Part shown: positions 1 through 64,000 of the stretch, piece by piece | How positions within the stretch are numbered: position 1 is the first letter of the stretch | Layout: every line of letters starts with the position of its first letter | DNA from: Clostridia bacterium | GTDB taxonomy: Bacteria > Bacillota > Clostridia > Christensenellales > Aristaeellaceae | Assembly (NCBI GenBank): GCA_017484085.1 | Contig: JAFUTW010000020.1 | Location: 1 to 64,000, forward strand | Length of the DNA: 64,000 bases | Direction of reading: 5' to 3' | The notes under the pieces: model-generated | Told to the model about the DNA's origin: nothing | Databases searched by the model: none | Seen by the model: only the letters and a program-made list of their open reading frames with translations | Translations under genes and position numbers: made by a program

Positions 1-1
1 A

Positions 2-274
2 CGCCTGAAAGCAGCGCGCACCGCCAAACATCTGAGCCAACAGGCATTAGCAGATATCATCGGAAAGAGCCTCAACACCGTCGGGCTTTATGAGCGCGGA
101 CTCCGGCAGCCCAGCCTGGAAACCCTTTGCCTTCTGGCTGATACTCTGGATGTCTCCTGTGATTATCTATTGGCCCGGACAGAGGCAAAAAAGACGGCGC
201 TGACGTCGGATGCTGCGGATGAGAATCTCGCTGTGCGCGTCTCCCGTATTGAAAACCATCTTGGTTTGGAATAA
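2..274 (+). CDS. XRE-family helix-turn-helix regulator, 5' end missing
   Basis: The open frame enters from the left edge and gives the last 90 residues of a DNA-binding protein. Residues 10-60 match an XRE/Cro helix-turn-helix: HLSQQALADIIG forms the first helices, LNTVGLYERG the recognition region, and the domain closes with the family-typical LADTLDVSCDYLLART. A short tail ends in LGLE. Members usually repress their own or neighbouring genes as soluble dimers; the target here is unknown because the start and promoter lie outside the window. A hairpin plus T-run follows 25 bp after the stop. The family call is secure, the role is not. Confidence 0.88.
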   Translation, partial: RLKAARTAKHLSQQALADIIGKSLNTVGLYERGLRQPSLETLCLLADTLDVSCDYLLARTEAKKTALTSDAADENLAVRVSRIENHLGLE

Positions 275-299
275 GCCGAATAGTTTTCTATACTGTAGA

Positions 300-328
300 A
301 GAGGTACTGTCAAAGTGCCTCTTTTTTA
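300..328 (+). terminator. Rho-independent terminator of the XRE gene
   Basis: AGAGGTACT (300-308) pairs with AGTGCCTCT (314-322) across a 5-nt loop, including one G-U pair, and is followed by a run of T. Confidence 0.8.
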
Positions 329-335
329 TACTTCC

Positions 336-368
336 AAAAAAGCAACCGCCCTCCGAAACGGAGGGCGG
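336..368 (-). terminator. Rho-independent terminator of yceD-rpmF
   Basis: A perfect 10-bp stem CCGCCCTCCG/CGGAGGGCGG (346-355/359-368) with an AAA loop lies just past the rpmF stop; on the minus strand it is followed by TTGCTTTTTT. Confidence 0.9.
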
Positions 369-386
369 ATACCTACCTTGAATCAA

Positions 387-584
387 TCAGTTCTCGGAAG
401 CGGCTTTCTCTTCCATGTTGATGATCTGCTTGCCATCGTAGTAGCCGCAATGCTTGCAGATACGGTGGACGAGCATCATCTGCTGGCAGCGCGGGCACTT
501 GACGATAGCCGGCGCGGTCAGCTTCCAGTTCGCACGGCGCATACGGCCGCGGGACTTCGATACTTTACCTTTCGGGACTGCCAT
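387..584 (-). CDS. rpmF: 50S ribosomal protein L32
   Basis: A 65-residue protein starting MAVPKGKVSKSR, the hallmark N-terminus of bacterial L32. The zinc-ribbon cysteines are present as CPRC (30-33) and CKHC (43-46), so this is the zinc-binding form. L32 sits in the large subunit near the peptidyl-transferase region. The start is fixed by an AGGAGGTGT ribosome binding site a few bases upstream; a longer in-frame extension exists but lacks L32 similarity. It follows the DUF177 gene by 2 bp, the usual yceD-rpmF arrangement, and the two probably share one transcript ended by the hairpin at 336-368. Confidence 0.97.
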   Translation of the reverse strand: MAVPKGKVSKSRGRMRRANWKLTAPAIVKCPRCQQMMLVHRICKHCGYYDGKQIINMEEKAASEN

Positions 585-586
585 GT

Positions 587-1120
587 TTACACCTCCTGAT
601 CCCCCTTGGGACTGATTTCTTCCATGCGTTCGGCTAAAGCCTGAAAAGGACTCCTGCGGACGGATTCCTTCCGGCATGAGCACGTCGTTACATTGAGGTT
701 TGCGCCGCACTGGTCGCACAGGCCTTTGCAGTCTTCCCTGCACAGGATGCGCGTGGGCACCTCCAGCAGCACGGATGTCCGCACCGCGTCGGTGAGATCC
801 AGCACATGGCCCTGATAGGTATACTGCTCTTCCGTCGGCACTTCGCCTTCCGCCTCACGGACGAAGGCTTCGCTGACGGGCGCCGAAACCTCTGTAAGCG
901 CAGGAGCCAGGCAACGTGCGCAGCGGGATTCCACCACGGTTTGGGCCTGCGCGTCGATCACAACGGTTTCCCCTGTGATCATGTACGTGCCGGACAGTTT
1001 GACCGGGCTGACGTACCGGACGGTATCGCCGCCCCATCGGTCTTCTCCCCAGGTTTCCTCCAGCGTGAAAGGAACGTCGATCCCCTTCATCTGAACCCCC
1101 CGGGTTATATCCAGCTTCAT
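587..1120 (-). CDS. yceD: DUF177 / YceD family protein
   Basis: A 177-residue protein of the DUF177 family. Cysteines lie in two groups, CARC at 67-70 and CREDCKGLCDQC at 127-138, the family signature near a C-terminal CGANLN motif, and could bind metal. YceD homologues affect 23S rRNA accumulation or processing in bacteria and chloroplasts; that role is from the family, not from this sequence. The ATG at 1120 is preferred over one 24 bp upstream because GAGGTGG lies just ahead of it. A near-consensus promoter lies about 30 bp upstream. The adjacent rpmF gene supports the identification. Confidence 0.9.
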   Translation of the reverse strand: MKLDITRGVQMKGIDVPFTLEETWGEDRWGGDTVRYVSPVKLSGTYMITGETVVIDAQAQTVVESRCARCLAPALTEVSAPVSEAFVREAEGEVPTEEQYTYQGHVLDLTDAVRTSVLLEVPTRILCREDCKGLCDQCGANLNVTTCSCRKESVRRSPFQALAERMEEISPKGDQEV

Positions 1121-1149
1121 CGTACCACCTCGAAAAATGACCATCCCGC

Positions 1150-1178
1150 ATTATACGCGCACACCGGAAGCTTGTCAA
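1150..1178 (-). promoter_or_regulatory. Sigma-A promoter of yceD-rpmF
   Basis: On the minus strand TTGACA (1173-1178), 17 bp, TATAAT (1150-1155): a consensus match at a suitable distance from the yceD start. Confidence 0.88.
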
Positions 1179-1214
1179 GCATCAATCCTGTACTCCGGGA
1201 CAGGAGCGGCAGCC

Positions 1215-1865
1215 TCAGCCGACAGCGTCCGGATAATTGTTATAATCCGGATACGGTCCGCGTCCCGGCGGATCGTAATCGTCATCCCTGATGTCCGGAT
1301 CTCCGTCATTATCCTTTCCGCCGCTGTTAAAGATGCTGGGGTGATACGTCCTGTAATTGTAATAGTCCTCTTCGCTCTCCAGGAATTCGATATACCCCTT
1401 CGGGATCCATCCCTGACCGAACGCTGTATCGCAGAGGAACGTATCCATACAGTCACCCAGGATGATGAGCGGCGCGCCCTCGATCAGCTGGCCCCATTTG
1501 CGCCAGGTGATGTCCGGAACCTTGCGGACGTTGACCTTATGTGCCGTACAGTAGCCGTACTGCGGAGTCTCGTATTCGGTAAACGGATACTCTGCTTTGT
1601 AAATCCAGATCTTCTCTTCGTTTTTACTCCAGCCGGGCTCCTTGAATACCTTTGGATTTACCATGGAAGGGCGGGGTTCCGCAGCTTTGGCTGCAGGTTC
1701 CGCTTCTTTTTCCGCCGGGCTTTGGGTTTCCGTATCTGTTTTAACGCGGTTTCCGCCCAGGTTATTAAATAAGGTCTTCGGGTCGATGGATGTTGCGCCC
1801 TTCGCTGTTGCGGTCATCATCAGCAGGAGCGCAGACAGGAGCAACAGACATAGCAGTCTCTTCAT
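1215..1865 (-). CDS. Secreted SH3-like domain protein (paralogue 1)
   Basis: A 216-residue exported protein of unknown function. Residues 1-24 form a signal peptide (KR, a long leucine stretch, TATAKGA). A Glu/Ala/Pro-rich linker (about 45-66) is followed by a compact domain (about 95-165) containing AHKVNVRKVPD, then GQLIEGAPLIILGD and a GWIPKGYIEF strand, a pattern typical of bacterial SH3b domains that often bind cell walls. The tail is rich in Asp, Pro and Tyr. AAGGAGG precedes the ATG. The next gene upstream, 1951-2649, shares the same domain layout and the motifs VNVR, PKGYIEF/PKQYIRIF and YHPS/HHPN, so the two are tandem paralogues. Confidence 0.7.
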   Translation of the reverse strand: MKRLLCLLLLSALLLMMTATAKGATSIDPKTLFNNLGGNRVKTDTETQSPAEKEAEPAAKAAEPRPSMVNPKVFKEPGWSKNEEKIWIYKAEYPFTEYETPQYGYCTAHKVNVRKVPDITWRKWGQLIEGAPLIILGDCMDTFLCDTAFGQGWIPKGYIEFLESEEDYYNYRTYHPSIFNSGGKDNDGDPDIRDDDYDPPGRGPYPDYNNYPDAVG

Positions 1866-1950
1866 GGTGCGTCCTCCTTTTATCGTCCGATCTTATCCGA
1901 TACAGACAAAACCTAGGACAGCAGGCGGAGCGGCGCCGAAACCTAAAGCA

Positions 1951-2649
1951 TTACCACCAGCTGTGGCGGAAGACGACCAGCTCTCCTTTGCTGTTGTGGG
2001 TGAGTCCGGTGTAGCCCGTTCCGGGCTCGCGGTACCACTTGGCTTTCAGCTCTTCTTCCGTGATCTTGCCTGCCTTGTACTGCTCCATCAGCTTCGCGTT
2101 GTAGCCGGGGTGATCCTTGGGGGCGCGGCGGTAGAAGTTCGGATGATGCGCGCTGTACTCTTCAAACTCGCTCTCCGTCATCCCCTCAAAGATCCGGATG
2201 TACTGCTTGGGCACATACCCTTCGCCGAAAACCGTACGGCACAGGTACTCGTCCCCTTCCTCGCCGATAACGACCACCGGCGCCCTGCGGATGAGTTCCC
2301 CGCGGTGGGGATACCGCTGGCCGGGGTTGATCCGCACGTTGACGCGCTCTCCCGTGCAGCAGGCATAGGCCGGGAAATTGGATTCTTCCGCTTTCTCCGG
2401 CTCTGCATCTTCCGTTTCAGCCGTTTCTTCGGGTTCCTCCGTCACAGTCTCCTGTGCCTCAGCGGTTTCTTCTGCCTCAGCGGTTTCTTCTGCCTCAGCG
2501 GTCTCCTCTGCCTCGGCAGTCTCCTGTACCCCGGCAGTCTCCTGTGCCTCGACGGTCTCTTCGTCTGTCGCAGTGATCTCCGCCAGCGCGGGAAGGACGG
2601 ACAGGGCCAGAGCCAGGGCCAGAGCAGCCAGAACAGCGCATTTCTTCAT
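1951..2649 (-). CDS. Secreted SH3-like domain protein with ETAEAE repeats (paralogue 2)
   Basis: A 232-residue exported protein. Residues 1-23 are a signal peptide ending ALA. Residues about 30-80 are a low-complexity acidic stretch built from six-residue ETAEAE-type units, matching 18-bp tandem repeats in the DNA; it probably acts as an extended spacer. The SH3-like domain follows (about 95-155: ERVNVRINPG, RRAPVVVIGE, GYVPKQYIRIF). A C-terminal segment (170-232) has no recognised domain. It starts 33 bp downstream of ackA on the same strand with no visible terminator between, so it may be read through from ackA. Function unknown; binding to envelope polymers is an inference from the SH3 fold. 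Confidence 0.7.
   Translation of the reverse strand: MKKCAVLAALALALALSVLPALAEITATDEETVEAQETAGVQETAEAEETAEAEETAEAEETAEAQETVTEEPEETAETEDAEPEKAEESNFPAYACCTGERVNVRINPGQRYPHRGELIRRAPVVVIGEEGDEYLCRTVFGEGYVPKQYIRIFEGMTESEFEEYSAHHPNFYRRAPKDHPGYNAKLMEQYKAGKITEEELKAKWYREPGTGYTGLTHNSKGELVVFRHSWW
2450..2560. repeat. 18-bp coding tandem repeat (ETAEAE units)
   Basis: Near-identical 18-bp units of the type TCAGCGGTTTCTTCTGCC repeat about five times inside the secreted protein gene. Such arrays change length by slippage in whole codons, so the spacer length may vary between strains. Confidence 0.8.
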
Positions 2650-2682
2650 GTGATATTCCCCTTTTCAGAGCAGTTCTTTCAT

Positions 2683-3879
2683 TTAAAGTGCGTTTACGAT
2701 CGCCAGCGTGTCCCTCGCGATGGGCAGCTCTTCGTTGGTCGCCAGACGCAGGACCTTGATGGTGGAGTCGTCCGTGCTGATGACGCCCGCATTGCCGCGC
2801 ACGTTCTTCGCCGGATCGATCTTGACACCCAGGAAAGCAAGGCCGCTGATGACGTCTTCCGCCGCCTGCGTGTCGTTCTCGCCGATGCCCGCGGTGAAGA
2901 CGATGGCGTCCGCGCCGCCGACGGCGACGTTATAAGCGCCGATGTACTTCTGCACGCGGTAGGTCCACACAGCGATGGTCTCCTTCGCCAGCTCGTCGCC
3001 CGCTGCGGCCGCAGCCTTGACGTCACGCATATCGGAAGAGACGGACAGGCCCGCGAAGCCGGACTTCTTGTTGAGGGTGTTCAGCATCTCGTGAATGTCC
3101 ATGCCGGTATTGTCCATGATGTACTCCAGCACGGCGGGATCGACATCGCCGGAGCGGCTGCCCATGAGCAGGCCTTCCAGCGGCGTGAGGCCCATGGAGG
3201 TATCCACGACCTTGCCGTTCACCACGGCGGACAGGGAGGAGCCGTTGCCCAGGTGGCAGATGATCAGCTTGCAGGCGTCGGCCGGCTTGCCTATGTACTT
3301 GGGCGCCTCGCCCGCGATGAAGCGGTGGCTGGTGCCGTGGAAGCCGTAGCGGCGGACCTTCAGCGTCTTGTAGTACTCATAGGGCACGCCGTAGAGATAC
3401 GCCTTGGGCGGCATGGTCTGGTGGAAAGCGGTATCGAACACGGCGACGTTGGGCTTGCCGGGCATGACTTCCTGGCACGCGCGGATGCCGGCGATGTTCG
3501 CCTTCTGGTGCAGCGGTCCCAGCGGAACCAGCGCTTCGATCTCAGCCAGGGTCTCGGGGGTCACGAGCGCGGACTCCTTGAAGGTCTCGCCGCCGTGCAG
3601 GACGCGGTGGCCGCAGGCACCGATCTCGTCCAGGGAGGTGATAGCGCCGTTATCCTTATCCGTCAGCGCCTCCAGAACCGCGGAGATCGCCTCGGAGTGG
3701 TTCTTCATGTTGCGGGTGAACTCGATGCCCTTGTCGGTGCCCAGAACGCTGTGCTTGAAGTGGGTGCCTTCGATGCCGATGCGCTCCACCAGGCCCTTGG
3801 CCTTGACGGACTCGTCGTCCATGTCGATCAGCTGGTACTTGAGGGAAGAAGAGCCGGAATTGATGACAAGAATTTTCAT
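2683..3879 (-). CDS. ackA: Acetate kinase
   Basis: A 398-residue acetate kinase, the normal length. It converts acetyl phosphate and ADP to acetate and ATP in the cytoplasm. Visible motifs are VINSGSSSLKY at 5-15 (Asn7 binds phosphate), GHRVLHGGE at 90-98 (substrate Arg92), FDTAFHQTM at 148-156 (catalytic Asp149) and GFHGTSH at 179-185. The ATG at 3879 follows a GGAGATA site and aligns with the family N-terminus; a 20-residue upstream extension does not. Its strong promoter faces the pta promoter about 75 bp away, so the Pta-AckA pathway is encoded divergently rather than as the common pta-ackA operon. Confidence 0.98.
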   Translation of the reverse strand: MKILVINSGSSSLKYQLIDMDDESVKAKGLVERIGIEGTHFKHSVLGTDKGIEFTRNMKNHSEAISAVLEALTDKDNGAITSLDEIGACGHRVLHGGETFKESALVTPETLAEIEALVPLGPLHQKANIAGIRACQEVMPGKPNVAVFDTAFHQTMPPKAYLYGVPYEYYKTLKVRRYGFHGTSHRFIAGEAPKYIGKPADACKLIICHLGNGSSLSAVVNGKVVDTSMGLTPLEGLLMGSRSGDVDPAVLEYIMDNTGMDIHEMLNTLNKKSGFAGLSVSSDMRDVKAAAAAGDELAKETIAVWTYRVQKYIGAYNVAVGGADAIVFTAGIGENDTQAAEDVISGLAFLGVKIDPAKNVRGNAGVISTDDSTIKVLRLATNEELPIARDTLAIVNAL

Positions 3880-3962
3880 GGGTATCTCCTCCATTTTATA
3901 ATGCGTTTTTGATGGTTCAGGAAGCTTTCCGCCTTGCATTCAAGGCATAATAATACATATAA

Positions 3963-3991
3963 ATTATACTGAAGAAACCCGTATTTGTAAA
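3963..3991 (-). promoter_or_regulatory. Sigma-A promoter of ackA
   Basis: TTTACA (3986-3991), 17 bp, TATAAT (3963-3968) on the minus strand, about 80 bp ahead of the ackA start. Confidence 0.88.
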
Positions 3992-4064
3992 GGAATATCA
4001 CACAAGAAGCGGCGTGCGGCCGCACCGGGCGGCAGATTTGGCGCAGAAAGAATCCCGCGGGGCA

Positions 4065-4094
4065 TTGAAATAAGGGCTTGCTGTGTGCTACAAT
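4065..4094 (+). promoter_or_regulatory. Promoter of pta with extended -10
   Basis: TTGAAA (4065-4070), 18 bp, TACAAT (4089-4094), preceded by the extended -10 dinucleotide as TGCTACAAT. Confidence 0.85.
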
Positions 4095-4136
4095 CCAGTT
4101 ATCTTCTATAAAAAATACAATTTGGAGGGTTCACAA

Positions 4137-5162
4137 ATGGCTGATATGTTTGCGCCGATGATCGAAAAACTGAAGGCAAATCCGAAGACCATCGTCTTTA
4201 CCGAGGGTGCCGATCCCCGCATCCAGGAGGCGGCTGCGCGCCTGCTCTCCGAGAAGGTGCTGAACGTCGTGATGGTGGGCAACAAGGCCGAAATCGAAGC
4301 CGCTTCCAATGCTTCCGGCTTTGACATCAGCGGCGCGGAAATCGTCGATCCCGACACCTATGAGGGCTTCGACGACATGGTCGCCAAGATGGTGGAACTG
4401 CGCAAGGGCAAGATGAGCGCGGAGGACTGCGCTGCGGCCCTCAAGAAGTCCAACTACTTCGGCACGATGCTGGTGAAGATCGGCAAGGCCGACTGCCTGC
4501 TGGGCGGCGCCACCTATTCCACCGCCGACACCGTACGCCCCGCGCTGCAGCTGATCAAGACCAAGAAGGGCGCTTCCCTGGTCTCCTCCTGCTTCATCCT
4601 GGACCGTGACTTCGGCGATGAAGGCCTGCGCCGCATCGCGATGGGCGACTGCGCCATCAACATCGACTACCAGGATTCCGTGGACAAGGCGACCGGCGAG
4701 GTGAAGCAGACCGCCGCCTCCAAGCTGGCCGAGGTGGTCGTTTCCACCGCCGAGACCGCGAAGATCTTCGGCATCGATCCCAAGGTCGCGGTGCTGAGCT
4801 TCTCCACCAAGGGCTCCGGCAAGGGCGGCACCGTCCAGCTGAGCCACGACGCTACCGCTATCGCCCAGGAGAAGGCGCCGGAACTGGCGATCGACGGCGA
4901 GCTGCAGTTTGACGCCGCGGTTTCCATGGAAGTCGCCGCCACCAAGTGCAAGGGCAGCAAGGTCGCCGGCCAGGCGAACACCTTCATCTTCCCCTGCATC
5001 GAGGCGGGCAACATCGGCTACAAGATCGCCCAGCGTCTGGGCGGCTACGCGGCCTACGGCCCCATCCTGCAGGGCCTGAACGCCCCCATCAACGACCTCT
5101 CCCGCGGCTGCAATGCGGACGAAGTCTACAAGATGAGCCTGATCACGGCCTGCCAGGGCTGA
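4137..5162 (+). CDS. pta: Phosphate acetyltransferase
   Basis: A 341-residue single-domain phosphate acetyltransferase of the short Firmicutes type, without the N-terminal regulatory domains of the roughly 700-residue enterobacterial enzyme. It exchanges CoA for phosphate on acetyl-CoA to give acetyl phosphate for AckA. Family signatures include TIVFTEGADPRIQEAAARLL near the start, the middle motif VAVLSFSTKGSGKG, and the C-terminal YGPILQGLNAPINDLSRGC. The ATG at 4137 has TTTGGAGGG about 6 bp upstream. A GC-rich terminator follows. Its orientation opposite ackA suggests that the two enzymes can be expressed separately. Confidence 0.97.
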   Translation: MADMFAPMIEKLKANPKTIVFTEGADPRIQEAAARLLSEKVLNVVMVGNKAEIEAASNASGFDISGAEIVDPDTYEGFDDMVAKMVELRKGKMSAEDCAAALKKSNYFGTMLVKIGKADCLLGGATYSTADTVRPALQLIKTKKGASLVSSCFILDRDFGDEGLRRIAMGDCAINIDYQDSVDKATGEVKQTAASKLAEVVVSTAETAKIFGIDPKVAVLSFSTKGSGKGGTVQLSHDATAIAQEKAPELAIDGELQFDAAVSMEVAATKCKGSKVAGQANTFIFPCIEAGNIGYKIAQRLGGYAAYGPILQGLNAPINDLSRGCNADEVYKMSLITACQG

Positions 5163-5181
5163 GCATAAGCCATCACCTCAC

Positions 5182-5215
5182 CGCGCGCCGCCCGCAAGGG
5201 CGGTGCGTGTTTTTT
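5182..5215 (+). terminator. Rho-independent terminator of pta
   Basis: GCGCCGCCC pairs with GGGCGGTGC across GCAA and is followed by GTGTTTTTT. Confidence 0.88.
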
Positions 5216-5241
5216 AAGCGGCTTCTCCCGGAGGAAGTGCG

Positions 5242-5976
5242 ATGAACATCGAATCCCTTCTTTTCCTTCGCGCGCTCTCCGTCGAGTGGGAGCGCATCCC
5301 GCAGGACAGCTATCTGCGCGGCATCCCGGCCATCGCCTCCATACGGTCCCTGTCTTTCCCGGCGCCCGTCACCTTTTTCGCAGGGGAAAACGGCACCGGC
5401 AAATCCACCCTGCTGGAAGCCGCCGCCGTCGCCCTGGGCTTCAATCCGGAAGGCGGCACCCGCAACTACCGTTTTTCCACGTACGATTCCCATTCCGCTC
5501 TTTCCGATGCCCTCCGGCTGCAGCGCGGCGTCCGCCGCCCGCGCTACGGTTACTTTCTGAGGGCGGAGAGCTTTTACAACGTCGCCACCAAGGAAGAAGA
5601 GTACAGTAGGGAGCCCGGCGGCATCCCGCTGCACCTGCATGAAAAATCCCACGGCGAGAGCTTTCTGCTCCTCGCCCATGAAAATTTCAAAGGCGGCGGT
5701 CTCTACCTGCTCGATGAGCCGGAGGCCGCGCTGTCGCCCCAGCGGCAGCTGACGCTCCTTTCGGAAATCCACCGGTGCAGCAAGGCCGGGGCACAGTTCA
5801 TCATCGCCACCCATTCGCCCATCCTGCTGGGATTCCCCGGCGCAGGGATCCTCAGCTTTGACGGCGAGCGGATCCACCCCGTTTCGTACGAGGAGACGGA
5901 CAGCTACCGCATCACTTCCCTTTTTGTGAATGAGCGCGGGCGTCTGCTCCGCCAGCTTTTGGAGGAAGAGCCATGA
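5242..5976 (+). CDS. ABC-fold AAA ATPase
   Basis: A 244-residue soluble ATPase of the SMC/RecF-like ABC-ATPase superfamily. Walker A is GENGTGKST (48-56), a signature-like KSHGES lies at 135-140, Walker B is LYLLDEPEAAL (154-164) and the switch histidine is H191 in IIATHSPIL. No membrane segment or transporter partner is present, so it is not a transport subunit. Such short proteins are often annotated as AAA_15/AAA_23-type predicted ATPases of unknown role. GGAGGAAGTGCG supports the start. Its stop overlaps the tmcAL start by 4 bp (ATGA), so translation of the two is likely coupled. No nuclease partner that would suggest a defence pair is adjacent. Confidence 0.85.
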   Translation: MNIESLLFLRALSVEWERIPQDSYLRGIPAIASIRSLSFPAPVTFFAGENGTGKSTLLEAAAVALGFNPEGGTRNYRFSTYDSHSALSDALRLQRGVRRPRYGYFLRAESFYNVATKEEEYSREPGGIPLHLHEKSHGESFLLLAHENFKGGGLYLLDEPEAALSPQRQLTLLSEIHRCSKAGAQFIIATHSPILLGFPGAGILSFDGERIHPVSYEETDSYRITSLFVNERGRLLRQLLEEEP

Positions 5977-7163
5977 AGGTCTGCGGCGTCATCTGCGAGT
6001 ACAACCCCTTCCATAACGGACATCTCTTCCACCTGTCGGAGGCCAGGCGGCAGAGCGGCGCAGACTACGTCATCTGCGTCATGAGCGGGGATGTGACCCA
6101 ACGCGGCACCTTTGCCCGTCACGATAAATTTCTAAGGACGCGGATGGCCCTTGCAGGCGGCGCGGATCTCGTGCTCCAGCTGCCGGTGCGCTTTTCGTGC
6201 GCCGCGGCAAACGAGTTCGCCGCGGGCGGCGTCGCTTCTCTTTCCGCGCTCGGCGTCGTGACGCACCTCTCCTTCGGCTGTGAAGAGGAAGCCGCCGGCA
6301 GCCTGCTGCCCGCAGCAGCGTGCCTCCGGTCGGAATCACTCGCTTTCAAAGAGGCCCTGGACGCCGCTCTGCGGGACGGGCTGCCCTACCCCGCAGCCTA
6401 CGCCGTAGCGGCGGAAGCCGCGTCGGGCATTTCCGGCCTTTCCGCTTTGCTTTCGCAGCCCAACGCGGCGCTGGCGCTGCACTACCTTTGCGCGCTCCCG
6501 CCGCAGATCACGCCCGTCCCCGTCATACGGACGGGGAACCGGCATGATGCGCCCGGTCTCGGCATCGGCGCCGGCGCATCCGCCGTCCGGGAAGCGCTGG
6601 AAGCCGGGGCCGCCCGGGCGGATATCGCCCCCTCTCTGCCCTTCGCCGGGGAGCTGTTCGCAGCGGAAGACGCAGGGCGCGTCCATCCCGAAAACGCCCT
6701 GGAACAGCTGGCGCTCTGGCGCCTGCGGGAGATGAAGTCGGAAGCGCTCTCCGGGATCGCCGGCGTCAGCGAGGGGCTGGAAAACCGCCTTTTTCAGGCC
6801 GCCGGTCAGGCCGGGGACCGGGAAATGTGGCTGTCCCTGTGCAAGACGCGGCGCTATACCCGGGCCCGCCTCTCCCGCATCCTGACCTCTGCGCTGCTCG
6901 GGCTCACCGCCCCTCTGGCGGCAGCGCATCCCCTGCCCGGATATGCGCGCATCCTCGGGTTCAGGCAAAGCGCCCGGCCTCTGCTCCGCGCCGTACGCCG
7001 TCAGTCCTCCCTGCCGCTTATCGCCAAGTGCGCGGACTACGACAGGGATGACCCGCTCTTTGCACTGGATGTCCGCGCCAGGGATCTTTGGGCGCTGGGA
7101 TGCAAAAATCCCGCGGCGCGCGCCGCGGGATCCGATTTCACAACAAGTCCGGTCATCCTCTGA
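5973..7163 (+). CDS. tmcAL: tRNA(Met) cytidine acetate ligase (TmcAL)
   Basis: A 396-residue member of the YlbM/DUF795 nucleotidyltransferase family. The family enzyme in Bacillus subtilis uses ATP and acetate to make N4-acetylcytidine at the wobble position of elongator tRNA-Met. The N-terminus shows the nucleotidyltransferase HxGH motif in CEYNPFHNGH (H14, H17), followed by VMSGDVTQRGTFARHDK and GADLVLQLPVRFSCAAA, both family hallmarks. Length is typical. It overlaps the upstream ATPase gene by 4 bp. The last codons contain a 24-bp perfect palindrome that appears to double as the terminator of the convergent gene at 7169-8266. Confidence 0.93.
   Translation: MKVCGVICEYNPFHNGHLFHLSEARRQSGADYVICVMSGDVTQRGTFARHDKFLRTRMALAGGADLVLQLPVRFSCAAANEFAAGGVASLSALGVVTHLSFGCEEEAAGSLLPAAACLRSESLAFKEALDAALRDGLPYPAAYAVAAEAASGISGLSALLSQPNAALALHYLCALPPQITPVPVIRTGNRHDAPGLGIGAGASAVREALEAGAARADIAPSLPFAGELFAAEDAGRVHPENALEQLALWRLREMKSEALSGIAGVSEGLENRLFQAAGQAGDREMWLSLCKTRRYTRARLSRILTSALLGLTAPLAAAHPLPGYARILGFRQSARPLLRAVRRQSSLPLIAKCADYDRDDPLFALDVRARDLWALGCKNPAARAAGSDFTTSPVIL
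7104..7131 (-). terminator. Terminator of the SEDS-PBP operon, inside the tmcAL coding end
   Basis: A 24-bp perfect palindrome (7108-7131, centre GGCGC/GCGCC) followed on the minus strand by TTTTT (7104-7108). It lies 38 bp past the stop of the minus-strand gene and within the last codons of tmcAL. Confidence 0.82.
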
Positions 7164-7168
7164 GGGGA

Positions 7169-8266
7169 TCACGGCTCGCTCATCAGCGAGGAGACCACGT
7201 GCTCCGCCCAGTCGTCAAAGCCTTCCGGGTCCCTGTCGTACAGGATGCCCGAGACACCCTGCGCCGACAGCGTAAGCTGCGCCATGCTCCCGGCCAGCTT
7301 GCCGCCGGCCGCCGTTACAAGCCCGCTCTCCCCCTTGGCATCCAGGATCTTCTCGGCCAGGGAGAGGGCGGCTTTCCATCTCTCGGGGCTGTTTTGGCAC
7401 GCTTTCGTCAGGGCAAGCCCACAGGCCGGCGTACCGACGAGGATGCTGCGCTGCGTTCCGTCCAGGCCCGGCAGCGGGATGGCCAGAACGGCATCCTGCC
7501 GCTCCTCCGGCACGGAGAGAGAGAAGTCCCATGAATCAAAGCGCATGGCCGCCTTTCCTGCGAGGAAGGCATCCGCGCACGCCTGATCTTCGGCGTTCCA
7601 GGGGTCCGCGCCGAATGCGCCCAGCGCAGAAAGCTGGGACAGCACCAGTGCTGCGCCCTCTTTGGAGGCGTCGCTGCCGAAATCTTCTGCCGGCGCGCCC
7701 ATCATCGCAGCGCAGTCCAGCACGATCTCCGGCCACTCGGTGAGCGCGTTGGCGATGGGCGTCACCCCCGTCTGGGCAAGCACGGCGCAGGAGACCACCA
7801 GATCCTCCCAGCTCCCGGGTGCGGCAAGGCTTGCCTTTTCCAGCACATCGGTGTTGACGAACAGCGTTTCAAAGTGATAGCGCACCGGCGTCAGCAGGAT
7901 GCTTCCGTCGCTCTCCGCCATCGCGGAAAGGCTCCGTGCGCCCGGAACGCCGGCCTGCGACAGCTCCTCGGCCGTGACCAGGTCCTTTGCCTCCAGCCCG
8001 GAGGCGACGGGGATTATGACAAGATCCGCCTCCCCTGCCGAAACTGCGCGCCGGAGCTGCTCAAACCAGGTCTCATCCTGCAGGGCGGAGTAGTCCTCGC
8101 AGGCGTTGCCCGTTTCCTCTTCCCAGCTGCGCAGCAGCTCTTCCCAGCCCTGCGCGCCCGGATCCATATCCGCAAAGGGCGTATAGACACGCAGCGTTGC
8201 GGCAGCGCAAAGCGCGGGGAGAAGCAAAAGGGCAAAGCATGCCAGTGCCAGTGAAAACCGTTTCAT
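7169..8266 (-). CDS. Exported extracellular solute-binding-like protein
   Basis: A 365-residue exported protein. A signal peptide (1-22, ending ALCAA) has no clear lipobox. The mature part looks like an ABC sugar-type solute-binding protein: TLRVYTPFADMDPG at the N-terminus, AGEADLVIIPV, YHFETLFVNTDVLEKA and AFLAGKAAMRFDSWDF are the usual landmarks. No permease or ATPase lies nearby; instead it is the last gene of a minus-strand operon behind the FHA-SEDS and PBP genes, 19 bp after the PBP stop. It may therefore be an orphan binding or sensing protein rather than an import component. Family similarity is clear, the ligand unknown. Confidence 0.75.
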   Translation of the reverse strand: MKRFSLALACFALLLLPALCAAATLRVYTPFADMDPGAQGWEELLRSWEEETGNACEDYSALQDETWFEQLRRAVSAGEADLVIIPVASGLEAKDLVTAEELSQAGVPGARSLSAMAESDGSILLTPVRYHFETLFVNTDVLEKASLAAPGSWEDLVVSCAVLAQTGVTPIANALTEWPEIVLDCAAMMGAPAEDFGSDASKEGAALVLSQLSALGAFGADPWNAEDQACADAFLAGKAAMRFDSWDFSLSVPEERQDAVLAIPLPGLDGTQRSILVGTPACGLALTKACQNSPERWKAALSLAEKILDAKGESGLVTAAGGKLAGSMAQLTLSAQGVSGILYDRDPEGFDDWAEHVVSSLMSEP

Positions 8267-8285
8267 TTCCGGGGCCTCCTTCAGG

Positions 8286-9689
8286 TCACAGTTTCAGATC
8301 GATCGTCTTCTGCAGTATGCGCCGCGCCATCGGGGCCGCGACGCTGCCGCCGCTTCCGCCGTTTTCCACCAGCACGCACACGGCATACGGCGCGGACGGG
8401 TTGGTGATATAGCCGACGAACCACGCGTGGGCGGCGATACCTTTGTCGTTGCTCGCCTCCGCCGTGCCCGTCTTTCCGGCCACGACGTAGCCGCTGACGG
8501 CCGCCCGGGTTCCGGTACCGCGCTCGACCACGCGGATCATCTCCGCCTCCACACGCCCGGCGACGCTCGCGGGCATGACGGTGAGTGCGCCCTTCCCTGC
8601 GGGCAGCGCGCGCTCGGTGCCGTGCGGTGTCAGGATCCGGGAGATCAGCCGGGGTTCCGGCATCCTGCCGCCGTTCGCCACGGCGCAGGCGATGAGCGCC
8701 ATGTGCAGGGGCGTTGCCAGCACGCGGCCCTGCCCGATGGAAGACCAGGCGAGATCCTCCGCGCTCAGGTTGTCGATGGGGTAACTGGAATTGTACACGA
8801 TGAGATCGTCGAAAAGGAAGTTTTCGTTAAAGCGCAGCGCTTCCGCCGTCCTGCCGAGGCCCTCGTAGCCCAGCCTCTGGGAGAGCGCGGCAAACGCCGT
8901 GTTGCAGGAGTGGGAAAACGCTTCCGAAAGTGTCTGTTTCCCGTGCGCGCTCTGCTCCGTCACCGAATAGCCGCCCGGATTGTAACGGCCCGTGCAGTCA
9001 AAGGTCATGTCCTCGACGTCCGGAAGGTTCTCCAGGGCAGAGGCCAGGGTCACGATCTTAAAGGTGGAGCCCGGCGGGTACAGCCCCTGCGTGCAGCGGT
9101 TCATCAGCGCGCCGGCCGTATCATCCGAAAGCGCCGCGTCCAAATTTTCCGGATCAAACTGCGGGAGGGAGACCATGGCGAGGATCTCCCCGCTCTTCCA
9201 GTTCATCACGACGGCCGCGCCGCGCCTGCCCTGCGGAAAATGCTCCGTAATATAGCGGGAAAGACGCTCCGAAACCGTCAGCTCCAGATCGTCCCCATGC
9301 ACCTCGTTGCCCATAATGGCATCCGTCAGCCGCTCGAACAGCCCGGACTTGAAGCCAAGCAGGTACTGCGCGTGGAAGGTGTCCACGCCGGTCGAAACCT
9401 TTCCCTCGCTGTCGCCGACCACCTGGGAAACCGCCATGCGCGTCGCGCGGTCCGGGTTGTAATGGCGCTCCCCGGCTTCATTGGTCCAGGCCAGCATCGC
9501 GCCGTCCCTGTCCGTCACCGCGCCCATCACGACGTTCTTCTTCTGCCTGCTGATGCGCGGGTTGTGCGGGCTGGCGATCCACCTGCCGCCGTAAAAGGAG
9601 ACGGAGTAACCGAAATACGCGATGACAAGGCCGATCATAAGGCCGAAGCACGCCGTCAGCAGCCGGATGCGCCGCCTGATTGCCTTCAT
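8286..9689 (-). CDS. Class B penicillin-binding protein (transpeptidase)
   Basis: A 467-residue membrane-anchored peptidoglycan transpeptidase. One N-terminal membrane segment (about 9-30) is followed by a short dimerisation-like region and the transpeptidase domain. All three catalytic motifs are intact: STFK with nucleophile S208 and K211, SCN at 261-263, and KTGT at 406-409. The protein is shorter than typical FtsI/PBP2 (550-700 residues) and resembles the compact PbpA class found beside SEDS genes in Actinobacteria. Its ATG overlaps the stop of the SEDS gene by 4 bp, so the two are likely made together as a glycosyltransferase/transpeptidase pair. It is expected to be a beta-lactam target. 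Confidence 0.93.
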   Translation of the reverse strand: MKAIRRRIRLLTACFGLMIGLVIAYFGYSVSFYGGRWIASPHNPRISRQKKNVVMGAVTDRDGAMLAWTNEAGERHYNPDRATRMAVSQVVGDSEGKVSTGVDTFHAQYLLGFKSGLFERLTDAIMGNEVHGDDLELTVSERLSRYITEHFPQGRRGAAVVMNWKSGEILAMVSLPQFDPENLDAALSDDTAGALMNRCTQGLYPPGSTFKIVTLASALENLPDVEDMTFDCTGRYNPGGYSVTEQSAHGKQTLSEAFSHSCNTAFAALSQRLGYEGLGRTAEALRFNENFLFDDLIVYNSSYPIDNLSAEDLAWSSIGQGRVLATPLHMALIACAVANGGRMPEPRLISRILTPHGTERALPAGKGALTVMPASVAGRVEAEMIRVVERGTGTRAAVSGYVVAGKTGTAEASNDKGIAAHAWFVGYITNPSAPYAVCVLVENGGSGGSVAAPMARRILQKTIDLKL

Positions 9690-11614
9690 GCCTTCACCTC
9701 CCTGCGGGGCGCCGCCTCAAAGAGATCCCCCGCAAGCGCATCGCGCGCACCGAAGCAGGTGCCGTGCAGGATGCCGATCATGCCCATGCAGGAGAACAGG
9801 GAGGAGCCGCCGTAGCTGAGGAAGGGCATCGTGACACCCGTAAGCGGGATCAGTTTGATGACGCCCGCCACGATCATGAAGGTCTGGATCCCCAGCACCG
9901 CCAGAACGCCGCAGCCCAGAAGCATTTCAAAGGAACGCCGGGCCCTTGAGACGAGGATGACGCCCCTCAGGATGAGCAGCACATGGAGGATCAGAAGCAG
10001 CACGCCGAAGACCTGCCCCAGCTGCTCGCAGATGACAGCAAAGATGAAATCGTTGTAGTATTCGGGGATCCTGTCCGGCGTACCCTGTCCCAGCCCTACG
10101 CCGAACAGCCCGCCGGAACCGATGGCCAGAAGCGCCTGGATGATCTGGTATCCGCCGCCGTAAGGATCGCTCCACGGATTGCGCCACATCGAAACCCGGA
10201 CCCGGACGTGCGAAAACAGCCTGTACCCCAGGCAGGCCGCACCGGCGCCGCCTCCGATCCCCAGGATGGTCAGCGGCAGATTGCCGCATGCCGCGTAAAA
10301 GAGGATGAGCGTCGTGAGATAGTAGATGAGCGCCGTTCCGAGATCCCGCTGGAGCATCAGCAGCAGCATGCAGGCTGCCGCAAAGAACACCGCAGGCATC
10401 ATCTCCGTGATCGTCCGGTGGGCGCTGAAGTAGCGCGCGAGCACGAGGATGAGGCACAGCTTGACCACCTCGCTGGGCTGGAAGCTGCCGATCACGGGGA
10501 CCTCCACCCAGTTTTTAGCGCCGTTGATCCACTCGCCGTAAAGCAGCGGCAGGATGAGCAGCGCCGTGCCGCCCAGAATGGCGGCCACGCTGAGTACGCG
10601 CGTATGGCGCAGCCGGGTGACCGTAAGGCTCATCAGCACCATAAAGACGAGGCCGCAGAGGTATACGATCATCTGCCGCTGTCCGCGCAGCGGCGAAACC
10701 GTCATCAGGATGACGATGCCCGTCCCGCAGAAGAAGTTGGTCAGCGCCATCGCAGGCGGGTCGATGGGCAAAAACCGGGGCAGAAGGGCCGTCGTAAACA
10801 GGCCCGCCGCTACGACCGCCATGCACAGCATCCGGGCCGTCTGCGGTATTTCGGCGTCCGGGCGGCTCAGCGCCAGCACCATGCCGGAAGCCTGAAACAC
10901 CGCTGTCAGCAGCGCCGTAAGGCCTGTTTCAAGCCCCGCGGTGCGGGAAAGGATCCTGCGGCGGTCCCGCGTCGCCGCGTCCATCCGCTTAGCCTCCCGC
11001 TGGGAAGCGGAACGCTCCTTCTTTTCTTTCCGGCCCCTGCGCTTGTCGTTCGCCCGCCCCGGCGCGCCGAGCCCGCTCCCTTTGCCGCGCTGTGCGCTCT
11101 CGCGCCTCTTTCGCGTCACGTAAGGGCCGGCCGGCGCATCCGCCGCCGAAATCCTGCCGGGCTGCATACTTAGCCGGAGGCGCAGATCGCCCAGACGCAG
11201 CTCCGCGCCGTCCCGCAGGATCGCCTCGTCACCGGGCTGCGCCTGCACGCCGTCCACCAGGAAACCGTCCCTGTGCAGCGGCGCCATGTGCAGCCCGTCC
11301 TTTTCCATCCAGAAGAAAGCGGAGCGCAGGTGCACTTTCCGATAGGGGATGCATACGTCGCACCCCGCGGCGGAGCCCATCGTCCCCTCCATGGGAACGC
11401 GCAGCTGGGTGCCTTTGGCCAGCCGCTTGCCGCCCTCGCTCACCACGCGGAAGACACAGGCGCAGCCGACGGCGGGCGTGCTCTGTGCAATGCGCCGCCA
11501 GAGCGCCCGTTCCGACCGGAACCTCCGGAGCAGCAGCAGCGCGATGGCAATCGCGCAGAGGGAAGCAAAATAGCCGTACGCGAGCCCGGCGGCCCTGTAC
11601 CACGTCCCGTCCAC
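9686..11614 (-). CDS. FHA-domain / SEDS peptidoglycan glycosyltransferase fusion (FtsW/RodA family)
   Basis: A 642-residue membrane protein. One N-terminal membrane segment (about 13-30) leads into a cytoplasmic FHA domain (about 55-152), a strongly basic linker (165-215, RKRRES, RRGRKEKKERS) and a full SEDS domain of about ten membrane segments. SEDS landmarks are QRDLGTALIYY, IGSGGLFGVGLGQGTPD and NDFIFAVICEQ, the last holding the catalytic Asp of the family. SEDS proteins polymerise lipid II; FHA domains bind phosphothreonine, so the fusion suggests control by a Ser/Thr kinase. The start is GTG with GGAGGGGAG upstream. It leads the operon with a cognate PBP. Whether it acts in division, elongation or sporulation is not shown. 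Confidence 0.9.
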   Translation of the reverse strand: MDGTWYRAAGLAYGYFASLCAIAIALLLLRRFRSERALWRRIAQSTPAVGCACVFRVVSEGGKRLAKGTQLRVPMEGTMGSAAGCDVCIPYRKVHLRSAFFWMEKDGLHMAPLHRDGFLVDGVQAQPGDEAILRDGAELRLGDLRLRLSMQPGRISAADAPAGPYVTRKRRESAQRGKGSGLGAPGRANDKRRGRKEKKERSASQREAKRMDAATRDRRRILSRTAGLETGLTALLTAVFQASGMVLALSRPDAEIPQTARMLCMAVVAAGLFTTALLPRFLPIDPPAMALTNFFCGTGIVILMTVSPLRGQRQMIVYLCGLVFMVLMSLTVTRLRHTRVLSVAAILGGTALLILPLLYGEWINGAKNWVEVPVIGSFQPSEVVKLCLILVLARYFSAHRTITEMMPAVFFAAACMLLLMLQRDLGTALIYYLTTLILFYAACGNLPLTILGIGGGAGAACLGYRLFSHVRVRVSMWRNPWSDPYGGGYQIIQALLAIGSGGLFGVGLGQGTPDRIPEYYNDFIFAVICEQLGQVFGVLLLILHVLLILRGVILVSRARRSFEMLLGCGVLAVLGIQTFMIVAGVIKLIPLTGVTMPFLSYGGSSLFSCMGMIGILHGTCFGARDALAGDLFEAAPRREVKA

Positions 11615-11647
11615 GGCGCTCCCCTCCTCTTTGCCGAATTTCCATTC

Positions 11648-11676
11648 ATTTTAGCATCATTCTCAGGGTTGCGCAA
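11648..11676 (-). promoter_or_regulatory. Promoter of the SEDS-PBP operon
   Basis: TTGCGC (11671-11676), 17 bp, TAAAAT (11648-11653) on the minus strand, about 35 bp ahead of the GTG start. Confidence 0.65.
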
Positions 11677-11685
11677 TGCGCGCAC

Positions 11686-11714
11686 TTGCGGGGGCCGGTT
11701 TGTGCCTTTATAAT
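11686..11714 (+). promoter_or_regulatory. Promoter of the small membrane-protein gene
   Basis: TTGCGG (11686-11691), 17 bp, TATAAT (11709-11714). It fires away from the operon promoter 10 bp to the left. Confidence 0.75.
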
Positions 11715-11750
11715 GGCGGCAAATGCGAATCCTTTTTCAGGGAGGCCTTT

Positions 11751-12248
11751 ATGCAGAGCATCGTCTGGTCCGTCCGCAGGCGGGAGCGCCCTTCCGAGCG
11801 CGTTTTGTCCATCCTCATGAGCGTTCTGGCCGTCTTTTTTCTCCTTCAGGGGATCCTCTTTTCCCGCGCCTTTATGCTGCCCTGTTTCTGCATGGCCGCA
11901 TGCCGTTTTGTTTACGGCGCCGCCCGCGTCCGGGATTACGAGTGCACACTGGAAGACGGAAAGCTGACCATTGACCGCGTCAGCGACCGCGGACGGCAGC
12001 GCCTGCACGAGATCCCGCTTGTAGATTTCGAGATCCTCTCCCTGCCGGACGGCGAAGCGGTCCTTCCTTATAAAAAAGGAGGGATCAGGCTGCCCAAATA
12101 CGATTACACCTCTTACAGGGAAGACGTTCCCTGGTATACGCTGATCGCGCAGGAGAACGGACAGCGCATCAAGCTGCTTTGCGAGTTTCCTCCCGAAGCA
12201 CTGGAAATGATAAGGCGGAAAAAGCCCGGCTGCGTCCGGCTCGCCTGA
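11751..12248 (+). CDS. Small membrane protein, YcxB/PH-like C-terminus
   Basis: A 165-residue protein of unknown function. Two hydrophobic segments (about 20-36 and 38-56) form a hairpin anchor. The remaining 105 residues look like a small beta-rich cytoplasmic domain (YECTLEDGKLTIDRVSD, EIPLVDFEILSL, DVPWYTLIAQENGQRIKLLCEF) ending in a helix FPPEALEMIRRKK, reminiscent of the YcxB or bacterial PH-like fold. The ATG at 11751 is chosen because CAGGGAGG lies 7 bp upstream; an ATG-initiated frame 25 codons earlier would start before the likely transcription start. It is transcribed alone and followed by a separate promoter at 12301. Confidence 0.6.
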   Translation: MQSIVWSVRRRERPSERVLSILMSVLAVFFLLQGILFSRAFMLPCFCMAACRFVYGAARVRDYECTLEDGKLTIDRVSDRGRQRLHEIPLVDFEILSLPDGEAVLPYKKGGIRLPKYDYTSYREDVPWYTLIAQENGQRIKLLCEFPPEALEMIRRKKPGCVRLA

Positions 12249-12300
12249 AAAAGCTCAAAGAGACATTTTTGTTCAAATAGCGAAAATAATAGAATCTTTA

Positions 12301-12329
12301 TGGACATTCTGCACTAAGTATGATAAGAT
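12301..12329 (+). promoter_or_regulatory. Candidate promoter of the carbohydrate ABC operon
   Basis: TGGACA (12301-12306), 17 bp, TAAGAT (12324-12329), about 70 bp ahead of the binding-protein gene; weaker than other promoters in the window, as expected for a regulated unit. Confidence 0.55.
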
Positions 12330-12397
12330 GAAGGGGAAGAGCAGCCCGGTCATTTGGAAAGGCTGCATAAGTTTCATTTATCAAAGGAGGAATTCAC

Positions 12398-13654
12398 ATG
12401 AACAAGAAGATCCTGTCTCTGGTCCTGGCCTGCATGATGGCCCTCGTCGCCTGCTGCGCCATGGCCGAGACCCTCACCGTTTCCGCGTGGGACCCCAACT
12501 TCAACATCCCCGCCCTGGAAGCCGCCGCAGCGGATTACAAGGTTGAGCACCCGGATTTCGAGCTGGTCATCAACACCGTCTCCGGCTCCTCCGACGTGGA
12601 ACTCGCCATGACGACCGCCGGCTCCTCCGGCGACTACAGCACCCTTTCCGACATCGTGCTGTTCCAGGATCACTTCATCCAGCGCTACGTCGCCGACTAT
12701 CCGGACGCGTGGCAGAGCCTGGAAGGCGCCGACATCAACTGGGACGACTTCGGCGCTGAGAAGCTCTCCTATTCCACCATCAACGGCGTGCACTACGGCG
12801 TGCCTGTCGACAACGGCACCGCGATCTTCGCATACCGCGTCGACATCCTCGAGCAGTGCGGCTACACCCTGGCCGACGTGACCGGCATCACCTGGGACCG
12901 CTTCATCGAGATCGGTGAGGACGTCTGGGCCAAGACCGGCAAGTACCTCCTCTCCATGGACGGCAGCGGCAACGACCTGCCCTACATGATGCTTCAGGCC
13001 GAGGGCCTGTCCCAGTTCAAGGACGGCGAGCCCTTCATCGCCGAGAACGAAGCGATGGTCCAGATCATCTCCAAGCTGGTTGAGATGATCCAGAAGAACA
13101 TCCTCTTCCTCTCCAACGACTGGACCGGCTATACCGACGGCAGCATCATGGGCGACCAGGTTGCGGGCGTCATGAACGGCAACTGGATCATCCCCACCAT
13201 CAGCCAGGTGGCTGACAACAGCGGCAAGTGGGAAATCACCACCCTGCCGACCCTCACCGGCGCGGAAGGCTATGCGGCCAACGGCGGCTCTTCCTTGTAC
13301 ATCACCGCCAACTGCAAGAACCCCGACCTCGCGAAGGACTTCCTGGCCAAGACCTTCGGCGGCAGCACCAAGACCTATGACGCAGCGCTGCGCAACGGCG
13401 GCGTCATCACCTGCTGCATCAGCGCCGGCCAGTCCGACGTGTACAAAGAGGGCGTGCCCTTCTTCAACGGCCAGCCGATCTACTCCGACATCGTTGAGAT
13501 GGGCTCCCACGTTGCGATCGTCGAGCAGAACGATTATCACTACACCTGCCGCCAGTACATCGGCGCCGCCATCCAGGAAATCCTGATGGGCAGCGACGTT
13601 GCGACCGCCCTGCAGAACGCAGAGAGCCAGCTGCGCTTCGCGATGGATCTGTAA
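12398..13654 (+). CDS. Carbohydrate ABC importer, solute-binding protein
   Basis: A 418-residue exported binding protein of the family-1 carbohydrate type. The signal peptide (about 1-24) ends CAMAE; it has neighbouring cysteines (VACCAMA), so a lipoprotein form is possible but the lipobox is poor. Typical landmarks are the VSAWDPNFN start, the YGVPVDNGTAIFAYR hinge-side strand, and NGNWIIPTISQVAD. AAAGGAGGAATTCAC gives a strong ribosome binding site. Two permease genes follow after a structured 95-bp gap, as usual when the binding protein must be made in excess. Substrate is unknown; the downstream alpha-amylase and beta-galactosidase point to an oligosaccharide. Confidence 0.92.
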   Translation: MNKKILSLVLACMMALVACCAMAETLTVSAWDPNFNIPALEAAAADYKVEHPDFELVINTVSGSSDVELAMTTAGSSGDYSTLSDIVLFQDHFIQRYVADYPDAWQSLEGADINWDDFGAEKLSYSTINGVHYGVPVDNGTAIFAYRVDILEQCGYTLADVTGITWDRFIEIGEDVWAKTGKYLLSMDGSGNDLPYMMLQAEGLSQFKDGEPFIAENEAMVQIISKLVEMIQKNILFLSNDWTGYTDGSIMGDQVAGVMNGNWIIPTISQVADNSGKWEITTLPTLTGAEGYAANGGSSLYITANCKNPDLAKDFLAKTFGGSTKTYDAALRNGGVITCCISAGQSDVYKEGVPFFNGQPIYSDIVEMGSHVAIVEQNDYHYTCRQYIGAAIQEILMGSDVATALQNAESQLRFAMDL

Positions 13655-13658
13655 GATT

Positions 13659-13722
13659 GAACCGGACAGCGACAGACTGTAATCCAAAGGCGGGGAATCG
13701 GGTGTCCGGTTCCCTGCTTTGG
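13659..13722 (+). promoter_or_regulatory. Structured intercistronic RNA between binding protein and permease genes
   Basis: Two stems share bases. Stem A pairs GAACCGGACA (13659-13668) perfectly with TGTCCGGTTC (13703-13712). Stem B pairs CCAAAGGCGGGGAA (13684-13697) with TTCCCTGCTTTGG (13710-13722) with one bulge. Their strands interleave and overlap by 3 nt, so they form a pseudoknot or exclude each other. No T-run follows, so this is more likely an mRNA-stabilising or attenuating element than a simple terminator. Confidence 0.6.
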
Positions 13723-13748
13723 CTTTACGCAAGGAGGTTTTAGCCCCT

Positions 13749-14648
13749 ATGAACAAGAAGAAAGGGATGGGGCTGCTGGCCAGGCAGCAGGCTGCCGGCT
13801 GGGCTTTTCTGACGCCGGCGACACTGCTGATCTTCATCATGAGCTTTTGGCCGATGGTCCGCGCCTTCATCATCTCCTTCCAGACGGGTTCCGCGGCCAA
13901 CATGAAGTGGGCGGAGCCCGTCACCAGGAACTATCAGCGCATGCTGCAGGACAAGATGTTCCAGACGGCCATGGGCAATACGTTCCTGTACCTCATCATC
14001 CAGGTCCCCATCATGCTGGTCCTGGCCATCCTGCTGGCCCAGCTGCTCAACAACAAGGATCTCAAGTTCCGCGGACTGTTCCGCACGATGATCTTCCTGC
14101 CCTGCGCCACGGCGCTGGTTTCCTACGCCATCATCTTCAAATCCCTCTTCGCCACGCAGGGCCTCATCAACTCCGCGCTGGTCGGCATCGGCATCCTAAA
14201 GGAAAACTACAACTTTCTCGGCAACCCCGCCAGCGCAAAGGCGGTCATCATCATCGCCCTGCTCTGGCGCTGGACGGGTTACAACATGGTCTTCTTCCTC
14301 TCCGGCCTGCAGAACATCGAGTATTCCGTCTACGAGGCCGCGAAGATCGACGGCGCGAACGCCTGGAAGACCTTCTGGAATATCACCGTCCCGCTGCTGA
14401 AGCCCGTCATCGTCATGACAGGCATCATGTCCATCAACGGCACCCTGCAGCTCTTCGATGAATCCGTCAACCTCACCAACGGCGGTCCGGCCAATACGAC
14501 CATCACGATGTCCCACTACATCTACAACAACTCGCTGGGGCAGGGCGTCGCCAACTTCGGCTATGCCTCCGCGCTGTCCTTCATCGTCTTCATCCTGGTC
14601 GCCGTACTGGCCGCAATCAACCTGAAGGTGGGTGATAGCCGTGACTGA
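13749..14648 (+). CDS. Carbohydrate ABC importer, permease 1
   Basis: A 299-residue inner permease of the MalF/UgpA type with six predicted membrane segments. The cytoplasmic EAA loop that contacts the ATPase is visible as YEAAKIDGANAWKTFWNITV near residues 197-216. Together with the second permease it forms the channel through which the captured sugar passes. The start at 13749 follows AAGGAGGT; an upstream in-frame start would lie before this site. The gene overlaps the next permease by 8 bp. No ATP-binding subunit is encoded in the operon. Confidence 0.93.
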   Translation: MNKKKGMGLLARQQAAGWAFLTPATLLIFIMSFWPMVRAFIISFQTGSAANMKWAEPVTRNYQRMLQDKMFQTAMGNTFLYLIIQVPIMLVLAILLAQLLNNKDLKFRGLFRTMIFLPCATALVSYAIIFKSLFATQGLINSALVGIGILKENYNFLGNPASAKAVIIIALLWRWTGYNMVFFLSGLQNIEYSVYEAAKIDGANAWKTFWNITVPLLKPVIVMTGIMSINGTLQLFDESVNLTNGGPANTTITMSHYIYNNSLGQGVANFGYASALSFIVFILVAVLAAINLKVGDSRD

Positions 14649-15480
14649 TGCGCCGCGCAAAAACAACGTTTCCCACATCCAGCTCCGGCTCATTCCCAGC
14701 TATATCTTCCTCATCATCGTTTCCTTTATCTCCGTCTTCCCGCTGTACTGGATGCTGACCGCCGCCACCAACACCACCGTTGAGGTCGCGCGCGGCAAGA
14801 TCTGGTTCGGCACCAACCTGCTGGTCAACTATCAGAACCTCATCAAGCAGCAGGATCTCTGGCGGGCGATGGGCAACTCCTTCCTGTATTCCACAGTGCA
14901 GACCGTCGTGTGCCTGTTCGTGTGCTCCCTGGCCGGATACGGCTTCGAGCTCTACCACGACAAGCACAAGGACCGGCTCTTCTCCATCCTGCTGCTGGCC
15001 ATGATGGTGCCGCAGGTGGCGACGCTGATCCCGCTGTTCATGATGGTCTCCAAGATGAAGCTGCTCAACACCGTCTGGGCTTTCATCCTTCCCTCGATCT
15101 CGACGCCTTTCATGATCATGATGTTCCGCCAGAATTCGCGCAACTTCCCGGTGGATGTACTGGAAGCCGCGCGCATCGACGGCGAAAGCGAACTGCGCAT
15201 CTTCTTCAACATGTATTTCCCGATCATGCGCTCCACCTACGCCGCCGCCGCGGTCATCACCTTCATGAACTCCTGGAACGCGTACATGTGGCCCCGCGTG
15301 GTCATGAAGGACAACAGCGCGCAGACCATGCCGATGCTCATCGCCAACCTGTCCAACGGCTATGCCGTGGACTACGGCATGATGATGCTGGGCGTCCTCT
15401 TCTGCTCGCTGCCCACCATCATCATCTTCTTCGTGCTGCAAAAGCAGTTCGCAGAAGGCATCACGGGTTCCGTCAAATAA
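14641..15480 (+). CDS. Carbohydrate ABC importer, permease 2
   Basis: A 279-residue permease of the MalG/UgpE type with six predicted membrane segments. The EAA loop reads LEAARIDGESELRIFFNMYF. The GTG at 14641 is chosen because AAGGTGGG ends 8 bp before it; a GTG 9 bp further upstream is possible. The start lies inside the end of permease 1 (8-bp overlap), indicating coupled translation. A strong terminator follows, closing an operon of binding protein and two permeases; a shared MsmX-type ATPase elsewhere in the genome would have to energise it. Confidence 0.92.
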   Translation: MTDAPRKNNVSHIQLRLIPSYIFLIIVSFISVFPLYWMLTAATNTTVEVARGKIWFGTNLLVNYQNLIKQQDLWRAMGNSFLYSTVQTVVCLFVCSLAGYGFELYHDKHKDRLFSILLLAMMVPQVATLIPLFMMVSKMKLLNTVWAFILPSISTPFMIMMFRQNSRNFPVDVLEAARIDGESELRIFFNMYFPIMRSTYAAAAVITFMNSWNAYMWPRVVMKDNSAQTMPMLIANLSNGYAVDYGMMMLGVLFCSLPTIIIFFVLQKQFAEGITGSVK

Positions 15481-15496
15481 GCGTTACGCTCATCCA

Positions 15497-15530
15497 AAAG
15501 GCCTCCCCTGCCGGGGGAGGCTTTTCATAT
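15497..15530 (+). terminator. Rho-independent terminator of the ABC operon
   Basis: GCCTCCCC (15501-15508) pairs with GGGGAGGC (15514-15521), flanked by AAAAG and CTTTTCATATTT. Confidence 0.9.
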
Positions 15531-15592
15531 TTCCTTTCGAATGCCGGCAGCAGCCGTATGGGCTTTCTCGCGGCAGGACTTTTCCGGTTTTT

Positions 15593-15621
15593 TTGCATTT
15601 TCCGGGGAAATGGCGTATAAT
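15593..15621 (+). promoter_or_regulatory. Promoter of the alpha-amylase gene
   Basis: TTGCAT (15593-15598), 17 bp, TATAAT (15616-15621), about 28 bp ahead of the TTG start. Confidence 0.8.
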
Positions 15622-15649
15622 CCCGCGAAAATGAAACGGAGGTGTCTGT

Positions 15650-17140
15650 TTGACCCAAACTCACAAAGAACTGAACGGAATGATGCTGCAGGCTTTTCAG
15701 TGGGAGCTGCCTTCGGGCGGCCACTGGAACCTGATCCATAAAAATGCCCGGATGCTGCGCCGCCTCGGCTTTACTGCCATTTGGCTGCCGCCCGCATACA
15801 AAGGCTCAGCCGGCGCAAATGACGTGGGCTACGGCGTATACGATCTCTACGACCTGGGTGAATTCGACCAGAAAGGCAGCGTCGCCACCAAATACGGCAC
15901 AGCCGCGGAATACCGCGCCTGTATATCCGCCCTGCGGCGTGCAGGCCTGCTGGTGCTGGCCGATGTCGTTCTCAATCACCGGCTGGGCGCCGATGAACTG
16001 GAACACGTTTCCGTCCGCCCCGTGAACCCTGAAAACCGCGCTGCCGCGCCCGGTGAAGCAATGGAAGCCGATTGTTATACCCGCTTCACTTTTCCGGGGC
16101 GGAAAGGGCGCTATTCCCGCTTTGTCTGGGATCACCGCTGCTTTACCGGCGTGGACTATACGACGCAGGATCCGTCCCACTCCCTCTTTCTCGTGGACGG
16201 GAAACGCTGGGCGGACGACGTGGATGCGGAACACGGGAATTTCGATTATCTGATGGGCGCCGATGTGGATGTGCAGAATCCGGAAGTCAAGCAGGAACTC
16301 ATCCGCTGGGGCATCTGGTATCTCAAAAACAGCGGCGCGGACGCGTTCCGGCTGGATGCTGTCAAGCACATCAGCGCGTCTTTCCTGGCCGAATGGCTCT
16401 CCGCGCTCCGCCGCAAGACCGGCAAAGAGCTCTTTGCCGTCGGTGAATACTGGAACTACGACCTCTCCGCGCTGGAAACCTTCCTTGCCCGGACCGGCAG
16501 CTGCATGAGCCTTTTCGACGTGCCGCTTCACGCACATTTTAATGAAGCCTCCCGCTCCGGCGGCGCTTACGATCTGCGCAATCTGTTTGCGGGCACGCTG
16601 ACAGATGCCCGTCCGGAGCTTTCCGTCACCTTCGTGGACAACCACGATACCCAGCCCGGGCAGGCGCTGGAAAGCTGGGTGGACGGCTGGTTCAAGCCCG
16701 CCGCCTACGCGCTCATCCTCCTCGGCCGCAGCGGGTTCCCCTGCGTCTTCTGGGGCGACCTGTACGGCATCCCTTCCCGCGGGATCAAGGCAGTCTCCCA
16801 GCTGCCTGCGCTGATGCGCCTGCGCAGGACCGGCGCTTTCGGCGAAGAGCACCGCTATTTCGATGATGCCGATATCGTCGGCCTGACCCGTGAAGGCACT
16901 GCGAACGTCCCCGGCAGCGGTCTCGCGTTCCTTTGCACGAATGCGCGCGGCGGCGAAAAGCGCATGTACGTCGGCAGCCGTTTCGCAGGACAGGTTTTCC
17001 GCTGTGACGTGGGCGGCAGGCCGCCTGTTGTCATCGGCAGGGACGGCTGCGGCGTCTTTTCCGTGGCAGACGGCGGCATCAGCGTCTACACGCCTGCGCC
17101 GAAACTGAAAACGCTGATCTGGCGGTTTTTTCACCGCTGA
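15650..17140 (+). CDS. Cytoplasmic alpha-amylase (GH13)
   Basis: A 496-residue alpha-amylase with no signal peptide, resembling GH13 subfamily 5 enzymes. It hydrolyses internal alpha-1,4 glucosidic bonds of maltodextrins or glycogen in the cytoplasm. Conserved regions are DVVLNH (105-110), GADAFRLDAVKH with nucleophile D236, the acid E266 in AVGEYWNYD, and FVDNHD with D333. The start is TTG: GGAGG lies 7 bp before it and no ATG in frame has a better site. It has its own promoter between the importer operon and the convergent beta-galactosidase, and works with the phosphorylase at 23100-25559 on glucans. Confidence 0.94.
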   Translation: MTQTHKELNGMMLQAFQWELPSGGHWNLIHKNARMLRRLGFTAIWLPPAYKGSAGANDVGYGVYDLYDLGEFDQKGSVATKYGTAAEYRACISALRRAGLLVLADVVLNHRLGADELEHVSVRPVNPENRAAAPGEAMEADCYTRFTFPGRKGRYSRFVWDHRCFTGVDYTTQDPSHSLFLVDGKRWADDVDAEHGNFDYLMGADVDVQNPEVKQELIRWGIWYLKNSGADAFRLDAVKHISASFLAEWLSALRRKTGKELFAVGEYWNYDLSALETFLARTGSCMSLFDVPLHAHFNEASRSGGAYDLRNLFAGTLTDARPELSVTFVDNHDTQPGQALESWVDGWFKPAAYALILLGRSGFPCVFWGDLYGIPSRGIKAVSQLPALMRLRRTGAFGEEHRYFDDADIVGLTREGTANVPGSGLAFLCTNARGGEKRMYVGSRFAGQVFRCDVGGRPPVVIGRDGCGVFSVADGGISVYTPAPKLKTLIWRFFHR

Positions 17141-17150
17141 CAGAATAATG

Positions 17151-17176
17151 CCGCCCCGCTGCATGCAGCGGGGCGG
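17151..17176. terminator. Hairpin between convergent amylase and beta-galactosidase genes
   Basis: A 26-bp perfect palindrome built on CCGCCCCGCTGCA. Neither side has a good T-run, so it may act as a weak bidirectional terminator or 3' end protector. A smaller AGAAGC/GCTTCT hairpin lies at 17201-17216 beside the lacZ stop. Confidence 0.45.
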
Positions 17177-17216
17177 ATGTGGTTGATGCTGTTTTCCGGC
17201 AGAAGCGGAAGCTTCT

Positions 17217-20369
<3,153 letters not shown>

Positions 20370-20371
20370 TT

Positions 20372-21367
20372 ATGGAAAAAAGGATGATCGGCCGCAGCGG
20401 GATCACCGTGCCCACGCTCGGTCTGGGCTGCTGGGCCATCGGCGGCGGCAGCTGGTGGGGTGAAAACGACGATGCGGTTTCTATCGACACCATCCACCGC
20501 GCCTTTGATCTCGGCGTCCGGTGGATCGACACTGCGCGCGTCTATGGTTTCGGACACAGCGAAGAGGTCGTCGGCAAAGCGCTGCGCGGCCTGCCGCGCG
20601 ATCAGGTCGTCGTTTCCACCAAGTGCGCCCTGCAGTGGCGGAACGGCGAGGGCGATTACCACTTTTCCCGCGACGGACACGAGGTATACCGCAACCTGAC
20701 CCCCGCTTCCATCCGGCGCGATCTGGAGGACAGCCTGCTTGCGATGGGGCTTGATACCATCGACGTGCTGTACACCCACTGGCAGTGCAAGGACTATGGC
20801 CGCGTACCGGTCGCCGAAACCATGGGCGAGCTGCTGAAGATGAAGCAGGAAGGAAAGATCCGCGCGATCGGCGCCTCCAACGTCGATCTCAAGGTGCTGT
20901 CCGATTACGATCAGGCCGGCGAACTGGACGTCATTCAGGAAAAGCTGAGCATCCTGGACAGAAAACCGGAGGCCGAGCTGCTCCCCTTCTGCGAGGCGCA
21001 CGGCATCTCCCTGCAGACCTACTCCCCCATCGAGCAGGGGCTTCTCTCCGGCAAAGCGCCGGATGATTACCGGCCGAAGCCCGGCGAGGTGCGGGAGAAC
21101 CGCGTGTGGTGGCGCCAGGAGAACATCCCGAAGGTCAACCGGATGCTGCGCGGTTGGCAGGATCTCACGGAAAAATACGGCTGCACGACGGCCAACCTGT
21201 GCATCAAATGGAACAGCATGCTCTCCCCCGCCGTCCACGTGCTCTGCGGCGCCCGGAAGATCCCGCAGATCGAGGAGAACGTCCGCGCGCTGGAAATCCC
21301 GCTGACGCAGGCGGACTTCCTTCGCATGAAGCGGGATGCCGACGCGCTCATCGCGCAGCAGGGATAA
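20372..21367 (+). CDS. Aldo/keto reductase
   Basis: A 331-residue NAD(P)H-dependent oxidoreductase with the (beta/alpha)8 fold. The catalytic tetrad is visible as D53 and Y58 in WIDTARVYGFGHSEE, K84 in VVVSTKC and H136 in VLYTHWQ. The N-terminus RMIGRSGITVPTLGLGCW is typical of the YajO/Tas-like AKR11/12 groups. Substrate cannot be read from sequence; placement opposite lacZ suggests sugar or sugar-derived carbonyl metabolism, which is only a context argument. The ATG at 20372 follows AGGAGGGACCG. The gene is immediately followed by dispersed repeat modules at 21382. Confidence 0.9.
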   Translation: MEKRMIGRSGITVPTLGLGCWAIGGGSWWGENDDAVSIDTIHRAFDLGVRWIDTARVYGFGHSEEVVGKALRGLPRDQVVVSTKCALQWRNGEGDYHFSRDGHEVYRNLTPASIRRDLEDSLLAMGLDTIDVLYTHWQCKDYGRVPVAETMGELLKMKQEGKIRAIGASNVDLKVLSDYDQAGELDVIQEKLSILDRKPEAELLPFCEAHGISLQTYSPIEQGLLSGKAPDDYRPKPGEVRENRVWWRQENIPKVNRMLRGWQDLTEKYGCTTANLCIKWNSMLSPAVHVLCGARKIPQIEENVRALEIPLTQADFLRMKRDADALIAQQG

Positions 21368-21381
21368 AAACAGAGGACACC

Positions 21382-21554
21382 GAACCCCCAGTCAGCCTGC
21401 GGCTGACAGCCCCCTGTAAAGGGGGCCGCGCTGCGGCGCGAAGGAATCTATTTACGAAGCTTTGAGAAACTAAGCCTCTTTGTTCTCTTCGCCGCAAAGC
21501 GGCGCCTCCCATGAATAGGGGAGGTGGCACGGCACAGCCGTGTCGGAGGGGTTT
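21382..21554 (+). repeat. Composite dispersed repeat, copy 1 (modules A-spacer-B)
   Basis: Module A starts AACCCCCAGTCAG and folds into GTCAGCC/GGCTGAC, GCCCCCT/AGGGGGC and a GC-rich hairpin. An A+T-richer spacer (about 21435-21487, with TTTGAGAAACTAAG) leads to module B, made of GCCGC/GCGGC, CCTCCC/GGGGAGG and CACGGC/GCCGTG hairpins ending CGGAGGGGTTTAA. The same order, reversed, occurs at 30886-31145. No protein is encoded here. Confidence 0.85.
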
Positions 21555-21620
21555 AACCCCCAGTCAGCCTGCGGCTGACAGCCCCCTGTAAAAGGGGCCG
21601 CTCTGCGGCGCGAAGGATTG
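21555..21620 (+). repeat. Dispersed repeat, copy 2 (module A only)
   Basis: A second module A directly abuts module B of copy 1 through the junction GGAGGGGTTTAACCC (21545-21559). It ends about 15 bp before the -35 box of murA. Confidence 0.85.
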
Positions 21621-21633
21621 ATTGCCTCCCCAT

Positions 21634-21662
21634 TTGCCAACCTCCCCTGTCTTGTGTATAAT
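21634..21662 (+). promoter_or_regulatory. Promoter of murA
   Basis: TTGCCA (21634-21639), 17 bp, TATAAT (21657-21662), just downstream of the repeat. Confidence 0.8.
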
Positions 21663-21694
21663 AGGGGGACACCATTGTGAAAGGAGGGATGATC

Positions 21695-22963
21695 GTGGCT
21701 GCGGAACGGATGCTCATCTCGGGCGGACACCGGCTGGAAGGCGTCGTCCATGTCAGCGGCGGCAAGAACACGGCCGTTGCGATCATCCCCGCCACCATCC
21801 TGAGCGAAGCGCCCTGCATCGTGGAGAACCTGCCGGACATCGAAGACGTGCATGTCTCCATTGAGACGCTGAAGCACCTGGGCGCGCAGGTCGACTGGGA
21901 TCCCGCGCTGGGCACCATGCGTGTGGACGCCTCCACCATCTGCAGGACAGACGTGCCGCTGGAGCTCTGCCGCAGGATGCGCGCTTCCTATTACTACATC
22001 GGCGCGCTGCTTGCGCGTTTCGGCGAGGCGACGGTACCGCTGCCCGGCGGCTGCGACATCGGCAGGCGGCCGATCGACCAGCACATCAAAGGGCTGCGCG
22101 CGCTGGGCGCGGAGGTGGATAACCACGCCGGCACCGTATTTGCCAGGGCAAACGGGCTGATCGGGTCCGACATCTTCATGGATATGGTCACCGTCGGCGG
22201 CACAGTCAACGTCATGCTGGCCGCAACGCGCGCCCGCGGCGTCACCACCATCTACAATGCCGCAAAGGAGCCGCACATCGTCGATCTGGCGAACTTTCTG
22301 GGCTCCATCGGCTGCCGCGTAAAAGGCGCCGGAACGGACGTCATCCGTATTTACGGCGCGGAAAAGCTGGCTGCGCGGCGTTCCTACGCCGTTATCCCGG
22401 ACCAGATCGAGACCGGTACGCTGATGATCGCAGCGGCCGCCACGCACGGCGACGTGACGATCACCGGCTGCATCCCCACCCATATGGAAGCGCTGACCGC
22501 CAAGCTGCTGGAGATGGGCGCGCGCGTGGAAGAGAGAGATGACGCCATCCGCGTCCGCTCGCTGGGAGCGCACCGCGGCGTATCCTTCAAAACGCAGGTC
22601 TATCCGGGCTTCCCGACCGATCTGCAGCAGCCCATGAGTGCGCTGCTGTGCACCGCCATGGGTACCAGCACCATCGTGGAAAACATCTTCGAATCCCGCT
22701 TCCGCCACCTCTACGAGATGGAGCGCATGGGCGCCAATGTCCGTATTTACGAACAGACGGCCGTCATTCAGGGTATCCCGCAGCTGCACGCCGCGGCTGT
22801 GGAGGCTTCCGATCTGCGCGCAGGCGCGGCGCTGGTCATCGCCGGCCTCATGGCGCAGGGGACGACGGAGATCTACAACACGCACTTCATCGACCGCGGT
22901 TACGAGCACCTGGAAGAGAAGCTGAACAGCCTCGGCGCAAAGATTTCCCGCATCCGCGAGTGA
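21695..22963 (+). CDS. murA: UDP-N-acetylglucosamine 1-carboxyvinyltransferase
   Basis: A 422-residue enolpyruvyl transferase that makes the first committed peptidoglycan precursor from UDP-GlcNAc and phosphoenolpyruvate. SGGKNTAV carries the substrate lysine (K24), and PLPGGCDIGRRPIDQH carries the catalytic cysteine C120 that fosfomycin alkylates, so the enzyme should be of the fosfomycin-sensitive type. Length is normal. The GTG at 21695 is preferred because AAAGGAGGG ends 6 bp before it; GTG or ATG codons upstream overlap that site. Many Firmicutes have two paralogues (MurA, MurZ); which one this is cannot be settled here. Confidence 0.96.
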   Translation: MAAERMLISGGHRLEGVVHVSGGKNTAVAIIPATILSEAPCIVENLPDIEDVHVSIETLKHLGAQVDWDPALGTMRVDASTICRTDVPLELCRRMRASYYYIGALLARFGEATVPLPGGCDIGRRPIDQHIKGLRALGAEVDNHAGTVFARANGLIGSDIFMDMVTVGGTVNVMLAATRARGVTTIYNAAKEPHIVDLANFLGSIGCRVKGAGTDVIRIYGAEKLAARRSYAVIPDQIETGTLMIAAAATHGDVTITGCIPTHMEALTAKLLEMGARVEERDDAIRVRSLGAHRGVSFKTQVYPGFPTDLQQPMSALLCTAMGTSTIVENIFESRFRHLYEMERMGANVRIYEQTAVIQGIPQLHAAAVEASDLRAGAALVIAGLMAQGTTEIYNTHFIDRGYEHLEEKLNSLGAKISRIRE

Positions 22964-23001
22964 GTGTCCTTCGCCTTTCCGAAACCGTTTTGGCGTTTTT
23001 C

Positions 23002-23031
23002 TTGTCAATTGCTTGACACTCATGATATAAT
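23002..23031 (+). promoter_or_regulatory. Promoter of the glycogen phosphorylase gene
   Basis: TTGTCA (23002-23007), 18 bp, TATAAT (23026-23031). Confidence 0.75.
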
Positions 23032-23099
23032 ACCCGCCGTGTGCACGGGCTGTCCGTGAGCACGACGGGATTTTGATTTTATACCGGGAGGGTTTAAAT

Positions 23100-25559
23100 A
23101 TGCCGCTTAAAAGCGAATACAACAAGGAAGCCATAAAAGAGTCCATTCTGGACAAGCTGTTGCGCTATTACGGCTGCACGATCGATGAAGCCACACCCAA
23201 ACAGATCTATGCCGCCGTGGCGTCCACCGTGCGCGACCAGATCATGCTCAAATGGCGCTTTGAAAAGGAAGCGCGCCGCGCCACTCATGCCAAGCGCCTC
23301 TACTATCTCTCCATCGAGTTTCTGACCGGCCGCTGGCTGCACAACAACCTGCTGAACCTCTGCTCCACCAAGGAATATGAAGAAGCCTTCGCCGATCTGG
23401 GGCTCACCCTGCGCGGCGTGCTGCATGAGGAGCCGGAACCGGCGCTGGGCAACGGCGGCCTGGGCCGCCTTGCCGCCTGCTTCCTCGATTCCATGGCGAC
23501 GCTGGATCTGCCCGCGATGGGCAGCACCATCCGCTACGAGTACGGCCTGTTCCGCCAGCGCATCGTGGACGGACAGCAGGTCGAGGTGCCCGATGAGTGG
23601 CTGACCTACGGCAACGCGTGGGAGATCCCCACTCAGCGGGACGCCGTACGGATCCGTTTCGGCGGCAAGCTCGTCGAGCAGTGGGGCGTCGACGGCCACA
23701 ACTATGTGAGCCTGGAGGATACGGAAGACGTCATCGCCGTGCCGTATGACCTGCCCATCGTCGGCTACAACAGCGACGTCATCGACCGCCTGCGCACCTG
23801 GAGCGCCGTGCTGCCCAAGAACTTCAACCCGGACGAGCCCGTAGAGAGCTACGCCAAGCAGAATGACGACTCCATCGCGGCGCAGATCTCCAAGGTGCTC
23901 TATCCCGAGGACAACACGCCCGAGGGCAAAAAGCTGCGCCTCATGCAGGAGTACTTCCTGGTCAGCGCCACGCTGCAGTACGCACTGAAGGACTTCAAGC
24001 GCGTCAACGGCAACGACATGAGCCTGCTGCCGGAAAAGGTGGCTTTCCACATCAACGATACGCACCCCGCCATGGTCATCCCGGAGCTGATGCGCATCCT
24101 GGTGGATGAGGAGCACCTGCCCTGGGAGGAGGCGGAGCGCATCACCGAAGCGACGGTCGCCTACACCAACCACACCATCATGGCGGAAGCGCTGGAGAAG
24201 TGGCCGGAGAAAATGCTGCGGGAGACCCTGCCGCGCATCTACTCCATCATGCAGGAACTCAACCGCCGCCTCTGCCAATACCTGTTTGACTGCTTCCCCG
24301 GCCAGTGGGAGCGCATCGGGCACATGGCCATCCTCGCCTATGATCAGGCGCACATGGCCAATATGTGCATCGCCTATTCCCATTCCATCAACGGCGTTTC
24401 CCAGCTGCACGGCGACATCCTGAAGCGCAGCACTTTTGCCGATTACTACAGCATCATGCCGGAGAAATTCTCCGCGATCACCAACGGCATCACGCCGCGC
24501 CGCTGGCTGATGCTGGCCAACCCGGATCTCTCCGCCCTGCTGGACGAGGCGATCGGCCAGGGCTGGCGCACGGACCTCATGGAGCTGCAGAAGCTGATGC
24601 CTCTGGCGGATGACGCTGCCTTCATCGAACGGTTTGCCGCCATCAAGCACAGCAACAAGGAGCGCTTCTCCCGCTGGATCAACCGCCATCAGGGCCTCGT
24701 GCTGGATCCCGACAGCATGTTCGACGTACAGGTGAAGCGCCTGCACGAGTACAAGCGCCAGCTGCTCAATGCGCTGCACATCCTCGTGCTCTACAACCGC
24801 ATCTGCGACGATCCGAACTTCGTCATCTCGCCCCATACCTTCATCTTCGGCGCGAAGGCAGCCCCGGGATATCGCAGGGCTAAGGAGATCATCCACTTCA
24901 TCAACGTGCTCGCATCCAAGATCGAAAAGGACGAGCGCGCAAACAAGATGCTGAAGATCGCCTTCCTGCGCAACTACAACGTCTCCACCGCCGAGGTGCT
25001 GATCCCCGCTTCCGAGATCTCCGAGCAGCTGTCCACCGCCTCCAAGGAGGCCAGCGGCACCGGCAACATGAAGTTCATGATGAACGGCGCCGTAACCCTG
25101 GGCACGCTGGACGGCGCGAACGTGGAGATCGCGGATCTCGTCGGCCCCGACAACTGCTACATCTTCGGCATGCGCTCCAAGGAAGTGGAAGCCCTGTACG
25201 CAACGGGTTCCTACCGCTCCCTGGACATCTACGAGAACAACGCGGAGATCCGCCGCGCGCTCAACATGCTCTTCGACGGCTCGCTCACGCCCGACAACCC
25301 CAAGATGTTCGAAGGCCTCTACCGTGCCCTCGTCTTCTCGGACAACGGCGGCATGGCCGATCCGTATCTCGTGCTCAAGGACTTCGGCTCCTACCAGCAG
25401 GCACGCCAGCGCATGGCCCACGATTATGAGGATTCCCGCGCCTGGACGCGCAAGGAGATCATCAACGTCGCCCAGTCCGGCGTCTTCTCCTCCGACCGCA
25501 CCATCCGCGAATACAACGACCGGATCTGGCACCTCACGCCGCTGGTCAAAAACAAATAA
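23100..25559 (+). CDS. glgP: Glycogen/maltodextrin phosphorylase
   Basis: An 819-residue GT35 phosphorylase that releases glucose 1-phosphate from alpha-1,4 glucans using phosphate. The pyridoxal phosphate lysine is K658 in GTGNMKFMMNGA. Other family blocks are LGNGGLGRLAACFLDS, HINDTHPAM, NGITPRRWL and FDVQVKRLHEYKRQLLN. Length and sequence fit the full-length bacterial family; glycogen and maltodextrin specificity cannot be told apart here. The ATG at 23100 follows GGGAGGGTTTAAAT. It is transcribed alone, and no glgA/B/C genes are adjacent, so it probably serves both stored glycogen and imported dextrins released by the amylase. Confidence 0.96.
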   Translation: MPLKSEYNKEAIKESILDKLLRYYGCTIDEATPKQIYAAVASTVRDQIMLKWRFEKEARRATHAKRLYYLSIEFLTGRWLHNNLLNLCSTKEYEEAFADLGLTLRGVLHEEPEPALGNGGLGRLAACFLDSMATLDLPAMGSTIRYEYGLFRQRIVDGQQVEVPDEWLTYGNAWEIPTQRDAVRIRFGGKLVEQWGVDGHNYVSLEDTEDVIAVPYDLPIVGYNSDVIDRLRTWSAVLPKNFNPDEPVESYAKQNDDSIAAQISKVLYPEDNTPEGKKLRLMQEYFLVSATLQYALKDFKRVNGNDMSLLPEKVAFHINDTHPAMVIPELMRILVDEEHLPWEEAERITEATVAYTNHTIMAEALEKWPEKMLRETLPRIYSIMQELNRRLCQYLFDCFPGQWERIGHMAILAYDQAHMANMCIAYSHSINGVSQLHGDILKRSTFADYYSIMPEKFSAITNGITPRRWLMLANPDLSALLDEAIGQGWRTDLMELQKLMPLADDAAFIERFAAIKHSNKERFSRWINRHQGLVLDPDSMFDVQVKRLHEYKRQLLNALHILVLYNRICDDPNFVISPHTFIFGAKAAPGYRRAKEIIHFINVLASKIEKDERANKMLKIAFLRNYNVSTAEVLIPASEISEQLSTASKEASGTGNMKFMMNGAVTLGTLDGANVEIADLVGPDNCYIFGMRSKEVEALYATGSYRSLDIYENNAEIRRALNMLFDGSLTPDNPKMFEGLYRALVFSDNGGMADPYLVLKDFGSYQQARQRMAHDYEDSRAWTRKEIINVAQSGVFSSDRTIREYNDRIWHLTPLVKNK

Positions 25560-25570
25560 GAAAAACCGGC

Positions 25571-25612
25571 TGCTGCAAGCTCATGCCTTTGCTTGCAGCA
25601 ACCGTATCTTTA
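25571..25612 (+). terminator. Terminator-like hairpin after glgP
   Basis: TGCTGCAAGC (25571-25580) pairs perfectly with GCTTGCAGCA (25591-25600) over a 10-nt loop, followed by the modest T-rich ACCGTATCTTT. Confidence 0.6.
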
Positions 25613-25623
25613 TCAGCAATTGG

Positions 25624-25652
25624 TTGACATCTTTTTGTTTTCAGGATACAAT
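25624..25652 (+). promoter_or_regulatory. Strong promoter of a candidate small RNA
   Basis: Consensus TTGACA (25624-25629), 17 bp, TACAAT (25647-25652), with no gene before a terminator at 25711-25750. Confidence 0.82.
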
Positions 25653-25658
25653 GCAGAC

Positions 25659-25750
25659 AGACGGAGTGGTAGGTTAGGACTCCACCCTTCCGTTATTTAC
25701 GAGATGGATAGAACCGCCAACGGATTCCGGCCGTTGGCGGTTCGTGTTTT
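25659..25750 (+). ncRNA. Candidate stand-alone small RNA (about 90 nt)
   Basis: The segment has its own strong promoter and its own rho-independent terminator, and the next gene has a separate promoter at 25755-25783, so it looks like an independent transcript rather than only a leader. The 5' part folds as ACGGA-GUGG / CCAC-CCU-UCCGU around the loop UAGGUUAGGACU. A single-stranded linker (UAUUUACGAGAUGGAUA) precedes the 13-bp terminator stem. Three ANGGA sequences and one UAGGA are present, so binding by a CsrA-like protein is conceivable but unproven. It does not match the SRP, 6S, tmRNA or fluoride riboswitch patterns I know. A riboswitch controlling the transporter gene remains the alternative. 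Confidence 0.6.
25711..25750 (+). terminator. Terminator of the candidate small RNA
   Basis: GAACCGCCAACGG (25711-25723) pairs perfectly with CCGTTGGCGGTTC (25731-25743), followed by GTGTTTT. Confidence 0.88.
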
Positions 25751-25754
25751 ACCA

Positions 25755-25783
25755 TTGCTTCTCCATAATCCCGGCGCTATAAT
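25755..25783 (+). promoter_or_regulatory. Promoter of the NhaC-family gene
   Basis: TTGCTT (25755-25760), 17 bp, TATAAT (25778-25783), lying downstream of the small-RNA terminator. Confidence 0.7.
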
Positions 25784-25798
25784 AGCCTCATCTTTTGA

Positions 25799-27130
25799 TT
25801 GAAAGCGGTGTCTTTTTTGCTGGAAGGGATCACCCTTGCATCCTTCTGTGCTGTGCTGATCGGCTGTATCCTGCTTCAGGGGTCGCTGGTCGCGGCACTT
25901 CTGATCGGCCTTTGCATCTTTCTCGCCTACGGCAGACTGAAAGGCTTCTCTTTCCCCGCCCTCGGTGGGATGTGCCTCTCCGGGATCCGTTCGGCCCGCA
26001 ATATCCTCCTCAACCTCGTCTTTATCGGCACCCTTACGGCCGTGTGGCGTGCCGCAGGCACCATCCCCGTCATCGTCAGCTATGCTTCGCTGCTCATCCG
26101 GCCCAACGCTTTCCTGGTGATGACCTTTCTTTTGTGCGGCGGCGTATCCACCCTCACGGGAACGGCGCTGGGCACCGCTGCCACCATGGGCGTCATCTGC
26201 GCCACCATGGGCAGGAGCCTCGGCGTCGACATCCGCCTCATCGGCGGCGCGGTTCTCTCCGGCATCTTCGTCGGCGACCGCTGCTCTCCCGTTTCCACAA
26301 GCGCCCTGCTCACCGCCGAGCTTACCGGCACCGATATTTACCGCAATATCCGTGGGATGCTGCGCACCGCTTTCTTTCCCTTCCTTACAACAGCGGCCGT
26401 TTACGGCATCATCGGCTTTGTGACATCGCCGGGCGGCGAGGCGCTGGATCTGCGGCGCATCTTCTCGGCGGAATTCCGCCTCCTGCCTGTCTGCGTTCTG
26501 CCCGCGCTGGTCATCCTCGCGCTGTCCGCCTTCCGCGTGCCGGTCAAGATCGCCATGCTGTGCAGCATCACCGCTTCATTGCCGCTGGCGCTCTTCGTCC
26601 AGCGCATCCCGGCTGCCGCTCTCCTGCGCATGGTCGTCTTCGGCTTTACCGCAGGCGATCCGCAGGCTGCAGTGCTGATCAACGGCGGGGGCATCCTCTC
26701 CATGTTCCGCGTCTTCTGCATCGTCTGCCTCTCCTCCGCCTACGCCGGCATCTTCCGTGAGACCGGCCTGCTGGACGGGGAGACGCGCCTGCTCCGGCAC
26801 GTTTCAGAGCGGACCAACCCCTACGCTGCGATGTTCCTCACCTCGATTCCCGCTTCCATGATCGGCTGCAACCAGACGCTGGCCGTCATGCTCACCCATC
26901 AGCTCTGCAGCGGGCTTTATAAAGACCGAAATGCGCTGGCGCTCGATCTGGAAAACTCCGCCATCCTCATCGCGCCCCTCGTCCCCTGGTCCATCGCAGG
27001 CGGAGCGCCGCTTTCGGCCATCGGGGCGCCGCACAGCGCCATCCTGTTCGCCTTTTATCTCTGTCTGCTGCCCCTGAACCGCCTCTTCGGCAGTTTCCGG
27101 GCGCAGCGCCATAAGGGAGGAAATCTATGA
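25799..27130 (+). CDS. NhaC-family Na+/H+ antiporter-like transporter
   Basis: A 443-residue polytopic membrane protein with about ten to twelve hydrophobic segments. The signature GDRCSPVSTSALLTAELTGTDIY and the repeat motifs TGTALGTAATMGV and NNGCNQ-like SMIGCNQTLAVML place it in the NhaC branch of the ion transporter superfamily. Relatives exchange Na+ for H+ or import amino acids such as methionine, lysine or tyrosine, so the substrate is open. The start is uncertain: TTG at 25799 or GTG at 25808, both with a very short leader and weak ribosome binding site. It overlaps the YbjN-like gene by 4 bp (ATGA). Confidence 0.85.
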   Translation: MKAVSFLLEGITLASFCAVLIGCILLQGSLVAALLIGLCIFLAYGRLKGFSFPALGGMCLSGIRSARNILLNLVFIGTLTAVWRAAGTIPVIVSYASLLIRPNAFLVMTFLLCGGVSTLTGTALGTAATMGVICATMGRSLGVDIRLIGGAVLSGIFVGDRCSPVSTSALLTAELTGTDIYRNIRGMLRTAFFPFLTTAAVYGIIGFVTSPGGEALDLRRIFSAEFRLLPVCVLPALVILALSAFRVPVKIAMLCSITASLPLALFVQRIPAAALLRMVVFGFTAGDPQAAVLINGGGILSMFRVFCIVCLSSAYAGIFRETGLLDGETRLLRHVSERTNPYAAMFLTSIPASMIGCNQTLAVMLTHQLCSGLYKDRNALALDLENSAILIAPLVPWSIAGGAPLSAIGAPHSAILFAFYLCLLPLNRLFGSFRAQRHKGGNL

Positions 27131-27882
27131 GTATTATGGACAAGCTGAAGGACATGCTGCCCGGTTCCGCCAAAGAAAAAGAAGCCTCTCTGCCCGAAGC
27201 CGAGCAGATCGATGCGGACGCGGTCGGGTCCGCACCGGACGCCGCCGCAGATGAAAGCCCCAAGACCGGAGAAGCCGCCGTGACAGACGTGTCCGCCCAA
27301 GACGCAAACGAGACCGCAGCCACATCTTCCGCGACGGCGGATCATTTGACCATCCGCGTCGACTACGCCGAAGAGGAGGCCCGCAGGGAGACCGCTCCGG
27401 TTTCACAGCGCGACATCCTCGCCGCGCGCGTGATCGAGTGCCTCAAGGCGCGCAAGTTCCGCTATACGGTCCAGCGGGATGATGAAAAGATTCTGCACAT
27501 CACCATGAATATGATGATGAACGGCAAGCTGAACTCCTGCGTCATGCACGTCTTCGCCAACCCGACAGACATCGAGGCGGTCTGCGTATGCCCCATCAAG
27601 GCCACGGAGGACGTGCGCTCCCAGGTCGCGGAATACATCACGCGGGCCAACTGCATGCTGAAGTTCGGCAGCTTCCGGCTCGATTACCGCAGCGGAGAGG
27701 TGCGCTTCGCCTGCGCGCTCTCCGCCATCGAAGGAACGCCTTCCCTGAAGGACGTGGACCGCACCATCGCGATCCCCTTCCTTATGATGAACCGCTACGG
27801 CGACGGGCTGGTCAAAAGCCTCATGGGATACGGCAATCCGGAGGAGGATCTCGCGGCGATCCTCCGGCAGCCGCCGAAGTGA
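27127..27882 (+). CDS. YbjN-domain-like protein with acidic N-terminal tail
   Basis: A 251-residue soluble protein. Residues 1-95 are disordered-looking and rich in Ala, Glu and Asp. Residues about 100-245 resemble the YbjN fold, a type III secretion chaperone-like alpha/beta domain: LKARKFRYTVQRDDEKILHIT, then the landmark RANCMLKFGSFRLDYRSGEVRFACALS, and a closing helix NPEEDLAAILRQ. YbjN proteins are poorly characterised and proposed to act in signalling. The start ATG overlaps the transporter stop, with GGGAGG upstream, so the two are translationally coupled. Function unknown. Confidence 0.7.
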   Translation: MSIMDKLKDMLPGSAKEKEASLPEAEQIDADAVGSAPDAAADESPKTGEAAVTDVSAQDANETAATSSATADHLTIRVDYAEEEARRETAPVSQRDILAARVIECLKARKFRYTVQRDDEKILHITMNMMMNGKLNSCVMHVFANPTDIEAVCVCPIKATEDVRSQVAEYITRANCMLKFGSFRLDYRSGEVRFACALSAIEGTPSLKDVDRTIAIPFLMMNRYGDGLVKSLMGYGNPEEDLAAILRQPPK

Positions 27883-27989
27883 AAACAATTATTTTTCTGC
27901 TATTACTGGATAAATCAGGGCACTTTCCCTGAAAAAGGGCGAAATTCAAAGAAAAAAGAAGAAAGTTTGAGATTTTCCGGCTTTTTCTG

Positions 27990-28018
27990 TTGACACTGCC
28001 CCCCTGCTGCCGTATAAT
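27990..28018 (+). promoter_or_regulatory. Consensus promoter of the rpmG-secE-nusG-rplK-rplA operon
   Basis: TTGACA (27990-27995), 17 bp, TATAAT (28013-28018): a full consensus match, suiting a highly expressed operon. Confidence 0.92.
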
Positions 28019-28076
28019 AGCGGAGCATGTTTGGCAGGCGTATTTCGTCTGCCGTAAAGGATAAGGAGGTGCCAGG

Positions 28077-28241
28077 ATGGCTCAAGCCGGATCGCGCGTG
28101 AAGATCGTGCTGGCGTGCACGGAGTGCAAGCAGCGTAATTACAATACGATGAAGAACAAGCGCAACGACCCTGACCGTATCGAAATGCGCAAGTACTGCC
28201 GTTTCTGCAAGAAGCACACGGTTCATAAAGAAACCCGCTGA
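28077..28241 (+). CDS. rpmG: 50S ribosomal protein L33
   Basis: A 54-residue protein beginning [21 protein letters not shown]. Two cysteine pairs, CTEC (14-17) and CRFC (41-44), make the zinc-ribbon type of L33, and the tail [10 protein letters not shown] is characteristic. It belongs to the large ribosomal subunit near the E site. GATAAGGAGGTG lies just upstream. It is the first gene of the operon leading into secE, a conserved order in Firmicutes. Confidence 0.97.
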
Positions 28242-28275
28242 CGCTTACGCACAACGGAATAAGGATGTGAGAGAG

Positions 28276-28539
28276 ATGTCTGAGAAAAAGGAAGTCAAAA
28301 CGACGGAGAAGCCCGGCTTCTTCAGCCGCGCAGCCGCCTGGTGCAAGGCCCTCCCCGGCCGCATCCAGGGTGCTTTCAAGAACATGGCGGCCGAACTCAA
28401 AAAGGTCGCCTGGCCTTCCCGCGAGGATCTCATCAATTACTCCCTCGTCGTTATCGCCTTTGTCGTCGTGCTGGCCATTGTCGTCGGCGTGCTGGATACA
28501 GCCTCTTCCTTCCTCGTGAAGCAGCTGATCGCGCTGTAA
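28276..28539 (+). CDS. secE: Protein translocase subunit SecE
   Basis: An 87-residue SecE, the small essential subunit that clamps SecY in the protein-conducting channel. It has the usual amphipathic segment ELKKVAWPSREDLINYS (about 42-58) followed by a single membrane helix (about 58-80). The N-terminal 40 residues are basic and poorly conserved, as usual. The ATG at 28276 lies 10 bp after AAGGA; a GTG nine bases earlier is less well placed. It sits between rpmG and nusG in the standard order. Confidence 0.95.
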   Translation: MSEKKEVKTTEKPGFFSRAAAWCKALPGRIQGAFKNMAAELKKVAWPSREDLINYSLVVIAFVVVLAIVVGVLDTASSFLVKQLIAL

Positions 28540-28563
28540 GACGGGGCGAGAGGAGCAGAGGGT

Positions 28564-29085
28564 ATGGCACAGGAAAAAGCCCTTTGGTATGTCGTGCATA
28601 CCTATTCGGGTTACGAGAACAAGGTGGCGACCGATCTTCGCAAGACGGTTGAAAACAACGGCATGGGCGATCTCATTCAGGAGGTCATGGTACCGATTGA
28701 AGAGGTTGTGGAGATCCGCAACGGAAAGCCCCATACCATCCAGCACAAGATCTTTCCGGGCTATGTGCTGGTCAAGATGATCAAGACCACGGAGAGCTGG
28801 TATGTCGTGCGCAACACGCGCGGCGTCACGGGCTTTGTGGGCCCGGGAAGCGAGCCGATCCCGCTGACGGACGAAGAGTTCGAGCGGATGACCAGCTGCC
28901 AGGGGACGGTGCACATCGACCTGCAGGCCGGTGACAACGTCCGCATCAAGCAGGAGAATCTCGAGAATGCCATCGGCACGGTGGAGCAGGTCTTCGCCGA
29001 GGAACACAGGGTGCAGGTTTCCATCTCCATCCTGGGCCGCAAGACGATGGTGGAACTCGATATCTCGGAGGTGGAGCGCCTGTAA
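28564..29085 (+). CDS. nusG: Transcription termination/antitermination factor NusG
   Basis: A 173-residue NusG, which binds RNA polymerase and affects pausing, termination and transcription-translation coupling. The NGN domain starts WYVVHTYSGYENKVATDL and contains HKIFPGYVLVKM and WYVVRNTRGVTGFVG. The KOW domain (about 120-173) starts AGDNVRIKQENLENAIGTV and ends DISEVERL. GAGGAGCAGAGGGT precedes the ATG. The gene lies 24 bp after secE and is followed by a structured gap before rplK. Confidence 0.97.
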   Translation: MAQEKALWYVVHTYSGYENKVATDLRKTVENNGMGDLIQEVMVPIEEVVEIRNGKPHTIQHKIFPGYVLVKMIKTTESWYVVRNTRGVTGFVGPGSEPIPLTDEEFERMTSCQGTVHIDLQAGDNVRIKQENLENAIGTVEQVFAEEHRVQVSISILGRKTMVELDISEVERL

Positions 29086-29099
29086 GGCGCGCCACGACG

Positions 29100-29132
29100 C
29101 GTGGGAGGAACCGAGAGGTTCCGCGTAACCAC
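29100..29132 (+). promoter_or_regulatory. Structured leader element before rplK
   Basis: GUGG (29101-29104) pairs with CCAC (29129-29132) around the hairpin GGAACC-GAGA-GGUUCC (29107-29122). A similar GUGG-hairpin-CCAC element lies before rplA. L1 autoregulates the L11-L1 operon in E. coli; that these are L1 sites is an inference. Confidence 0.55.
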
Positions 29133-29152
29133 AGATTGAGGAGGAACAGACC

Positions 29153-29581
29153 ATGGCAAAGAAAGTTACAGGCATGATCAAGCTGCAGGTGCCGGGCGGA
29201 AAGGCCAATCCGGCGCCGCCTATCGGCCCCGCTCTGGGCCAGCACGGTGTTAACATCCCGGGCTTCTGCAAGGAGTTCAACGAGCGCACGAAGAACGACG
29301 TCGGCATGATTATCCCCGTCGTCATCACCGTGTATTCCGACCGCTCCTTCACCTTCATCACCAAGACGCCGCCCGTCCCGGTCCTCATCAAGAAGGCCCT
29401 GGGCATTGAGACCGCCAGCGGCGTGCCGAACAAGACGAAGGTCGGCCAGCTGACGCAGGCGCAGGTCCGCGAGATCGCGGAGAAGAAGATGCCCGACCTC
29501 AACGCCGGCAGCATCGAAGCCGCGATGAGCATGGTCAAGGGTACCGCCCGCTCCATGGGTGTCACCGTGGCCGAGGACTGA
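29153..29581 (+). CDS. rplK: 50S ribosomal protein L11
   Basis: A 142-residue L11, the expected length. It binds 23S rRNA in the GTPase-associated centre and is the site linked to thiostrepton action and RelA activation. Landmarks are the N-terminal [21 protein letters not shown] and [16 protein letters not shown], and the C-terminal RNA-binding domain with [13 protein letters not shown] and [24 protein letters not shown] gives the ribosome binding site. It lies between nusG and rplA as in most bacteria. Confidence 0.98.
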
Positions 29582-29614
29582 GCACAAACACCCATCCCCG
29601 CAGGGGATGAAGAC

Positions 29615-29646
29615 TGTGGAAGGCGCGAAGGCGCCGTTTGCACCAC
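29615..29646 (+). promoter_or_regulatory. Structured leader element before rplA
   Basis: GUGG (29616-29619) pairs with CCAC (29643-29646) around GGCGC-GAAG-GCGCC (29622-29635), repeating the layout of the element before rplK. A separate CATCCCC/GGGGATG hairpin lies at 29593-29609. Confidence 0.5.
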
Positions 29647-29661
29647 AAGGAGGAACGAAAA

Positions 29662-30351
29662 ATGAAACACGGCAAGAAGTATCTGGAGAGCGCAAAGCTC
29701 ATCGAAGCCGGCAAGCTCTACGATCCGGAAGAGGCTGTCAAGCTGGCCATGCAGACCGCTAAGTCCAAGTTCGACGAGACCATCGAGGTTTCCATCCGCC
29801 TGGGCGTCGATCCCCGTCAGGCCGATCAGCAGGTCCGCGGCGCTGTCGTGCTGCCGCACGGCACCGGCAAGACCGTTCGCGTGCTCGTCTTCGCCAAGGG
29901 CGATCAGGCCAAGGAAGCCGAGGCTGCCGGCGCGGATTATGTCGGCGCTGAGGAGCTCGTTCAGAAGATCCAGAGCGAGAACTGGTTTGAGTTTGACGTC
30001 GTCGTCGCGACCCCGAACATGATGGGTGTCGTCGGCCGTATCGGCCGTATCCTGGGCCCGAAAGGCCTCATGCCTAACCCCAAGAGCGGTACGGTCACCA
30101 TGGACGTCGCCAAGGCAATTTCCGAGATCAAAGCCGGTAAAGTCGAGTACCGTCTCGACAAGCAGGCCATCATCCACTGCCCGGTCGGCAAGAAGTCCTT
30201 CACCGCCGAGCAGCTGACCGAGAACCTGAACACCCTGATGGGCGCTATCGTCCGCGCGAAGCCCGCTGCTGCCAAGGGCACCTACCTGCGCAGCGTCGTG
30301 CTTTCCTCCACGATGGGCCCCGGCATCAAGGTCAACGGCCTCAAGTTCTGA
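29662..30351 (+). CDS. rplA: 50S ribosomal protein L1
   Basis: A 229-residue L1, the normal length. L1 forms the mobile stalk that guides deacylated tRNA out of the E site and often represses its own mRNA. It contains [20 protein letters not shown], the family signature, and the usual N-terminal [13 protein letters not shown] and the C-terminal [11 protein letters not shown]. The ATG at 29662 follows AAGGAGGAACG. It is the last gene of the operon, closed by a strong terminator at 30364. Confidence 0.98.
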
Positions 30352-30363
30352 TTAAGCCGCATA

Positions 30364-30402
30364 AAATCACCCGCTCCGTAAATGGGGCGGGTGATTTTTT
30401 TA
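30364..30402 (+). terminator. Rho-independent terminator of the rplKA operon
   Basis: AAATCACCCGC pairs with GCGGGTGATTT, followed by an uninterrupted run of T. Confidence 0.93.
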
Positions 30403-30440
30403 AGAAACAAATATTGCTTCGATTCTCAAAACTTCACTGA

Positions 30441-30507
30441 TCAATCCCCCGCGCCGCAGCGCGGCCCCTTTTGCAGGGGGCTGTCAGCTGTTGGCTGACT
30501 GAGGGTT
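30441..30507 (-). repeat. Dispersed repeat, copy 3 (module A), coding the DUF559 tail
   Basis: Read on the minus strand this is module A, AACCCTCAGTCAGCC with the CAGCCCCCTG...AGGGG and GC-rich hairpins. A spacer remnant continues to about 30403. The last 21 codons and stop of the DUF559 gene lie inside it. Confidence 0.85.
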
Positions 30508-30884
30508 TTCTTTTTAGTTTTCATCCGTTCCTTAATAGTCCTGTCAATTACCTGACAGACTTCATTGAAGTGGTTATCTACCTGCTCATTTGAAAACCGG
30601 ATAACTTCTACTAAGAATTCACCCAGCGCAGCGGTACGGTTGCGGTCACTGGCAAGTCCTTCCTCTGTATGGTGCTGGTTTCCGTCCAGCTCTATGATCA
30701 GCTTTGCGGCAGCACAATAGAAATCTGCAATATATACACCGATCATTCTTTGCCGATAGATTTTTACCGGATAATTCCGCAGGAAACGATACCAAAGTTC
30801 CCTTTCCTGATGTGTCGGGCTATGCCTGTTCTCCCGAGCATATGGCCTCAGTTTGTCACTGTATGCATAATTGTTTCTCGGCAT
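30441..30884 (-). CDS. DUF559 (Vsr/restriction-endonuclease-like) protein within a repeat
   Basis: A 147-residue protein of the DUF559 family, which shares the fold of very-short-patch-repair endonucleases. The core is SPTHQERELWYRFLRN (22-37), then YIADFYCAAAKLIIELDG (51-68) with D54, E66 and D68 as plausible metal ligands, and DGNQHH. Residues 127-147 (TLSQPTADSPLQKGPRCGAG and a final Asp) are translated from repeat module A. Its ribosome binding site, GGAGGGG 8 bp before the ATG, is the end of module B. The gene thus sits exactly between two repeat modules, and an empty version of that junction occurs twice in the window. Function unknown; a nuclease linked to repeat movement is a hypothesis. 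Confidence 0.85.
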   Translation of the reverse strand: MPRNNYAYSDKLRPYARENRHSPTHQERELWYRFLRNYPVKIYRQRMIGVYIADFYCAAAKLIIELDGNQHHTEEGLASDRNRTAALGEFLVEVIRFSNEQVDNHFNEVCQVIDRTIKERMKTKKKTLSQPTADSPLQKGPRCGAGD

Positions 30885-30885
30885 A

Positions 30886-31145
30886 TTAAACCCCTCCGTC
30901 ACGGCTTTCGCCGTGCCACTGGCGTAGGCCCTGCGGGCCGTACGTCCCCGGCTTTGCCGGGGATCGATGGCAAAGCCATCGACGAATCCTCCCCTACAAA
31001 GGGGAGGCGCCGCTTTGCGGCGAAGTAAATGAAGCGCCTTAGTTTTTCAAAGTTCCGCTGATCAATCCTTCGCACCGCAGTGCGGCCCCCTTTACAGGGG
31101 GCTGTCAGCCGCAGGCTGACTGAGGGTTAAACCCCTCCGTCACGT
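30886..31145 (-). repeat. Composite dispersed repeat, copy 4 (modules A-spacer-B long form, plus B fragment)
   Basis: On the minus strand the order is a 17-bp B end, module A (31128-31065), spacer (about 31064-31025) and a long module B (31024-30886). Module B here has extra hairpins (TCCCCGG/CCGGGGA, TCGATGG/CCATCGA) missing from copy 1. The B end meets module A through GGAGGGGTTTAACCC (31138-31124), identical to 21545-21559. It abuts the rsmG stop. Confidence 0.85.
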
Positions 31146-31146
31146 C

Positions 31147-31866
31147 CTACGCCCCCAGCGGCTTTTTCCCCGGCAGGCCTGCCCGCCTGGGATAGGCCCC
31201 GGGCGTCTTTTTTGTCTTGTCGGTGATAAGCAGCATATGGCCCCACTCCGGCCGGCCGGGAACGGGTGCGGGCACCGGTTCCCGCAGCGTGCCGCCGAGC
31301 AGGTAAGCCGCCCGTTTCGCCTGCTGCCATTCCTCCGCGACGCCCGGCCCTTTCCACGCGACGGCGATGCCGCCCGGCATGACGAAGGGCAGCGTCAGCT
31401 CCTGCAGCACGGCGGAATTCGCTACCGCGCGGGAGAGCGCCGCGTCATACCGCTCCCTGTGCGCTTCCATCCGGCCCGCATCCTCCGCGCGCGCGTGGAG
31501 CGTCTCGGCCGTAAGGCCCAGGCGCTTCAGAGTATTCTCCAGGAAGGCGATCCGCTTCTGCAGCGCATCCAGGAACGTCATTTTGAGGTCCGGGCGAAGG
31601 ATGAGCAGGGGCATGCCGGGAAAACCGGCGCCTGTCCCCACGTCGATGACCTTCGCATCCCTCTTCAAAAGGCCCAGCGCCAGCGGCGCGGCGCTGTCCA
31701 GATCGTGCCGGTCGATGCGCTCGTCCTCCTCCAGCACCGCAGTGAGGTCCATTCTTTGATTGTACTCGTCCAGGATGGCGTGAAAGGCCTCAAAGCGCTC
31801 CAGCGCCGCAGCGTCCGCCTCGATTTCCAGCGCAGCCAGCCCGCGCACCAGTCTCTCCCGATTCAT
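31147..31866 (-). CDS. rsmG: 16S rRNA (guanine527-N7)-methyltransferase
   Basis: A 239-residue RsmG (GidB). It methylates N7 of G527 in 16S rRNA using S-adenosylmethionine; loss gives low-level streptomycin resistance in other bacteria. The SAM-binding motif is VIDVGTGAGFPGMPLLI (73-89); other blocks are YNQRMDLTAV, FLDALQKRIAFLENTL and SRAVANSAVLQEL. The ATG at 31866 overlaps the ydcF stop by 4 bp. It is normally found beside mnmG and parA/parB near the origin, but here it ends a radC-ydcF operon and its stop abuts a dispersed repeat. Confidence 0.95.
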   Translation of the reverse strand: MNRERLVRGLAALEIEADAAALERFEAFHAILDEYNQRMDLTAVLEEDERIDRHDLDSAAPLALGLLKRDAKVIDVGTGAGFPGMPLLILRPDLKMTFLDALQKRIAFLENTLKRLGLTAETLHARAEDAGRMEAHRERYDAALSRAVANSAVLQELTLPFVMPGGIAVAWKGPGVAEEWQQAKRAAYLLGGTLREPVPAPVPGRPEWGHMLLITDKTKKTPGAYPRRAGLPGKKPLGA

Positions 31867-32456
31867 CGGCTCCTCCGGCTCTCCCACAGGAATTTCAGCC
31901 AGCTGAGGCCTTCCCGCAGGTGGTTTTTGATAAAGTATTCCGGCTTGCTCTCCGAGCCCCTTCCACTGGCCTCGATGCTGACCTGTCTGGCCAGCGCCAG
32001 CGCGCGGGGCACGTGGTAATCGCTGGTGACGATCAGGGCACGGCTGCAGCCTTCCGCCTCCATCATGGCTTTAGCGTTGATCAGGTTCTCCCGGGTGTTG
32101 ATGGAAGCGGTTTCCGCCAGCACGTCCGCATCACGGCACCCTTTGGCGATCAGCCACGCGCGCATCACGGCACCTTCCGCTGCCGGCTCGTTTGCGCCGC
32201 GGCCGCCGCAGCAGATGATGGGCCTTTGCTTTTCCATGTAGGCCTCCAGCGCCACGCCCATCCGGCGCTCCAGCGCCACGCTGGGCGTCCCGTCCTCTTT
32301 CACCTGCGCGCCCAGAACGAGGATGACGTCCGTCTCCCCTTCCGGCGGCAGATGGGTCTCCATCCAGAAGACGCAGAGGATGAGCGCCGCGGCCGACAGC
32401 AGCGCCGCAGCCGCGAGGATCGCCAACGCCATTGCCAAACGCCTGCCTTTCATCAT
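31863..32456 (-). CDS. YdcF/DUF218-family membrane-anchored protein
   Basis: A 197-residue protein with one N-terminal membrane segment (about 8-32) and a DUF218 domain. Landmarks are DVILVLGAQVKEDGTPSVALERR, PIICCGGRGANEPAAEGAVM and LIVTSDYHVPRALALA. Relatives (YdcF, ElyC/SanA) act at the envelope; ElyC affects lipid carrier and peptidoglycan metabolism, SanA vancomycin resistance. The specific role here is unknown. The ATG at 32456 overlaps the radC stop by 4 bp, and its own stop overlaps rsmG by 4 bp, so the three genes are tightly coupled. Confidence 0.85.
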   Translation of the reverse strand: MMKGRRLAMALAILAAAALLSAAALILCVFWMETHLPPEGETDVILVLGAQVKEDGTPSVALERRMGVALEAYMEKQRPIICCGGRGANEPAAEGAVMRAWLIAKGCRDADVLAETASINTRENLINAKAMMEAEGCSRALIVTSDYHVPRALALARQVSIEASGRGSESKPEYFIKNHLREGLSWLKFLWESRRSR

Positions 32457-33223
32457 TTGCTCTCCGCCTCCCATCCCAGCCCCGGGACCTGACGGGTCAG
32501 TGATGCCGCGCTGCCCGCGCGCAGACTCTCCCCGGAGATCCTTCCGTTTTTGATCAGCCCGCCGGAGGCCATGGAATACGCGGTATCCCTGCCGATGATG
32601 ACGTGGTCCAGCGCACGGATGCCCACGACGCCCAGCGCATCCACCACGCGGCGCGTGGTTTCGATATCCGCTGATGAAGGCTGCGGCGTGCCGCCGGGAT
32701 GGTTGTGCGCCAGAATGACGGCGTGCGCGTGCGCCTGCAGCGCCTGCTCCACCACCTCTCTGGGGTACAGGGAGACTTCGTCCAGCGTCCCCCTGCGCAG
32801 CAGCGCCGCGCGGAGCACCCGGCCGGACAAATCCAGGCAGATGAGGAAGACGCGCTCCTCCTGAGCTCCCGCAAACAGCGTCCTGGCATAGCGCACGGTG
32901 GAGGCGGGATCGCTCAGCGCAGGCCTCTCGCCCAGCCGGCTCTGCTCATACCGGCCCATCAGCTGGGGCATCAGCGACAGCAGGGTCGCCGCGTTTTCTC
33001 CCACCCCGGCGACCGAAAGCAGCGACGCGCGGTCCGCCTCCAGTACGCCGGACAGGGAGCCGAAGCGCACGAGCAGCTCTGCCGCCAGCGGACTTACGTC
33101 CTTCTGCGGGATGGCGTACATCAGCAGGAGTTCCAGTGTCTCCCTTTCCGTAAAGGATGCAAGGCCCTCCCGTAAAAAGCGCTCCCGCAGCCGCTGCCTG
33201 TGCCCTGTATGTACATCGCTCAA
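32453..33223 (-). CDS. radC: RadC-family JAB/MPN protein
   Basis: A 256-residue RadC-like protein. The N-terminal helix-hairpin-helix region (residues about 60-90, VAGVGENAATLLSLMP) is followed by a JAB metalloprotease-like domain with the metal motif HNHPGGTPQPSSAD (H173, H175, D186). Despite the name, a role in recombinational repair is not established; the activity is undefined. The TTG at 33223 is chosen because AAGGAGG ends 8 bp before it; upstream ATG codons would overlap the SNF2 gene end. It lies 13 bp after that gene and starts the chain of 4-bp overlaps with ydcF and rsmG. Confidence 0.88.
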   Translation of the reverse strand: MSDVHTGHRQRLRERFLREGLASFTERETLELLLMYAIPQKDVSPLAAELLVRFGSLSGVLEADRASLLSVAGVGENAATLLSLMPQLMGRYEQSRLGERPALSDPASTVRYARTLFAGAQEERVFLICLDLSGRVLRAALLRRGTLDEVSLYPREVVEQALQAHAHAVILAHNHPGGTPQPSSADIETTRRVVDALGVVGIRALDHVIIGRDTAYSMASGGLIKNGRISGESLRAGSAASLTRQVPGLGWEAESK

Positions 33224-33236
33224 AGCCTTGTCCTCC

Positions 33237-36200
33237 TTACGCATGCGTGTCCTCAAACAGCGAGCGGATCTCTTCTTCCGTCAGCTGCGTCGGGAACGCC
33301 TCTCCCGCCTCGATCATCTTTTCAAACAGCTCGCGCTTGCGCTCGCCCAGGCGGATGACCTGCTCCTCCACGCTGTCACGCGTCACCAGCCGCGTTACGG
33401 TCACGCTCTTCGTCTGGCCGATGCGGTGGACACGGTCTGTCGCCTGATCCTCCGCGGCGGGGTTCCACCACGGGTCATAATGGATCACCCAGTCCGCGCC
33501 GATGAGGTTGAGCCCTGCGCCGCCCGCCTTCAGCGATATGAGGAAGATCTGCCCCTCTCCGGCATTAAAGCGCTGCACCCTGTCCATGCGCTCCCGGGCC
33601 GGCGTTTCGCCGTCCAGATAGAAGTTTTCGATGCCCGTCGCCTCCAGCCTGCGCTCGATGATGCGCAGCATCCGCGTGAACTGCGAGAAGATGAGCGCGC
33701 GGTGTCCGCTCTCCAGCGCCCCGGGCAGGATATCCATCAACAGGTCCAGCTTGCCGCTGGAGCCCGCATACTCCGGCAGGATGAGCGAAGGATGGCCGCA
33801 GGCTTCCCGCAGCTCTGTCAGTGCGGCCAGCACGCGGAAGCGCCCGCCGCCGGAAAGCGTCCGTTCGTCCGGGCGCAGGCGCTGCAGCGCCGCGCGGTAG
33901 ACCCGCCGCTGTTCCGGCGTCATCTCCGCGGTCAGCACGCTTTCCGTCTTCTCCGGCAAATCGGAGAGGACGTCCTTTTTCAGCCTGCGCAGCAGGAAGG
34001 GCCGGATGCGCCGCCGCAGGCTTGCCGCGTCTCCGCCTTCCCCGTAGCGCTGCATGAAACGGGAAAAGCTGTCCAGATATCCGGGCAGCACTGCGTCGAA
34101 GATGGACCAAAGCTCCCCCGGGTGGTTCTCCATCGGCGTGCCCGTGAGGGCGAAGCGGGATACGGCCTTGAGCTCCCGCGCCGCGCCGGCACCCGCGCTC
34201 GCAGCATTCTTGATGTGCTGCGCCTCATCCAGGATGGCAAAGCGGAAGGAAACCCCGGAGAGCAGGGCACTGTCCCTGCGCAGCAGCGGATAGCTCGTGA
34301 GGTAGACATCCGTCTTCTCCGGATGCGCTTCCATTTCGAGGATCTTTCGCTCCCTTTGCGCGGGCCCGCCTTCGGCGACCGCTGTACTGAGTGAGGGCGC
34401 GAAATGCTCGATCTCCGTCTTCCAGTTGTAGAGCAGGGAGGTCGGCGCGATGATGACGGAAGGCCGCGTGCCTTCCTTTTCCTTTGCCCACTGCAGCAGC
34501 GCAATGACCTGCAGGGTCTTTCCCAGGCCCATGTCGTCCGCAAGGATGCCGCCCATCCCCAGGCGGTAGAGGCTCTGCAGCCACTCAAAGCCGCGCACCT
34601 GATAGGGCCGCAGCAGCTCTGCCAGCGCCTCGGGGCAGGGATCCGGTTGCTGCTGCCCCCGTCCGTAGCGCCGGCGCACTTCGGCATCCGCCTCGATCGG
34701 AAGATCCTTCTCCCCCAGGAGGTTCATCAGCCACAGCGCGCGGTACCCGGCGATTTCCGCAGGTCCCCTGCCCGTTTCCTCCGGGTTTTCCGGTATCTCT
34801 GCCGTTTCAGCGACCTCCTGCCAGTCCCCCAGCCCGGAGAGATCCAGGAAGGCGCCGTCCGGCAGCCTGTACCATGTCTTCTTCTCCCGCAGCGCGCGCA
34901 GGATGCCGTCCGTATCCTCAAAGGGCTGCCCGTCCAGCAGCAGCTCCAGCTGCATGGCGCCGCCGCGCACGCCGAGCCGCCCGGACAGCGACGCCCTGCG
35001 CGGGCGCATGTGACGGAACGCCTCCGACAGCCAGACCTCGCAGCATTCCTGCAGCTGCGCCAGCCCTTCGGTGAAAAAGCGCCAGATCCGGGCGTGTCCC
35101 TGCAGCGTTACCTGTCCGCCGTTCATGCGGAAACCGCAGGCAGCCAGCACATCCATGGCACGGCGCTCGCCGTCCGCGTCCCGCACCATCAGCAGCCCGT
35201 TTTCCGTCTCCTGCTCCTGTGGGCTGAAGGGATCGACGGCGACCTCGCCGTAATGGAAGACGAGCCGGCACACGACGGCTTCGCCCACGCGGTCCAGGTT
35301 GGCCCGCGCTTTGAGCGGCCGGTTGATCAGCCTGTCCTTGAGCCGCCCTTCGATCTCCACCTCGCCGGCGCTTCTCAGGCGCGGCAGCAGCTGGGACACC
35401 GCAAAGACGCTCTCCTCCGGGGCGAAGGTAAAGACCGTATTGCCGCCCTCCATCGAGCGCAGCGCAGCCCGCTGCGCGCGCTCCGTCCGCAGGATCTCCC
35501 CTCCGCTGTACACATAAAAGCCGTCCCTGTCGATAAAACGGAGCCCTGCCGGCGCTTCGGCGCGCACTTCGATCTCCCGCCCGCGCATGCCCATGCTGAA
35601 GGACAGGTTCACCTTTCCTTCCGAAATCCCGGGGAGGATCCACTCCTTTTCCCCGTCCGAAAGGCGGAACGGACGTTTTTCCAGCATCTGCAGCAGCCGG
35701 GGCAGCATGCGCTCCGGTACGGTGAGAAAGCGCGCGGCAGACCCGGTACGGACCAGAGTGCCGGCGGTTTCGGCCATCCTGCAGGCATCGCAGAGCAGCT
35801 GCAGCAGCGCGCGGTCTGCCTCGCTGTAGCTGTTCCATTCCGGCACCAGCGCGCTGCTCTTGCCGAAGGTGATTTCCTTCCTCTCCTCCAGCGCCTCAAA
35901 AAACTGCCAGAGGCTGCGCACCACATACAGCCTGTCCTGTCCTGTGCGCAAAGAGACTCGCACGGTCCTGCCGCCCGCCGCCTCCAGCTGCAGCCGCGGT
36001 TCCAGCTGCAGGGTCCTGCCCTCCGGCAGCAGATCGCTCATCTCCTGCCTAAGACGCGCCGCGGCTGCCAGCTTTCTCTGCCGCCTTGCGATTTCCAGCC
36101 GGCCGGAGGAAACCGCATCCAGCAGCGCTGCCGCGATATGGCGGCATACACCGGGCGTGCCACAGCCGCACCGGCCTGAAAGCGACTCGTCCGGGCGCAG

Positions 36201-36353
36201 GTAAACGACCCGCCTGTCCGCCTTGCCGACGGCATAAACGAGCTCGCCCGCCTCCATTCCAAGAGGGCGAACGGCGTTTTCCCGCAGCAGCGCCTGCGCC
36301 GCCGCGTACTCCTCTTCGCCTGCCATCCGCGAAATGCCTGCCCGTTCTTCCAT
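33237..36353 (-). CDS. SNF2-family helicase with N-terminal SWIM zinc finger
   Basis: A 1038-residue DEAD/H helicase of the bacterial SNF2/RapA-like group. An N-terminal SWIM finger has C62, C64, C70 and H72 (CGCGTPGVCRH). A central SNF2-associated region of about 500 residues precedes the ATPase: motif I GILADDMGLGKT near 600, motif II DEAQHIKN near 708, and the C-terminal helicase lobe with ALIFSQFTRM, FLISLKAGGAGLNL and DRVHRIGQTK. These proteins translocate on duplex DNA or RNA polymerase; the substrate is unknown. Similar stand-alone SWIM-SNF2 genes are widespread in Firmicutes, so this need not be a defence gene. It heads the operon with radC, ydcF and rsmG. Confidence 0.93.
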   Translation of the reverse strand: MEERAGISRMAGEEEYAAAQALLRENAVRPLGMEAGELVYAVGKADRRVVYLRPDESLSGRCGCGTPGVCRHIAAALLDAVSSGRLEIARRQRKLAAAARLRQEMSDLLPEGRTLQLEPRLQLEAAGGRTVRVSLRTGQDRLYVVRSLWQFFEALEERKEITFGKSSALVPEWNSYSEADRALLQLLCDACRMAETAGTLVRTGSAARFLTVPERMLPRLLQMLEKRPFRLSDGEKEWILPGISEGKVNLSFSMGMRGREIEVRAEAPAGLRFIDRDGFYVYSGGEILRTERAQRAALRSMEGGNTVFTFAPEESVFAVSQLLPRLRSAGEVEIEGRLKDRLINRPLKARANLDRVGEAVVCRLVFHYGEVAVDPFSPQEQETENGLLMVRDADGERRAMDVLAACGFRMNGGQVTLQGHARIWRFFTEGLAQLQECCEVWLSEAFRHMRPRRASLSGRLGVRGGAMQLELLLDGQPFEDTDGILRALREKKTWYRLPDGAFLDLSGLGDWQEVAETAEIPENPEETGRGPAEIAGYRALWLMNLLGEKDLPIEADAEVRRRYGRGQQQPDPCPEALAELLRPYQVRGFEWLQSLYRLGMGGILADDMGLGKTLQVIALLQWAKEKEGTRPSVIIAPTSLLYNWKTEIEHFAPSLSTAVAEGGPAQRERKILEMEAHPEKTDVYLTSYPLLRRDSALLSGVSFRFAILDEAQHIKNAASAGAGAARELKAVSRFALTGTPMENHPGELWSIFDAVLPGYLDSFSRFMQRYGEGGDAASLRRRIRPFLLRRLKKDVLSDLPEKTESVLTAEMTPEQRRVYRAALQRLRPDERTLSGGGRFRVLAALTELREACGHPSLILPEYAGSSGKLDLLMDILPGALESGHRALIFSQFTRMLRIIERRLEATGIENFYLDGETPARERMDRVQRFNAGEGQIFLISLKAGGAGLNLIGADWVIHYDPWWNPAAEDQATDRVHRIGQTKSVTVTRLVTRDSVEEQVIRLGERKRELFEKMIEAGEAFPTQLTEEEIRSLFEDTHA

Positions 36354-36463
36354 CGCTGTTCCCCTTATAACCGCTTTTCTTCAAAGATCATCAATCTATA
36401 TTAATTCACCGGACGGTTCCCGGATTCCTGCCTTTTCTCCTTTATTCCTCCGCAAAGAAACAA

Positions 36464-36494
36464 CTGCCTCTTACGCTTCCGTCAGGGGCAGTTG
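36464..36494 (-). terminator. Terminator of the SGNH-like gene
   Basis: On the minus strand CAACTGCCCC (36494-36485) pairs with GAGGCAGTTG (36480-36471), followed by TTTCTTT. Confidence 0.7.
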
Positions 36495-36558
36495 CTCCAC
36501 AACCTGTTGTGCAGAATCCTTCATTTGTCCACAAAATGGGGATAAGTCTGTCGATAAC

Positions 36559-37590
36559 TCACGGTTCATAGCGCGCGGCAAACGCCTCTGCCGCCTGCCG
36601 CAGCAGTTCGCTGCCGGCCTCCATCTCCTTTGCGGAGTTCACACGGTTCTCCCCGCGCGCCATCGCCGCCATCAGCGCGTCGCTGACCTGCGTACTGTGA
36701 TGGGAGTAGTCGAAATAGTTGTTAAGGTTTTCGATCCAGTCCAGCCGGCAGGAGAAGTCATAGATCTCCACATTGGGATAGGAAAGCAGGAGTTCGCACA
36801 CGAGCCGCCTGGAGCGGTACTGCTGCTCCGCAAGGCCGCCCCGGGTAACCTGATACCAGTAGGCTGCCGAATAGGGCGGCATGTAAATGCAGAACCGCGT
36901 TTCCGGATGCGCCTCAATGCATGGGATGAGATTCCTGCGGATGTTTTCGGTGGAACGCTCCAGCCGCGTGTCTGCCGGCTGCATCTCCTTCTGCTTCTGG
37001 AAGGTCACGGTATCAAGGACGCTTTTCTCCGAAAAGGTCACATCCACCCACTGGTACATCGCATCCCGTTTCCCCTCCAGGGAAAGGCCGCGGTTTTTCA
37101 GCAGGCGCGGGAGCTTGACCAGCAGCACATCGCGGTTGAGGAGATAATTGACGTCATCCGCTGCCGAATCGTTCCACAGGTATTCAACGATCTCCTCGTC
37201 ATCGTCCGGCGGGCCCATCAGGCTGTAGGCATCCACCGCGAGGATAGCCAGCGAAAGGGGGCGTTTTTCCAGGATGTGGGAAAGCTGCCAGCCCATCTGG
37301 GCCGTATGGCTGCCCCGCATCGGCAGCTTGACGGAGCGCACGCCGAAGGCCTCGTCCACCACGGAAGGGCGGCTCATCTCCACCATAGAGGTTCCGAGGA
37401 TTACCGCATCATAATCGTAATTCCGCGCGATGCCGGGGTTGTTGTAGCTCTCCTGATCGTAGAGCGGCAGGATGCCGGATTCCCGGTAGTGCTCAAAGGG
37501 GTCCAGAAGGAAGACCGCCAGGGCGCAGAGCAACAGCAGAAAAAAAGTAAGCGACAGCACAAGGGCATTCCAGCGCCGGGCCGTAACCAT
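36559..37590 (-). CDS. Membrane-anchored SGNH-hydrolase-like protein
   Basis: A 343-residue protein with one N-terminal membrane anchor (about 8-28) and an external domain. ILGTSMVEMSRPS (65-77) resembles block I of SGNH/DltD/AlgX-like proteins, with a Ser in place, and DYSHHSTQVSD near the C-terminus supplies the paired Asp and His. Such proteins often modify envelope glycans by adding or removing acetyl or alanyl groups, commonly beside an MBOAT gene; none is present here. The start at 37590 is preferred because GGGAGG lies 8 bp before it. Family assignment is tentative. Confidence 0.6.
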   Translation of the reverse strand: MVTARRWNALVLSLTFFLLLLCALAVFLLDPFEHYRESGILPLYDQESYNNPGIARNYDYDAVILGTSMVEMSRPSVVDEAFGVRSVKLPMRGSHTAQMGWQLSHILEKRPLSLAILAVDAYSLMGPPDDDEEIVEYLWNDSAADDVNYLLNRDVLLVKLPRLLKNRGLSLEGKRDAMYQWVDVTFSEKSVLDTVTFQKQKEMQPADTRLERSTENIRRNLIPCIEAHPETRFCIYMPPYSAAYWYQVTRGGLAEQQYRSRRLVCELLLSYPNVEIYDFSCRLDWIENLNNYFDYSHHSTQVSDALMAAMARGENRVNSAKEMEAGSELLRQAAEAFAARYEP

Positions 37591-37797
37591 GTGCATCGCC
37601 TCCCTCTTCTCTTTCCAACGGATTAAATCTTTCATGCCATTTTACCACAAAACCCTGCTGATAGAAACGCCCTGAGCGCACCCCTCTCCTCATCACGTTT
37701 GATCAGTATTCCCGATGTGTCTTACTCCAGTACTCAATTTTTCACCGCTAAAGCAACTTGTTCATCCAGTTCCTGAAACTCATCCCATATCCACTCC

Positions 37798-39051
37798 TCA
37801 ACTGCCTTCATTCTGCTCGGTTTCCTTTTCCTTTATCCATCTCTTTTCCAGCAGAAACCATCCTTTTCCTATCTTGGTAAAAGATGTAATCTGCGTTTGC
37901 CCTTTGTGCAAGCCATAGTGCTCTGCAAATTCTTCAATCCATTGATTACCAATTGCCATCTGCGAAGTATCGATGCTCTCTTCATTAACTTCTAACATTT
38001 CGTCAAAGCTGTAAAGTAGTGTCGGGCTTTTATTACCTTCAAAAAAGACGGTTAACCCGTTTTTTCCGCGAAGGTTGATATAGTCTACGCACGGGCTGAA
38101 TAAACTACGGTCAAACAACAGCAGTCTCATTCCAGAGTAATTAATCAAGACACCGTCTTCCTTAATCTGTTCGTTTTTCTCCTCCAGGCATTTTGCGTTT
38201 CTCTCGTAGTACTTTATTACATCTTCCCTGTCCGTGTGTTCAATGCTATAAACCGCAATACAGAGAATTGCTATGATGCATATAGTCAACACATAATTTT
38301 TCCGGTTTTTCTTCCGCAGAATTACAGAAAGAAGAAAAGCAAACAATAATTCAACAATACAGGTCGCAACGCCGTAAGGGACATTCCTAAGGCAAGCATA
38401 GCTGCCTAACTGAAGTGCCAGAAAAAGGGCGGCCAATAAGAAGCTCCCACTCAACTGCACAATTACACAGGCAGCGAATACCGGCACAAAGATGCTAATA
38501 CTCCATTCAGCATCAATTATAAAACCTGAAGCTACAGTCAGAACCGTCAGCAGCGTAAGATACACCGAACAAAAGACAGAGAGCGCAAAGGAACCGCTCT
38601 CTTTTTCTGCCCCATCAAATCGATATACTCTCAGGACCCAGTACAACGGCAAGAAGCCTATTAAAATGAAGGGGAACCCCATCAAGGAGCATCGCACAAA
38701 ATCAGTAGGCGGAATATATGCTCCACTCAACAGGCTCCCCGAACCAAACAGCCGACCCAACAAGAGGAACGTCACAAAATACACGATGGCGGCTGCAAAA
38801 CCGGAAACCAAATGATCAAATTGCAAGGTCTGCCTCACAAAATCCCTGATTCCGCTGATAATACCTTGCTTTTTCAGCCAGCGATAGGCGGCAATGGGCA
38901 GAACCATAAACGGTACAAGGCATCGCAATGTGTCTGCAATACTAACTTTGTGCAGGAAGCCCGATGCATTCAAAAGTTCTATCGCAATTCCATATACGAT
39001 GGCAATGAGGAACATCCTGCATAATAAAGGCCATGCTTTACTCTTACGCAT
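37798..39051 (-). CDS. Multi-pass membrane protein of unknown function (low-G+C patch)
   Basis: A 417-residue protein with eight to ten hydrophobic segments in residues 1-275 and an external or cytoplasmic C-terminal domain (about 280-417) rich in charged residues, ending KWRIKEKETEQNEGS-like. Stretches such as ATFLLLGRLFGSGSLLSG and the Tyr/Glu-rich YYERNAKCLEEKNEQ do not match a family I recognise. Base composition and codon use (many AAT, TTA and ATA codons) are clearly lower in G+C than flanking genes, suggesting recent acquisition. The start is uncertain because no strong ribosome binding site is visible. Confidence 0.6.
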   Translation of the reverse strand: MRKSKAWPLLCRMFLIAIVYGIAIELLNASGFLHKVSIADTLRCLVPFMVLPIAAYRWLKKQGIISGIRDFVRQTLQFDHLVSGFAAAIVYFVTFLLLGRLFGSGSLLSGAYIPPTDFVRCSLMGFPFILIGFLPLYWVLRVYRFDGAEKESGSFALSVFCSVYLTLLTVLTVASGFIIDAEWSISIFVPVFAACVIVQLSGSFLLAALFLALQLGSYACLRNVPYGVATCIVELLFAFLLSVILRKKNRKNYVLTICIIAILCIAVYSIEHTDREDVIKYYERNAKCLEEKNEQIKEDGVLINYSGMRLLLFDRSLFSPCVDYINLRGKNGLTVFFEGNKSPTLLYSFDEMLEVNEESIDTSQMAIGNQWIEEFAEHYGLHKGQTQITSFTKIGKGWFLLEKRWIKEKETEQNEGS

Positions 39052-39196
39052 TTATTCAGCCTACCTGTTCTTTGTATTCCACCTGTTTGTCCGGCGCTCA
39101 ACCGATTTTTATGGCTTTCTGCATTAATCAGTCGCTGTTCTCTGTTTTCATAGTAAAGAAGGCAACGCATTCTTTGTACACATTCTCGAGTATTGT

Positions 39197-39754
39197 TTAA
39201 CTATCTCCATCGTTTTGCTCACGACTTAGTGAAACGTCTATTTTGTTTAAGTTCATATATAATTGGTCGTTTCTGAGCCGGCCTATCTCATGCAGTTTCT
39301 TATCCAGTTTCCATGAGTTTTTCATCTCCGCCCAATAAACGGCTACACATTCGTTTCCAATATAAATCTCCCAGCGCGGGTCTCCAAGACTAATCGTCTT
39401 CCCTCCCGGTACAAACGCTCTGGCAATTCGGACATGTGTAATCTCAGAAAAATGATGAACTTCTTTCGCTTTTCTGTTTTCAATAACTTGAAAGCATTCA
39501 CCAGACACGATGATCTGATAGTCTGGGTTGCCTGGATGCAATAAGGCATAACAAAACATCAGAGCAAAAAACAGTAGTATATACCAGCACGAAAGCAAAG
39601 CCCCTTTATCCTCCAAATCTCCTAAGTTAAAATACAGAATCAAGATACATGCAGAAAGTATTGCCATAACCAAACCTATGCGACGCGCAAGGTCAGGATT
39701 CGGTTCTTTCCCAAAGTACACGGTATACGACTCGTTCTTCTTTTTGAAGGACAT
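39197..39754 (-). CDS. Small two-helix membrane protein of unknown function (low-G+C patch)
   Basis: A 185-residue protein. Residues about 22-40 and 48-70 are membrane helices; the rest forms a PH-like beta-rich domain with IIVSGECFQVIENRKAKEV, HFSEITHVRIAR and DPRWEIYIGNECVAVYWAEM, ending in helices. This arrangement resembles small bacterial PH/YcxB-type membrane proteins such as that at 11751-12248, but the similarity is only in layout. The ATG at 39754 follows GAAGGAG. Composition is low in G+C like its neighbour at 37798-39051. Function unknown. Confidence 0.6.
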   Translation of the reverse strand: MSFKKKNESYTVYFGKEPNPDLARRIGLVMAILSACILILYFNLGDLEDKGALLSCWYILLFFALMFCYALLHPGNPDYQIIVSGECFQVIENRKAKEVHHFSEITHVRIARAFVPGGKTISLGDPRWEIYIGNECVAVYWAEMKNSWKLDKKLHEIGRLRNDQLYMNLNKIDVSLSREQNDGDS

Positions 39755-40235
39755 ATTTCTCCTTCTTTCGTATTCGGAGTAGCCGTACCATAACTTAAGC
39801 TGGCTGCAATCACTCAAATTCTTCCTTATGCAAACGTATGCGCCATGGTTATTTATCCGCAATGATCCGTTTCTCTTCAAAACACTCGCCCAAACAACTC
39901 TGTTTTCTCATTTCATTAGTTCTCCCTGAAGCCCCTTATATTATATTCCTGCACTCACCATTTTGCCACCAGTTGCTGATTATGGTTTTTCTTCTCGGTA
40001 AATATGATTTTGTATTATAAAAAACACTTCGGTTCTTCCAAAGCGTCTTTGCTCCTCTACATAAAATACAATAATACAAATACAATCTAATATCGTCTGC
40101 TTTTCATACGGTCTGCATGCGAGCTATCCATCTCGGCAAAAGAAATTGACGGATTGCCCCATACTGAGTAAAATGATAAAAAACTCTCGGTTTTCATCCC
40201 CGACACCCGGTGAACCCCGATCTCCGGAGGAAATA
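39755..40235. other. A+T-rich intergenic stretch
   Basis: About 480 bp with no supported gene. The left 380 bp is A+T-rich, continues the composition of the two unknown membrane-protein genes, and holds only short frames without ribosome binding sites. The right end carries the promoter of the glycosyltransferase gene. I see no repeat boundary, tRNA or integrase remnant that would define an island end. Confidence 0.6.
40146..40174 (+). promoter_or_regulatory. Promoter of the GT2 fusion gene
   Basis: TTGACG (40146-40151), 17 bp, TAAAAT (40169-40174). Confidence 0.7.
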
Positions 40236-42242
40236 ATGGCAGTCATCCCGTTCATCCTGACAGCTTTGCTGAGCGCTGTCTTCTTCTTTTTTGTCTTTTA
40301 TTGCATCTGGTATGGCCGTGCACCCATCCCGCGCTCTCCGGAGGCTACGGCCGTCCGGCGCTTTGCCATACTGATCCCCGCCCGGAATGAAGAAGCCGTC
40401 ATCGGCAACCTCATAGACAGTCTGAACCGGCAGGATTATCCGCGCGAAGCATACAGGATTTACGCCGTCGTAAACAACTCGACGGATTGCACGGCTGAAA
40501 CCGCCCGTCAGGCCGGGGCCGAAGTCCTCACCATTGAGCGGCCTGTCAGCGGCAAAGGCGACGTGCTGCGCCTGGCCTTTGACGCACTGAGATCTAAAGA
40601 GGATACGGATGCTTATATCATCTTTGACGCGGACAACGTCGTCGACAGCGGTTTCCTTCGGGAGATGAACCGCCAGTACGAAACCGGCGCGCCCATCATC
40701 CAAGGGCGGCGTATGGGCAAAAACGCTCACGACTCCCTCATTTCCGGTTTCTATGAGCTCTTTTATCTCATCCAAAACATCTGCTATAACCATGCGCAGT
40801 GCGTCTCAGGGAACAGCTGCTCCCTGAACGGCACCGGATGGATGATCCGCCGTGACTGGCTGGAGAGAAACGGTTTCGAGACCGCCACCCTGACGGAGGA
40901 TCTGGAACTTACCGCCCGGGTCATCGCAAGGGGTGAACGCGTACTGTATGCGCATGACGCCGTTACTTACGATGAGTATCCCACAACGCTGAGGATGTCC
41001 GTGCGCCAGCTGTCCAGATGGTGTTTCGGCCAGAAGCAGTGCATGTGCGCTTACACCGGACATCTTCTCGGCTGCTTTTGGGGCCGCCATTCCCTTTCCG
41101 GCCTCAATCTGGGGATCGTGTTCACAGCCCCTGTCCTGCTTCCTGTGTACCTTGTGCTGCTCTGTCTCAGCTTCATGCTGCTGCTGCGCCGGCATATGAT
41201 CCCGCCTGCAGCCGTCCCGGCTGTGCTTCTCTTTGCCCTCTTCATCTACGGGCTGGTGATCGCCATCGTCATCAAAGCGTGCAGGCAGCGCGGGGAGGCG
41301 TTTACCGTCTCTCTTCCCTGCATCCTTCTCTTTCCGTTTTTCATGCTCGCCTGGATACCGGTATCCGTCGTCAGCCTTTTCCGCACGCGCTGCGAATGGA
41401 TGCCTATTGCCCATAACCGGTCTGTCACGATCGAGCAGCGGCAGACGCAGGCAGAAACGAAAACGAAGGGGACCGGCGGCTTTCTCTCCGTGTGCGGAGA
41501 CTGCACGCCTTCCGGCATGCATGGCTTCGGCCATTATCTGCTGCTGACCTCGACGCTGATCGCCGTCGTCATCGCGCTCAACCATACGCTGGTCCTCTCC
41601 TTTTTCCGCATCCGCAGGCTCATCCGCCATACCGCGGTCTTTCTCTGGGTGCTGGAGCTGCTCAAGATCCTGTTCAAGTTAAAAAAAGAAAAGAGCCGGG
41701 ATCCCGGTACCTGGGTGCCGCTCTACTTCTGCTCCATAGCGCTCTACGCCCTGCTGCTCAGCGGTTTCGGCAGCGGCATCTGTCAGCGCATCGGCGACGT
41801 CTTTCTCGCTACGGGCGGCTTGTGCGCCGGCGTCTGTTTCCTGGCATATCCGTCCTCCTCGCTGCTTCTTTACCCTTGGTGGCATTTCTGCTCCCTGCAC
41901 AGCTTCCTCTATCACGGTACGATGATCTGGATCGGCGTACTGGTCAGCCGCAGCGGTTTGTTCCGGCTGCAGCTGTCTGATTTTCCGCTCTACGCCGGAT
42001 TTGTGCTGTTCTTCTGCCTGCTGGCGCTTTGGGTCAACCGCAGGTACGGCAGCAACCTCATGTTCATCTCCAGGCCTTTTGAAGGGACCTTCCTGACCCG
42101 CGCTCATGGTCTTCTCCGGGGTGCTTATACCCTGATCGTTCTTCTGGTTCAGATGGTCGTTCCCTTCCTTTCGATCACCATCATCCGGGAAATCACCCCC
42201 CTGCTGCAGCGGCCGGGATGGTATCCGCCCATCAGCATCTGA
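40236..42242 (+). CDS. Family 2 glycosyltransferase fused to a YwaF/TMEM164-like membrane domain
   Basis: A 668-residue membrane protein. After a membrane helix (3-25), residues about 45-290 form a GT2 domain: ILIPARNEEAVIGNLIDSL, the metal motif DADN, TEDLELTAR and the processive-type QLSRWCFGQ. Several membrane helices follow (about 290-390). After a linker near 400, a second polytopic region (about 415-668) contains PLYFCSIALYALLL and WWHFCSLHSFLYHG, resembling the YwaF (TIGR02206)/TMEM164 family. The combination suggests synthesis of an envelope glycan or glycolipid with a second membrane-embedded activity, which is an inference. The ATG at 40236 follows CCGGAGGAAAT. Confidence 0.8.
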   Translation: MAVIPFILTALLSAVFFFFVFYCIWYGRAPIPRSPEATAVRRFAILIPARNEEAVIGNLIDSLNRQDYPREAYRIYAVVNNSTDCTAETARQAGAEVLTIERPVSGKGDVLRLAFDALRSKEDTDAYIIFDADNVVDSGFLREMNRQYETGAPIIQGRRMGKNAHDSLISGFYELFYLIQNICYNHAQCVSGNSCSLNGTGWMIRRDWLERNGFETATLTEDLELTARVIARGERVLYAHDAVTYDEYPTTLRMSVRQLSRWCFGQKQCMCAYTGHLLGCFWGRHSLSGLNLGIVFTAPVLLPVYLVLLCLSFMLLLRRHMIPPAAVPAVLLFALFIYGLVIAIVIKACRQRGEAFTVSLPCILLFPFFMLAWIPVSVVSLFRTRCEWMPIAHNRSVTIEQRQTQAETKTKGTGGFLSVCGDCTPSGMHGFGHYLLLTSTLIAVVIALNHTLVLSFFRIRRLIRHTAVFLWVLELLKILFKLKKEKSRDPGTWVPLYFCSIALYALLLSGFGSGICQRIGDVFLATGGLCAGVCFLAYPSSSLLLYPWWHFCSLHSFLYHGTMIWIGVLVSRSGLFRLQLSDFPLYAGFVLFFCLLALWVNRRYGSNLMFISRPFEGTFLTRAHGLLRGAYTLIVLLVQMVVPFLSITIIREITPLLQRPGWYPPISI

Positions 42243-42251
42243 TTTCCATGA

Positions 42252-42281
42252 TTGTCAATTTCCGCCTTATAAGGGTATAAT
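42252..42281 (+). promoter_or_regulatory. Promoter of deoD
   Basis: TTGTCA (42252-42257), 18 bp, TATAAT (42276-42281). Confidence 0.75.
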
Positions 42282-42330
42282 AGCAGACAGAAATAAACTG
42301 TTCATCAAAGCCCATAAAGGAGGTCTCAAT

Positions 42331-43035
42331 ATGGCTGTTCCCACCCCGCATATCACCGCAAAAGAAGGCGATTTCGCGCGTACCGTGCTGATGCCCGGCG
42401 ACCCGCTGCGCAGCCGCTTTATCGCGGAAACCTACCTGGAAAACCCGGTGCTCGTCAACAACACGCGCGGCGTGCAGGGATATACCGGCACCTATAAAGG
42501 CAAGCGCGTCTCTGTCATGGCCAGCGGCATGGGCATCCCCTCGATCGGCATCTATTCCTACGAGCTGTTCAATTTCTACGGTGTGGAGAACATCATCCGC
42601 GTCGGTACGGCCGGCGGCATCGGCGATACCGTCCACATCCGCGACGTGGTCTTCGGCATGAGCGCCTACACCAACTCCAACTTCGGACGGCAGTACGGCT
42701 TTGACGGCAATGTGGCCCCCTGCTGCTCCTTCAAGCTGCTGGATGCCGCTGTGAAAGCCGCGCGGCAACTCGGCATCGAGCCCAATGTCGGTGCGCTCTA
42801 CTCCTCCGATATCTTTTATGACGAGGCCGGCAACGCGCAGATCATGAAAAAACTGGGCGTGCTCGCCACCGAGATGGAGGCCGCCGGGCTGTACATGAAC
42901 GCCGCGCGCGCCGGCAAGAACGCGCTGGCGATCTGCACGATCTCCGACCACCTCTTTACCGGCGAATCCCTCCCGGCAGAGGAGCGGCAGACGACCTTCA
43001 CCCAGATGATGGAGATCGCGCTGGAAATCGCGTAA
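42331..43035 (+). CDS. deoD: Purine-nucleoside phosphorylase, DeoD type
   Basis: A 234-residue hexameric-type purine nucleoside phosphorylase. It splits purine (deoxy)ribonucleosides with phosphate into base and (deoxy)ribose 1-phosphate for salvage. Landmarks are TPHITAKEGDFARTVLMPGDPLR-type N-terminus, ASGMGIPSIGIYSYEL, IIRVGTAGGIGD, and the active-site ATEMEAAGLY and TISDHLFTGE with Asp204-equivalent. AAGGAGGTCTC precedes the ATG. It lies 70 bp before ybaK-dppA and shares their strand with no terminator between, so the three may be co-transcribed. Confidence 0.97.
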   Translation: MAVPTPHITAKEGDFARTVLMPGDPLRSRFIAETYLENPVLVNNTRGVQGYTGTYKGKRVSVMASGMGIPSIGIYSYELFNFYGVENIIRVGTAGGIGDTVHIRDVVFGMSAYTNSNFGRQYGFDGNVAPCCSFKLLDAAVKAARQLGIEPNVGALYSSDIFYDEAGNAQIMKKLGVLATEMEAAGLYMNAARAGKNALAICTISDHLFTGESLPAEERQTTFTQMMEIALEIA

Positions 43036-43108
43036 CCGCCGGGTTTTCGGAGAAACAGGCGGCAGCGCTCTTTCTCCGGAGTTGACTGATCAAAAGGAGA
43101 CTTTTCCC

Positions 43109-43594
43109 ATGTCCATCGAACGGGCCAGAGCGCATCTGGCTGCCTTCGGTCTTGAAGACCGCATCCTTGAATTCGACGTCTCCAGCGCCACGGTCGCCCT
43201 GGCTGCGCAGGCCGTCGGATGCGAGCCGGAGCACATCGTCAAGACCCTCTCCTTTGAAAAAGGGGAGGGTGCCCTTCTGATCCTCGCTGCCGGAACAGCG
43301 CGGATCGACAACCAGAAGTTCAAACAGCGCTTTTGCATGAAGGCGAAAATGCTGAGTGCCGAGCGCGTAGAGCCGCTGACCGGGCACGGCATCGGCGGTG
43401 TCTGTCCGTTTGGGATCCCGGACGCTGCAGAGGTCTGGCTGGATGAGTCCGTCCGCGGGCTCGACCCCGTTTATCCCGCCGCGGGAACCCCGAACAGCGC
43501 CGTACGCCTATCTGTCGATGAACTGGAACGGGCCAGTGGCGCCTTGGGATGGGTGGATGTATGTAAAATGCCTTTAAAGGAGGAAAATATATGA
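43109..43594 (+). CDS. ybaK: YbaK/EbsC-type Cys-tRNA(Pro) deacylase family protein
   Basis: A 161-residue protein of the aminoacyl-tRNA editing family. Members hydrolyse Cys-tRNA-Pro or related misacylated tRNAs in trans, raising translation accuracy. The family layout is visible: an N-terminal helix, EHIVKTLSFEKGEGALLILAAG with the conserved lysine of the VKT motif, TGHGIGGVCPFG, and the closing WVDVCKMP strand. The ATG at 43109 lies 8 bp after AAAAGGAGA. It overlaps the dppA start by 4 bp. The exact tRNA substrate is not decidable from sequence. Confidence 0.88.
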   Translation: MSIERARAHLAAFGLEDRILEFDVSSATVALAAQAVGCEPEHIVKTLSFEKGEGALLILAAGTARIDNQKFKQRFCMKAKMLSAERVEPLTGHGIGGVCPFGIPDAAEVWLDESVRGLDPVYPAAGTPNSAVRLSVDELERASGALGWVDVCKMPLKEENI

Positions 43595-44400
43595 GACGGA
43601 TCTTTATCTCCTCGGATATCGAGGGCACCTGCGGGATCGCCCACTGGGACGAAACCGAGCTGAGCAAGCCGGATCACGCGTACTTTGCCAAACAGATGAC
43701 CCGGGAGGTTTCCGCTGCCTGCGAAGGCGCCCTTTCTGCCGGCGCAGACGATATCCTCATCAAGGATGCTCATGACAGCGCACGCAACATCCTTCCGGAT
43801 GAACTGCCGCGCGGCATCTCCATCTTCCGCGGCTGGGGCAGCGATATCCATTCCATGATGTCCGGCATCGACGAAAGCTTCTCCGGATGCTTTTTCACAG
43901 GCTATCACTCCTCCTCCAACACGGATACCAACCCCCTTTCCCATACACACAATACGCGCAACACCTCCATCCGCGTCAACGGGATACAGACCAGCGAAAT
44001 GCTGATGAACGCTTACTCCGCAGCCCTTTATGACGTCCCCGTCCTGATGGTGACGGGCGACCTGGGGGTCTGTGAGCAGGCAAAGACCCTCCTGCCCAAC
44101 GTTTACACCGTGCCGGTCAGCCGCGGCCGCGGCAACGGATCCATCTCGATCCATCCGCAGGAAGCGGTGGAGCGCATCCGTGAGACAGCACAGAAGGCCA
44201 CCCGCGAAGCGCTGGAGCACCCGGAGCGCTTTCAGCTGAACCTGCCCTCCAAATTCGACTGTGAGGTCGAGTTCATCCACCATTACGCCGCCCGCCGGGC
44301 CTCTTTCTTCCCGGGCGTGCGTCAGACAGGCCCCAGGTCCGTTATCTTCTCTTCCGACTCCTGGTATGACTGCCTGCGCTTCTTCATGTTCTGCCTGTAA
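43591..44400 (+). CDS. dppA: M55-family D-aminopeptidase (DppA type)
   Basis: A 269-residue zinc peptidase of family M55. The B. subtilis prototype DppA releases N-terminal D-alanine from small peptides and is thought to use D-amino-acid dipeptides when nutrients run short. Metal-binding motifs are SDIEGTCGI (8-16), KDAHDSARN (around 58-66) and GYHSS, with HTHNTRNTSI next. No signal peptide is present, so it acts in the cytoplasm. The start overlaps ybaK by 4 bp and has AAAGGAGG upstream. No dipeptide ABC transporter follows, unlike the dpp operon of Bacillus. Confidence 0.92.
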   Translation: MRRIFISSDIEGTCGIAHWDETELSKPDHAYFAKQMTREVSAACEGALSAGADDILIKDAHDSARNILPDELPRGISIFRGWGSDIHSMMSGIDESFSGCFFTGYHSSSNTDTNPLSHTHNTRNTSIRVNGIQTSEMLMNAYSAALYDVPVLMVTGDLGVCEQAKTLLPNVYTVPVSRGRGNGSISIHPQEAVERIRETAQKATREALEHPERFQLNLPSKFDCEVEFIHHYAARRASFFPGVRQTGPRSVIFSSDSWYDCLRFFMFCL

Positions 44401-44526
44401 GACACCTTTTGTGTAAATGCTTATCTGAATATATCAATAACAGGTGTTGAATATGACTGGCCCTATGACATGATGAATCGCATGTCAGCAGTGACATCCG
44501 CCCCAAGTAAGGCGTAAGTGATATTA

Positions 44527-44553
44527 GCCGCACACAGCTGTGCGGCGTTTTTA
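44527..44553 (+). terminator. Rho-independent terminator of the deoD-ybaK-dppA unit
   Basis: GCCGCACA pairs with TGTGCGGC around CAGC-type loop, followed by GTTTTTA. The 125 bp between dppA and this site hold a GACATG/CATGTC hairpin near 44465 and no gene. Confidence 0.85.
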
Positions 44554-44602
44554 TGTGCATCTTTCAGGTTTAATCTTTTTTAATGACCCCTTCTGCTTCC
44601 AG

Positions 44603-44631
44603 TTGAAACCGGAGCCCGTGCCGTTTATAAT
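44603..44631 (+). promoter_or_regulatory. Promoter of the ribokinase-family gene
   Basis: TTGAAA (44603-44608), 17 bp, TATAAT (44626-44631). Confidence 0.82.
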
Positions 44632-44675
44632 CCTTTTATCAGAATCTGTCACGGACAGACAAAGGAGATAAGATT

Positions 44676-45608
44676 ATGAAACAGAAAGTTACCGTTTTCG
44701 GCAGCTTTGTCGTGGATCTGATGACGCGCTCTCCCCGCCTCCCCGTCCCCGGTGAGACGGTAAAGGGCAGCTTCTTTAAGCAGGGTGCCGGCGGAAAGGG
44801 CTTTAACCAGGGGATCGCGGCGCACAAGGCCGGCGCTGACGTCTCCATGATCACCAAGCTGGGTCGGGATTCCCTATCCCGCGTCGCGCTGGACGCGATG
44901 GAAGCGGTGGGGCTCTCCCAGGACTGCCTCTTCTGGCATGATGAAGCGCCGACCGGCGTTGCGCTGATCCTGGTCGATGAAAAGACCAGCCAGAATGAGA
45001 TCGTCATCGTCCCCGGCGCCTGCGCAACGATCACTCCGGAGGATATCGCTTCCGTCCGTCAGCGCATCCTGGATTCCGCCTATGTGCTGCTCCAGCTGGA
45101 GGTCAACCAGGACGCCAACGAAAGCGTCGCGGCGCTGTGCAAGGCAAACGGCGTCCGCCTCATCGTCAATACTGCCCCCTTCCAGCCCGTATCGGATGAG
45201 TTCCTGTCCGGCTGTTATCTGGTTACGCCGAACGAGGTGGAGGCTGAGGAACTGACCGGCGTTCCCGTCACCGATCTTAACGGCGCCGACCGCGCAGCGC
45301 AGGTTTTCTTTTCCAAGGGCGTGCAGAATGTGCTGATTACCCTGGGCGGCAGGGGCGTCTATCTGAATGACGGCAGCCACTCCGAAATTATCCCCGCTTA
45401 TAGCGTCAAAGCCATTGACACCACCGGTGCAGGCGACGCCTTCAACGGCGGCCTTCTGGCAGCTCTCGCAGAAGGCATGGACCTCCGCAGGGCCGCCGCC
45501 TTTGCAAACGCCGTAGCCGCGCTGTCCGTACAAAAGCTGGGAACGACCCCTTCTATGCCCACCAGAGCGGAGATCGACGCGTTTATCGCCGCAAATCCCT
45601 GCAAATAA
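44676..45608 (+). CDS. rbsK: PfkB-family sugar kinase, ribokinase type
   Basis: A 310-residue kinase of the PfkB family, closest in layout to ribokinase, which phosphorylates ribose at O5. The N-terminal motif GAGGKGFNQGIAAHKAGADV binds sugar; the C-terminal DTTGAGDAFNGG holds the catalytic Asp and the anion hole; LQLEVNQD and ITLGGRGVYL are further landmarks. GGAGATAAGATT precedes the ATG. Nucleoside phosphorylase upstream makes ribose 1-phosphate, so a pentose salvage link is plausible, but no ribose transporter is adjacent and other PfkB substrates are possible. Confidence 0.87.
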   Translation: MKQKVTVFGSFVVDLMTRSPRLPVPGETVKGSFFKQGAGGKGFNQGIAAHKAGADVSMITKLGRDSLSRVALDAMEAVGLSQDCLFWHDEAPTGVALILVDEKTSQNEIVIVPGACATITPEDIASVRQRILDSAYVLLQLEVNQDANESVAALCKANGVRLIVNTAPFQPVSDEFLSGCYLVTPNEVEAEELTGVPVTDLNGADRAAQVFFSKGVQNVLITLGGRGVYLNDGSHSEIIPAYSVKAIDTTGAGDAFNGGLLAALAEGMDLRRAAAFANAVAALSVQKLGTTPSMPTRAEIDAFIAANPCK

Positions 45609-45616
45609 TACAAAAA

Positions 45617-45748
45617 GCCCGTTTTATCTGAAATCTGCTCATTCAGTATACCCTTGTCTTTCCAAAAAAGCTCCCCTCAAAGGGGAGCTGTCACCGGAGG
45701 TGACCGAAGGGTTTATGAATCAGGCAGGATCCTCAGAATAAAACGGGC
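45617..45748 (-). terminator. tpiA terminator split by an inserted repeat
   Basis: Arms GCCCGTTTTAT-CTGA (45617-45631) and TCAG-AATAAAACGGGC (45733-45748) are complementary except for one extra base. On the minus strand the second arm ends before TTTTTG, a terminator layout for tpiA, but the loop is about 100 nt because a repeat unit sits inside. Confidence 0.65.
45641..45720. repeat. Dispersed hairpin repeat inside the tpiA terminator
   Basis: Ends ATTCAGTATACCCTT and AAGGGTTTATGAAT are imperfect inverted repeats. Inside are AGCTCCCCT/AGGGGAGCT (45669-45689) and GTCACC/GGTGAC (45690-45704). The AAACCCTT end and paired hairpins resemble the A/B modules elsewhere in the window. Confidence 0.7.
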
Positions 45749-45765
45749 GTTTCAATACCGTTCTC

Positions 45766-46515
45766 TCAGAGATCGTAGCGGACGACCTTGGAGAAGTCTT
45801 CCGCCTTCAGGCTTGCGCCGCCGATGAGGCCGCCGTCGATTTCCGGCTGAGCCATCAGGCCCTTGGCGTTCTTGGGATTCATGGAGCCGCCGTACTGGAT
45901 CCGAACTTCATCCGCGGCATCACCGTAGACGCTGCGGATCGCCTTGCGGATGACGCCGATGGTCTCATTGGCCTGCTCATCCGTAGCCGTGAGGCCCGTT
46001 CCGATGGCCCAGACCGGCTCATAAGCGATGACGACCTTGGCCACCTGCTCGGCGGTGAGGCCGGTCAGCGCGGTCAGCGTCTGGTAGGTAACGAGCGCAT
46101 CCGTATATCCCGCCTCGCGCTCTTCCTTCTTTTCACCGACGCAGATGATGGGCGTAAGCCCCGCGGCGACCGCAGCCAGGGCGCGCAGGTTAACGGTGGC
46201 ATCCGTCTCGCCGAAGTACTGACGGCGTTCGCTGTGGCCGAGGATGACGTACTCGACGCCGCTCTCCTTCAGCATCGCCGCGCTGAGCTCGCCGGTAAAG
46301 GCGCCGCTCTCTTTCCAGTGCATGTTTTCCGCGCCGAGCTTCACGTTCGTGCCCGCAATGACTTCCTTCACCGCGGCAAAGTCGACAGCAGGAGTGCAGA
46401 CGACGACATCGCAAGGAGCGTCCTTCACCAGCGGAATCAGGGCGGTGACCAGTTCTTTTGCCTCGCTGGGGGTCTTATTCATCTTCCAGTTTCCGGCAAT
46501 GATAGGCTTGCGCAT
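45766..46515 (-). CDS. tpiA: Triose-phosphate isomerase
   Basis: A 249-residue glycolytic enzyme interconverting dihydroxyacetone phosphate and glyceraldehyde 3-phosphate. Catalytic residues are visible: Asn and Lys in AGNWKMNKT (Lys12), His in ILGHSERR, and Glu in AYEPVWAIGTG followed by the mobile loop. The phosphate-binding GGSMNPKN and GLIGGASL complete the family. GGAGGAACAATACCC precedes the ATG. It follows pgk on the same strand 86 bp downstream, as in many glycolytic operons, with gap elsewhere. Confidence 0.98.
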   Translation of the reverse strand: MRKPIIAGNWKMNKTPSEAKELVTALIPLVKDAPCDVVVCTPAVDFAAVKEVIAGTNVKLGAENMHWKESGAFTGELSAAMLKESGVEYVILGHSERRQYFGETDATVNLRALAAVAAGLTPIICVGEKKEEREAGYTDALVTYQTLTALTGLTAEQVAKVVIAYEPVWAIGTGLTATDEQANETIGVIRKAIRSVYGDAADEVRIQYGGSMNPKNAKGLMAQPEIDGGLIGGASLKAEDFSKVVRYDL

Positions 46516-46601
46516 GGGTATTGTTCCTCCTTTGATCTGCTTTGGATCCCTTCAATTGAAAGGAAGGGAAACCGCCGGCAAACACCGACGGTTTTCTTTT
46601 T

Positions 46602-47804
46602 TTATTTCTCGTCCAGGCACGCGACGCCGGGCAGCACCTTGCCCTCCAGATACTCCAGAGAAGCGCCGCCGCCGGTGGAAATATGGGTCATCTTGTCGCC
46701 CAGGCCCATCTGCTCAACAGCCGCCGCGGAATCGCCGCCGCCGATGATCGTAACGGCTTCGCTCTCTGCCAGCGCCTTCGCAACGGCGAGGGTACCGGCC
46801 GCCAGCGTCGGATTCTCAAAGACGCCCATGGGGCCGTTCCAGATGACGGTCTTGGCGCTCTTCACGGCATCCGCAAACAGCTCGCAGCTCTTGGGGCCGA
46901 TATCGCAGCCTTCCATATCGTCCGGGATCGCATCCACGGAAACGACCTTGGTGTCCACCGGTGCGTCGATCGGATCCGGGAAGGAGGGCACGCAAACCGT
47001 GTCGACCGGCAGCAGCAGCTTCACGCCCTTCTGCTCCGCCTTCTTCATCATCTCCGCGCAGTAGTCGATCTTGCTCTCGTCCAGCAGGCTGTGGCCGACG
47101 CCGTAGCCCTTGGCCTTGAGGAAGGTAAACGCCATGCCGCCGCCGATGATCAGCGTATCGACCTTCTCCAGCATGTTGTCGATGACGTTCAGCTTGTCCA
47201 CGACCTTCGCGCCGCCCAGAACGGCCACGAAAGGACGGTCCGCATTCTCCAGCGCCTTGCCCATGATGGACAGCTCTTTGCCGATGAGGTAGCCGGCCAC
47301 GCAGGGGGAGAGGAACTTGGTCACGCCTTCCGTGGAGCAGTGCGCACGGTGGCAGGAACCGAAGGCGTCATCCACATAGCAGTCCGCCAGGGAAGCCAGC
47401 TCGCGGGAGAAATCCTCGATGTTCTTGGTCTCTTCCTTGCGGAAGCGGGTGTTCTGCAGAAGGACGACATCGCCCTCCTTCATGGCCGCCACGGCCGCCT
47501 TGGCGTTGTCGCCCACGACGGTGTCGTCATTTGCGAAGACGACGGGCTGGCCCAGCAGCTCGGACAAGCGGACCGCCACGGGCGCCAGGGAGAACTTCTC
47601 TTCCGGCCCGTTCTTCGGCTTGCCGAGGTGGCTGCAGAGGATGACCTTGCCGCCGTCCGCGATGAGCTTTTTGATGGTGGGCAGCGCCGCCACGATGCGC
47701 TTGTCATTCGTGATCTTGCCGTCCTTCATGGGGACGTTGAAATCGCAGCGTACGAGGACGCGCAGGCCCTTTACCTGGATATCGTCTACTGTCTTTTTAG
47801 CCAT
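46602..47804 (-). CDS. pgk: Phosphoglycerate kinase
   Basis: A 400-residue phosphoglycerate kinase, which forms ATP and 3-phosphoglycerate from 1,3-bisphosphoglycerate. Visible blocks are [23 protein letters not shown], the nucleotide-binding [14 protein letters not shown] and the hinge/C-domain motifs [11 protein letters not shown] and [31 protein letters not shown] precedes the ATG. It has a good promoter about 70 bp upstream and leads the pgk-tpiA unit. Confidence 0.98.
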
Positions 47805-47858
47805 AACCGATTCCTCCCGTTGAACAGTTGTATTGTTGTGTTTTTCACGATCGGGGCT

Positions 47859-47887
47859 ATTCTATCATTCTTTCAGTGGAATGTCAA
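47859..47887 (-). promoter_or_regulatory. Promoter of pgk-tpiA
   Basis: TTGACA (47882-47887), 17 bp, TAGAAT (47859-47864) on the minus strand. Confidence 0.85.
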
Positions 47888-47905
47888 AACAAACCGGACT
47901 TTTGC

Positions 47906-47937
47906 AAAAAGAATCCCTCTCCTTTTAAGAGAGGGAA
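47906..47937 (-). terminator. Terminator of the M23 peptidase gene
   Basis: CCCTCTC pairs with GAGAGGG around a 7-nt loop (47915-47935); on the minus strand ATTCTTTTT follows. It ends just before the pgk promoter. Confidence 0.88.
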
Positions 47938-47956
47938 GTCTTTGCTTGTGAAAAGC

Positions 47957-49309
47957 TTACGCGGCAGGCGGAAGAGTCGCTTCCGGGACCGGCGTTTCCT
48001 CTGCTGCGGGCGCCTCTTCGGTGGCAGCGGGTTCCTCAGCTACTTCCGGTTCAGCCTCCTCGGCAAAACCGTAGCCTTCCGGCGCCTCCGTCTCTTCAAC
48101 GATGTTGATCACGGGTTCCGGCGTCGCTTCGGCAGCGATCCTTGCGGCTTCCTCGGCCTCGGCTTCCGCCTTGGCCCGCTCTTCCGCTTCCTCGCGCATG
48201 CGCTGCGCTTCATCCACAGCCTCCTGCGTCACAGCCTGACGGCCGCTCGGCTGGATATTCAGCGCCTGCCTCATGTACTCGTAGGGGCAATCGCTCTCCA
48301 GAACCGCGTTGCGGTAGGGATTGGAGGAGGTGTGACGGCCCTTGCGCAGCTCGACGTGCACATAGTGGGAACCGCCGACGTGCTTGATGCCCTGCGCCTT
48401 GTAGTTCGCGTTGTTGTAGATGCCGGCAATGATGCCCTTGCCGCCCTCATAGGCGATGACATCGGAAGCCGTCACCATATCGCCGCGCTTCACCTGGATA
48501 TCGCCGCAGTGGAGGTAGAGCAGCGTGATGTCCAGATCCTCGCTGTAGATGCCGACGGTGCCGTTGGAGTCGCCCGCACGGGTGACCACGCCGCCGAGGA
48601 TCGCATGCAGCGGAGCGCCCTTCATATAGACGAAGTCGATGCCCTCGTGGATGCCGGAGTATCCGTAGGTGCTGGAACTGTAGCGGGTCTTGCCCGTCTC
48701 ATACTGATTATCCTTGAGCTCTGTTCCGACTGCGACATAGCTCTTGGTGACCTTTTCCTTGACATCGCCGTTCTTATCGGTGTACTTCTTGACCGTCGCG
48801 ACCTGCTTCATCTTCTTGCGCATATCGCGGATCTGCTCGCAGTACTGTCCGTAGAACATCGCCGTCTCGCCGACGTCCGCGCCGTAGAGGCGCTCGCGCA
48901 TCGCGTCCGTGATATCCAGGACGATGGGTGCGATCGCCAGCGTTCCGCCTTCATCCATCACGAAATACTCCTCAGGCACCTTGCTGTCGAAGGGCTGAAG
49001 GAGATAATTGCCGTGGTTGTAGGCATAAACGTCGTCATAATACGTCACCTTGCGCGTCCTCTTGTAACGGGATGCGCTGACAAAGGTGAGCTTTCCGGTT
49101 TCCGTCTTAATAAGCCCTTCCGGTTCGGGTGTCGGCAGCGCAGCGCTGGCGGCGGTGGTGCCGGGCTCAACCAGCAGGCCCGTCTGCTCTAACGCCGTCT
49201 TCTTTCCGTTATTCTGCGCAGGCTCATCCGCCGCTTCGATGTCTGCGAGGGCGCAGCAGCAAGCCAGCGTAAGCACCAGCATGAGAAGGACAGCTAATAC
49301 TTTCTTCAT
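47957..49309 (-). CDS. Exported M23-family (LytM-type) peptidase
   Basis: A 450-residue secreted protein. A signal peptide (1-22, ending CCCALA) precedes a spacer and a region of no clear family. The M23 domain (about 225-345) keeps the zinc ligands: HEGIDF (HxxxD) and HYVHVEL (HxH), with LYLHC and GGSH between, so it is probably catalytically active on peptidoglycan cross-links. Residues about 375-450 are Ala/Glu/Pro-rich and may span the wall. No LysM or choline-binding module is seen. It is transcribed alone from a promoter overlapped by a palindrome at 49333-49346. Confidence 0.88.
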   Translation of the reverse strand: MKKVLAVLLMLVLTLACCCALADIEAADEPAQNNGKKTALEQTGLLVEPGTTAASAALPTPEPEGLIKTETGKLTFVSASRYKRTRKVTYYDDVYAYNHGNYLLQPFDSKVPEEYFVMDEGGTLAIAPIVLDITDAMRERLYGADVGETAMFYGQYCEQIRDMRKKMKQVATVKKYTDKNGDVKEKVTKSYVAVGTELKDNQYETGKTRYSSSTYGYSGIHEGIDFVYMKGAPLHAILGGVVTRAGDSNGTVGIYSEDLDITLLYLHCGDIQVKRGDMVTASDVIAYEGGKGIIAGIYNNANYKAQGIKHVGGSHYVHVELRKGRHTSSNPYRNAVLESDCPYEYMRQALNIQPSGRQAVTQEAVDEAQRMREEAEERAKAEAEAEEAARIAAEATPEPVINIVEETEAPEGYGFAEEAEPEVAEEPAATEEAPAAEETPVPEATLPPAA

Positions 49310-49332
49310 ACCCTACTCCTCCGAATTATGAG

Positions 49333-49346
49333 TATTGTTAACAATA
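49333..49346. promoter_or_regulatory. Candidate operator at the M23 gene start site
   Basis: The 14-bp perfect palindrome TATTGTTAACAATA lies between the -10 box and the ribosome binding site of the M23 gene, around the expected +1. Confidence 0.5.
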
Positions 49347-49373
49347 TTATAACAAAATTGAAACAAAAATCAA
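49346..49373 (-). promoter_or_regulatory. Promoter of the M23 peptidase gene
   Basis: TTGATT (49368-49373), 16 bp, TATAAT (49346-49351) on the minus strand, overlapping the end of the upstream exonuclease gene. Confidence 0.75.
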
Positions 49374-50422
49374 CCCTTTTTCGTCGGAAAATTCTGTTTA
49401 GGTGAAACCCGGCGTACCTCTTCCATGCAAAGCCTGTGGTGGCGTTTGGCCGGCGGAGTCAGAAGAAAGAGACGGTATGCCTCCTTCACGGCTGCCGCTT
49501 CATCTTCGGCGGCAAGGAGGACCCTCTGATGCATGATCAGACAGCCGTTGCTCCCACGCTTCAGATGCATCTGGCCTTCCGCTTTTCCGTGCTGCGGGCA
49601 CTGTCCGATCGCCTCATACCGGTCTCTCCCCGCGTCAAACCAGGGGACGATGAAGCTAGTTTTTCTTCCGCACAAGGGACAGAGCAGGTTGGTGACGGCG
49701 TCGTCCCGCAGCGCATCGGTCTGAACCGTGTGCCGGGTCGGCCTGGACCGGAGGACCGAATCGGCGATGCGCCGTTCCCTCTCCAGTATTCCGGACAGCT
49801 CTGCCCTTTTTTCTTCTCCCAGACCCTCCAGCGCGGCGGAGACAGCCGGCAGCAGCGCCGCTGTGCATTCCGCGTCATAGACCGCTCTGTGCGCCGGGAC
49901 CTCCAGCAGCGTACCGGTCTCCTCCAGCGCGGCATGCAGGTTCATCTGCCGGTGCGCATCACCGAAGTGCGCATAGCCGAAGACGAGCTGCGCATCCAGC
50001 GGCGGTGAAAACGGCGAGGGCTGCATATAGTATTCCAAATTCCGGCGCAGCACGGGATAGTCGTCTCTTCCCCAGGTAATCAGCTGGGCAGCGTCGCCGC
50101 AGAAGCGCATGAAATCCGCTATGACCTCCGGAAAGGAACGCCCGGAGGAAAGCTCCTGTTCCGTGATGCCCGTCACCTGCCGGATATGCTTGTCCACCCG
50201 TTTGTAAAGCCTGGGACAGATCAGTTCGCTGAAGCGGTCCGTGATCTCACCCTGCGGGCCGAGCCTGCAGGCGCCGATCTCGATGATTTCATGGGGCATC
50301 CTCAGGTTCGGCGCATAGCTGTTCTGGTTCCATTCCAGGTCAAAGACGACAATGCCGTCTGTCTTCTCATCAAACAGGGCTCTCAGCGCTTCAAGAGGGT
50401 TTTCTCTCATTTCGTTCTTCAC
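49370..50422 (-). CDS. DEDDh-type 3'-5' exonuclease with C-terminal Cys-rich domain
   Basis: A 350-residue protein. Residues about 20-200 form a DnaQ/RNase T-like exonuclease: VVFDLEWNQ supplies the first D and E, HEIIEIGACRLG follows, then the middle block ITWGRDDYPVLRRN and HRAVYDAECT supplies the last H and D. This arrangement fits the KapD/ERI1-like group, which trims RNA or DNA 3' ends. The C-terminal part holds CPLC and CPQH pairs with an intervening basic stretch, suggesting a nucleic-acid-binding zinc ribbon. The GTG start overlaps the DapA-family stop by 4 bp; an ATG twelve bases later is an alternative. Confidence 0.8.
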   Translation of the reverse strand: MKNEMRENPLEALRALFDEKTDGIVVFDLEWNQNSYAPNLRMPHEIIEIGACRLGPQGEITDRFSELICPRLYKRVDKHIRQVTGITEQELSSGRSFPEVIADFMRFCGDAAQLITWGRDDYPVLRRNLEYYMQPSPFSPPLDAQLVFGYAHFGDAHRQMNLHAALEETGTLLEVPAHRAVYDAECTAALLPAVSAALEGLGEEKRAELSGILERERRIADSVLRSRPTRHTVQTDALRDDAVTNLLCPLCGRKTSFIVPWFDAGRDRYEAIGQCPQHGKAEGQMHLKRGSNGCLIMHQRVLLAAEDEAAAVKEAYRLFLLTPPAKRHHRLCMEEVRRVSPKQNFPTKKG

Positions 50423-51309
50423 AGGTTTTCCCGCACCACGCGTTCGACATAGGCCTTCTGTTCATCCGTCAGCTTCGCAAAGGGCTCCCGGCACTCGCCG
50501 CAGTCGGTCCCCGTCACGCGCAGCATATGCTTGATGGACGGGAAGAGCGCGCAGTCCACCAGCGCCTGCATGATGCGGTTGGCGCGGTGCTGCAGCGCCT
50601 GCGCTTCTTCGACGTCACGCCGCTGATATGCCGCTTCGATCCGGGTAAACAGCGGAAGCGTAAAGTTGAAGGTGGAGCCGATCGCGCCGCATGCGCCCAA
50701 GATCCTGGCGCCGATGTAAACCTCGTCGTAGCCTCCGAAGACAGAAAGCTCCGGGTTCAGATCCAGCATGCGCTCGATCTGGTGGAGGTTGAGGCTCGTC
50801 TGCTTTACGCCGGAGAGCGTGCCGTCCGTCAGCACCGCTTTGATGTCCGGATGAGAGAGATCGATCTCCACGCCCGTGTTCCCCGGAAAATTATAGAAGA
50901 ACAGCGGGATATCGGCACTCTCCCGGATAGCGCGCAGATACCCGGCGATACCCTTCATGCCGAATTTGTAATAATAAGGGGCCGTTGTAATGGTCGCATC
51001 GTACCCGAGGCTTGCGCACAGGCCTGCGAACTCCTTCGCTTCTTTGAGAGAAATGGCAGAGCATGCGCCGATCAGCTTCATTTCCGAACGCCTCGGATGG
51101 GCGGCAGCCGCACGGAGCAGGGTGACCTTTTCTTCCTTTGTGAGCAGCGGCGCTTCCGCGCTGCTCCCTCCGATGAGAAAGCCGGACGCGCCTTCATCCA
51201 GATTGCGGCTCATCAGCTGGACCAGCGTCTCCGGGCAGACGTTTCCTTCCTCATCATACGGGGTGACGGAAGCGGCAAAGAAGCCGCTCATTCCCTTCAG
51301 CTTTTCCAT
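50419..51309 (-). CDS. DapA/NanA-family aldolase (dihydrodipicolinate synthase family)
   Basis: A 296-residue class I aldolase with the (beta/alpha)8 fold. The Schiff-base lysine is in SGVKQTS and the catalytic tyrosine in FFYNFPGNTGVEI. The substrate-loop motif, usually GTTGE in DapA, reads GGSSAEAPLL, which argues against a standard lysine-pathway enzyme and for the N-acetylneuraminate lyase or related keto-acid aldolase branch. The substrate is therefore left open. No lysine or sialic acid genes are adjacent. It lies 18 bp after the HAD phosphatase gene and overlaps the exonuclease gene by 4 bp. Confidence 0.85.
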   Translation of the reverse strand: MEKLKGMSGFFAASVTPYDEEGNVCPETLVQLMSRNLDEGASGFLIGGSSAEAPLLTKEEKVTLLRAAAAHPRRSEMKLIGACSAISLKEAKEFAGLCASLGYDATITTAPYYYKFGMKGIAGYLRAIRESADIPLFFYNFPGNTGVEIDLSHPDIKAVLTDGTLSGVKQTSLNLHQIERMLDLNPELSVFGGYDEVYIGARILGACGAIGSTFNFTLPLFTRIEAAYQRRDVEEAQALQHRANRIMQALVDCALFPSIKHMLRVTGTDCGECREPFAKLTDEQKAYVERVVRENL

Positions 51310-51327
51310 ACTGTCTCTCCTTATCGT

Positions 51328-51912
51328 TCAGATCGAATTGATTCTGGATACCTTTCCGTGACAGACCAGGTATTTTTCTTCCGCAAGGGCGAGCAGGGGC
51401 CCGTCCGCGCGGACGTCGTCCGTGTACATGGCATGCACGATATACTCTCCCCATTCTTCCCGGATCCGGCGGATCTTTTCGCTGCTCTTGCAGTTCTCGC
51501 CGATCAGCCGGCCCGTTGCGGGATCGCATCTCGTACAAACCAGCAGATCCGGCAGGAGTATGCGCGCGGCCGCTTTCAGTTCAAAATCGGGGGATGCGGA
51601 AGCGATGACCACCGGCCGACGCCTCTCCCTTTTCCAAAACCAGCTGCCGAGCTTGCTTTTCGTCTTTTCAAGCTCCCAGAAGCGGTTCGCCTCTTCTTCC
51701 AGCGAAATATGACGGGCCAGGCAGGAAAACAATCCGCTCTTAAACCCCGTCAGCGAAAAACGGCCGGACACGGCTTTCAAAGCAGTAACAAACAGGTGCG
51801 GCAGGATGCAAAAAAGGAGGAACGGCTTTCTAGAAAAGACGTATTTCAGAAAATCGACGGTCGAATCTCCGTCGTAAATCGTGCCGTCAAAATCAAAGAC
51901 GTCGATCTCCAT
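51328..51912 (-). CDS. HAD-family phosphatase (subfamily IB)
   Basis: A 194-residue hydrolase. DFDGTIYDGDST (6-17) is HAD motif I with the nucleophile Asp and the acid Asp two residues on; VIASASPDFELK is motif II; motif IV is TDDVRADGPLL. The layout resembles SerB-like subfamily IB phosphatases and the group fused to lipid acyltransferases. A hydrophobic stretch (about 28-45) may associate with the membrane. The ATG at 51912 follows GGGGGTGATGAA. It starts a short run with the DapA-family and exonuclease genes. Substrate unknown. Confidence 0.82.
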   Translation of the reverse strand: MEIDVFDFDGTIYDGDSTVDFLKYVFSRKPFLLFCILPHLFVTALKAVSGRFSLTGFKSGLFSCLARHISLEEEANRFWELEKTKSKLGSWFWKRERRRPVVIASASPDFELKAAARILLPDLLVCTRCDPATGRLIGENCKSSEKIRRIREEWGEYIVHAMYTDDVRADGPLLALAEEKYLVCHGKVSRINSI

Positions 51913-51986
51913 TTCATCACCCCCATCTGCCGGAAAAGAGTATAGCATGGAAGCCATAAAATGAAAAGGGCGCAAAACTGCGCCCC

Positions 51987-52634
51987 TTATTCCAAGGCCT
52001 TCGGCAGGTTCCAATGAAACAGCGTTGCCATCAGCCGTACGGCTACCGTAATGACCATCCCCGCCGCGTAAGCGGCTGCCTGAGGCGTTCCTGCTCTGAT
52101 CATCAGGGAGTAGAGAAGCGCCCCCGTTATGGCGGCGACAGCATAGATCCTCTTGGTCAGCACAAAAGGGATCTCCCGCGTCATCATATCGCGCAGCATG
52201 CCGCCGCCGATCGCCGTCGTCATCCCGAGAAAGGTCGTAAAAAACAGATTGTTCCCGAATCCGGCCTCAAAGCCGATTCTGGCGCCGGAAACGGCAAAGA
52301 CGCCCAGCCCGACGGCATCAAACAGGTTGTTGATCCTTCCGATCTTTTCCTCGCTTTTGATATACCGTCCCCTGAAATGGCGCGCCAGTAAAAACACCGT
52401 CAGTGCGCAGCCGGCAGCCAGGAGCAGATAGCGGAAATTGGAAAACATGCGCGGCGGCAGATGTCCGATCAATACATCCCGCAGCGTGCCGCCGCCCAGC
52501 GCTGTTACGACGGACAAAAAGAGGACGCCGAAGAGGTCGGAACCCCTGTCGATCGCCGTCATTGCTCCGGAAACGGCAAAGGCCGCCGTTCCGATCCATT
52601 CGCAGAGCTCGAAAACAAAAGTCAGTCCTGTCAT
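51987..52634 (-). CDS. TRIC-family (UPF0126/YadS) cation channel protein
   Basis: A 215-residue membrane protein with seven predicted helices arranged as two repeats, each marked by the family motifs: TALGGGTLRDVLIG in the first and TAIGGGMLRDMMT in the second. Prokaryotic TRIC proteins form trimeric K+-permeable channels; other members were formerly annotated as YicG/YadS amino-acid transport candidates. The ATG at 52634 follows TTGGAGTGAT. It comes directly after a 73-residue small protein gene on the same strand. Confidence 0.9.
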   Translation of the reverse strand: MTGLTFVFELCEWIGTAAFAVSGAMTAIDRGSDLFGVLFLSVVTALGGGTLRDVLIGHLPPRMFSNFRYLLLAAGCALTVFLLARHFRGRYIKSEEKIGRINNLFDAVGLGVFAVSGARIGFEAGFGNNLFFTTFLGMTTAIGGGMLRDMMTREIPFVLTKRIYAVAAITGALLYSLMIRAGTPQAAAYAAGMVITVAVRLMATLFHWNLPKALE

Positions 52635-52635
52635 A

Positions 52636-52857
52636 TCACTCCAACTCTCCGTGATCCCCTCTCGCATAGTCTGCCGTCAGCACATCGGCATAGGCGATCT
52701 TTACCGATTTTTTTCTGCCGGCAAACAGCGCGTAAAAGCCGTCTTTCTCCATGGCGGTCACCTGAAGGTTTTTGCGCTTCATCTCCGCCTCATTAAGGAG
52801 GATGACGCTGATTTTTCTGCCGTTTTCCAGCGAATACCGCACAAACCGCTCCGTCAT
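52636..52857 (-). CDS. Small basic protein of unknown function (73 aa)
   Basis: A 73-residue protein, MTERFVRYSLENGRKISVILL at its start and ending YARGDHGELE. It is predicted to be a small beta-rich domain (NLQVTAMEKDGFYALFAGRKKSVKIAYADVLTADY), similar in layout to WYL- or SH3-like modules, with no recognised family. The start codon shares one base with the stop of the 640-residue membrane protein gene (TGATG), so the two are probably coupled, and the TRIC gene starts 2 bp after its stop. The tight packing on both sides supports that it is real. Confidence 0.65.
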   Translation of the reverse strand: MTERFVRYSLENGRKISVILLNEAEMKRKNLQVTAMEKDGFYALFAGRKKSVKIAYADVLTADYARGDHGELE

Positions 52858-54779
52858 CAGCTTTCCTCCGCGTTTACCCTGAAGATTTTAACGCTGCCGT
52901 TTTCATAGACGAGAGGCCACTGTTCTTTGATGGTTTCAAGATCCACGTCAAAATCCGCCCGCTCGTAATCACTTACATAAACGTAATCCACATGATACTT
53001 TTTGAGAACATCTTCGTACGCCTCGGGCTGCTCGTAATACCGCCTGCAGTCCTCCGCCTGGGTGCGGTAGTCGAGCCCGTGGAAAAAGACATACAGATCG
53101 CTCCCGCAGATGATTTGGCGGCCCGCCAGCGAGCAGACCGGATTGATGTGCTGCTGCCCCGTCAGAAAAACCGAATCCCTTTCCGTATTCTGCCGGATCC
53201 AGTTGCCGGCATCCACTGCGGAGGGGTTGAAAAGCTGATAAGATGACACCGCTTCCCTGGCAAGCGAAAGGCTGCCCGAGAAAACGGAACAGAAAATGAA
53301 CAGCGCACAGATGAGGCCCCTTCCGCGGAGTCCGGAAAGCCGCTGCATGAGGATCGAGCCGTAATCCGCAGCGAGGATCATGGCAAACATGAACCAGATA
53401 TAGAAAAGCTTATTGTTGTCGTACTCGTTGGGCTGGAAGAGGATGAACTCCGCCACCGCGTAGACAGCCGTCATGCCCAGCGCCGTTTCAACCTGCCCGC
53501 GCCTCTTCGCATTGAGGAGCGCACAAAGCACAAGGATAAAAGGAAGACCGGCGTTTTTGATCCAGAACCAGAAGTAGCCGTCGATCATGCCGCGCCCGCC
53601 GCTGTTGTTGACCCAATTGAACTGAAAGCGCAGGGAACCGCCTTCCAGCGTCTGCTTTACCGCATTGCCCAGCAGCTGCGGACAGGCGAGGAGCAGCACG
53701 ATGATGAGATAGAGCGCGGAGCGCTGCAGAGTCCCTTTGCGGTCTTCCCGGCAGACGATGAGCCTGCCCATCAGATAGCCGCCGGAAAAGAGCCCAAGCG
53801 CCAGAAACGTATGCGTATGAACCAGCGGAAGCGCCCCGGCCCAAAGCGCCAGAAGAACCGTTTCCCTGACGGATCTGTTTTTCTGGGAGCTGTCCAGCAG
53901 CCAAAGACAGGGGAGGATCATCGCCCAGCCACCCAGAAGGGAGCGCTGCGGGATCATCAGGTCCGCGATGACGTTCGAAAACCGGAGGTTGTATTCCGGC
54001 TGATTGGCCGGCGTCTTGTAGAACCCGGAAAAGATCTCCATGATCCTGGCAAAGTGGTCTTTCCCGGCCATATCAAAGTCATAGAGAAATCCGAGGCCGC
54101 CGTTCAAAAAGAAGAACACGGCAGCAACGGCAATGGCTTTTTTTCTGCTGCCGAGAAAGCGCCTGCAAAGCAGCATGTACCCCGCAAACGTCAGCGCCAT
54201 CAGAAAGCTGCCCGGAAGGACGACCGCCAGGTTGAGGGGCAGGCCCATCATATAAAACGTGGTGCTGAGTGAATCCGTGAGATACGGATAGGAAAGCGGC
54301 GTATCGTACAGCAGATTGTAGGAGGGCGGAAACGGCATGTTTTCAATGGAGGTGATAAACGACAGGTGCATGCAGAGATCCCCGTAGGTGGACTGCCCGC
54401 ACCAGTAAGAGCCGTCCGCCGCAGGCAGGATCATATGCGTCGCCTGCAGATAGACGGAAAAAGCCGTAAGCGGCAGGCACACGGCGGCCATGACGGCTAC
54501 CTGTTTTCTGTCGTCTTCAGAAAACTTTTTAACGTCAGAAGGATCTCTTAAAAACCATGCCAGCGTCACCAGCGCAACCAGGACAGCGATAGCCGCAAAA
54601 TGCGCGGCATAGCCGAAGGTCAGCGGATAGGCGCACAGCGCTGGCAGCCACATCTCCAGCAGGATACCGAGGGAGAGCCCCAGCCATATGCGCTCCGGCA
54701 GGTTTGTTTTAGGGAGTAAAAAGCGAATGGCGGCCAGCCCGGCCGCCTCAAAGAGTGCCGTATAACACAGGGCCGTCAT
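52857..54779 (-). CDS. Polytopic membrane protein, GT-C-glycosyltransferase-like
   Basis: A 640-residue membrane protein with about fourteen hydrophobic segments and a C-terminal soluble part (about 560-640, DFDVDLETIKEQWPLVYENG). Motifs such as GDLCMHLSFITSIENMPFPP in the first large outer loop, with an acidic residue after the first helices, and PLSYPYLTDSLS recall GT-C enzymes that use polyprenyl-linked sugar donors (DUF2298/YfhO-like). No donor-synthesis genes adjoin it. Assignment is by architecture, so confidence in function is low. It begins 2 bp after the CvpA-family stop with GGGAGGCTGATT before its ATG. Confidence 0.65.
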   Translation of the reverse strand: MTALCYTALFEAAGLAAIRFLLPKTNLPERIWLGLSLGILLEMWLPALCAYPLTFGYAAHFAAIAVLVALVTLAWFLRDPSDVKKFSEDDRKQVAVMAAVCLPLTAFSVYLQATHMILPAADGSYWCGQSTYGDLCMHLSFITSIENMPFPPSYNLLYDTPLSYPYLTDSLSTTFYMMGLPLNLAVVLPGSFLMALTFAGYMLLCRRFLGSRKKAIAVAAVFFFLNGGLGFLYDFDMAGKDHFARIMEIFSGFYKTPANQPEYNLRFSNVIADLMIPQRSLLGGWAMILPCLWLLDSSQKNRSVRETVLLALWAGALPLVHTHTFLALGLFSGGYLMGRLIVCREDRKGTLQRSALYLIIVLLLACPQLLGNAVKQTLEGGSLRFQFNWVNNSGGRGMIDGYFWFWIKNAGLPFILVLCALLNAKRRGQVETALGMTAVYAVAEFILFQPNEYDNNKLFYIWFMFAMILAADYGSILMQRLSGLRGRGLICALFIFCSVFSGSLSLAREAVSSYQLFNPSAVDAGNWIRQNTERDSVFLTGQQHINPVCSLAGRQIICGSDLYVFFHGLDYRTQAEDCRRYYEQPEAYEDVLKKYHVDYVYVSDYERADFDVDLETIKEQWPLVYENGSVKIFRVNAEES

Positions 54780-54781
54780 AA

Positions 54782-55480
54782 TCAGCCTCCCAAACCCAGG
54801 ATGGAAAAGATGAGCTTTGTATCAAACAGCGGCGCCAGCTGTGATGCGTTCACCAATTCCTGTATCTGTGTAATCGGAGCAAATGTAAGAACAATTGGAA
54901 TCAACACGAAAAGAACAACCAGGGTAATATACCCGCGAACGAAACCAAATAGTCCGCCAACGAGAGAATCCAGATGACGGAGCACCGGAAATTCAAATAC
55001 ATAAGAAATCATGTGGATGAAAAACAGCGCGACGATATAGCATCCGAGGAAGCAAATGAGAAAGCTTAAAATATTGATGGAGGCACTCACAATGGACTGA
55101 CTTAAAACATCGGAAACACTTGCTGTACTGACAGCTGTCTGCATATCTTTTAAAAACAATTCCCTGAATCCGATAGGCAAATTTGCTTTTTCCAGTATAG
55201 TGCTTAGAGTATTTGTATTGACTTTTGAAACTGAAAGCATAGACAAGTCTATGCTGCCAATTCTACTGGCAGAATCTGTATAGTATTTAAGTGTTCTGAC
55301 TATGGTTTCGTTTTTATTCAATACAGAAACAAGATTCGGGCTCAGCATAAAAGCGCCCGCGATGGAAGCGATGAGGCCGGCAAGGCTGAGGATGCCGCTG
55401 ATGAATCCCCTGTACATGCCGTAGAGGATGCTGATGATGAGCACGGCTATGCAGAAGATATCGACGATGTTGGTAGGCAT
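54782..55480 (-). CDS. CvpA-family membrane protein
   Basis: A 232-residue membrane protein. CvpA features are the start NIVDIFCIAVLIISILYGMYRGF, GILSLAGLIASI, and the C-terminal LDSLVGGLFGFVRGYI followed by a last helix. CvpA was first found through colicin V production and has been linked to envelope stress, but no activity is known. The region between residues about 45 and 115 is longer and more A+T-rich than in E. coli CvpA. GGAAGCCTTACC provides the ribosome binding site. It follows the DUF5711 gene by 53 bp. Confidence 0.85.
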   Translation of the reverse strand: MPTNIVDIFCIAVLIISILYGMYRGFISGILSLAGLIASIAGAFMLSPNLVSVLNKNETIVRTLKYYTDSASRIGSIDLSMLSVSKVNTNTLSTILEKANLPIGFRELFLKDMQTAVSTASVSDVLSQSIVSASINILSFLICFLGCYIVALFFIHMISYVFEFPVLRHLDSLVGGLFGFVRGYITLVVLFVLIPIVLTFAPITQIQELVNASQLAPLFDTKLIFSILGLGG

Positions 55481-55533
55481 ATCGGTAAGGCTTCCTTTCT
55501 TCGGTAATGGTGAAAAACAGGAAGGGCATGCGT

Positions 55534-56745
55534 TTACAACGGCAGTTCCACGACGTAGATTTCGGAACCGGAGGCGACGACGGCACGGTTATCCGTCAGC
55601 ATGCCCAGCACTGAGGTGACATTGATGGGCATGGCAAAGCTTTGGAAGGCGTTGTCCCCAAAGCGGCACGCATATACCGCGTTTGAGGAAAAACCGTAAA
55701 CGGCACGTTTTCCGAGCCGCACATCCAGACAGTTTCCGGGAAGATGGGTCATCCTGTCCACCTGTCCGTACATGAGACGGACGCTCCCGATGCTCATATT
55801 GCCCGTCTGTTCCTGGGCCGGTATCAGCAATCTGTAAGTCGTGTTTCCTTCTTTTCTGACATCCTGCAGGGTATAGCCGTAAATAAGGGTGGAATTTCCG
55901 CTTTCGACCAAGCGGTAATTATAGCGGAGGATCTCCCTTGTCGTTACGATCTCCAGGTTTCCGCCTTCCGAATCGTATATTTCATAGGCGATGTGTTCGC
56001 CGATGGACTTTTTTCCGATGGAAAGCCTTCCCGGCTGGAAGGTCTGCAGTTCGGTGGAGATGACCGAGCCCGTCGTATTGAGGCCGAGGACCCACATGAG
56101 CTCCGTCTGCGCCGTCCCGGAAGATGTGGTCGACGCTTTAAAAAAGCCAATATCCACAAGCGTCTGGTCCGAGACGGGAATGTTGTCCACCGTCTGCCCG
56201 TTCCCGTTGATCACGGTGATGACGCCCTGATCCGGTTCGCCGCTGAAGACGGCAACGTACTCTTCTCCGGCATCCGCAAACTGTATGGTGTCGCTCATCT
56301 TGTTGTTGTAGATGAGCCGTCCTTTTTCATTCAGGATATAAATGTCATTTCCGGACCAGGCGACGATTTTCTTTTCCGTTGCATCGTAATCCGCGTTGGT
56401 GCCGATCTGGTAGCTCCACTCGTTTCCGCCTGTGGAGGAAACACAGTGCAGCGTCGTCCCGTCATAAAAGACGACGTTATCGGAAAAAGGCGTCACGCTC
56501 TGGCTGAGCGTTGCTCCGATCCGGATGATACGCCCGATTCCGTTCCTGCCGCGCTCCCTACTGACGAACTTCCATCCGGCTAAAGCGATGGCGCCGATGA
56601 CGGCCAGTGTTAACAGGACCCTGATATAAGCTCTCCAGTCCCTTTTCTTTTTCTTTTTTGCCGCCGAACGGTTCATCCGGTAAGTGCCGACAGCAGAGCC
56701 GGAACCGGCAGTGACATATCGGACATGCCTTTTATTGCGATCCAT
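55534..56745 (-). CDS. DUF5711-family membrane-anchored protein
   Basis: A 403-residue protein with a short basic cytoplasmic tail (NRSAAKKKKKRDW), one membrane helix (about 40-58) and a large outer domain predicted as repeated beta strands, as in a beta-propeller: each repeat has the style of VVFYDGTTLHCVSSTGG, VAWSGNDIYILNEKG and AVYGFSSNAVYACR. It matches the DUF5711 family known from Clostridia, whose function is undefined. It lies beside recF and CvpA. AAGAGGGGCAGAGCGG precedes the ATG. Confidence 0.8.
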   Translation of the reverse strand: MDRNKRHVRYVTAGSGSAVGTYRMNRSAAKKKKKRDWRAYIRVLLTLAVIGAIALAGWKFVSRERGRNGIGRIIRIGATLSQSVTPFSDNVVFYDGTTLHCVSSTGGNEWSYQIGTNADYDATEKKIVAWSGNDIYILNEKGRLIYNNKMSDTIQFADAGEEYVAVFSGEPDQGVITVINGNGQTVDNIPVSDQTLVDIGFFKASTTSSGTAQTELMWVLGLNTTGSVISTELQTFQPGRLSIGKKSIGEHIAYEIYDSEGGNLEIVTTREILRYNYRLVESGNSTLIYGYTLQDVRKEGNTTYRLLIPAQEQTGNMSIGSVRLMYGQVDRMTHLPGNCLDVRLGKRAVYGFSSNAVYACRFGDNAFQSFAMPINVTSVLGMLTDNRAVVASGSEIYVVELPL

Positions 56746-56892
56746 CCGCTCTGCCCCTCTTAAATTGATAAATGTAATTTTCCTCAGTTTTCAACTTTTG
56801 GAATCCTTCCGCCGCTTTGGAAACCCCCAACCCCGGCAAACCCCATTGTTTCCGCGGTTTTACACTTCTTTTAAATCAGGTTTTCCCCAATG

Positions 56893-56946
56893 TTATCCAC
56901 AAGAATGTGGATAAGTTTTTCTTTTTTTGTGGAAAATTGTGGAAAA
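56893..56946. other. DnaA-box cluster between recF and the DUF5711 gene
   Basis: Two perfect DnaA boxes, TTATCCACA (56893-56901) and its reverse TGTGGATAA (56906-56914), are followed by two TGTGGAAAA near-matches (56928-56936, 56938-56946) in a T-rich stretch. They may belong to oriC or titrate DnaA. Confidence 0.75.
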
Positions 56947-56950
56947 CTTT

Positions 56951-58045
56951 TCAGATGTACAGTTTTCCCTCTCTCACCTGATAGATCCTTCCTTTTTCCG
57001 CGCCTGCAAGATCGCTGATGTCTGTGCAGGTGACAAAGGTCTGCATGCTTCCGATCCGTTCGATCAGCTGCCGTCTCCTGTCCGGATCCAGCTCGCTCAT
57101 GACGTCGTCCAGCATGAGGATCGGCGCTTCGCCCCTCTCCATTTCGGCAAAGCTCGTCTGCGCCAGCTTGAGTGAAAGCACCGCGCTCCTCTGCTGCCCC
57201 TGTGAGGCATAGGTCCTCGCGTCTTTTCCGTTGATGGTAATGGCGATATCGTCCCTGTGCACACCCGTGCCCGTGGACATCCTGCGGATGTCATCCGCCC
57301 GCGTTTCACGCAGCCGCTGCAGAAGGAAAGCAGCCGGATCTTCCTTTTGAGCAGCCTCCGAATTATAGCGCAGGCGAAGCTCTTCTTTGCCGTCCGTCAG
57401 GCTTTTATGTTCTTCGCAAGCCAGAGAGGAAAGGACCTCGATCACCTCGCGCCTTGCACGGACGACGGATGCACCCGTCAGGGAAAGCTGCTCATCCCAC
57501 ACGTCAAGCGTTCCTTCCAGAGAAGGCTTTTCCGCTATAGCCCGCAGCAGCGCATTTCTTTGAACCAATACGCGCGCCGCCTGCTGCAGCGTATAGAAAT
57601 AAGAAGGCCGAAGCTGGCTGAGCTGCATATCCACAAAACGCCGGCGCTCGGAAGGCCCCCCTTTTACGATCATGAGATCTTCCGGAGAAAACAGAACGCC
57701 GAAAACGTGTCCGAACAGCTCGCCGATCCGTTCGGCCTCCCGTGCGCCGATGCGCACGCTTTTTTTCTTTTTCTGTCCCTTTATCAGGATGACCGATACC
57801 TCATGTGTCCCGTCTTTCTGGGAAGAGAGGACGGATACACGGGATGCGGGCGTGCCCCACCTGATCATCTCTTCGTCATGGCTCGTCCGGTGGCTTCTTC
57901 CCGTACAGCACAGGTGCATCGCTTCCAGGATATTCGTCTTTCCCTGCGCATTGGGCCCGGAAAAGACCGTCATCCCTTCTCCTGGAAGGACCTCGGCACC
58001 CTCATAGCTGCGAAAATTTCTCAGGACGAGTGAAGTGATGTGCAT
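56951..58045 (-). CDS. recF: DNA replication/repair protein RecF
   Basis: A 364-residue RecF, an SMC-like ATPase that loads RecA at gaps with RecO and RecR. LVLRNFRSYEGAEV opens the protein, Walker A is GPNAQGKTN (30-38), the signature region is YASQGQQRSAVLSLKLAQ, and Walker B is ILMLDDVMSELD. It starts 5 bp after the dnaN stop, the standard dnaN-recF coupling, with no yaaA (S4-domain) gene between. A DnaA-box cluster follows its stop. Confidence 0.97.
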   Translation of the reverse strand: MHITSLVLRNFRSYEGAEVLPGEGMTVFSGPNAQGKTNILEAMHLCCTGRSHRTSHDEEMIRWGTPASRVSVLSSQKDGTHEVSVILIKGQKKKKSVRIGAREAERIGELFGHVFGVLFSPEDLMIVKGGPSERRRFVDMQLSQLRPSYFYTLQQAARVLVQRNALLRAIAEKPSLEGTLDVWDEQLSLTGASVVRARREVIEVLSSLACEEHKSLTDGKEELRLRYNSEAAQKEDPAAFLLQRLRETRADDIRRMSTGTGVHRDDIAITINGKDARTYASQGQQRSAVLSLKLAQTSFAEMERGEAPILMLDDVMSELDPDRRRQLIERIGSMQTFVTCTDISDLAGAEKGRIYQVREGKLYI

Positions 58046-58050
58046 GTCTC

Positions 58051-59157
58051 TTATTGCGCATTGAAAACGCGGACGGGCAGTACGAGATACAGGTACTCAT
58101 CGCCCTGTTCCGGGCAAATGACACAGGGGCTTACATTGGAATTGAAGCGCATGAGGATGTTGTCGTCCCCCAGCACCTTCAGCACGTCCGTCACGTACCT
58201 CACGTTAAACGCGATCTTGAGATCTGCCCCCTCCGTGTATACCGTGATCTTCTCTTCCGTGTCGCTCGTTTCGGAATTGGAGGTGATGCGCAGCTGATCG
58301 CCTTCGATTGCAAAGCTGACGAGATTGGACTTGGATTCCCTTGCGATCAGGCTCGCGCGGTCGATGGCGCTGTTCAGCTCTTTGCGGGCAACGCTGGTCT
58401 GCGTCTTCCACTCGGAAGGAAGAATCTGGCGGTAGCGGATGAATTCACCTTCCAGCGTTCTTGCGATCATGCGCGTTGCGCCGATTTTGAATTCGACGTG
58501 GCTCTTGCCGACGCAGATCTCGATCTCTTCCTCGCTGTCCGAAAGAATGCGGGAAATCTCGCTGAACACTTTGCCGCCGATGACGGCCTGGACGTTATGA
58601 TCCGTCCCGTGGAGGTTTTCCTTACGAAGCGCAAGCCGGAAACCGTCCAGGGCGACCATCGTCATGGACTCGGTCGTAATTTCCATAAGGCATCCCGTCA
58701 GGATGGGGCGGCTTTCATCTACAGCTGTCGCAAAGAGCGTCCCCTCGATCATGGAGCGCAGCATGCGCTCGCTCATTTTGAAGGATTCGCCTTTTACCTC
58801 GGGAAGCTCCGGGTACTCGATCGGATCCATGCCGGCGATGGACATCCTGAAAGAGGCGCAGCTGATCGTCGACTGCAGCCTGTTGTTGATGGAGATGACG
58901 CAATCGCCGCCCGGCAGCTTGCGGATGATGTCGCAGAAGAGTTTTCCGGGCATCACCGCTCTTCCTTCTTCCTGGATGACAGCGGGAATAACGGTTTCGA
59001 TGCCGAGGGTGAGGTCCGTGCAGGTGAGTCGGATGCCTTCGTCGCAGCATTCAAGGAGAACGCCTTCCAAAACGGGTTTTGGAGAGCGGATGGCGATGGA
59101 GTGGCTGACGACAGACAGCGCAGCGTTGAGATCCTGAGCATTGCAGGAAAAGATCAT
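58051..59157 (-). CDS. dnaN: DNA polymerase III beta sliding clamp
   Basis: A 368-residue clamp, normal length, that forms the ring tethering replicative polymerase. It starts MIFSCNAQDLNAALSVVSH and shows the three-domain landmarks: PGKLFCDIIRKLPGGDC in domain I, DESRPILTGCLMEI in domain II, and NVRYVTDVLKVL and LYLVLPVR near the C-terminus. ACGGAGGTACAAG fixes the ATG at 59157; the frame remains open upstream but only through the DnaA-box region. recF follows by 5 bp. dnaA is not upstream: the next gene is the divergent trmO. Confidence 0.98.
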   Translation of the reverse strand: MIFSCNAQDLNAALSVVSHSIAIRSPKPVLEGVLLECCDEGIRLTCTDLTLGIETVIPAVIQEEGRAVMPGKLFCDIIRKLPGGDCVISINNRLQSTISCASFRMSIAGMDPIEYPELPEVKGESFKMSERMLRSMIEGTLFATAVDESRPILTGCLMEITTESMTMVALDGFRLALRKENLHGTDHNVQAVIGGKVFSEISRILSDSEEEIEICVGKSHVEFKIGATRMIARTLEGEFIRYRQILPSEWKTQTSVARKELNSAIDRASLIARESKSNLVSFAIEGDQLRITSNSETSDTEEKITVYTEGADLKIAFNVRYVTDVLKVLGDDNILMRFNSNVSPCVICPEQGDEYLYLVLPVRVFNAQ

Positions 59158-59181
59158 CTTGTACCTCCGTTTGGTCGTTGC

Positions 59182-59210
59182 AGTATATGAAAATAGGAGT
59201 AATAGACGAA
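59182..59210 (-). promoter_or_regulatory. Candidate promoter of dnaN-recF
   Basis: TTCGTC (59205-59210), 17 bp, TATACT (59182-59187) on the minus strand, close to the DnaA boxes. Confidence 0.5.
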
Positions 59211-59223
59211 GTCCGGTTGAAAG

Positions 59224-59306
59224 TGTGGATAAGGCTCTTTTTGGAAAGAATAAAAGAAGAAAAGCCTGTGTATAAAACCTGTGGGTTAATCTGCCGTTTA
59301 TCCACA
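59224..59306. other. Candidate oriC: DnaA-box cluster upstream of dnaN
   Basis: Perfect TTATCCACA boxes lie at 59224-59232 (reverse) and 59298-59306 (forward), with the variant TTATACACA at 59267-59275 (reverse). An A+T-rich stretch with ATAAAAAAAAG follows to about 59400. Genes on the left run leftward for 13 kb and trmO runs rightward, as around an origin. Confidence 0.65.
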
Positions 59307-59440
59307 AACCGGTGGAAAAGTATAGAGAAACCCTAACATTAAATCATTCGATAAAAAAAAGAAAATTCCTCTTTTCTGCTTTAAGATTGAAGAGGAGGAA
59401 TGAAGATGATAAGATGGATATGAAAGAGAAGGTGCTTTTC

Positions 59441-60115
59441 ATGGAGTTTGAAGTCATCGCTCACATCAGGAGCGATTTTAAAGAAAAATTCGGCATACCC
59501 AGACAGAGCGGCCTGGTTCCCGATACGGTCGGCAGGATCGTATTTGAAGAAGCCTATCGCAGCATGGATGCCTTAAGAGGAATAGAAGGCTTTTCCCACC
59601 TCTGGCTGATCTGGGTGTTTTCGGCCAACAGGAGGGTGCCCTGGTCTCCGACGGTAAGGCCGCCGAGGCTTGGCGGAAACCGGCGGATCGGCGTCTTCGC
59701 GACGCGCTCCCCCTACCGGCCGAATCCGATCGGGCTTTCCTGCGTGCGCCTGAAGGGGATCGAAGAGACGAAGGAAGGGCCGGTGCTCGTCGTGGGAGGT
59801 GCGGATCTCATGGACGGGACGCCGATACTGGACATAAAGCCCTATCTGCCTTACGCCGACAGCATCAAAGAGGCGGCAGGCGGCTTTACGGATGAAGATG
59901 AGCGAAAGCTTCTTTCGGTTTCCTTTCCGGAAGAGCTGAAAAGAAAGGTTGATCCCGAAAAGACGGATGCGCTGGAAGGCTTGCTCTCGCAGGATCCGAG
60001 ACCGTCTTATCAGAAGGATGAAAACAGGGTATACGGCGTCAGTTTCTCAAAGCAGAATATAAAGTTCCGCGTAAAAGGGGATGAACTGACCGTAATCGAA
60101 GTGGAAGATGAATAA
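59441..60115 (+). CDS. trmO: tRNA (N6-threonylcarbamoyladenosine37-N6)-methyltransferase TrmO
   Basis: A 224-residue TsaA/TrmO family enzyme (E. coli TrmO is 235). It methylates N6 of t6A37 in certain tRNAs using S-adenosylmethionine. Landmarks are the start IAHIRSDFKEKFGIPRQSG, GFSHLWLIWVFSANR, the strongly conserved VFATRSPYRPNPIGLSCVRL and DIKPYLPYADS. The ATG at 59441 aligns with the E. coli N-terminus and has AGAAGG 8 bp upstream; ATG 59414, after GAGGAGG, is possible. It diverges from dnaN across the candidate origin. Confidence 0.93.
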   Translation: MEFEVIAHIRSDFKEKFGIPRQSGLVPDTVGRIVFEEAYRSMDALRGIEGFSHLWLIWVFSANRRVPWSPTVRPPRLGGNRRIGVFATRSPYRPNPIGLSCVRLKGIEETKEGPVLVVGGADLMDGTPILDIKPYLPYADSIKEAAGGFTDEDERKLLSVSFPEELKRKVDPEKTDALEGLLSQDPRPSYQKDENRVYGVSFSKQNIKFRVKGDELTVIEVEDE

Positions 60116-60137
60116 AAACGGCTTGACGGCCGTTTTT
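60114..60137. terminator. Bidirectional terminator between trmO and the hydrolase gene
   Basis: AAAAACGGC (60114-60122) pairs perfectly with GCCGTTTTT (60129-60137), with T-runs on both strands, between convergent genes. Confidence 0.9.
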
Positions 60138-60140
60138 ATT

Positions 60141-60845
60141 TTACAGATGAAGGATGACCGTTTCGCCCGCATTTGGCAGCACGACGATCTTCGTGCTTGC
60201 AGTTTCGGAGGTCAAGGCAAATCTTCTGGCCGCGTCGGGCCTTCCCTGGAAGTGCATGGGGATGAGCACCCTCGGCTTTTTTTCCATAACGAAGTAGCCG
60301 GCACCGGCGTCGTACATGCTGCCCTGCCTCGGATCCACCGGGAAGAAAGCCAGGTCGATTTCTCCGGAGGGAATCGGATCCACGCAGCTCCTGAAGGATT
60401 TCTCGGATTCTTCGATTTCCGCAATAGTGGAAGTATCACGCCAGTGCCACCAGTTGAGGTCACCGGCATGGAACAGGGTAAATCCGTCCGCTTTTACATA
60501 AAAGGATACGCCTTCATCTGTCGAACCGAATGCCGTTACAGTGAGATTTCCGGTTTTAAACACATCTCCGGGATTCATTCTGTGTCCCTCATACTCGGAA
60601 GGAACATCGTAACCGAAGATGTATTGCGTATGGGAAGGACAGAGATCGAACAGTTCTGGCGAAAAATGGTCTTCGTGGGAATGGCTGATGAAGACGGTGA
60701 GCGTATCAAACCTGGACAGGGTTTCTTCATCCGGCATCTTGCGTATGTCGGTCCCGCTTTCACTGCAGTCGAAAAGCAGGCCGTTGTTTTCATAAGAAAC
60801 GAGGAATCCGCTTCCGCCGAGATATTCAACAGAGAGTTCTGTCAA
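60141..60845 (-). CDS. Metallo-beta-lactamase-fold metal-dependent hydrolase
   Basis: A 234-residue cytoplasmic hydrolase of the UlaG/YtkL-like branch of the metallo-beta-lactamase fold. The metal motif HSHEDH is clear, FHAGDLNWWHW supplies the later His and Asp, and VLIPMHFQGRPDAA supplies the last His. Residues LSVEYLGGSGFLVSYENNGLLFDCSE form the N-terminal strands. Substrate unknown. The TTG at 60845 is chosen because GAAGGAAG lies about 5 bp upstream; an ATG 24 bp earlier has a weaker site. Its own promoter lies about 40 bp upstream. Confidence 0.85.
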   Translation of the reverse strand: MTELSVEYLGGSGFLVSYENNGLLFDCSESGTDIRKMPDEETLSRFDTLTVFISHSHEDHFSPELFDLCPSHTQYIFGYDVPSEYEGHRMNPGDVFKTGNLTVTAFGSTDEGVSFYVKADGFTLFHAGDLNWWHWRDTSTIAEIEESEKSFRSCVDPIPSGEIDLAFFPVDPRQGSMYDAGAGYFVMEKKPRVLIPMHFQGRPDAARRFALTSETASTKIVVLPNAGETVILHL

Positions 60846-60884
60846 AATACTTCCTTCTTTCAAATTCAATGAAACTTTTGCTTC

Positions 60885-60912
60885 ATTTTACGCGGAATTC
60901 AGAAAATGTCAA
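60885..60912 (-). promoter_or_regulatory. Promoter of the hydrolase gene
   Basis: TTGACA (60907-60912), 16 bp, TAAAAT (60885-60890) on the minus strand. Confidence 0.78.
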
Positions 60913-61117
60913 CAGAAATACCCATTTTTAAGCCACGTCTCCACCATTTTACAGCTAAAATCAATCGAATTCAGATAGTTAAAAACCACTTTCAGTATTT
61001 CTAATCTTAGTTTAACTTCATTTATTTTATATTAAAATAAAATATATAAAAACAGAAACAGAAATCAATAAAAATATGTATTTCTTCATATTGAATACAG
61101 CAACGATGTTTCAAGCG

Positions 61118-61146
61118 TTGACAGATAAAATCCGTCTTTTTATAAT
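61118..61146 (+). promoter_or_regulatory. Promoter of the ABC exporter operon
   Basis: Consensus TTGACA (61118-61123), 17 bp, TATAAT (61141-61146). Confidence 0.9.
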
Positions 61147-61193
61147 GCATGGGCAAAGAATAAAGCGTTTGATAAAGATAAACGGAGAGAAAA

Positions 61194-62984
61194 ATGAAGA
61201 ATAAAAAGACGAATAAATGGATCCGTATTTTAAAGGAAGTCAAACAGTATAAAAAAGATGCTTTTCTCTCACCCTTGTGTACGGTTTTATGCGTCATCCT
61301 TGAGATACTGATTCCCTATCTCACCGCTTCCATCATCGATCAGGGCATAGCGGTCGGGAATATGGGGCATGTGGTGAGGATCGGCTTTCTCATGGCTGTT
61401 ATGGCCCTGCTGGCCATGTTTTTCGGCATACAGGCAGGGCGGCACACAGCCAGGGCAGCGACGGGCTTTGCCTGCAACCTCCGCAGCGCCATGTTTTCCC
61501 ACATACAGGAATACTCCTTTGCCAACATCGACAGGTTTTCAACGGCCGGGCTGGTTACACGCCTTACGACGGATGTAACCAATATGCAGAATGCCTTCCA
61601 AATGATGCTGATGATGATGACGCGCGCGCCGGTAACGTTGATCGTCGCGCTGGTAATGGCTTTTTCCATCTCATCAAGGCTTTCTGTCATCTTCCTTGGC
61701 GCAATGGCATTTCTCATTGTGATGCTCGGTCTGCTCGTTCCGAAGGCGATGAAGTATTTCCACCTGATGTTCAAAAAATACGACGCCGTCAATGAAAGCA
61801 TCAAGGAAAACGTAGGAGCGATCCGGGTCGTAAAAGCTTATGTAAGGGAAGAGTATGAAAGCAGCCGGTTCCGTAAAGCGGTGTTGGATCTGTACAATAA
61901 CTCCATCTCCGCGGAGAGGATCGTCTCACTGAACGCGCCCGTCATGATGATGACCGTCTATACGTGCATCCTGCTGATCAGCTGGTTCGGCGCGCAGATG
62001 ATCGTCAAAGATACCGGTCTTACGACAGGAGAACTGACGAGCCTTCTTTCCTATGTCATGAACATCCTGATCAGCCTTATGATGCTGTCCATGGTGTTTG
62101 TCATGATCACGCAGAGCGCGGCTGCGGCACAGCGCATCAATGAAGTGCTGGAGGAGGAGCCGGATATCGTTTCTCCTGATGCTGCGCTGACGGACGTCAA
62201 AGACGGTTCGATCGACTTTGAACACGTCACTTTTTCTTATACCAAAGGCAGCGGCAAACCGGTCCTGTCAGATATCAACCTCCATATCCGTTCCGGTGAA
62301 ACGATCGGCATCATCGGCGGAACAGGCTCTTCCAAGTCCAGCCTGGTAAATCTGATTTCCCGTCTGTATGACGTGAATGAAGGATGTGTGAAGATCGGCG
62401 GGAAGGATGTCAGAGAATATGACCTTACGGCGCTGCGCAGTGCTGCCGCCGTCGTGCTGCAGAAAAACGTCCTCTTTTCCGGAACGATCCTGGATAACCT
62501 GCGCTGGGGCAACCCGGATGCGACGGAGGAGGACTGCAAGGAAGCGTGCCGCATGGCGTGCGCGGATGAATTCATCGAGCGCATGCCGGACGGATATGAG
62601 ACGATGATCGAACGCGGAGGCACCAATGTCTCCGGCGGGCAGAAGCAGCGGCTTTGTATAGCGAGGGCACTGGTCGGCAAGCCGAAGATACTCATCATGG
62701 ATGATTCGACGAGTGCTGTGGATACGGCGACGGATGCGAAGATCCGCACTGCCCTTAAGGACGCTGCTCCGGATACGACCAAGCTGATCATCGCCCAGAG
62801 GATCTCTTCCGTTGAGGAAGCAGACCGCGTGCTGGTGATGGAAGACGGACGCGTGGCTGCCTTTGATACGCCGGCAAGACTGCTTGAAACGTGCGATATC
62901 TACCGCGAGGTTTATGAAAGCCAGAAGCAGAACGGCGGAGGAGACTTCGATGAAGCCGCTGCAAAAGGGGGTGATCGCGCATGA
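61194..62984 (+). CDS. ABC exporter half-transporter, degenerate nucleotide-binding site
   Basis: A 596-residue half-transporter with six membrane helices (about 20-325) and a C-terminal nucleotide-binding domain. Walker A is GGTGSSKSS near 374, with Ser in place of the usual Gly before the Lys; the signature is VSGGQKQR; Walker B ends ILIMDDSTSAVD, where Asp replaces the catalytic Glu; the switch reads AQRISS with Gln in place of His. This degenerate set is typical of the non-catalytic partner in heterodimeric exporters such as BmrC/BmrD or TM287/288. GGAGAGAAA precedes the ATG. It overlaps the partner gene by 4 bp. Substrates of such pairs are drugs, lipids or peptides. Confidence 0.93.
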   Translation: MKNKKTNKWIRILKEVKQYKKDAFLSPLCTVLCVILEILIPYLTASIIDQGIAVGNMGHVVRIGFLMAVMALLAMFFGIQAGRHTARAATGFACNLRSAMFSHIQEYSFANIDRFSTAGLVTRLTTDVTNMQNAFQMMLMMMTRAPVTLIVALVMAFSISSRLSVIFLGAMAFLIVMLGLLVPKAMKYFHLMFKKYDAVNESIKENVGAIRVVKAYVREEYESSRFRKAVLDLYNNSISAERIVSLNAPVMMMTVYTCILLISWFGAQMIVKDTGLTTGELTSLLSYVMNILISLMMLSMVFVMITQSAAAAQRINEVLEEEPDIVSPDAALTDVKDGSIDFEHVTFSYTKGSGKPVLSDINLHIRSGETIGIIGGTGSSKSSLVNLISRLYDVNEGCVKIGGKDVREYDLTALRSAAAVVLQKNVLFSGTILDNLRWGNPDATEEDCKEACRMACADEFIERMPDGYETMIERGGTNVSGGQKQRLCIARALVGKPKILIMDDSTSAVDTATDAKIRTALKDAAPDTTKLIIAQRISSVEEADRVLVMEDGRVAAFDTPARLLETCDIYREVYESQKQNGGGDFDEAAAKGGDRA

Positions 62985-64000
62985 TGGGCAGGAGAAACGC
63001 TGGAAAGCCCGGCGCCAGGAATCCCAGACAGACGCTGAAGCGCATCGCCTCCATGGTTTTTGCCAAATACAGGCTCCATGTCCTCGTCGTGGTCCTCTGT
63101 CTCATCGTCTCCGCCGTTGCCAATGTGAGAGGCACGCTGTTTACACAGCGGCTCATCGATGACTACATCCTTCCGATGAAAGGACAGGAAAACCCGGACT
63201 TCGGGCCGCTGGGCAGGGCGATGATGGGTGTGGCGGTATTCTACATCATCGGCGCATTTTCTTCCTGGCTGCAGAATTACACGATGATCTTCGTCTCCAA
63301 CGGTATGCTGAAGGATCTGCGCAACAGGCTCTTCACCAAAATGGAGCGGCTGCCCGTCAAGTATTTCGATACGCATGCCCACGGCGATATCATGAGCGTA
63401 TACACCAATGATATCGACACCTTACGGCAGATGATCGCGCAGTCGATGCCGCAGTTGCTTTCCAGCGTCATCACCATCGTTTCCATCATCACCTCGATGA
63501 TCCTGCTGAATGTGCCGCTGCTCATCATGACGCTGTTTATGGTGGCTGTTACGCTGCGCCTGTCCGTCACCCGCATCAAAAAAGCAGGCGGCTTCTTTAT
63601 GCAGCACCAGAAGGATCTGGGCAAAGTCAACGGCTATATCGAAGAGATGATGGACGGGCAGAAGGTCGTAAAGGTCTTCTGTCATGAAAAGGAAAATATC
63701 GAGGCGTTTGACACCCTCAATGAAAACCTGAGAAAGAGCGCGGAAAGCGCCAACCGGATCGCCTTTACCATCATGCCGGTGACGATGGCCATGGGAAACC
63801 TCAGCTACGTGCTCTGCGCCGTGGTCGGCGCCATGCTGGCCACACGCGGCTATCTGGGGCTGACCATCGGCACGCTGGTTTCCTTCCTTACGCTCAACAA
63901 GGGATTCAACCAGCCCATCAACCAGGTTTCCCAGCAGTCCAACTCCATCATCATGGCGCTGGCCGGCGCAGAGCGGGTCTTTGACCTGATGGACGAGGAG
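62981..64000 (+). CDS. ABC exporter half-transporter, partner subunit (3' end missing)
   Basis: An open frame of 340 codons running off the window. Its ATG overlaps the stop of the first half-transporter (ATGA), with AGGGGGTGAT upstream. The visible part covers the membrane domain: an N-terminal basic tail, helices from about 35, and typical ABC exporter coupling motifs FDTHAHGDIMSVYTNDIDTLRQM and GQKVVKVFCHEKENIEAFD. The nucleotide-binding domain starts at the edge (AGAERVFDLMDEE), so I cannot confirm that it holds the intact catalytic site expected of the partner. Confidence 0.93.
   Translation, partial: MMGRRNAGKPGARNPRQTLKRIASMVFAKYRLHVLVVVLCLIVSAVANVRGTLFTQRLIDDYILPMKGQENPDFGPLGRAMMGVAVFYIIGAFSSWLQNYTMIFVSNGMLKDLRNRLFTKMERLPVKYFDTHAHGDIMSVYTNDIDTLRQMIAQSMPQLLSSVITIVSIITSMILLNVPLLIMTLFMVAVTLRLSVTRIKKAGGFFMQHQKDLGKVNGYIEEMMDGQKVVKVFCHEKENIEAFDTLNENLRKSAESANRIAFTIMPVTMAMGNLSYVLCAVVGAMLATRGYLGLTIGTLVSFLTLNKGFNQPINQVSQQSNSIIMALAGAERVFDLMDEE

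Follow-up and report, generated by a model that had tools for sequence, protein, structure and literature searches.

DUF559 nuclease genes between hairpin repeat arms as a probable REP-like mobile element

The DUF559 gene found in the window (the whole stretch of 64,000 nucleotides that was analysed) is probably the nuclease gene of a REP-like mobile element with the form arm, DUF559 gene, arm. Hairpin arms occur beside DUF559 genes far above control levels and are mostly inverted, the tails of the arms are coupled to the clade of the gene and the abundance of the arms to its presence, and one orthologous site differs in presence and absence between two genomes. The hallmarks of REP/RAYT elements are present, except that the HUH transposase is replaced by a Vsr-like nuclease. 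Short palindromic repeats are dispersed through many bacterial genomes, and DUF559 may be the driving force behind one class of this repeat DNA.

The DUF559 locus and the gene-less repeats of the window

The product of the window gene matches PF04480 (DUF559), and no other Pfam family, with E 1.6e-24 and 86.3 bits against a curated cut-off of 20.6, and the nearest solved structure by sequence is 3hrl, an 'Endonuclease-Like Protein' (E 6.1e-11). Alignments of 14 and 43 sequences (window protein included) show invariant E, D, E-x-D and H columns, as expected of a PD-(D/E)XK nuclease, and DUF559 is called a PD-(D/E)XK domain in an excerpt of PMC1829167. From its sequence, the protein is predicted to be a stand-alone, likely DNA-cutting, Vsr-like PD-(D/E)XK nuclease. 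It has no match at E≤0.01 to TIGR00632, the Vsr family model, and its match to NF007294 (E 3.2e-17) is below that model's cut-off, the E. coli ycjD product giving E 1.5e-80 with the same model.

Read on the minus strand from 31145 to 30417, the locus consists of a B tail, an A arm, a spacer, a B arm, the DUF559 gene and another A arm (Table 1). A and B are hairpin arms that differ in sequence and are oppositely oriented, with their tails facing the DUF559 gene: the B arm, read towards the gene, ends in ...GGCACGGCgaaaGCCGTGACGGAGGGGTTT, and the A arm begins with AACCCTCAGTCAGCC. The first-pass annotation had placed the gene between repeat arms at a split junction, and this was confirmed, since on the minus strand GGAGGGGTTTAAT abuts the ATG (30884) of the PF04480 gene and, after the ORF, AACCCTCAGTCAG opens the A arm at 30507, into which the ORF extends. 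By reading, GGAGGGG of B lies at Shine-Dalgarno distance from the ATG, and the B tail before the gene may double as the Shine-Dalgarno sequence. The inverted-repeat match between the window's own A and B arms is weak (score 15), and what they share is the tail and the architecture. Every arm tested folds as single-stranded DNA into three or more stem-loops, with fold z values from -3.35 (30445-30507, in the downstream A arm) to -6.77, and these folds were matched by 0 or 1 of 200 shuffles. The downstream A arm is 82% identical over 91 nt to 31038-31128. An Rfam scan of window positions 20000-32500 gave no family reaching its gathering score, and PADLOC returned weak matches only.

The composite repeat at 21383-21622 (plus strand) has the order A, spacer, B, A and contains no gene. 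The tail-to-tail junction GGAGGGGTTTAACCC occurs in exactly two copies in the window, one on each strand, both gene-less as originally reported, with a shuffled expectation of 0.09 (at most two mismatches) and two or more copies in 1 of 100 shuffles. The further description of both junctions as parts of full composite repeats stood for the shared 15-bp string, whereas at 31124-31145 B is present only as its tail. Longer homology surrounds the junctions (21539-21622 against 31061-31144, 84 nt at 94%; 21555-21622 against 30440-30507, 68 nt at 88%). In the gene-less A-spacer-B units the tails point outward, and at the gene-less junctions they stand tail to tail.

Table 1. Coordinates of the repeat arms, junctions and DUF559 gene in the window
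Feature	Position	Strand	Remarks
A arm of gene-less composite repeat	21383..21445	+	
Spacer and B arm of gene-less composite repeat	21455..21554	+	fold z -4.47 for 21478-21554
Gene-less tail-to-tail junction GGAGGGGTTTAACCC	21545..21559	+	exact string match
Second A arm, after junction	21555..21622	+	21555-21617 97% identical to 21383-21445
A arm downstream of DUF559 gene and start of spacer, AACCCTCAGTCAGCC...	30417..30507	-	overlapped by ORF 3' end
DUF559 gene (predicted Vsr-like PD-(D/E)XK nuclease)	30441..30884	-	ATG at 30884, stop 30443-30441; domain 30534-30854; C-terminus encoded by A arm
B arm upstream of DUF559 gene	30886..30990	-	four stem-loops, ends in GTGACGGAGGGGTTTAA; fold z -6.77
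Spacer and outer part of A-spacer-B unit	30988..31057	-	81% complementary to 21455-21524
Second A arm and start of spacer	31038..31128	-	fold z -4.91 for 31061-31128
Gene-less tail-to-tail junction GGAGGGGTTTAACCC	31124..31145 (15-bp string 31124-31138)	-	B present as tail only

A few minor observations concern the same region. The B tail at 31130-31147 overlaps the stop codon of a minus-strand ORF ending at 31147. The composite repeats at 21383-21622 and 30417-31145 coincide with synteny breakpoints relative to G011, the closest relative. A 9.4-kb murA-to-rplA block lies between these two inverted copies, and a rearrangement may have occurred through them, misassembly of the metagenome-assembled genome being the alternative (the names rplA, rsmG, murA, obg and TM2 gene are those that we take to apply from reading the sequence). 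Six 18-bp-spaced direct repeats lie within predicted ORFs at window positions 2447-2574.

Hairpin arms at DUF559 genes in the order and beyond

PF04480 was searched in 60 relatives, 21 of which have a match, and in 396 genomes of the window's order, 139 of which have one; the 69 order genomes whose best match has E≤1e-10 (counted by hand) are taken as carrying a stand-alone DUF559. The fetched loci comprise 115 distinct genes, or 114 after removal of L033, which lies inside a long protein; all four PF04480 matches inside long proteins (L033-L036) were excluded from the tests. In the inverted-repeat test, carried out on the 110 of 114 order loci with full flanks (the own genome's second copy, L001, at a contig end, is unscored), a flank-to-flank score of at least 20 was reached by 68 of 110 loci (62%), against 13% of 2185 permuted pairs and 3% of 406 same-contig control windows. 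At L123 the arms are near-identical over about 180 bp, while 34 of the 110 loci score below 18 and the window's own copy, at 15, stands outside the 68 inverted-arm loci. A stem of at least 7 bp within 150 nt of the chosen start or domain end, on either side, is found at 96 of 114 loci against 17% of 678 control pairs, the remaining 18 having none on either side. For stems of at least 8 bp within the same distance the figures are 67% upstream and 56% downstream (n=113 each) against 3.6% of 532 control windows, and beside other genes of the same loci strong hairpins occur in about 10% of flanks. The association of DUF559 with hairpins is therefore general and not peculiar to the window. The earlier proposal of a nuclease gene tied to a dispersed repeat is borne out by these counts, as most DUF559 homologues examined, rather than lying mostly outside repeats, have hairpin arms alongside.

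Similar arms are found outside the order. A set of named loci, the best 80 of 544 confirmed matches and mostly from Proteobacteria, was examined in the same way, 79 being usable for the inverted-repeat test. Scores of at least 20 were obtained in 72% of the 79, against 25% of permuted pairs and 16% of controls, and scores of at least 30 in 56%, against 4% and 1%, respectively. Stems of at least 8 bp, measured here from the ends of the tblastn match, are present in 70% of upstream (n=80) and 71% of downstream flanks (n=79) compared with 4.6% of 483 controls, and in 70 of these loci about 10% of the flanks of other genes carry strong hairpins. The string CCTCACCC occurs in 39% of 140 flanks (70 of the 80 named loci) and in 0.4% of controls. 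In a plasmid collection, 31 records have a DUF559 match, and in all 14 that were fetched hairpin repeats stand on one or both sides of the gene, as judged by reading and with no statistical test; the hosts are Azospirillum, Sinorhizobium, Shinella, Sphingomonas, Novosphingobium, Qipengyuania, Photobacterium, E. coli, Neisseria, Deinococcus, Synechocystis and Pseudanabaena. In two plasmids, DUF559 and its repeats lie inside an operon, between sufB and sufC in Sphingomonas (L137) and between paaD and paaZ in Deinococcus (L140).

Coupling of arms and gene, and the obg site

Each arm ends in a short tail, and the two tails of a locus tend to agree. With a first regular expression, which misses AGAGGG-type tails and has a background of 13.6% of 587 windows, an upstream tail was found in 65 and a downstream tail in 59 of the 114 order loci; both are present in 37, and in 18 of these all six letters are identical (shuffled mean 3.2, maximum 10 in 5000). 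The constant insert boundaries expected in the first-pass annotation were not recovered: the distance between the chosen ATG and the start of the tag that precedes the upstream tail is 13-25 nt in 27 of the 65 loci and as much as 196 nt in the others, and some DUF559 copies, such as L001, have no right arm.

A wider regular expression gave a tail in 92 of 114 loci, 77 of which were sorted into four tail classes and compared with a tree of the 114 DUF559 domains, 63 of whose 111 inner branches are open. Tail class needs 20 changes on this tree (77 rows) against 37.2 when shuffled, with 0 of 200 shuffles as low, in a test that ignores relatedness. Clustering is seen for each of the classes AGGG, ATGA and AGAG (0 of 500 shuffles as low), whereas AAGG hardly shows it (11 changes against 13.0 shuffled, 33 of 500 as low). 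For host family the count on the same tree is 34 changes, a figure that is only indicative given that it has a different number of states than tail class. Within the clade with the GAGGGATTG tail, L117 aligns arm to arm with seven members at 76-88% DNA identity, and the members that align as a whole arm-gene-arm unit come from host families f1, f10, f23 and f26; in L084, L106 and L018 identity falls to 67-70%, and the left arm differs in L018 and L084. As the tail follows the DUF559 tree, the repeat sequence appears to coevolve with the gene, and joint inheritance could also give the pattern. Judging from the tree, gene and arms appear to have been transferred jointly and horizontally between hosts. 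Such joint transfer explains the correspondence of clade and tail as well as specificity does, and either would make gene and arms one unit.

The abundance of gene-less arms goes with the presence of DUF559. Repeat copies were counted by pattern searches, and the abundance tests ignore relatedness. The strict canonical B pattern is found in 17 of the 396 order genomes and the reversed pattern in none; stand-alone DUF559 is present in 14 of these 17 and in 55 of the 379 without the arm (Fisher 3e-9, relatedness ignored), and, after removal of the four genomes whose sole arm adjoins the gene, in 10 of 13 (1.6e-6). The richest genomes, G226 with 29 copies and G366 with 27, have five and four DUF559 matches, respectively. 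The two do not always coincide: with the strict pattern the canonical arm is absent from 55 of the 69 DUF559 genomes, and three genomes (G021, G253, G395) have canonical arms and no stand-alone DUF559 detected. Within the genus, left-arm matches number 0, 0, 1, 2, 3, 5, 7, 10 and 15 in nine DUF559 genomes, gene-adjacent ones having been removed by hand, against 0 in 18 of the 20 genomes without DUF559 and 1 and 8 in the others (p 1.8e-4, relatedness ignored), G012 and G014, whose DUF559 matches all lie in long ORFs, being counted as without. The genome with 8 matches is G011, in which no DUF559 was detected; where arms occur without the gene, it may have been missed in incomplete genomes, or the arms may outlive it. 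In the own genome, 20 arm-tail matches were counted against 3 for the reversed pattern.

Mobility, which the first reading of the window had suspected, is indicated at one orthologous site, filled in the own genome (G000) and empty in G011. The second DUF559 copy of G000 (L001) lies between a TM2-like gene and obg, which are adjacent in G011, where about a dozen bases separate the shared sequences; about 530 bp, comprising left arm and gene, are absent from G011, which has neither arm nor gene there. The left boundary of the insert is the AACCC arm end and the right boundary is near the gene end; a right arm is lacking, and no target duplication is visible. Among the 21 other genus genomes with an obg match (G011 included), none has a DUF559 match on that contig, and by reading no such arm is seen in the obg leader of six further relatives. 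Most simply, the difference is a gain of arm and gene in G000. As G011 lacks the repeat as well as the gene at this clean pair, the idea of a cassette entering a fixed, pre-existing empty junction is not supported here. A second match to the start of obg, at 90% identity, was seen at a contig end (G000:C48:1-122) and is perhaps a strain variant or a contaminant of the assembly. Among 16 of the 17 genus copies, flanks are common to only one pair (L031/L032), two flanks being without data. Two other candidate filled and empty pairs were set aside, as, for the window locus, the relatives' matches to rplA and rsmG are on different contigs and, for L039, so are the matches to the left and right flanks.

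Proposed element, rival explanations and known relatives

The proposed element would work as follows. An arm would consist of consecutive stem-loops closed by a short, gene-facing tail; the ribosome-binding site seems to lie in the upstream tail, and the final codons would often come from the downstream arm. DUF559 would recognise the hairpin or tail of its own family and cut or nick there, and host replication or repair would then copy the unit, or the arms alone, to new places. Arms acting as DNA hairpins and arms acting merely as sequence are both compatible with this scheme. The gene-less arms would be non-autonomous derivatives, as REPs are to RAYTs.

The closest parallel is offered by the REP/RAYT systems (REPtrons, REPINs), described in excerpts of Nunvar 2010 (PMC2817692) and Di Nocera 2013 (PMC3733652). 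As far as the excerpts describe them, these too have a gene between two inverted palindromic repeats and dispersed gene-less copies, with a repeat sequence that tracks the gene clade and an abundance that tracks the presence of the gene. They differ in using a HUH tyrosine transposase instead of DUF559, and the DUF559 arms, unlike theirs, have two or more stem-loops each and a clade-linked tail and are not on both sides in every copy. The DUF559 element thus matches the features of RAYT/REP without their defining enzyme, and works like a REPtron without being a member. A likeness to CGTC-tagged REPs was also considered. In an excerpt of Di Nocera 2013 (PMC3733652), GTAG REPs are linked to a dedicated enzyme and the CGTC class is described as without one; its short, often paired, tagged palindromes resemble the arms, and many B arms hold CCGTCA at the stem, but the tag of the DUF559 arms is partly paired. 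Membership of the B arms, which read CCGTCACGGC..., was rejected, as an unpaired CGTC directly before a stem of at least 5 bp occurs in 0.4% of 228 flanks. No report tying DUF559 to palindromic repeats was found in the passages on DUF559 of the open-licence PMC papers searched.

The same observations can be read as homing, in which the nuclease would cut a gene-less tail-to-tail junction and be copied in by repair with the arms as homology, so that the arms are the target and not part of the element. The same junction with and without the gene in one window and the frequent gene-less arms of the own genome are what homing predicts, and a cyanobacterial DUF559-containing gene, discussed with inteins in an excerpt of PMC9403480, is assigned there to the EDxHD homing endonucleases, a family that shares the selfish behaviour. 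A homing-like mode is conceivable on account of this report, but the DUF559 element, unlike the EDxHD case, interrupts no host gene, and its arms accompany the gene. The obg site, where G011 has neither arm nor gene and six more relatives have armless leaders, makes homing into a gene-less junction less likely, even if one site is thin evidence; the variable insert boundaries and the history that tail and gene share across host families also argue against it, and we consider homing unlikely overall. Also rather improbable is a reading in which DUF559 is retained for a cellular role, as a short-patch repair nuclease of the Vsr type, and the repeats are intergenic sequence that merely accumulates around it. 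Such a role would fit the relationship to structure 3hrl (E 6e-11), the listing of a DUF559 gene in the expression-change table of a Deinococcus N4-cytosine methylation mutant (excerpt of PMC6712171), and Caulobacter VsrA, a DUF559 protein on which the SOS response of a cytosine-methyltransferase mutant depends; an excerpt of the latter study (PMC12907096) shows by genetics that such a protein is able to trigger a DNA-damage response, and its authors propose a mismatch-repair nuclease. It does not account for strong hairpins in 56-71% of DUF559 flanks against about 10% for other genes of the same stretches; two-sided tail matching and clade-specific tails are unexpected of a passenger, and presence in the order is patchy (69 of 396 genomes).

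The repeats might finally be moved by another enzyme, such as a RAYT or IS200-type Y1 transposase, with DUF559 as cargo. The transposase search covered Y1 only, and the gene between the arms is DUF559 by the design of the search, which leaves room for DDE transposases and for other cargo. Y1 is present in 7 of the 16 genomes checked, and an excerpt of PMC12308824 describes a Legionella segment in three copies, a recombination hotspot, that holds a transposase together with DUF559, so that another enzyme may move DUF559 there. Yet no Y1 match was obtained in 9 of the 16 genomes, including the own genome (80.75% complete), although all nine contain one or more arm matches, those of G010 and G013 lying next to the DUF559 gene only. 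The five strongest Y1 genes, read from 11 matches, carry their own hairpins of other sequence; single arm-like tags lie near several Y1 genes and never as a pair, and of two identical Y1 copies in G226 one has such a tag about 290 bp beyond its domain and the other has none there. Movement of the repeats by such an enzyme seems very improbable, and DUF559 as the nuclease of the element itself is preferred.

On the preferred reading, there may be, and this is put forward tentatively, a second, independent kind of REP-type mobile element that occurs in several bacterial phyla and whose hairpin repeats are spread by one Vsr-fold nuclease instead of a known transposase or recombinase. To our knowledge, no mobiliser is known for repeats of the CCCTCACCCC...CTCTCCC-GGGAGAG and CCGTCACGGC types, a share of which would be accounted for if this is true, and a simple two-part element of nuclease and hairpin arms would be added to known mobile DNA. 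If DUF559 serves these repeats, a nuclease family listed as of unknown function would gain a biological role.

The question, if the proposal is true, would be testable in E. coli with ycjD, which lies between sapF and fabI and belongs to the same protein family as the window gene. Palindromic repeats, which are presumably box C, follow ycjD as repeats follow the window gene, whereas upstream, by reading, there is only a terminator-like hairpin and no arm. As a clean empty site the sapF-fabI interval was rejected, since in the three other alleles read (L227, L228 and L230, compared with L229) an efflux operon with genes for an MFS and an outer-membrane efflux protein replaces the ycjD interval, which suggests a region where alleles are swapped. 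In 3362 of 5426 genomes, the ycjD form of the interval is covered at 80% or more.
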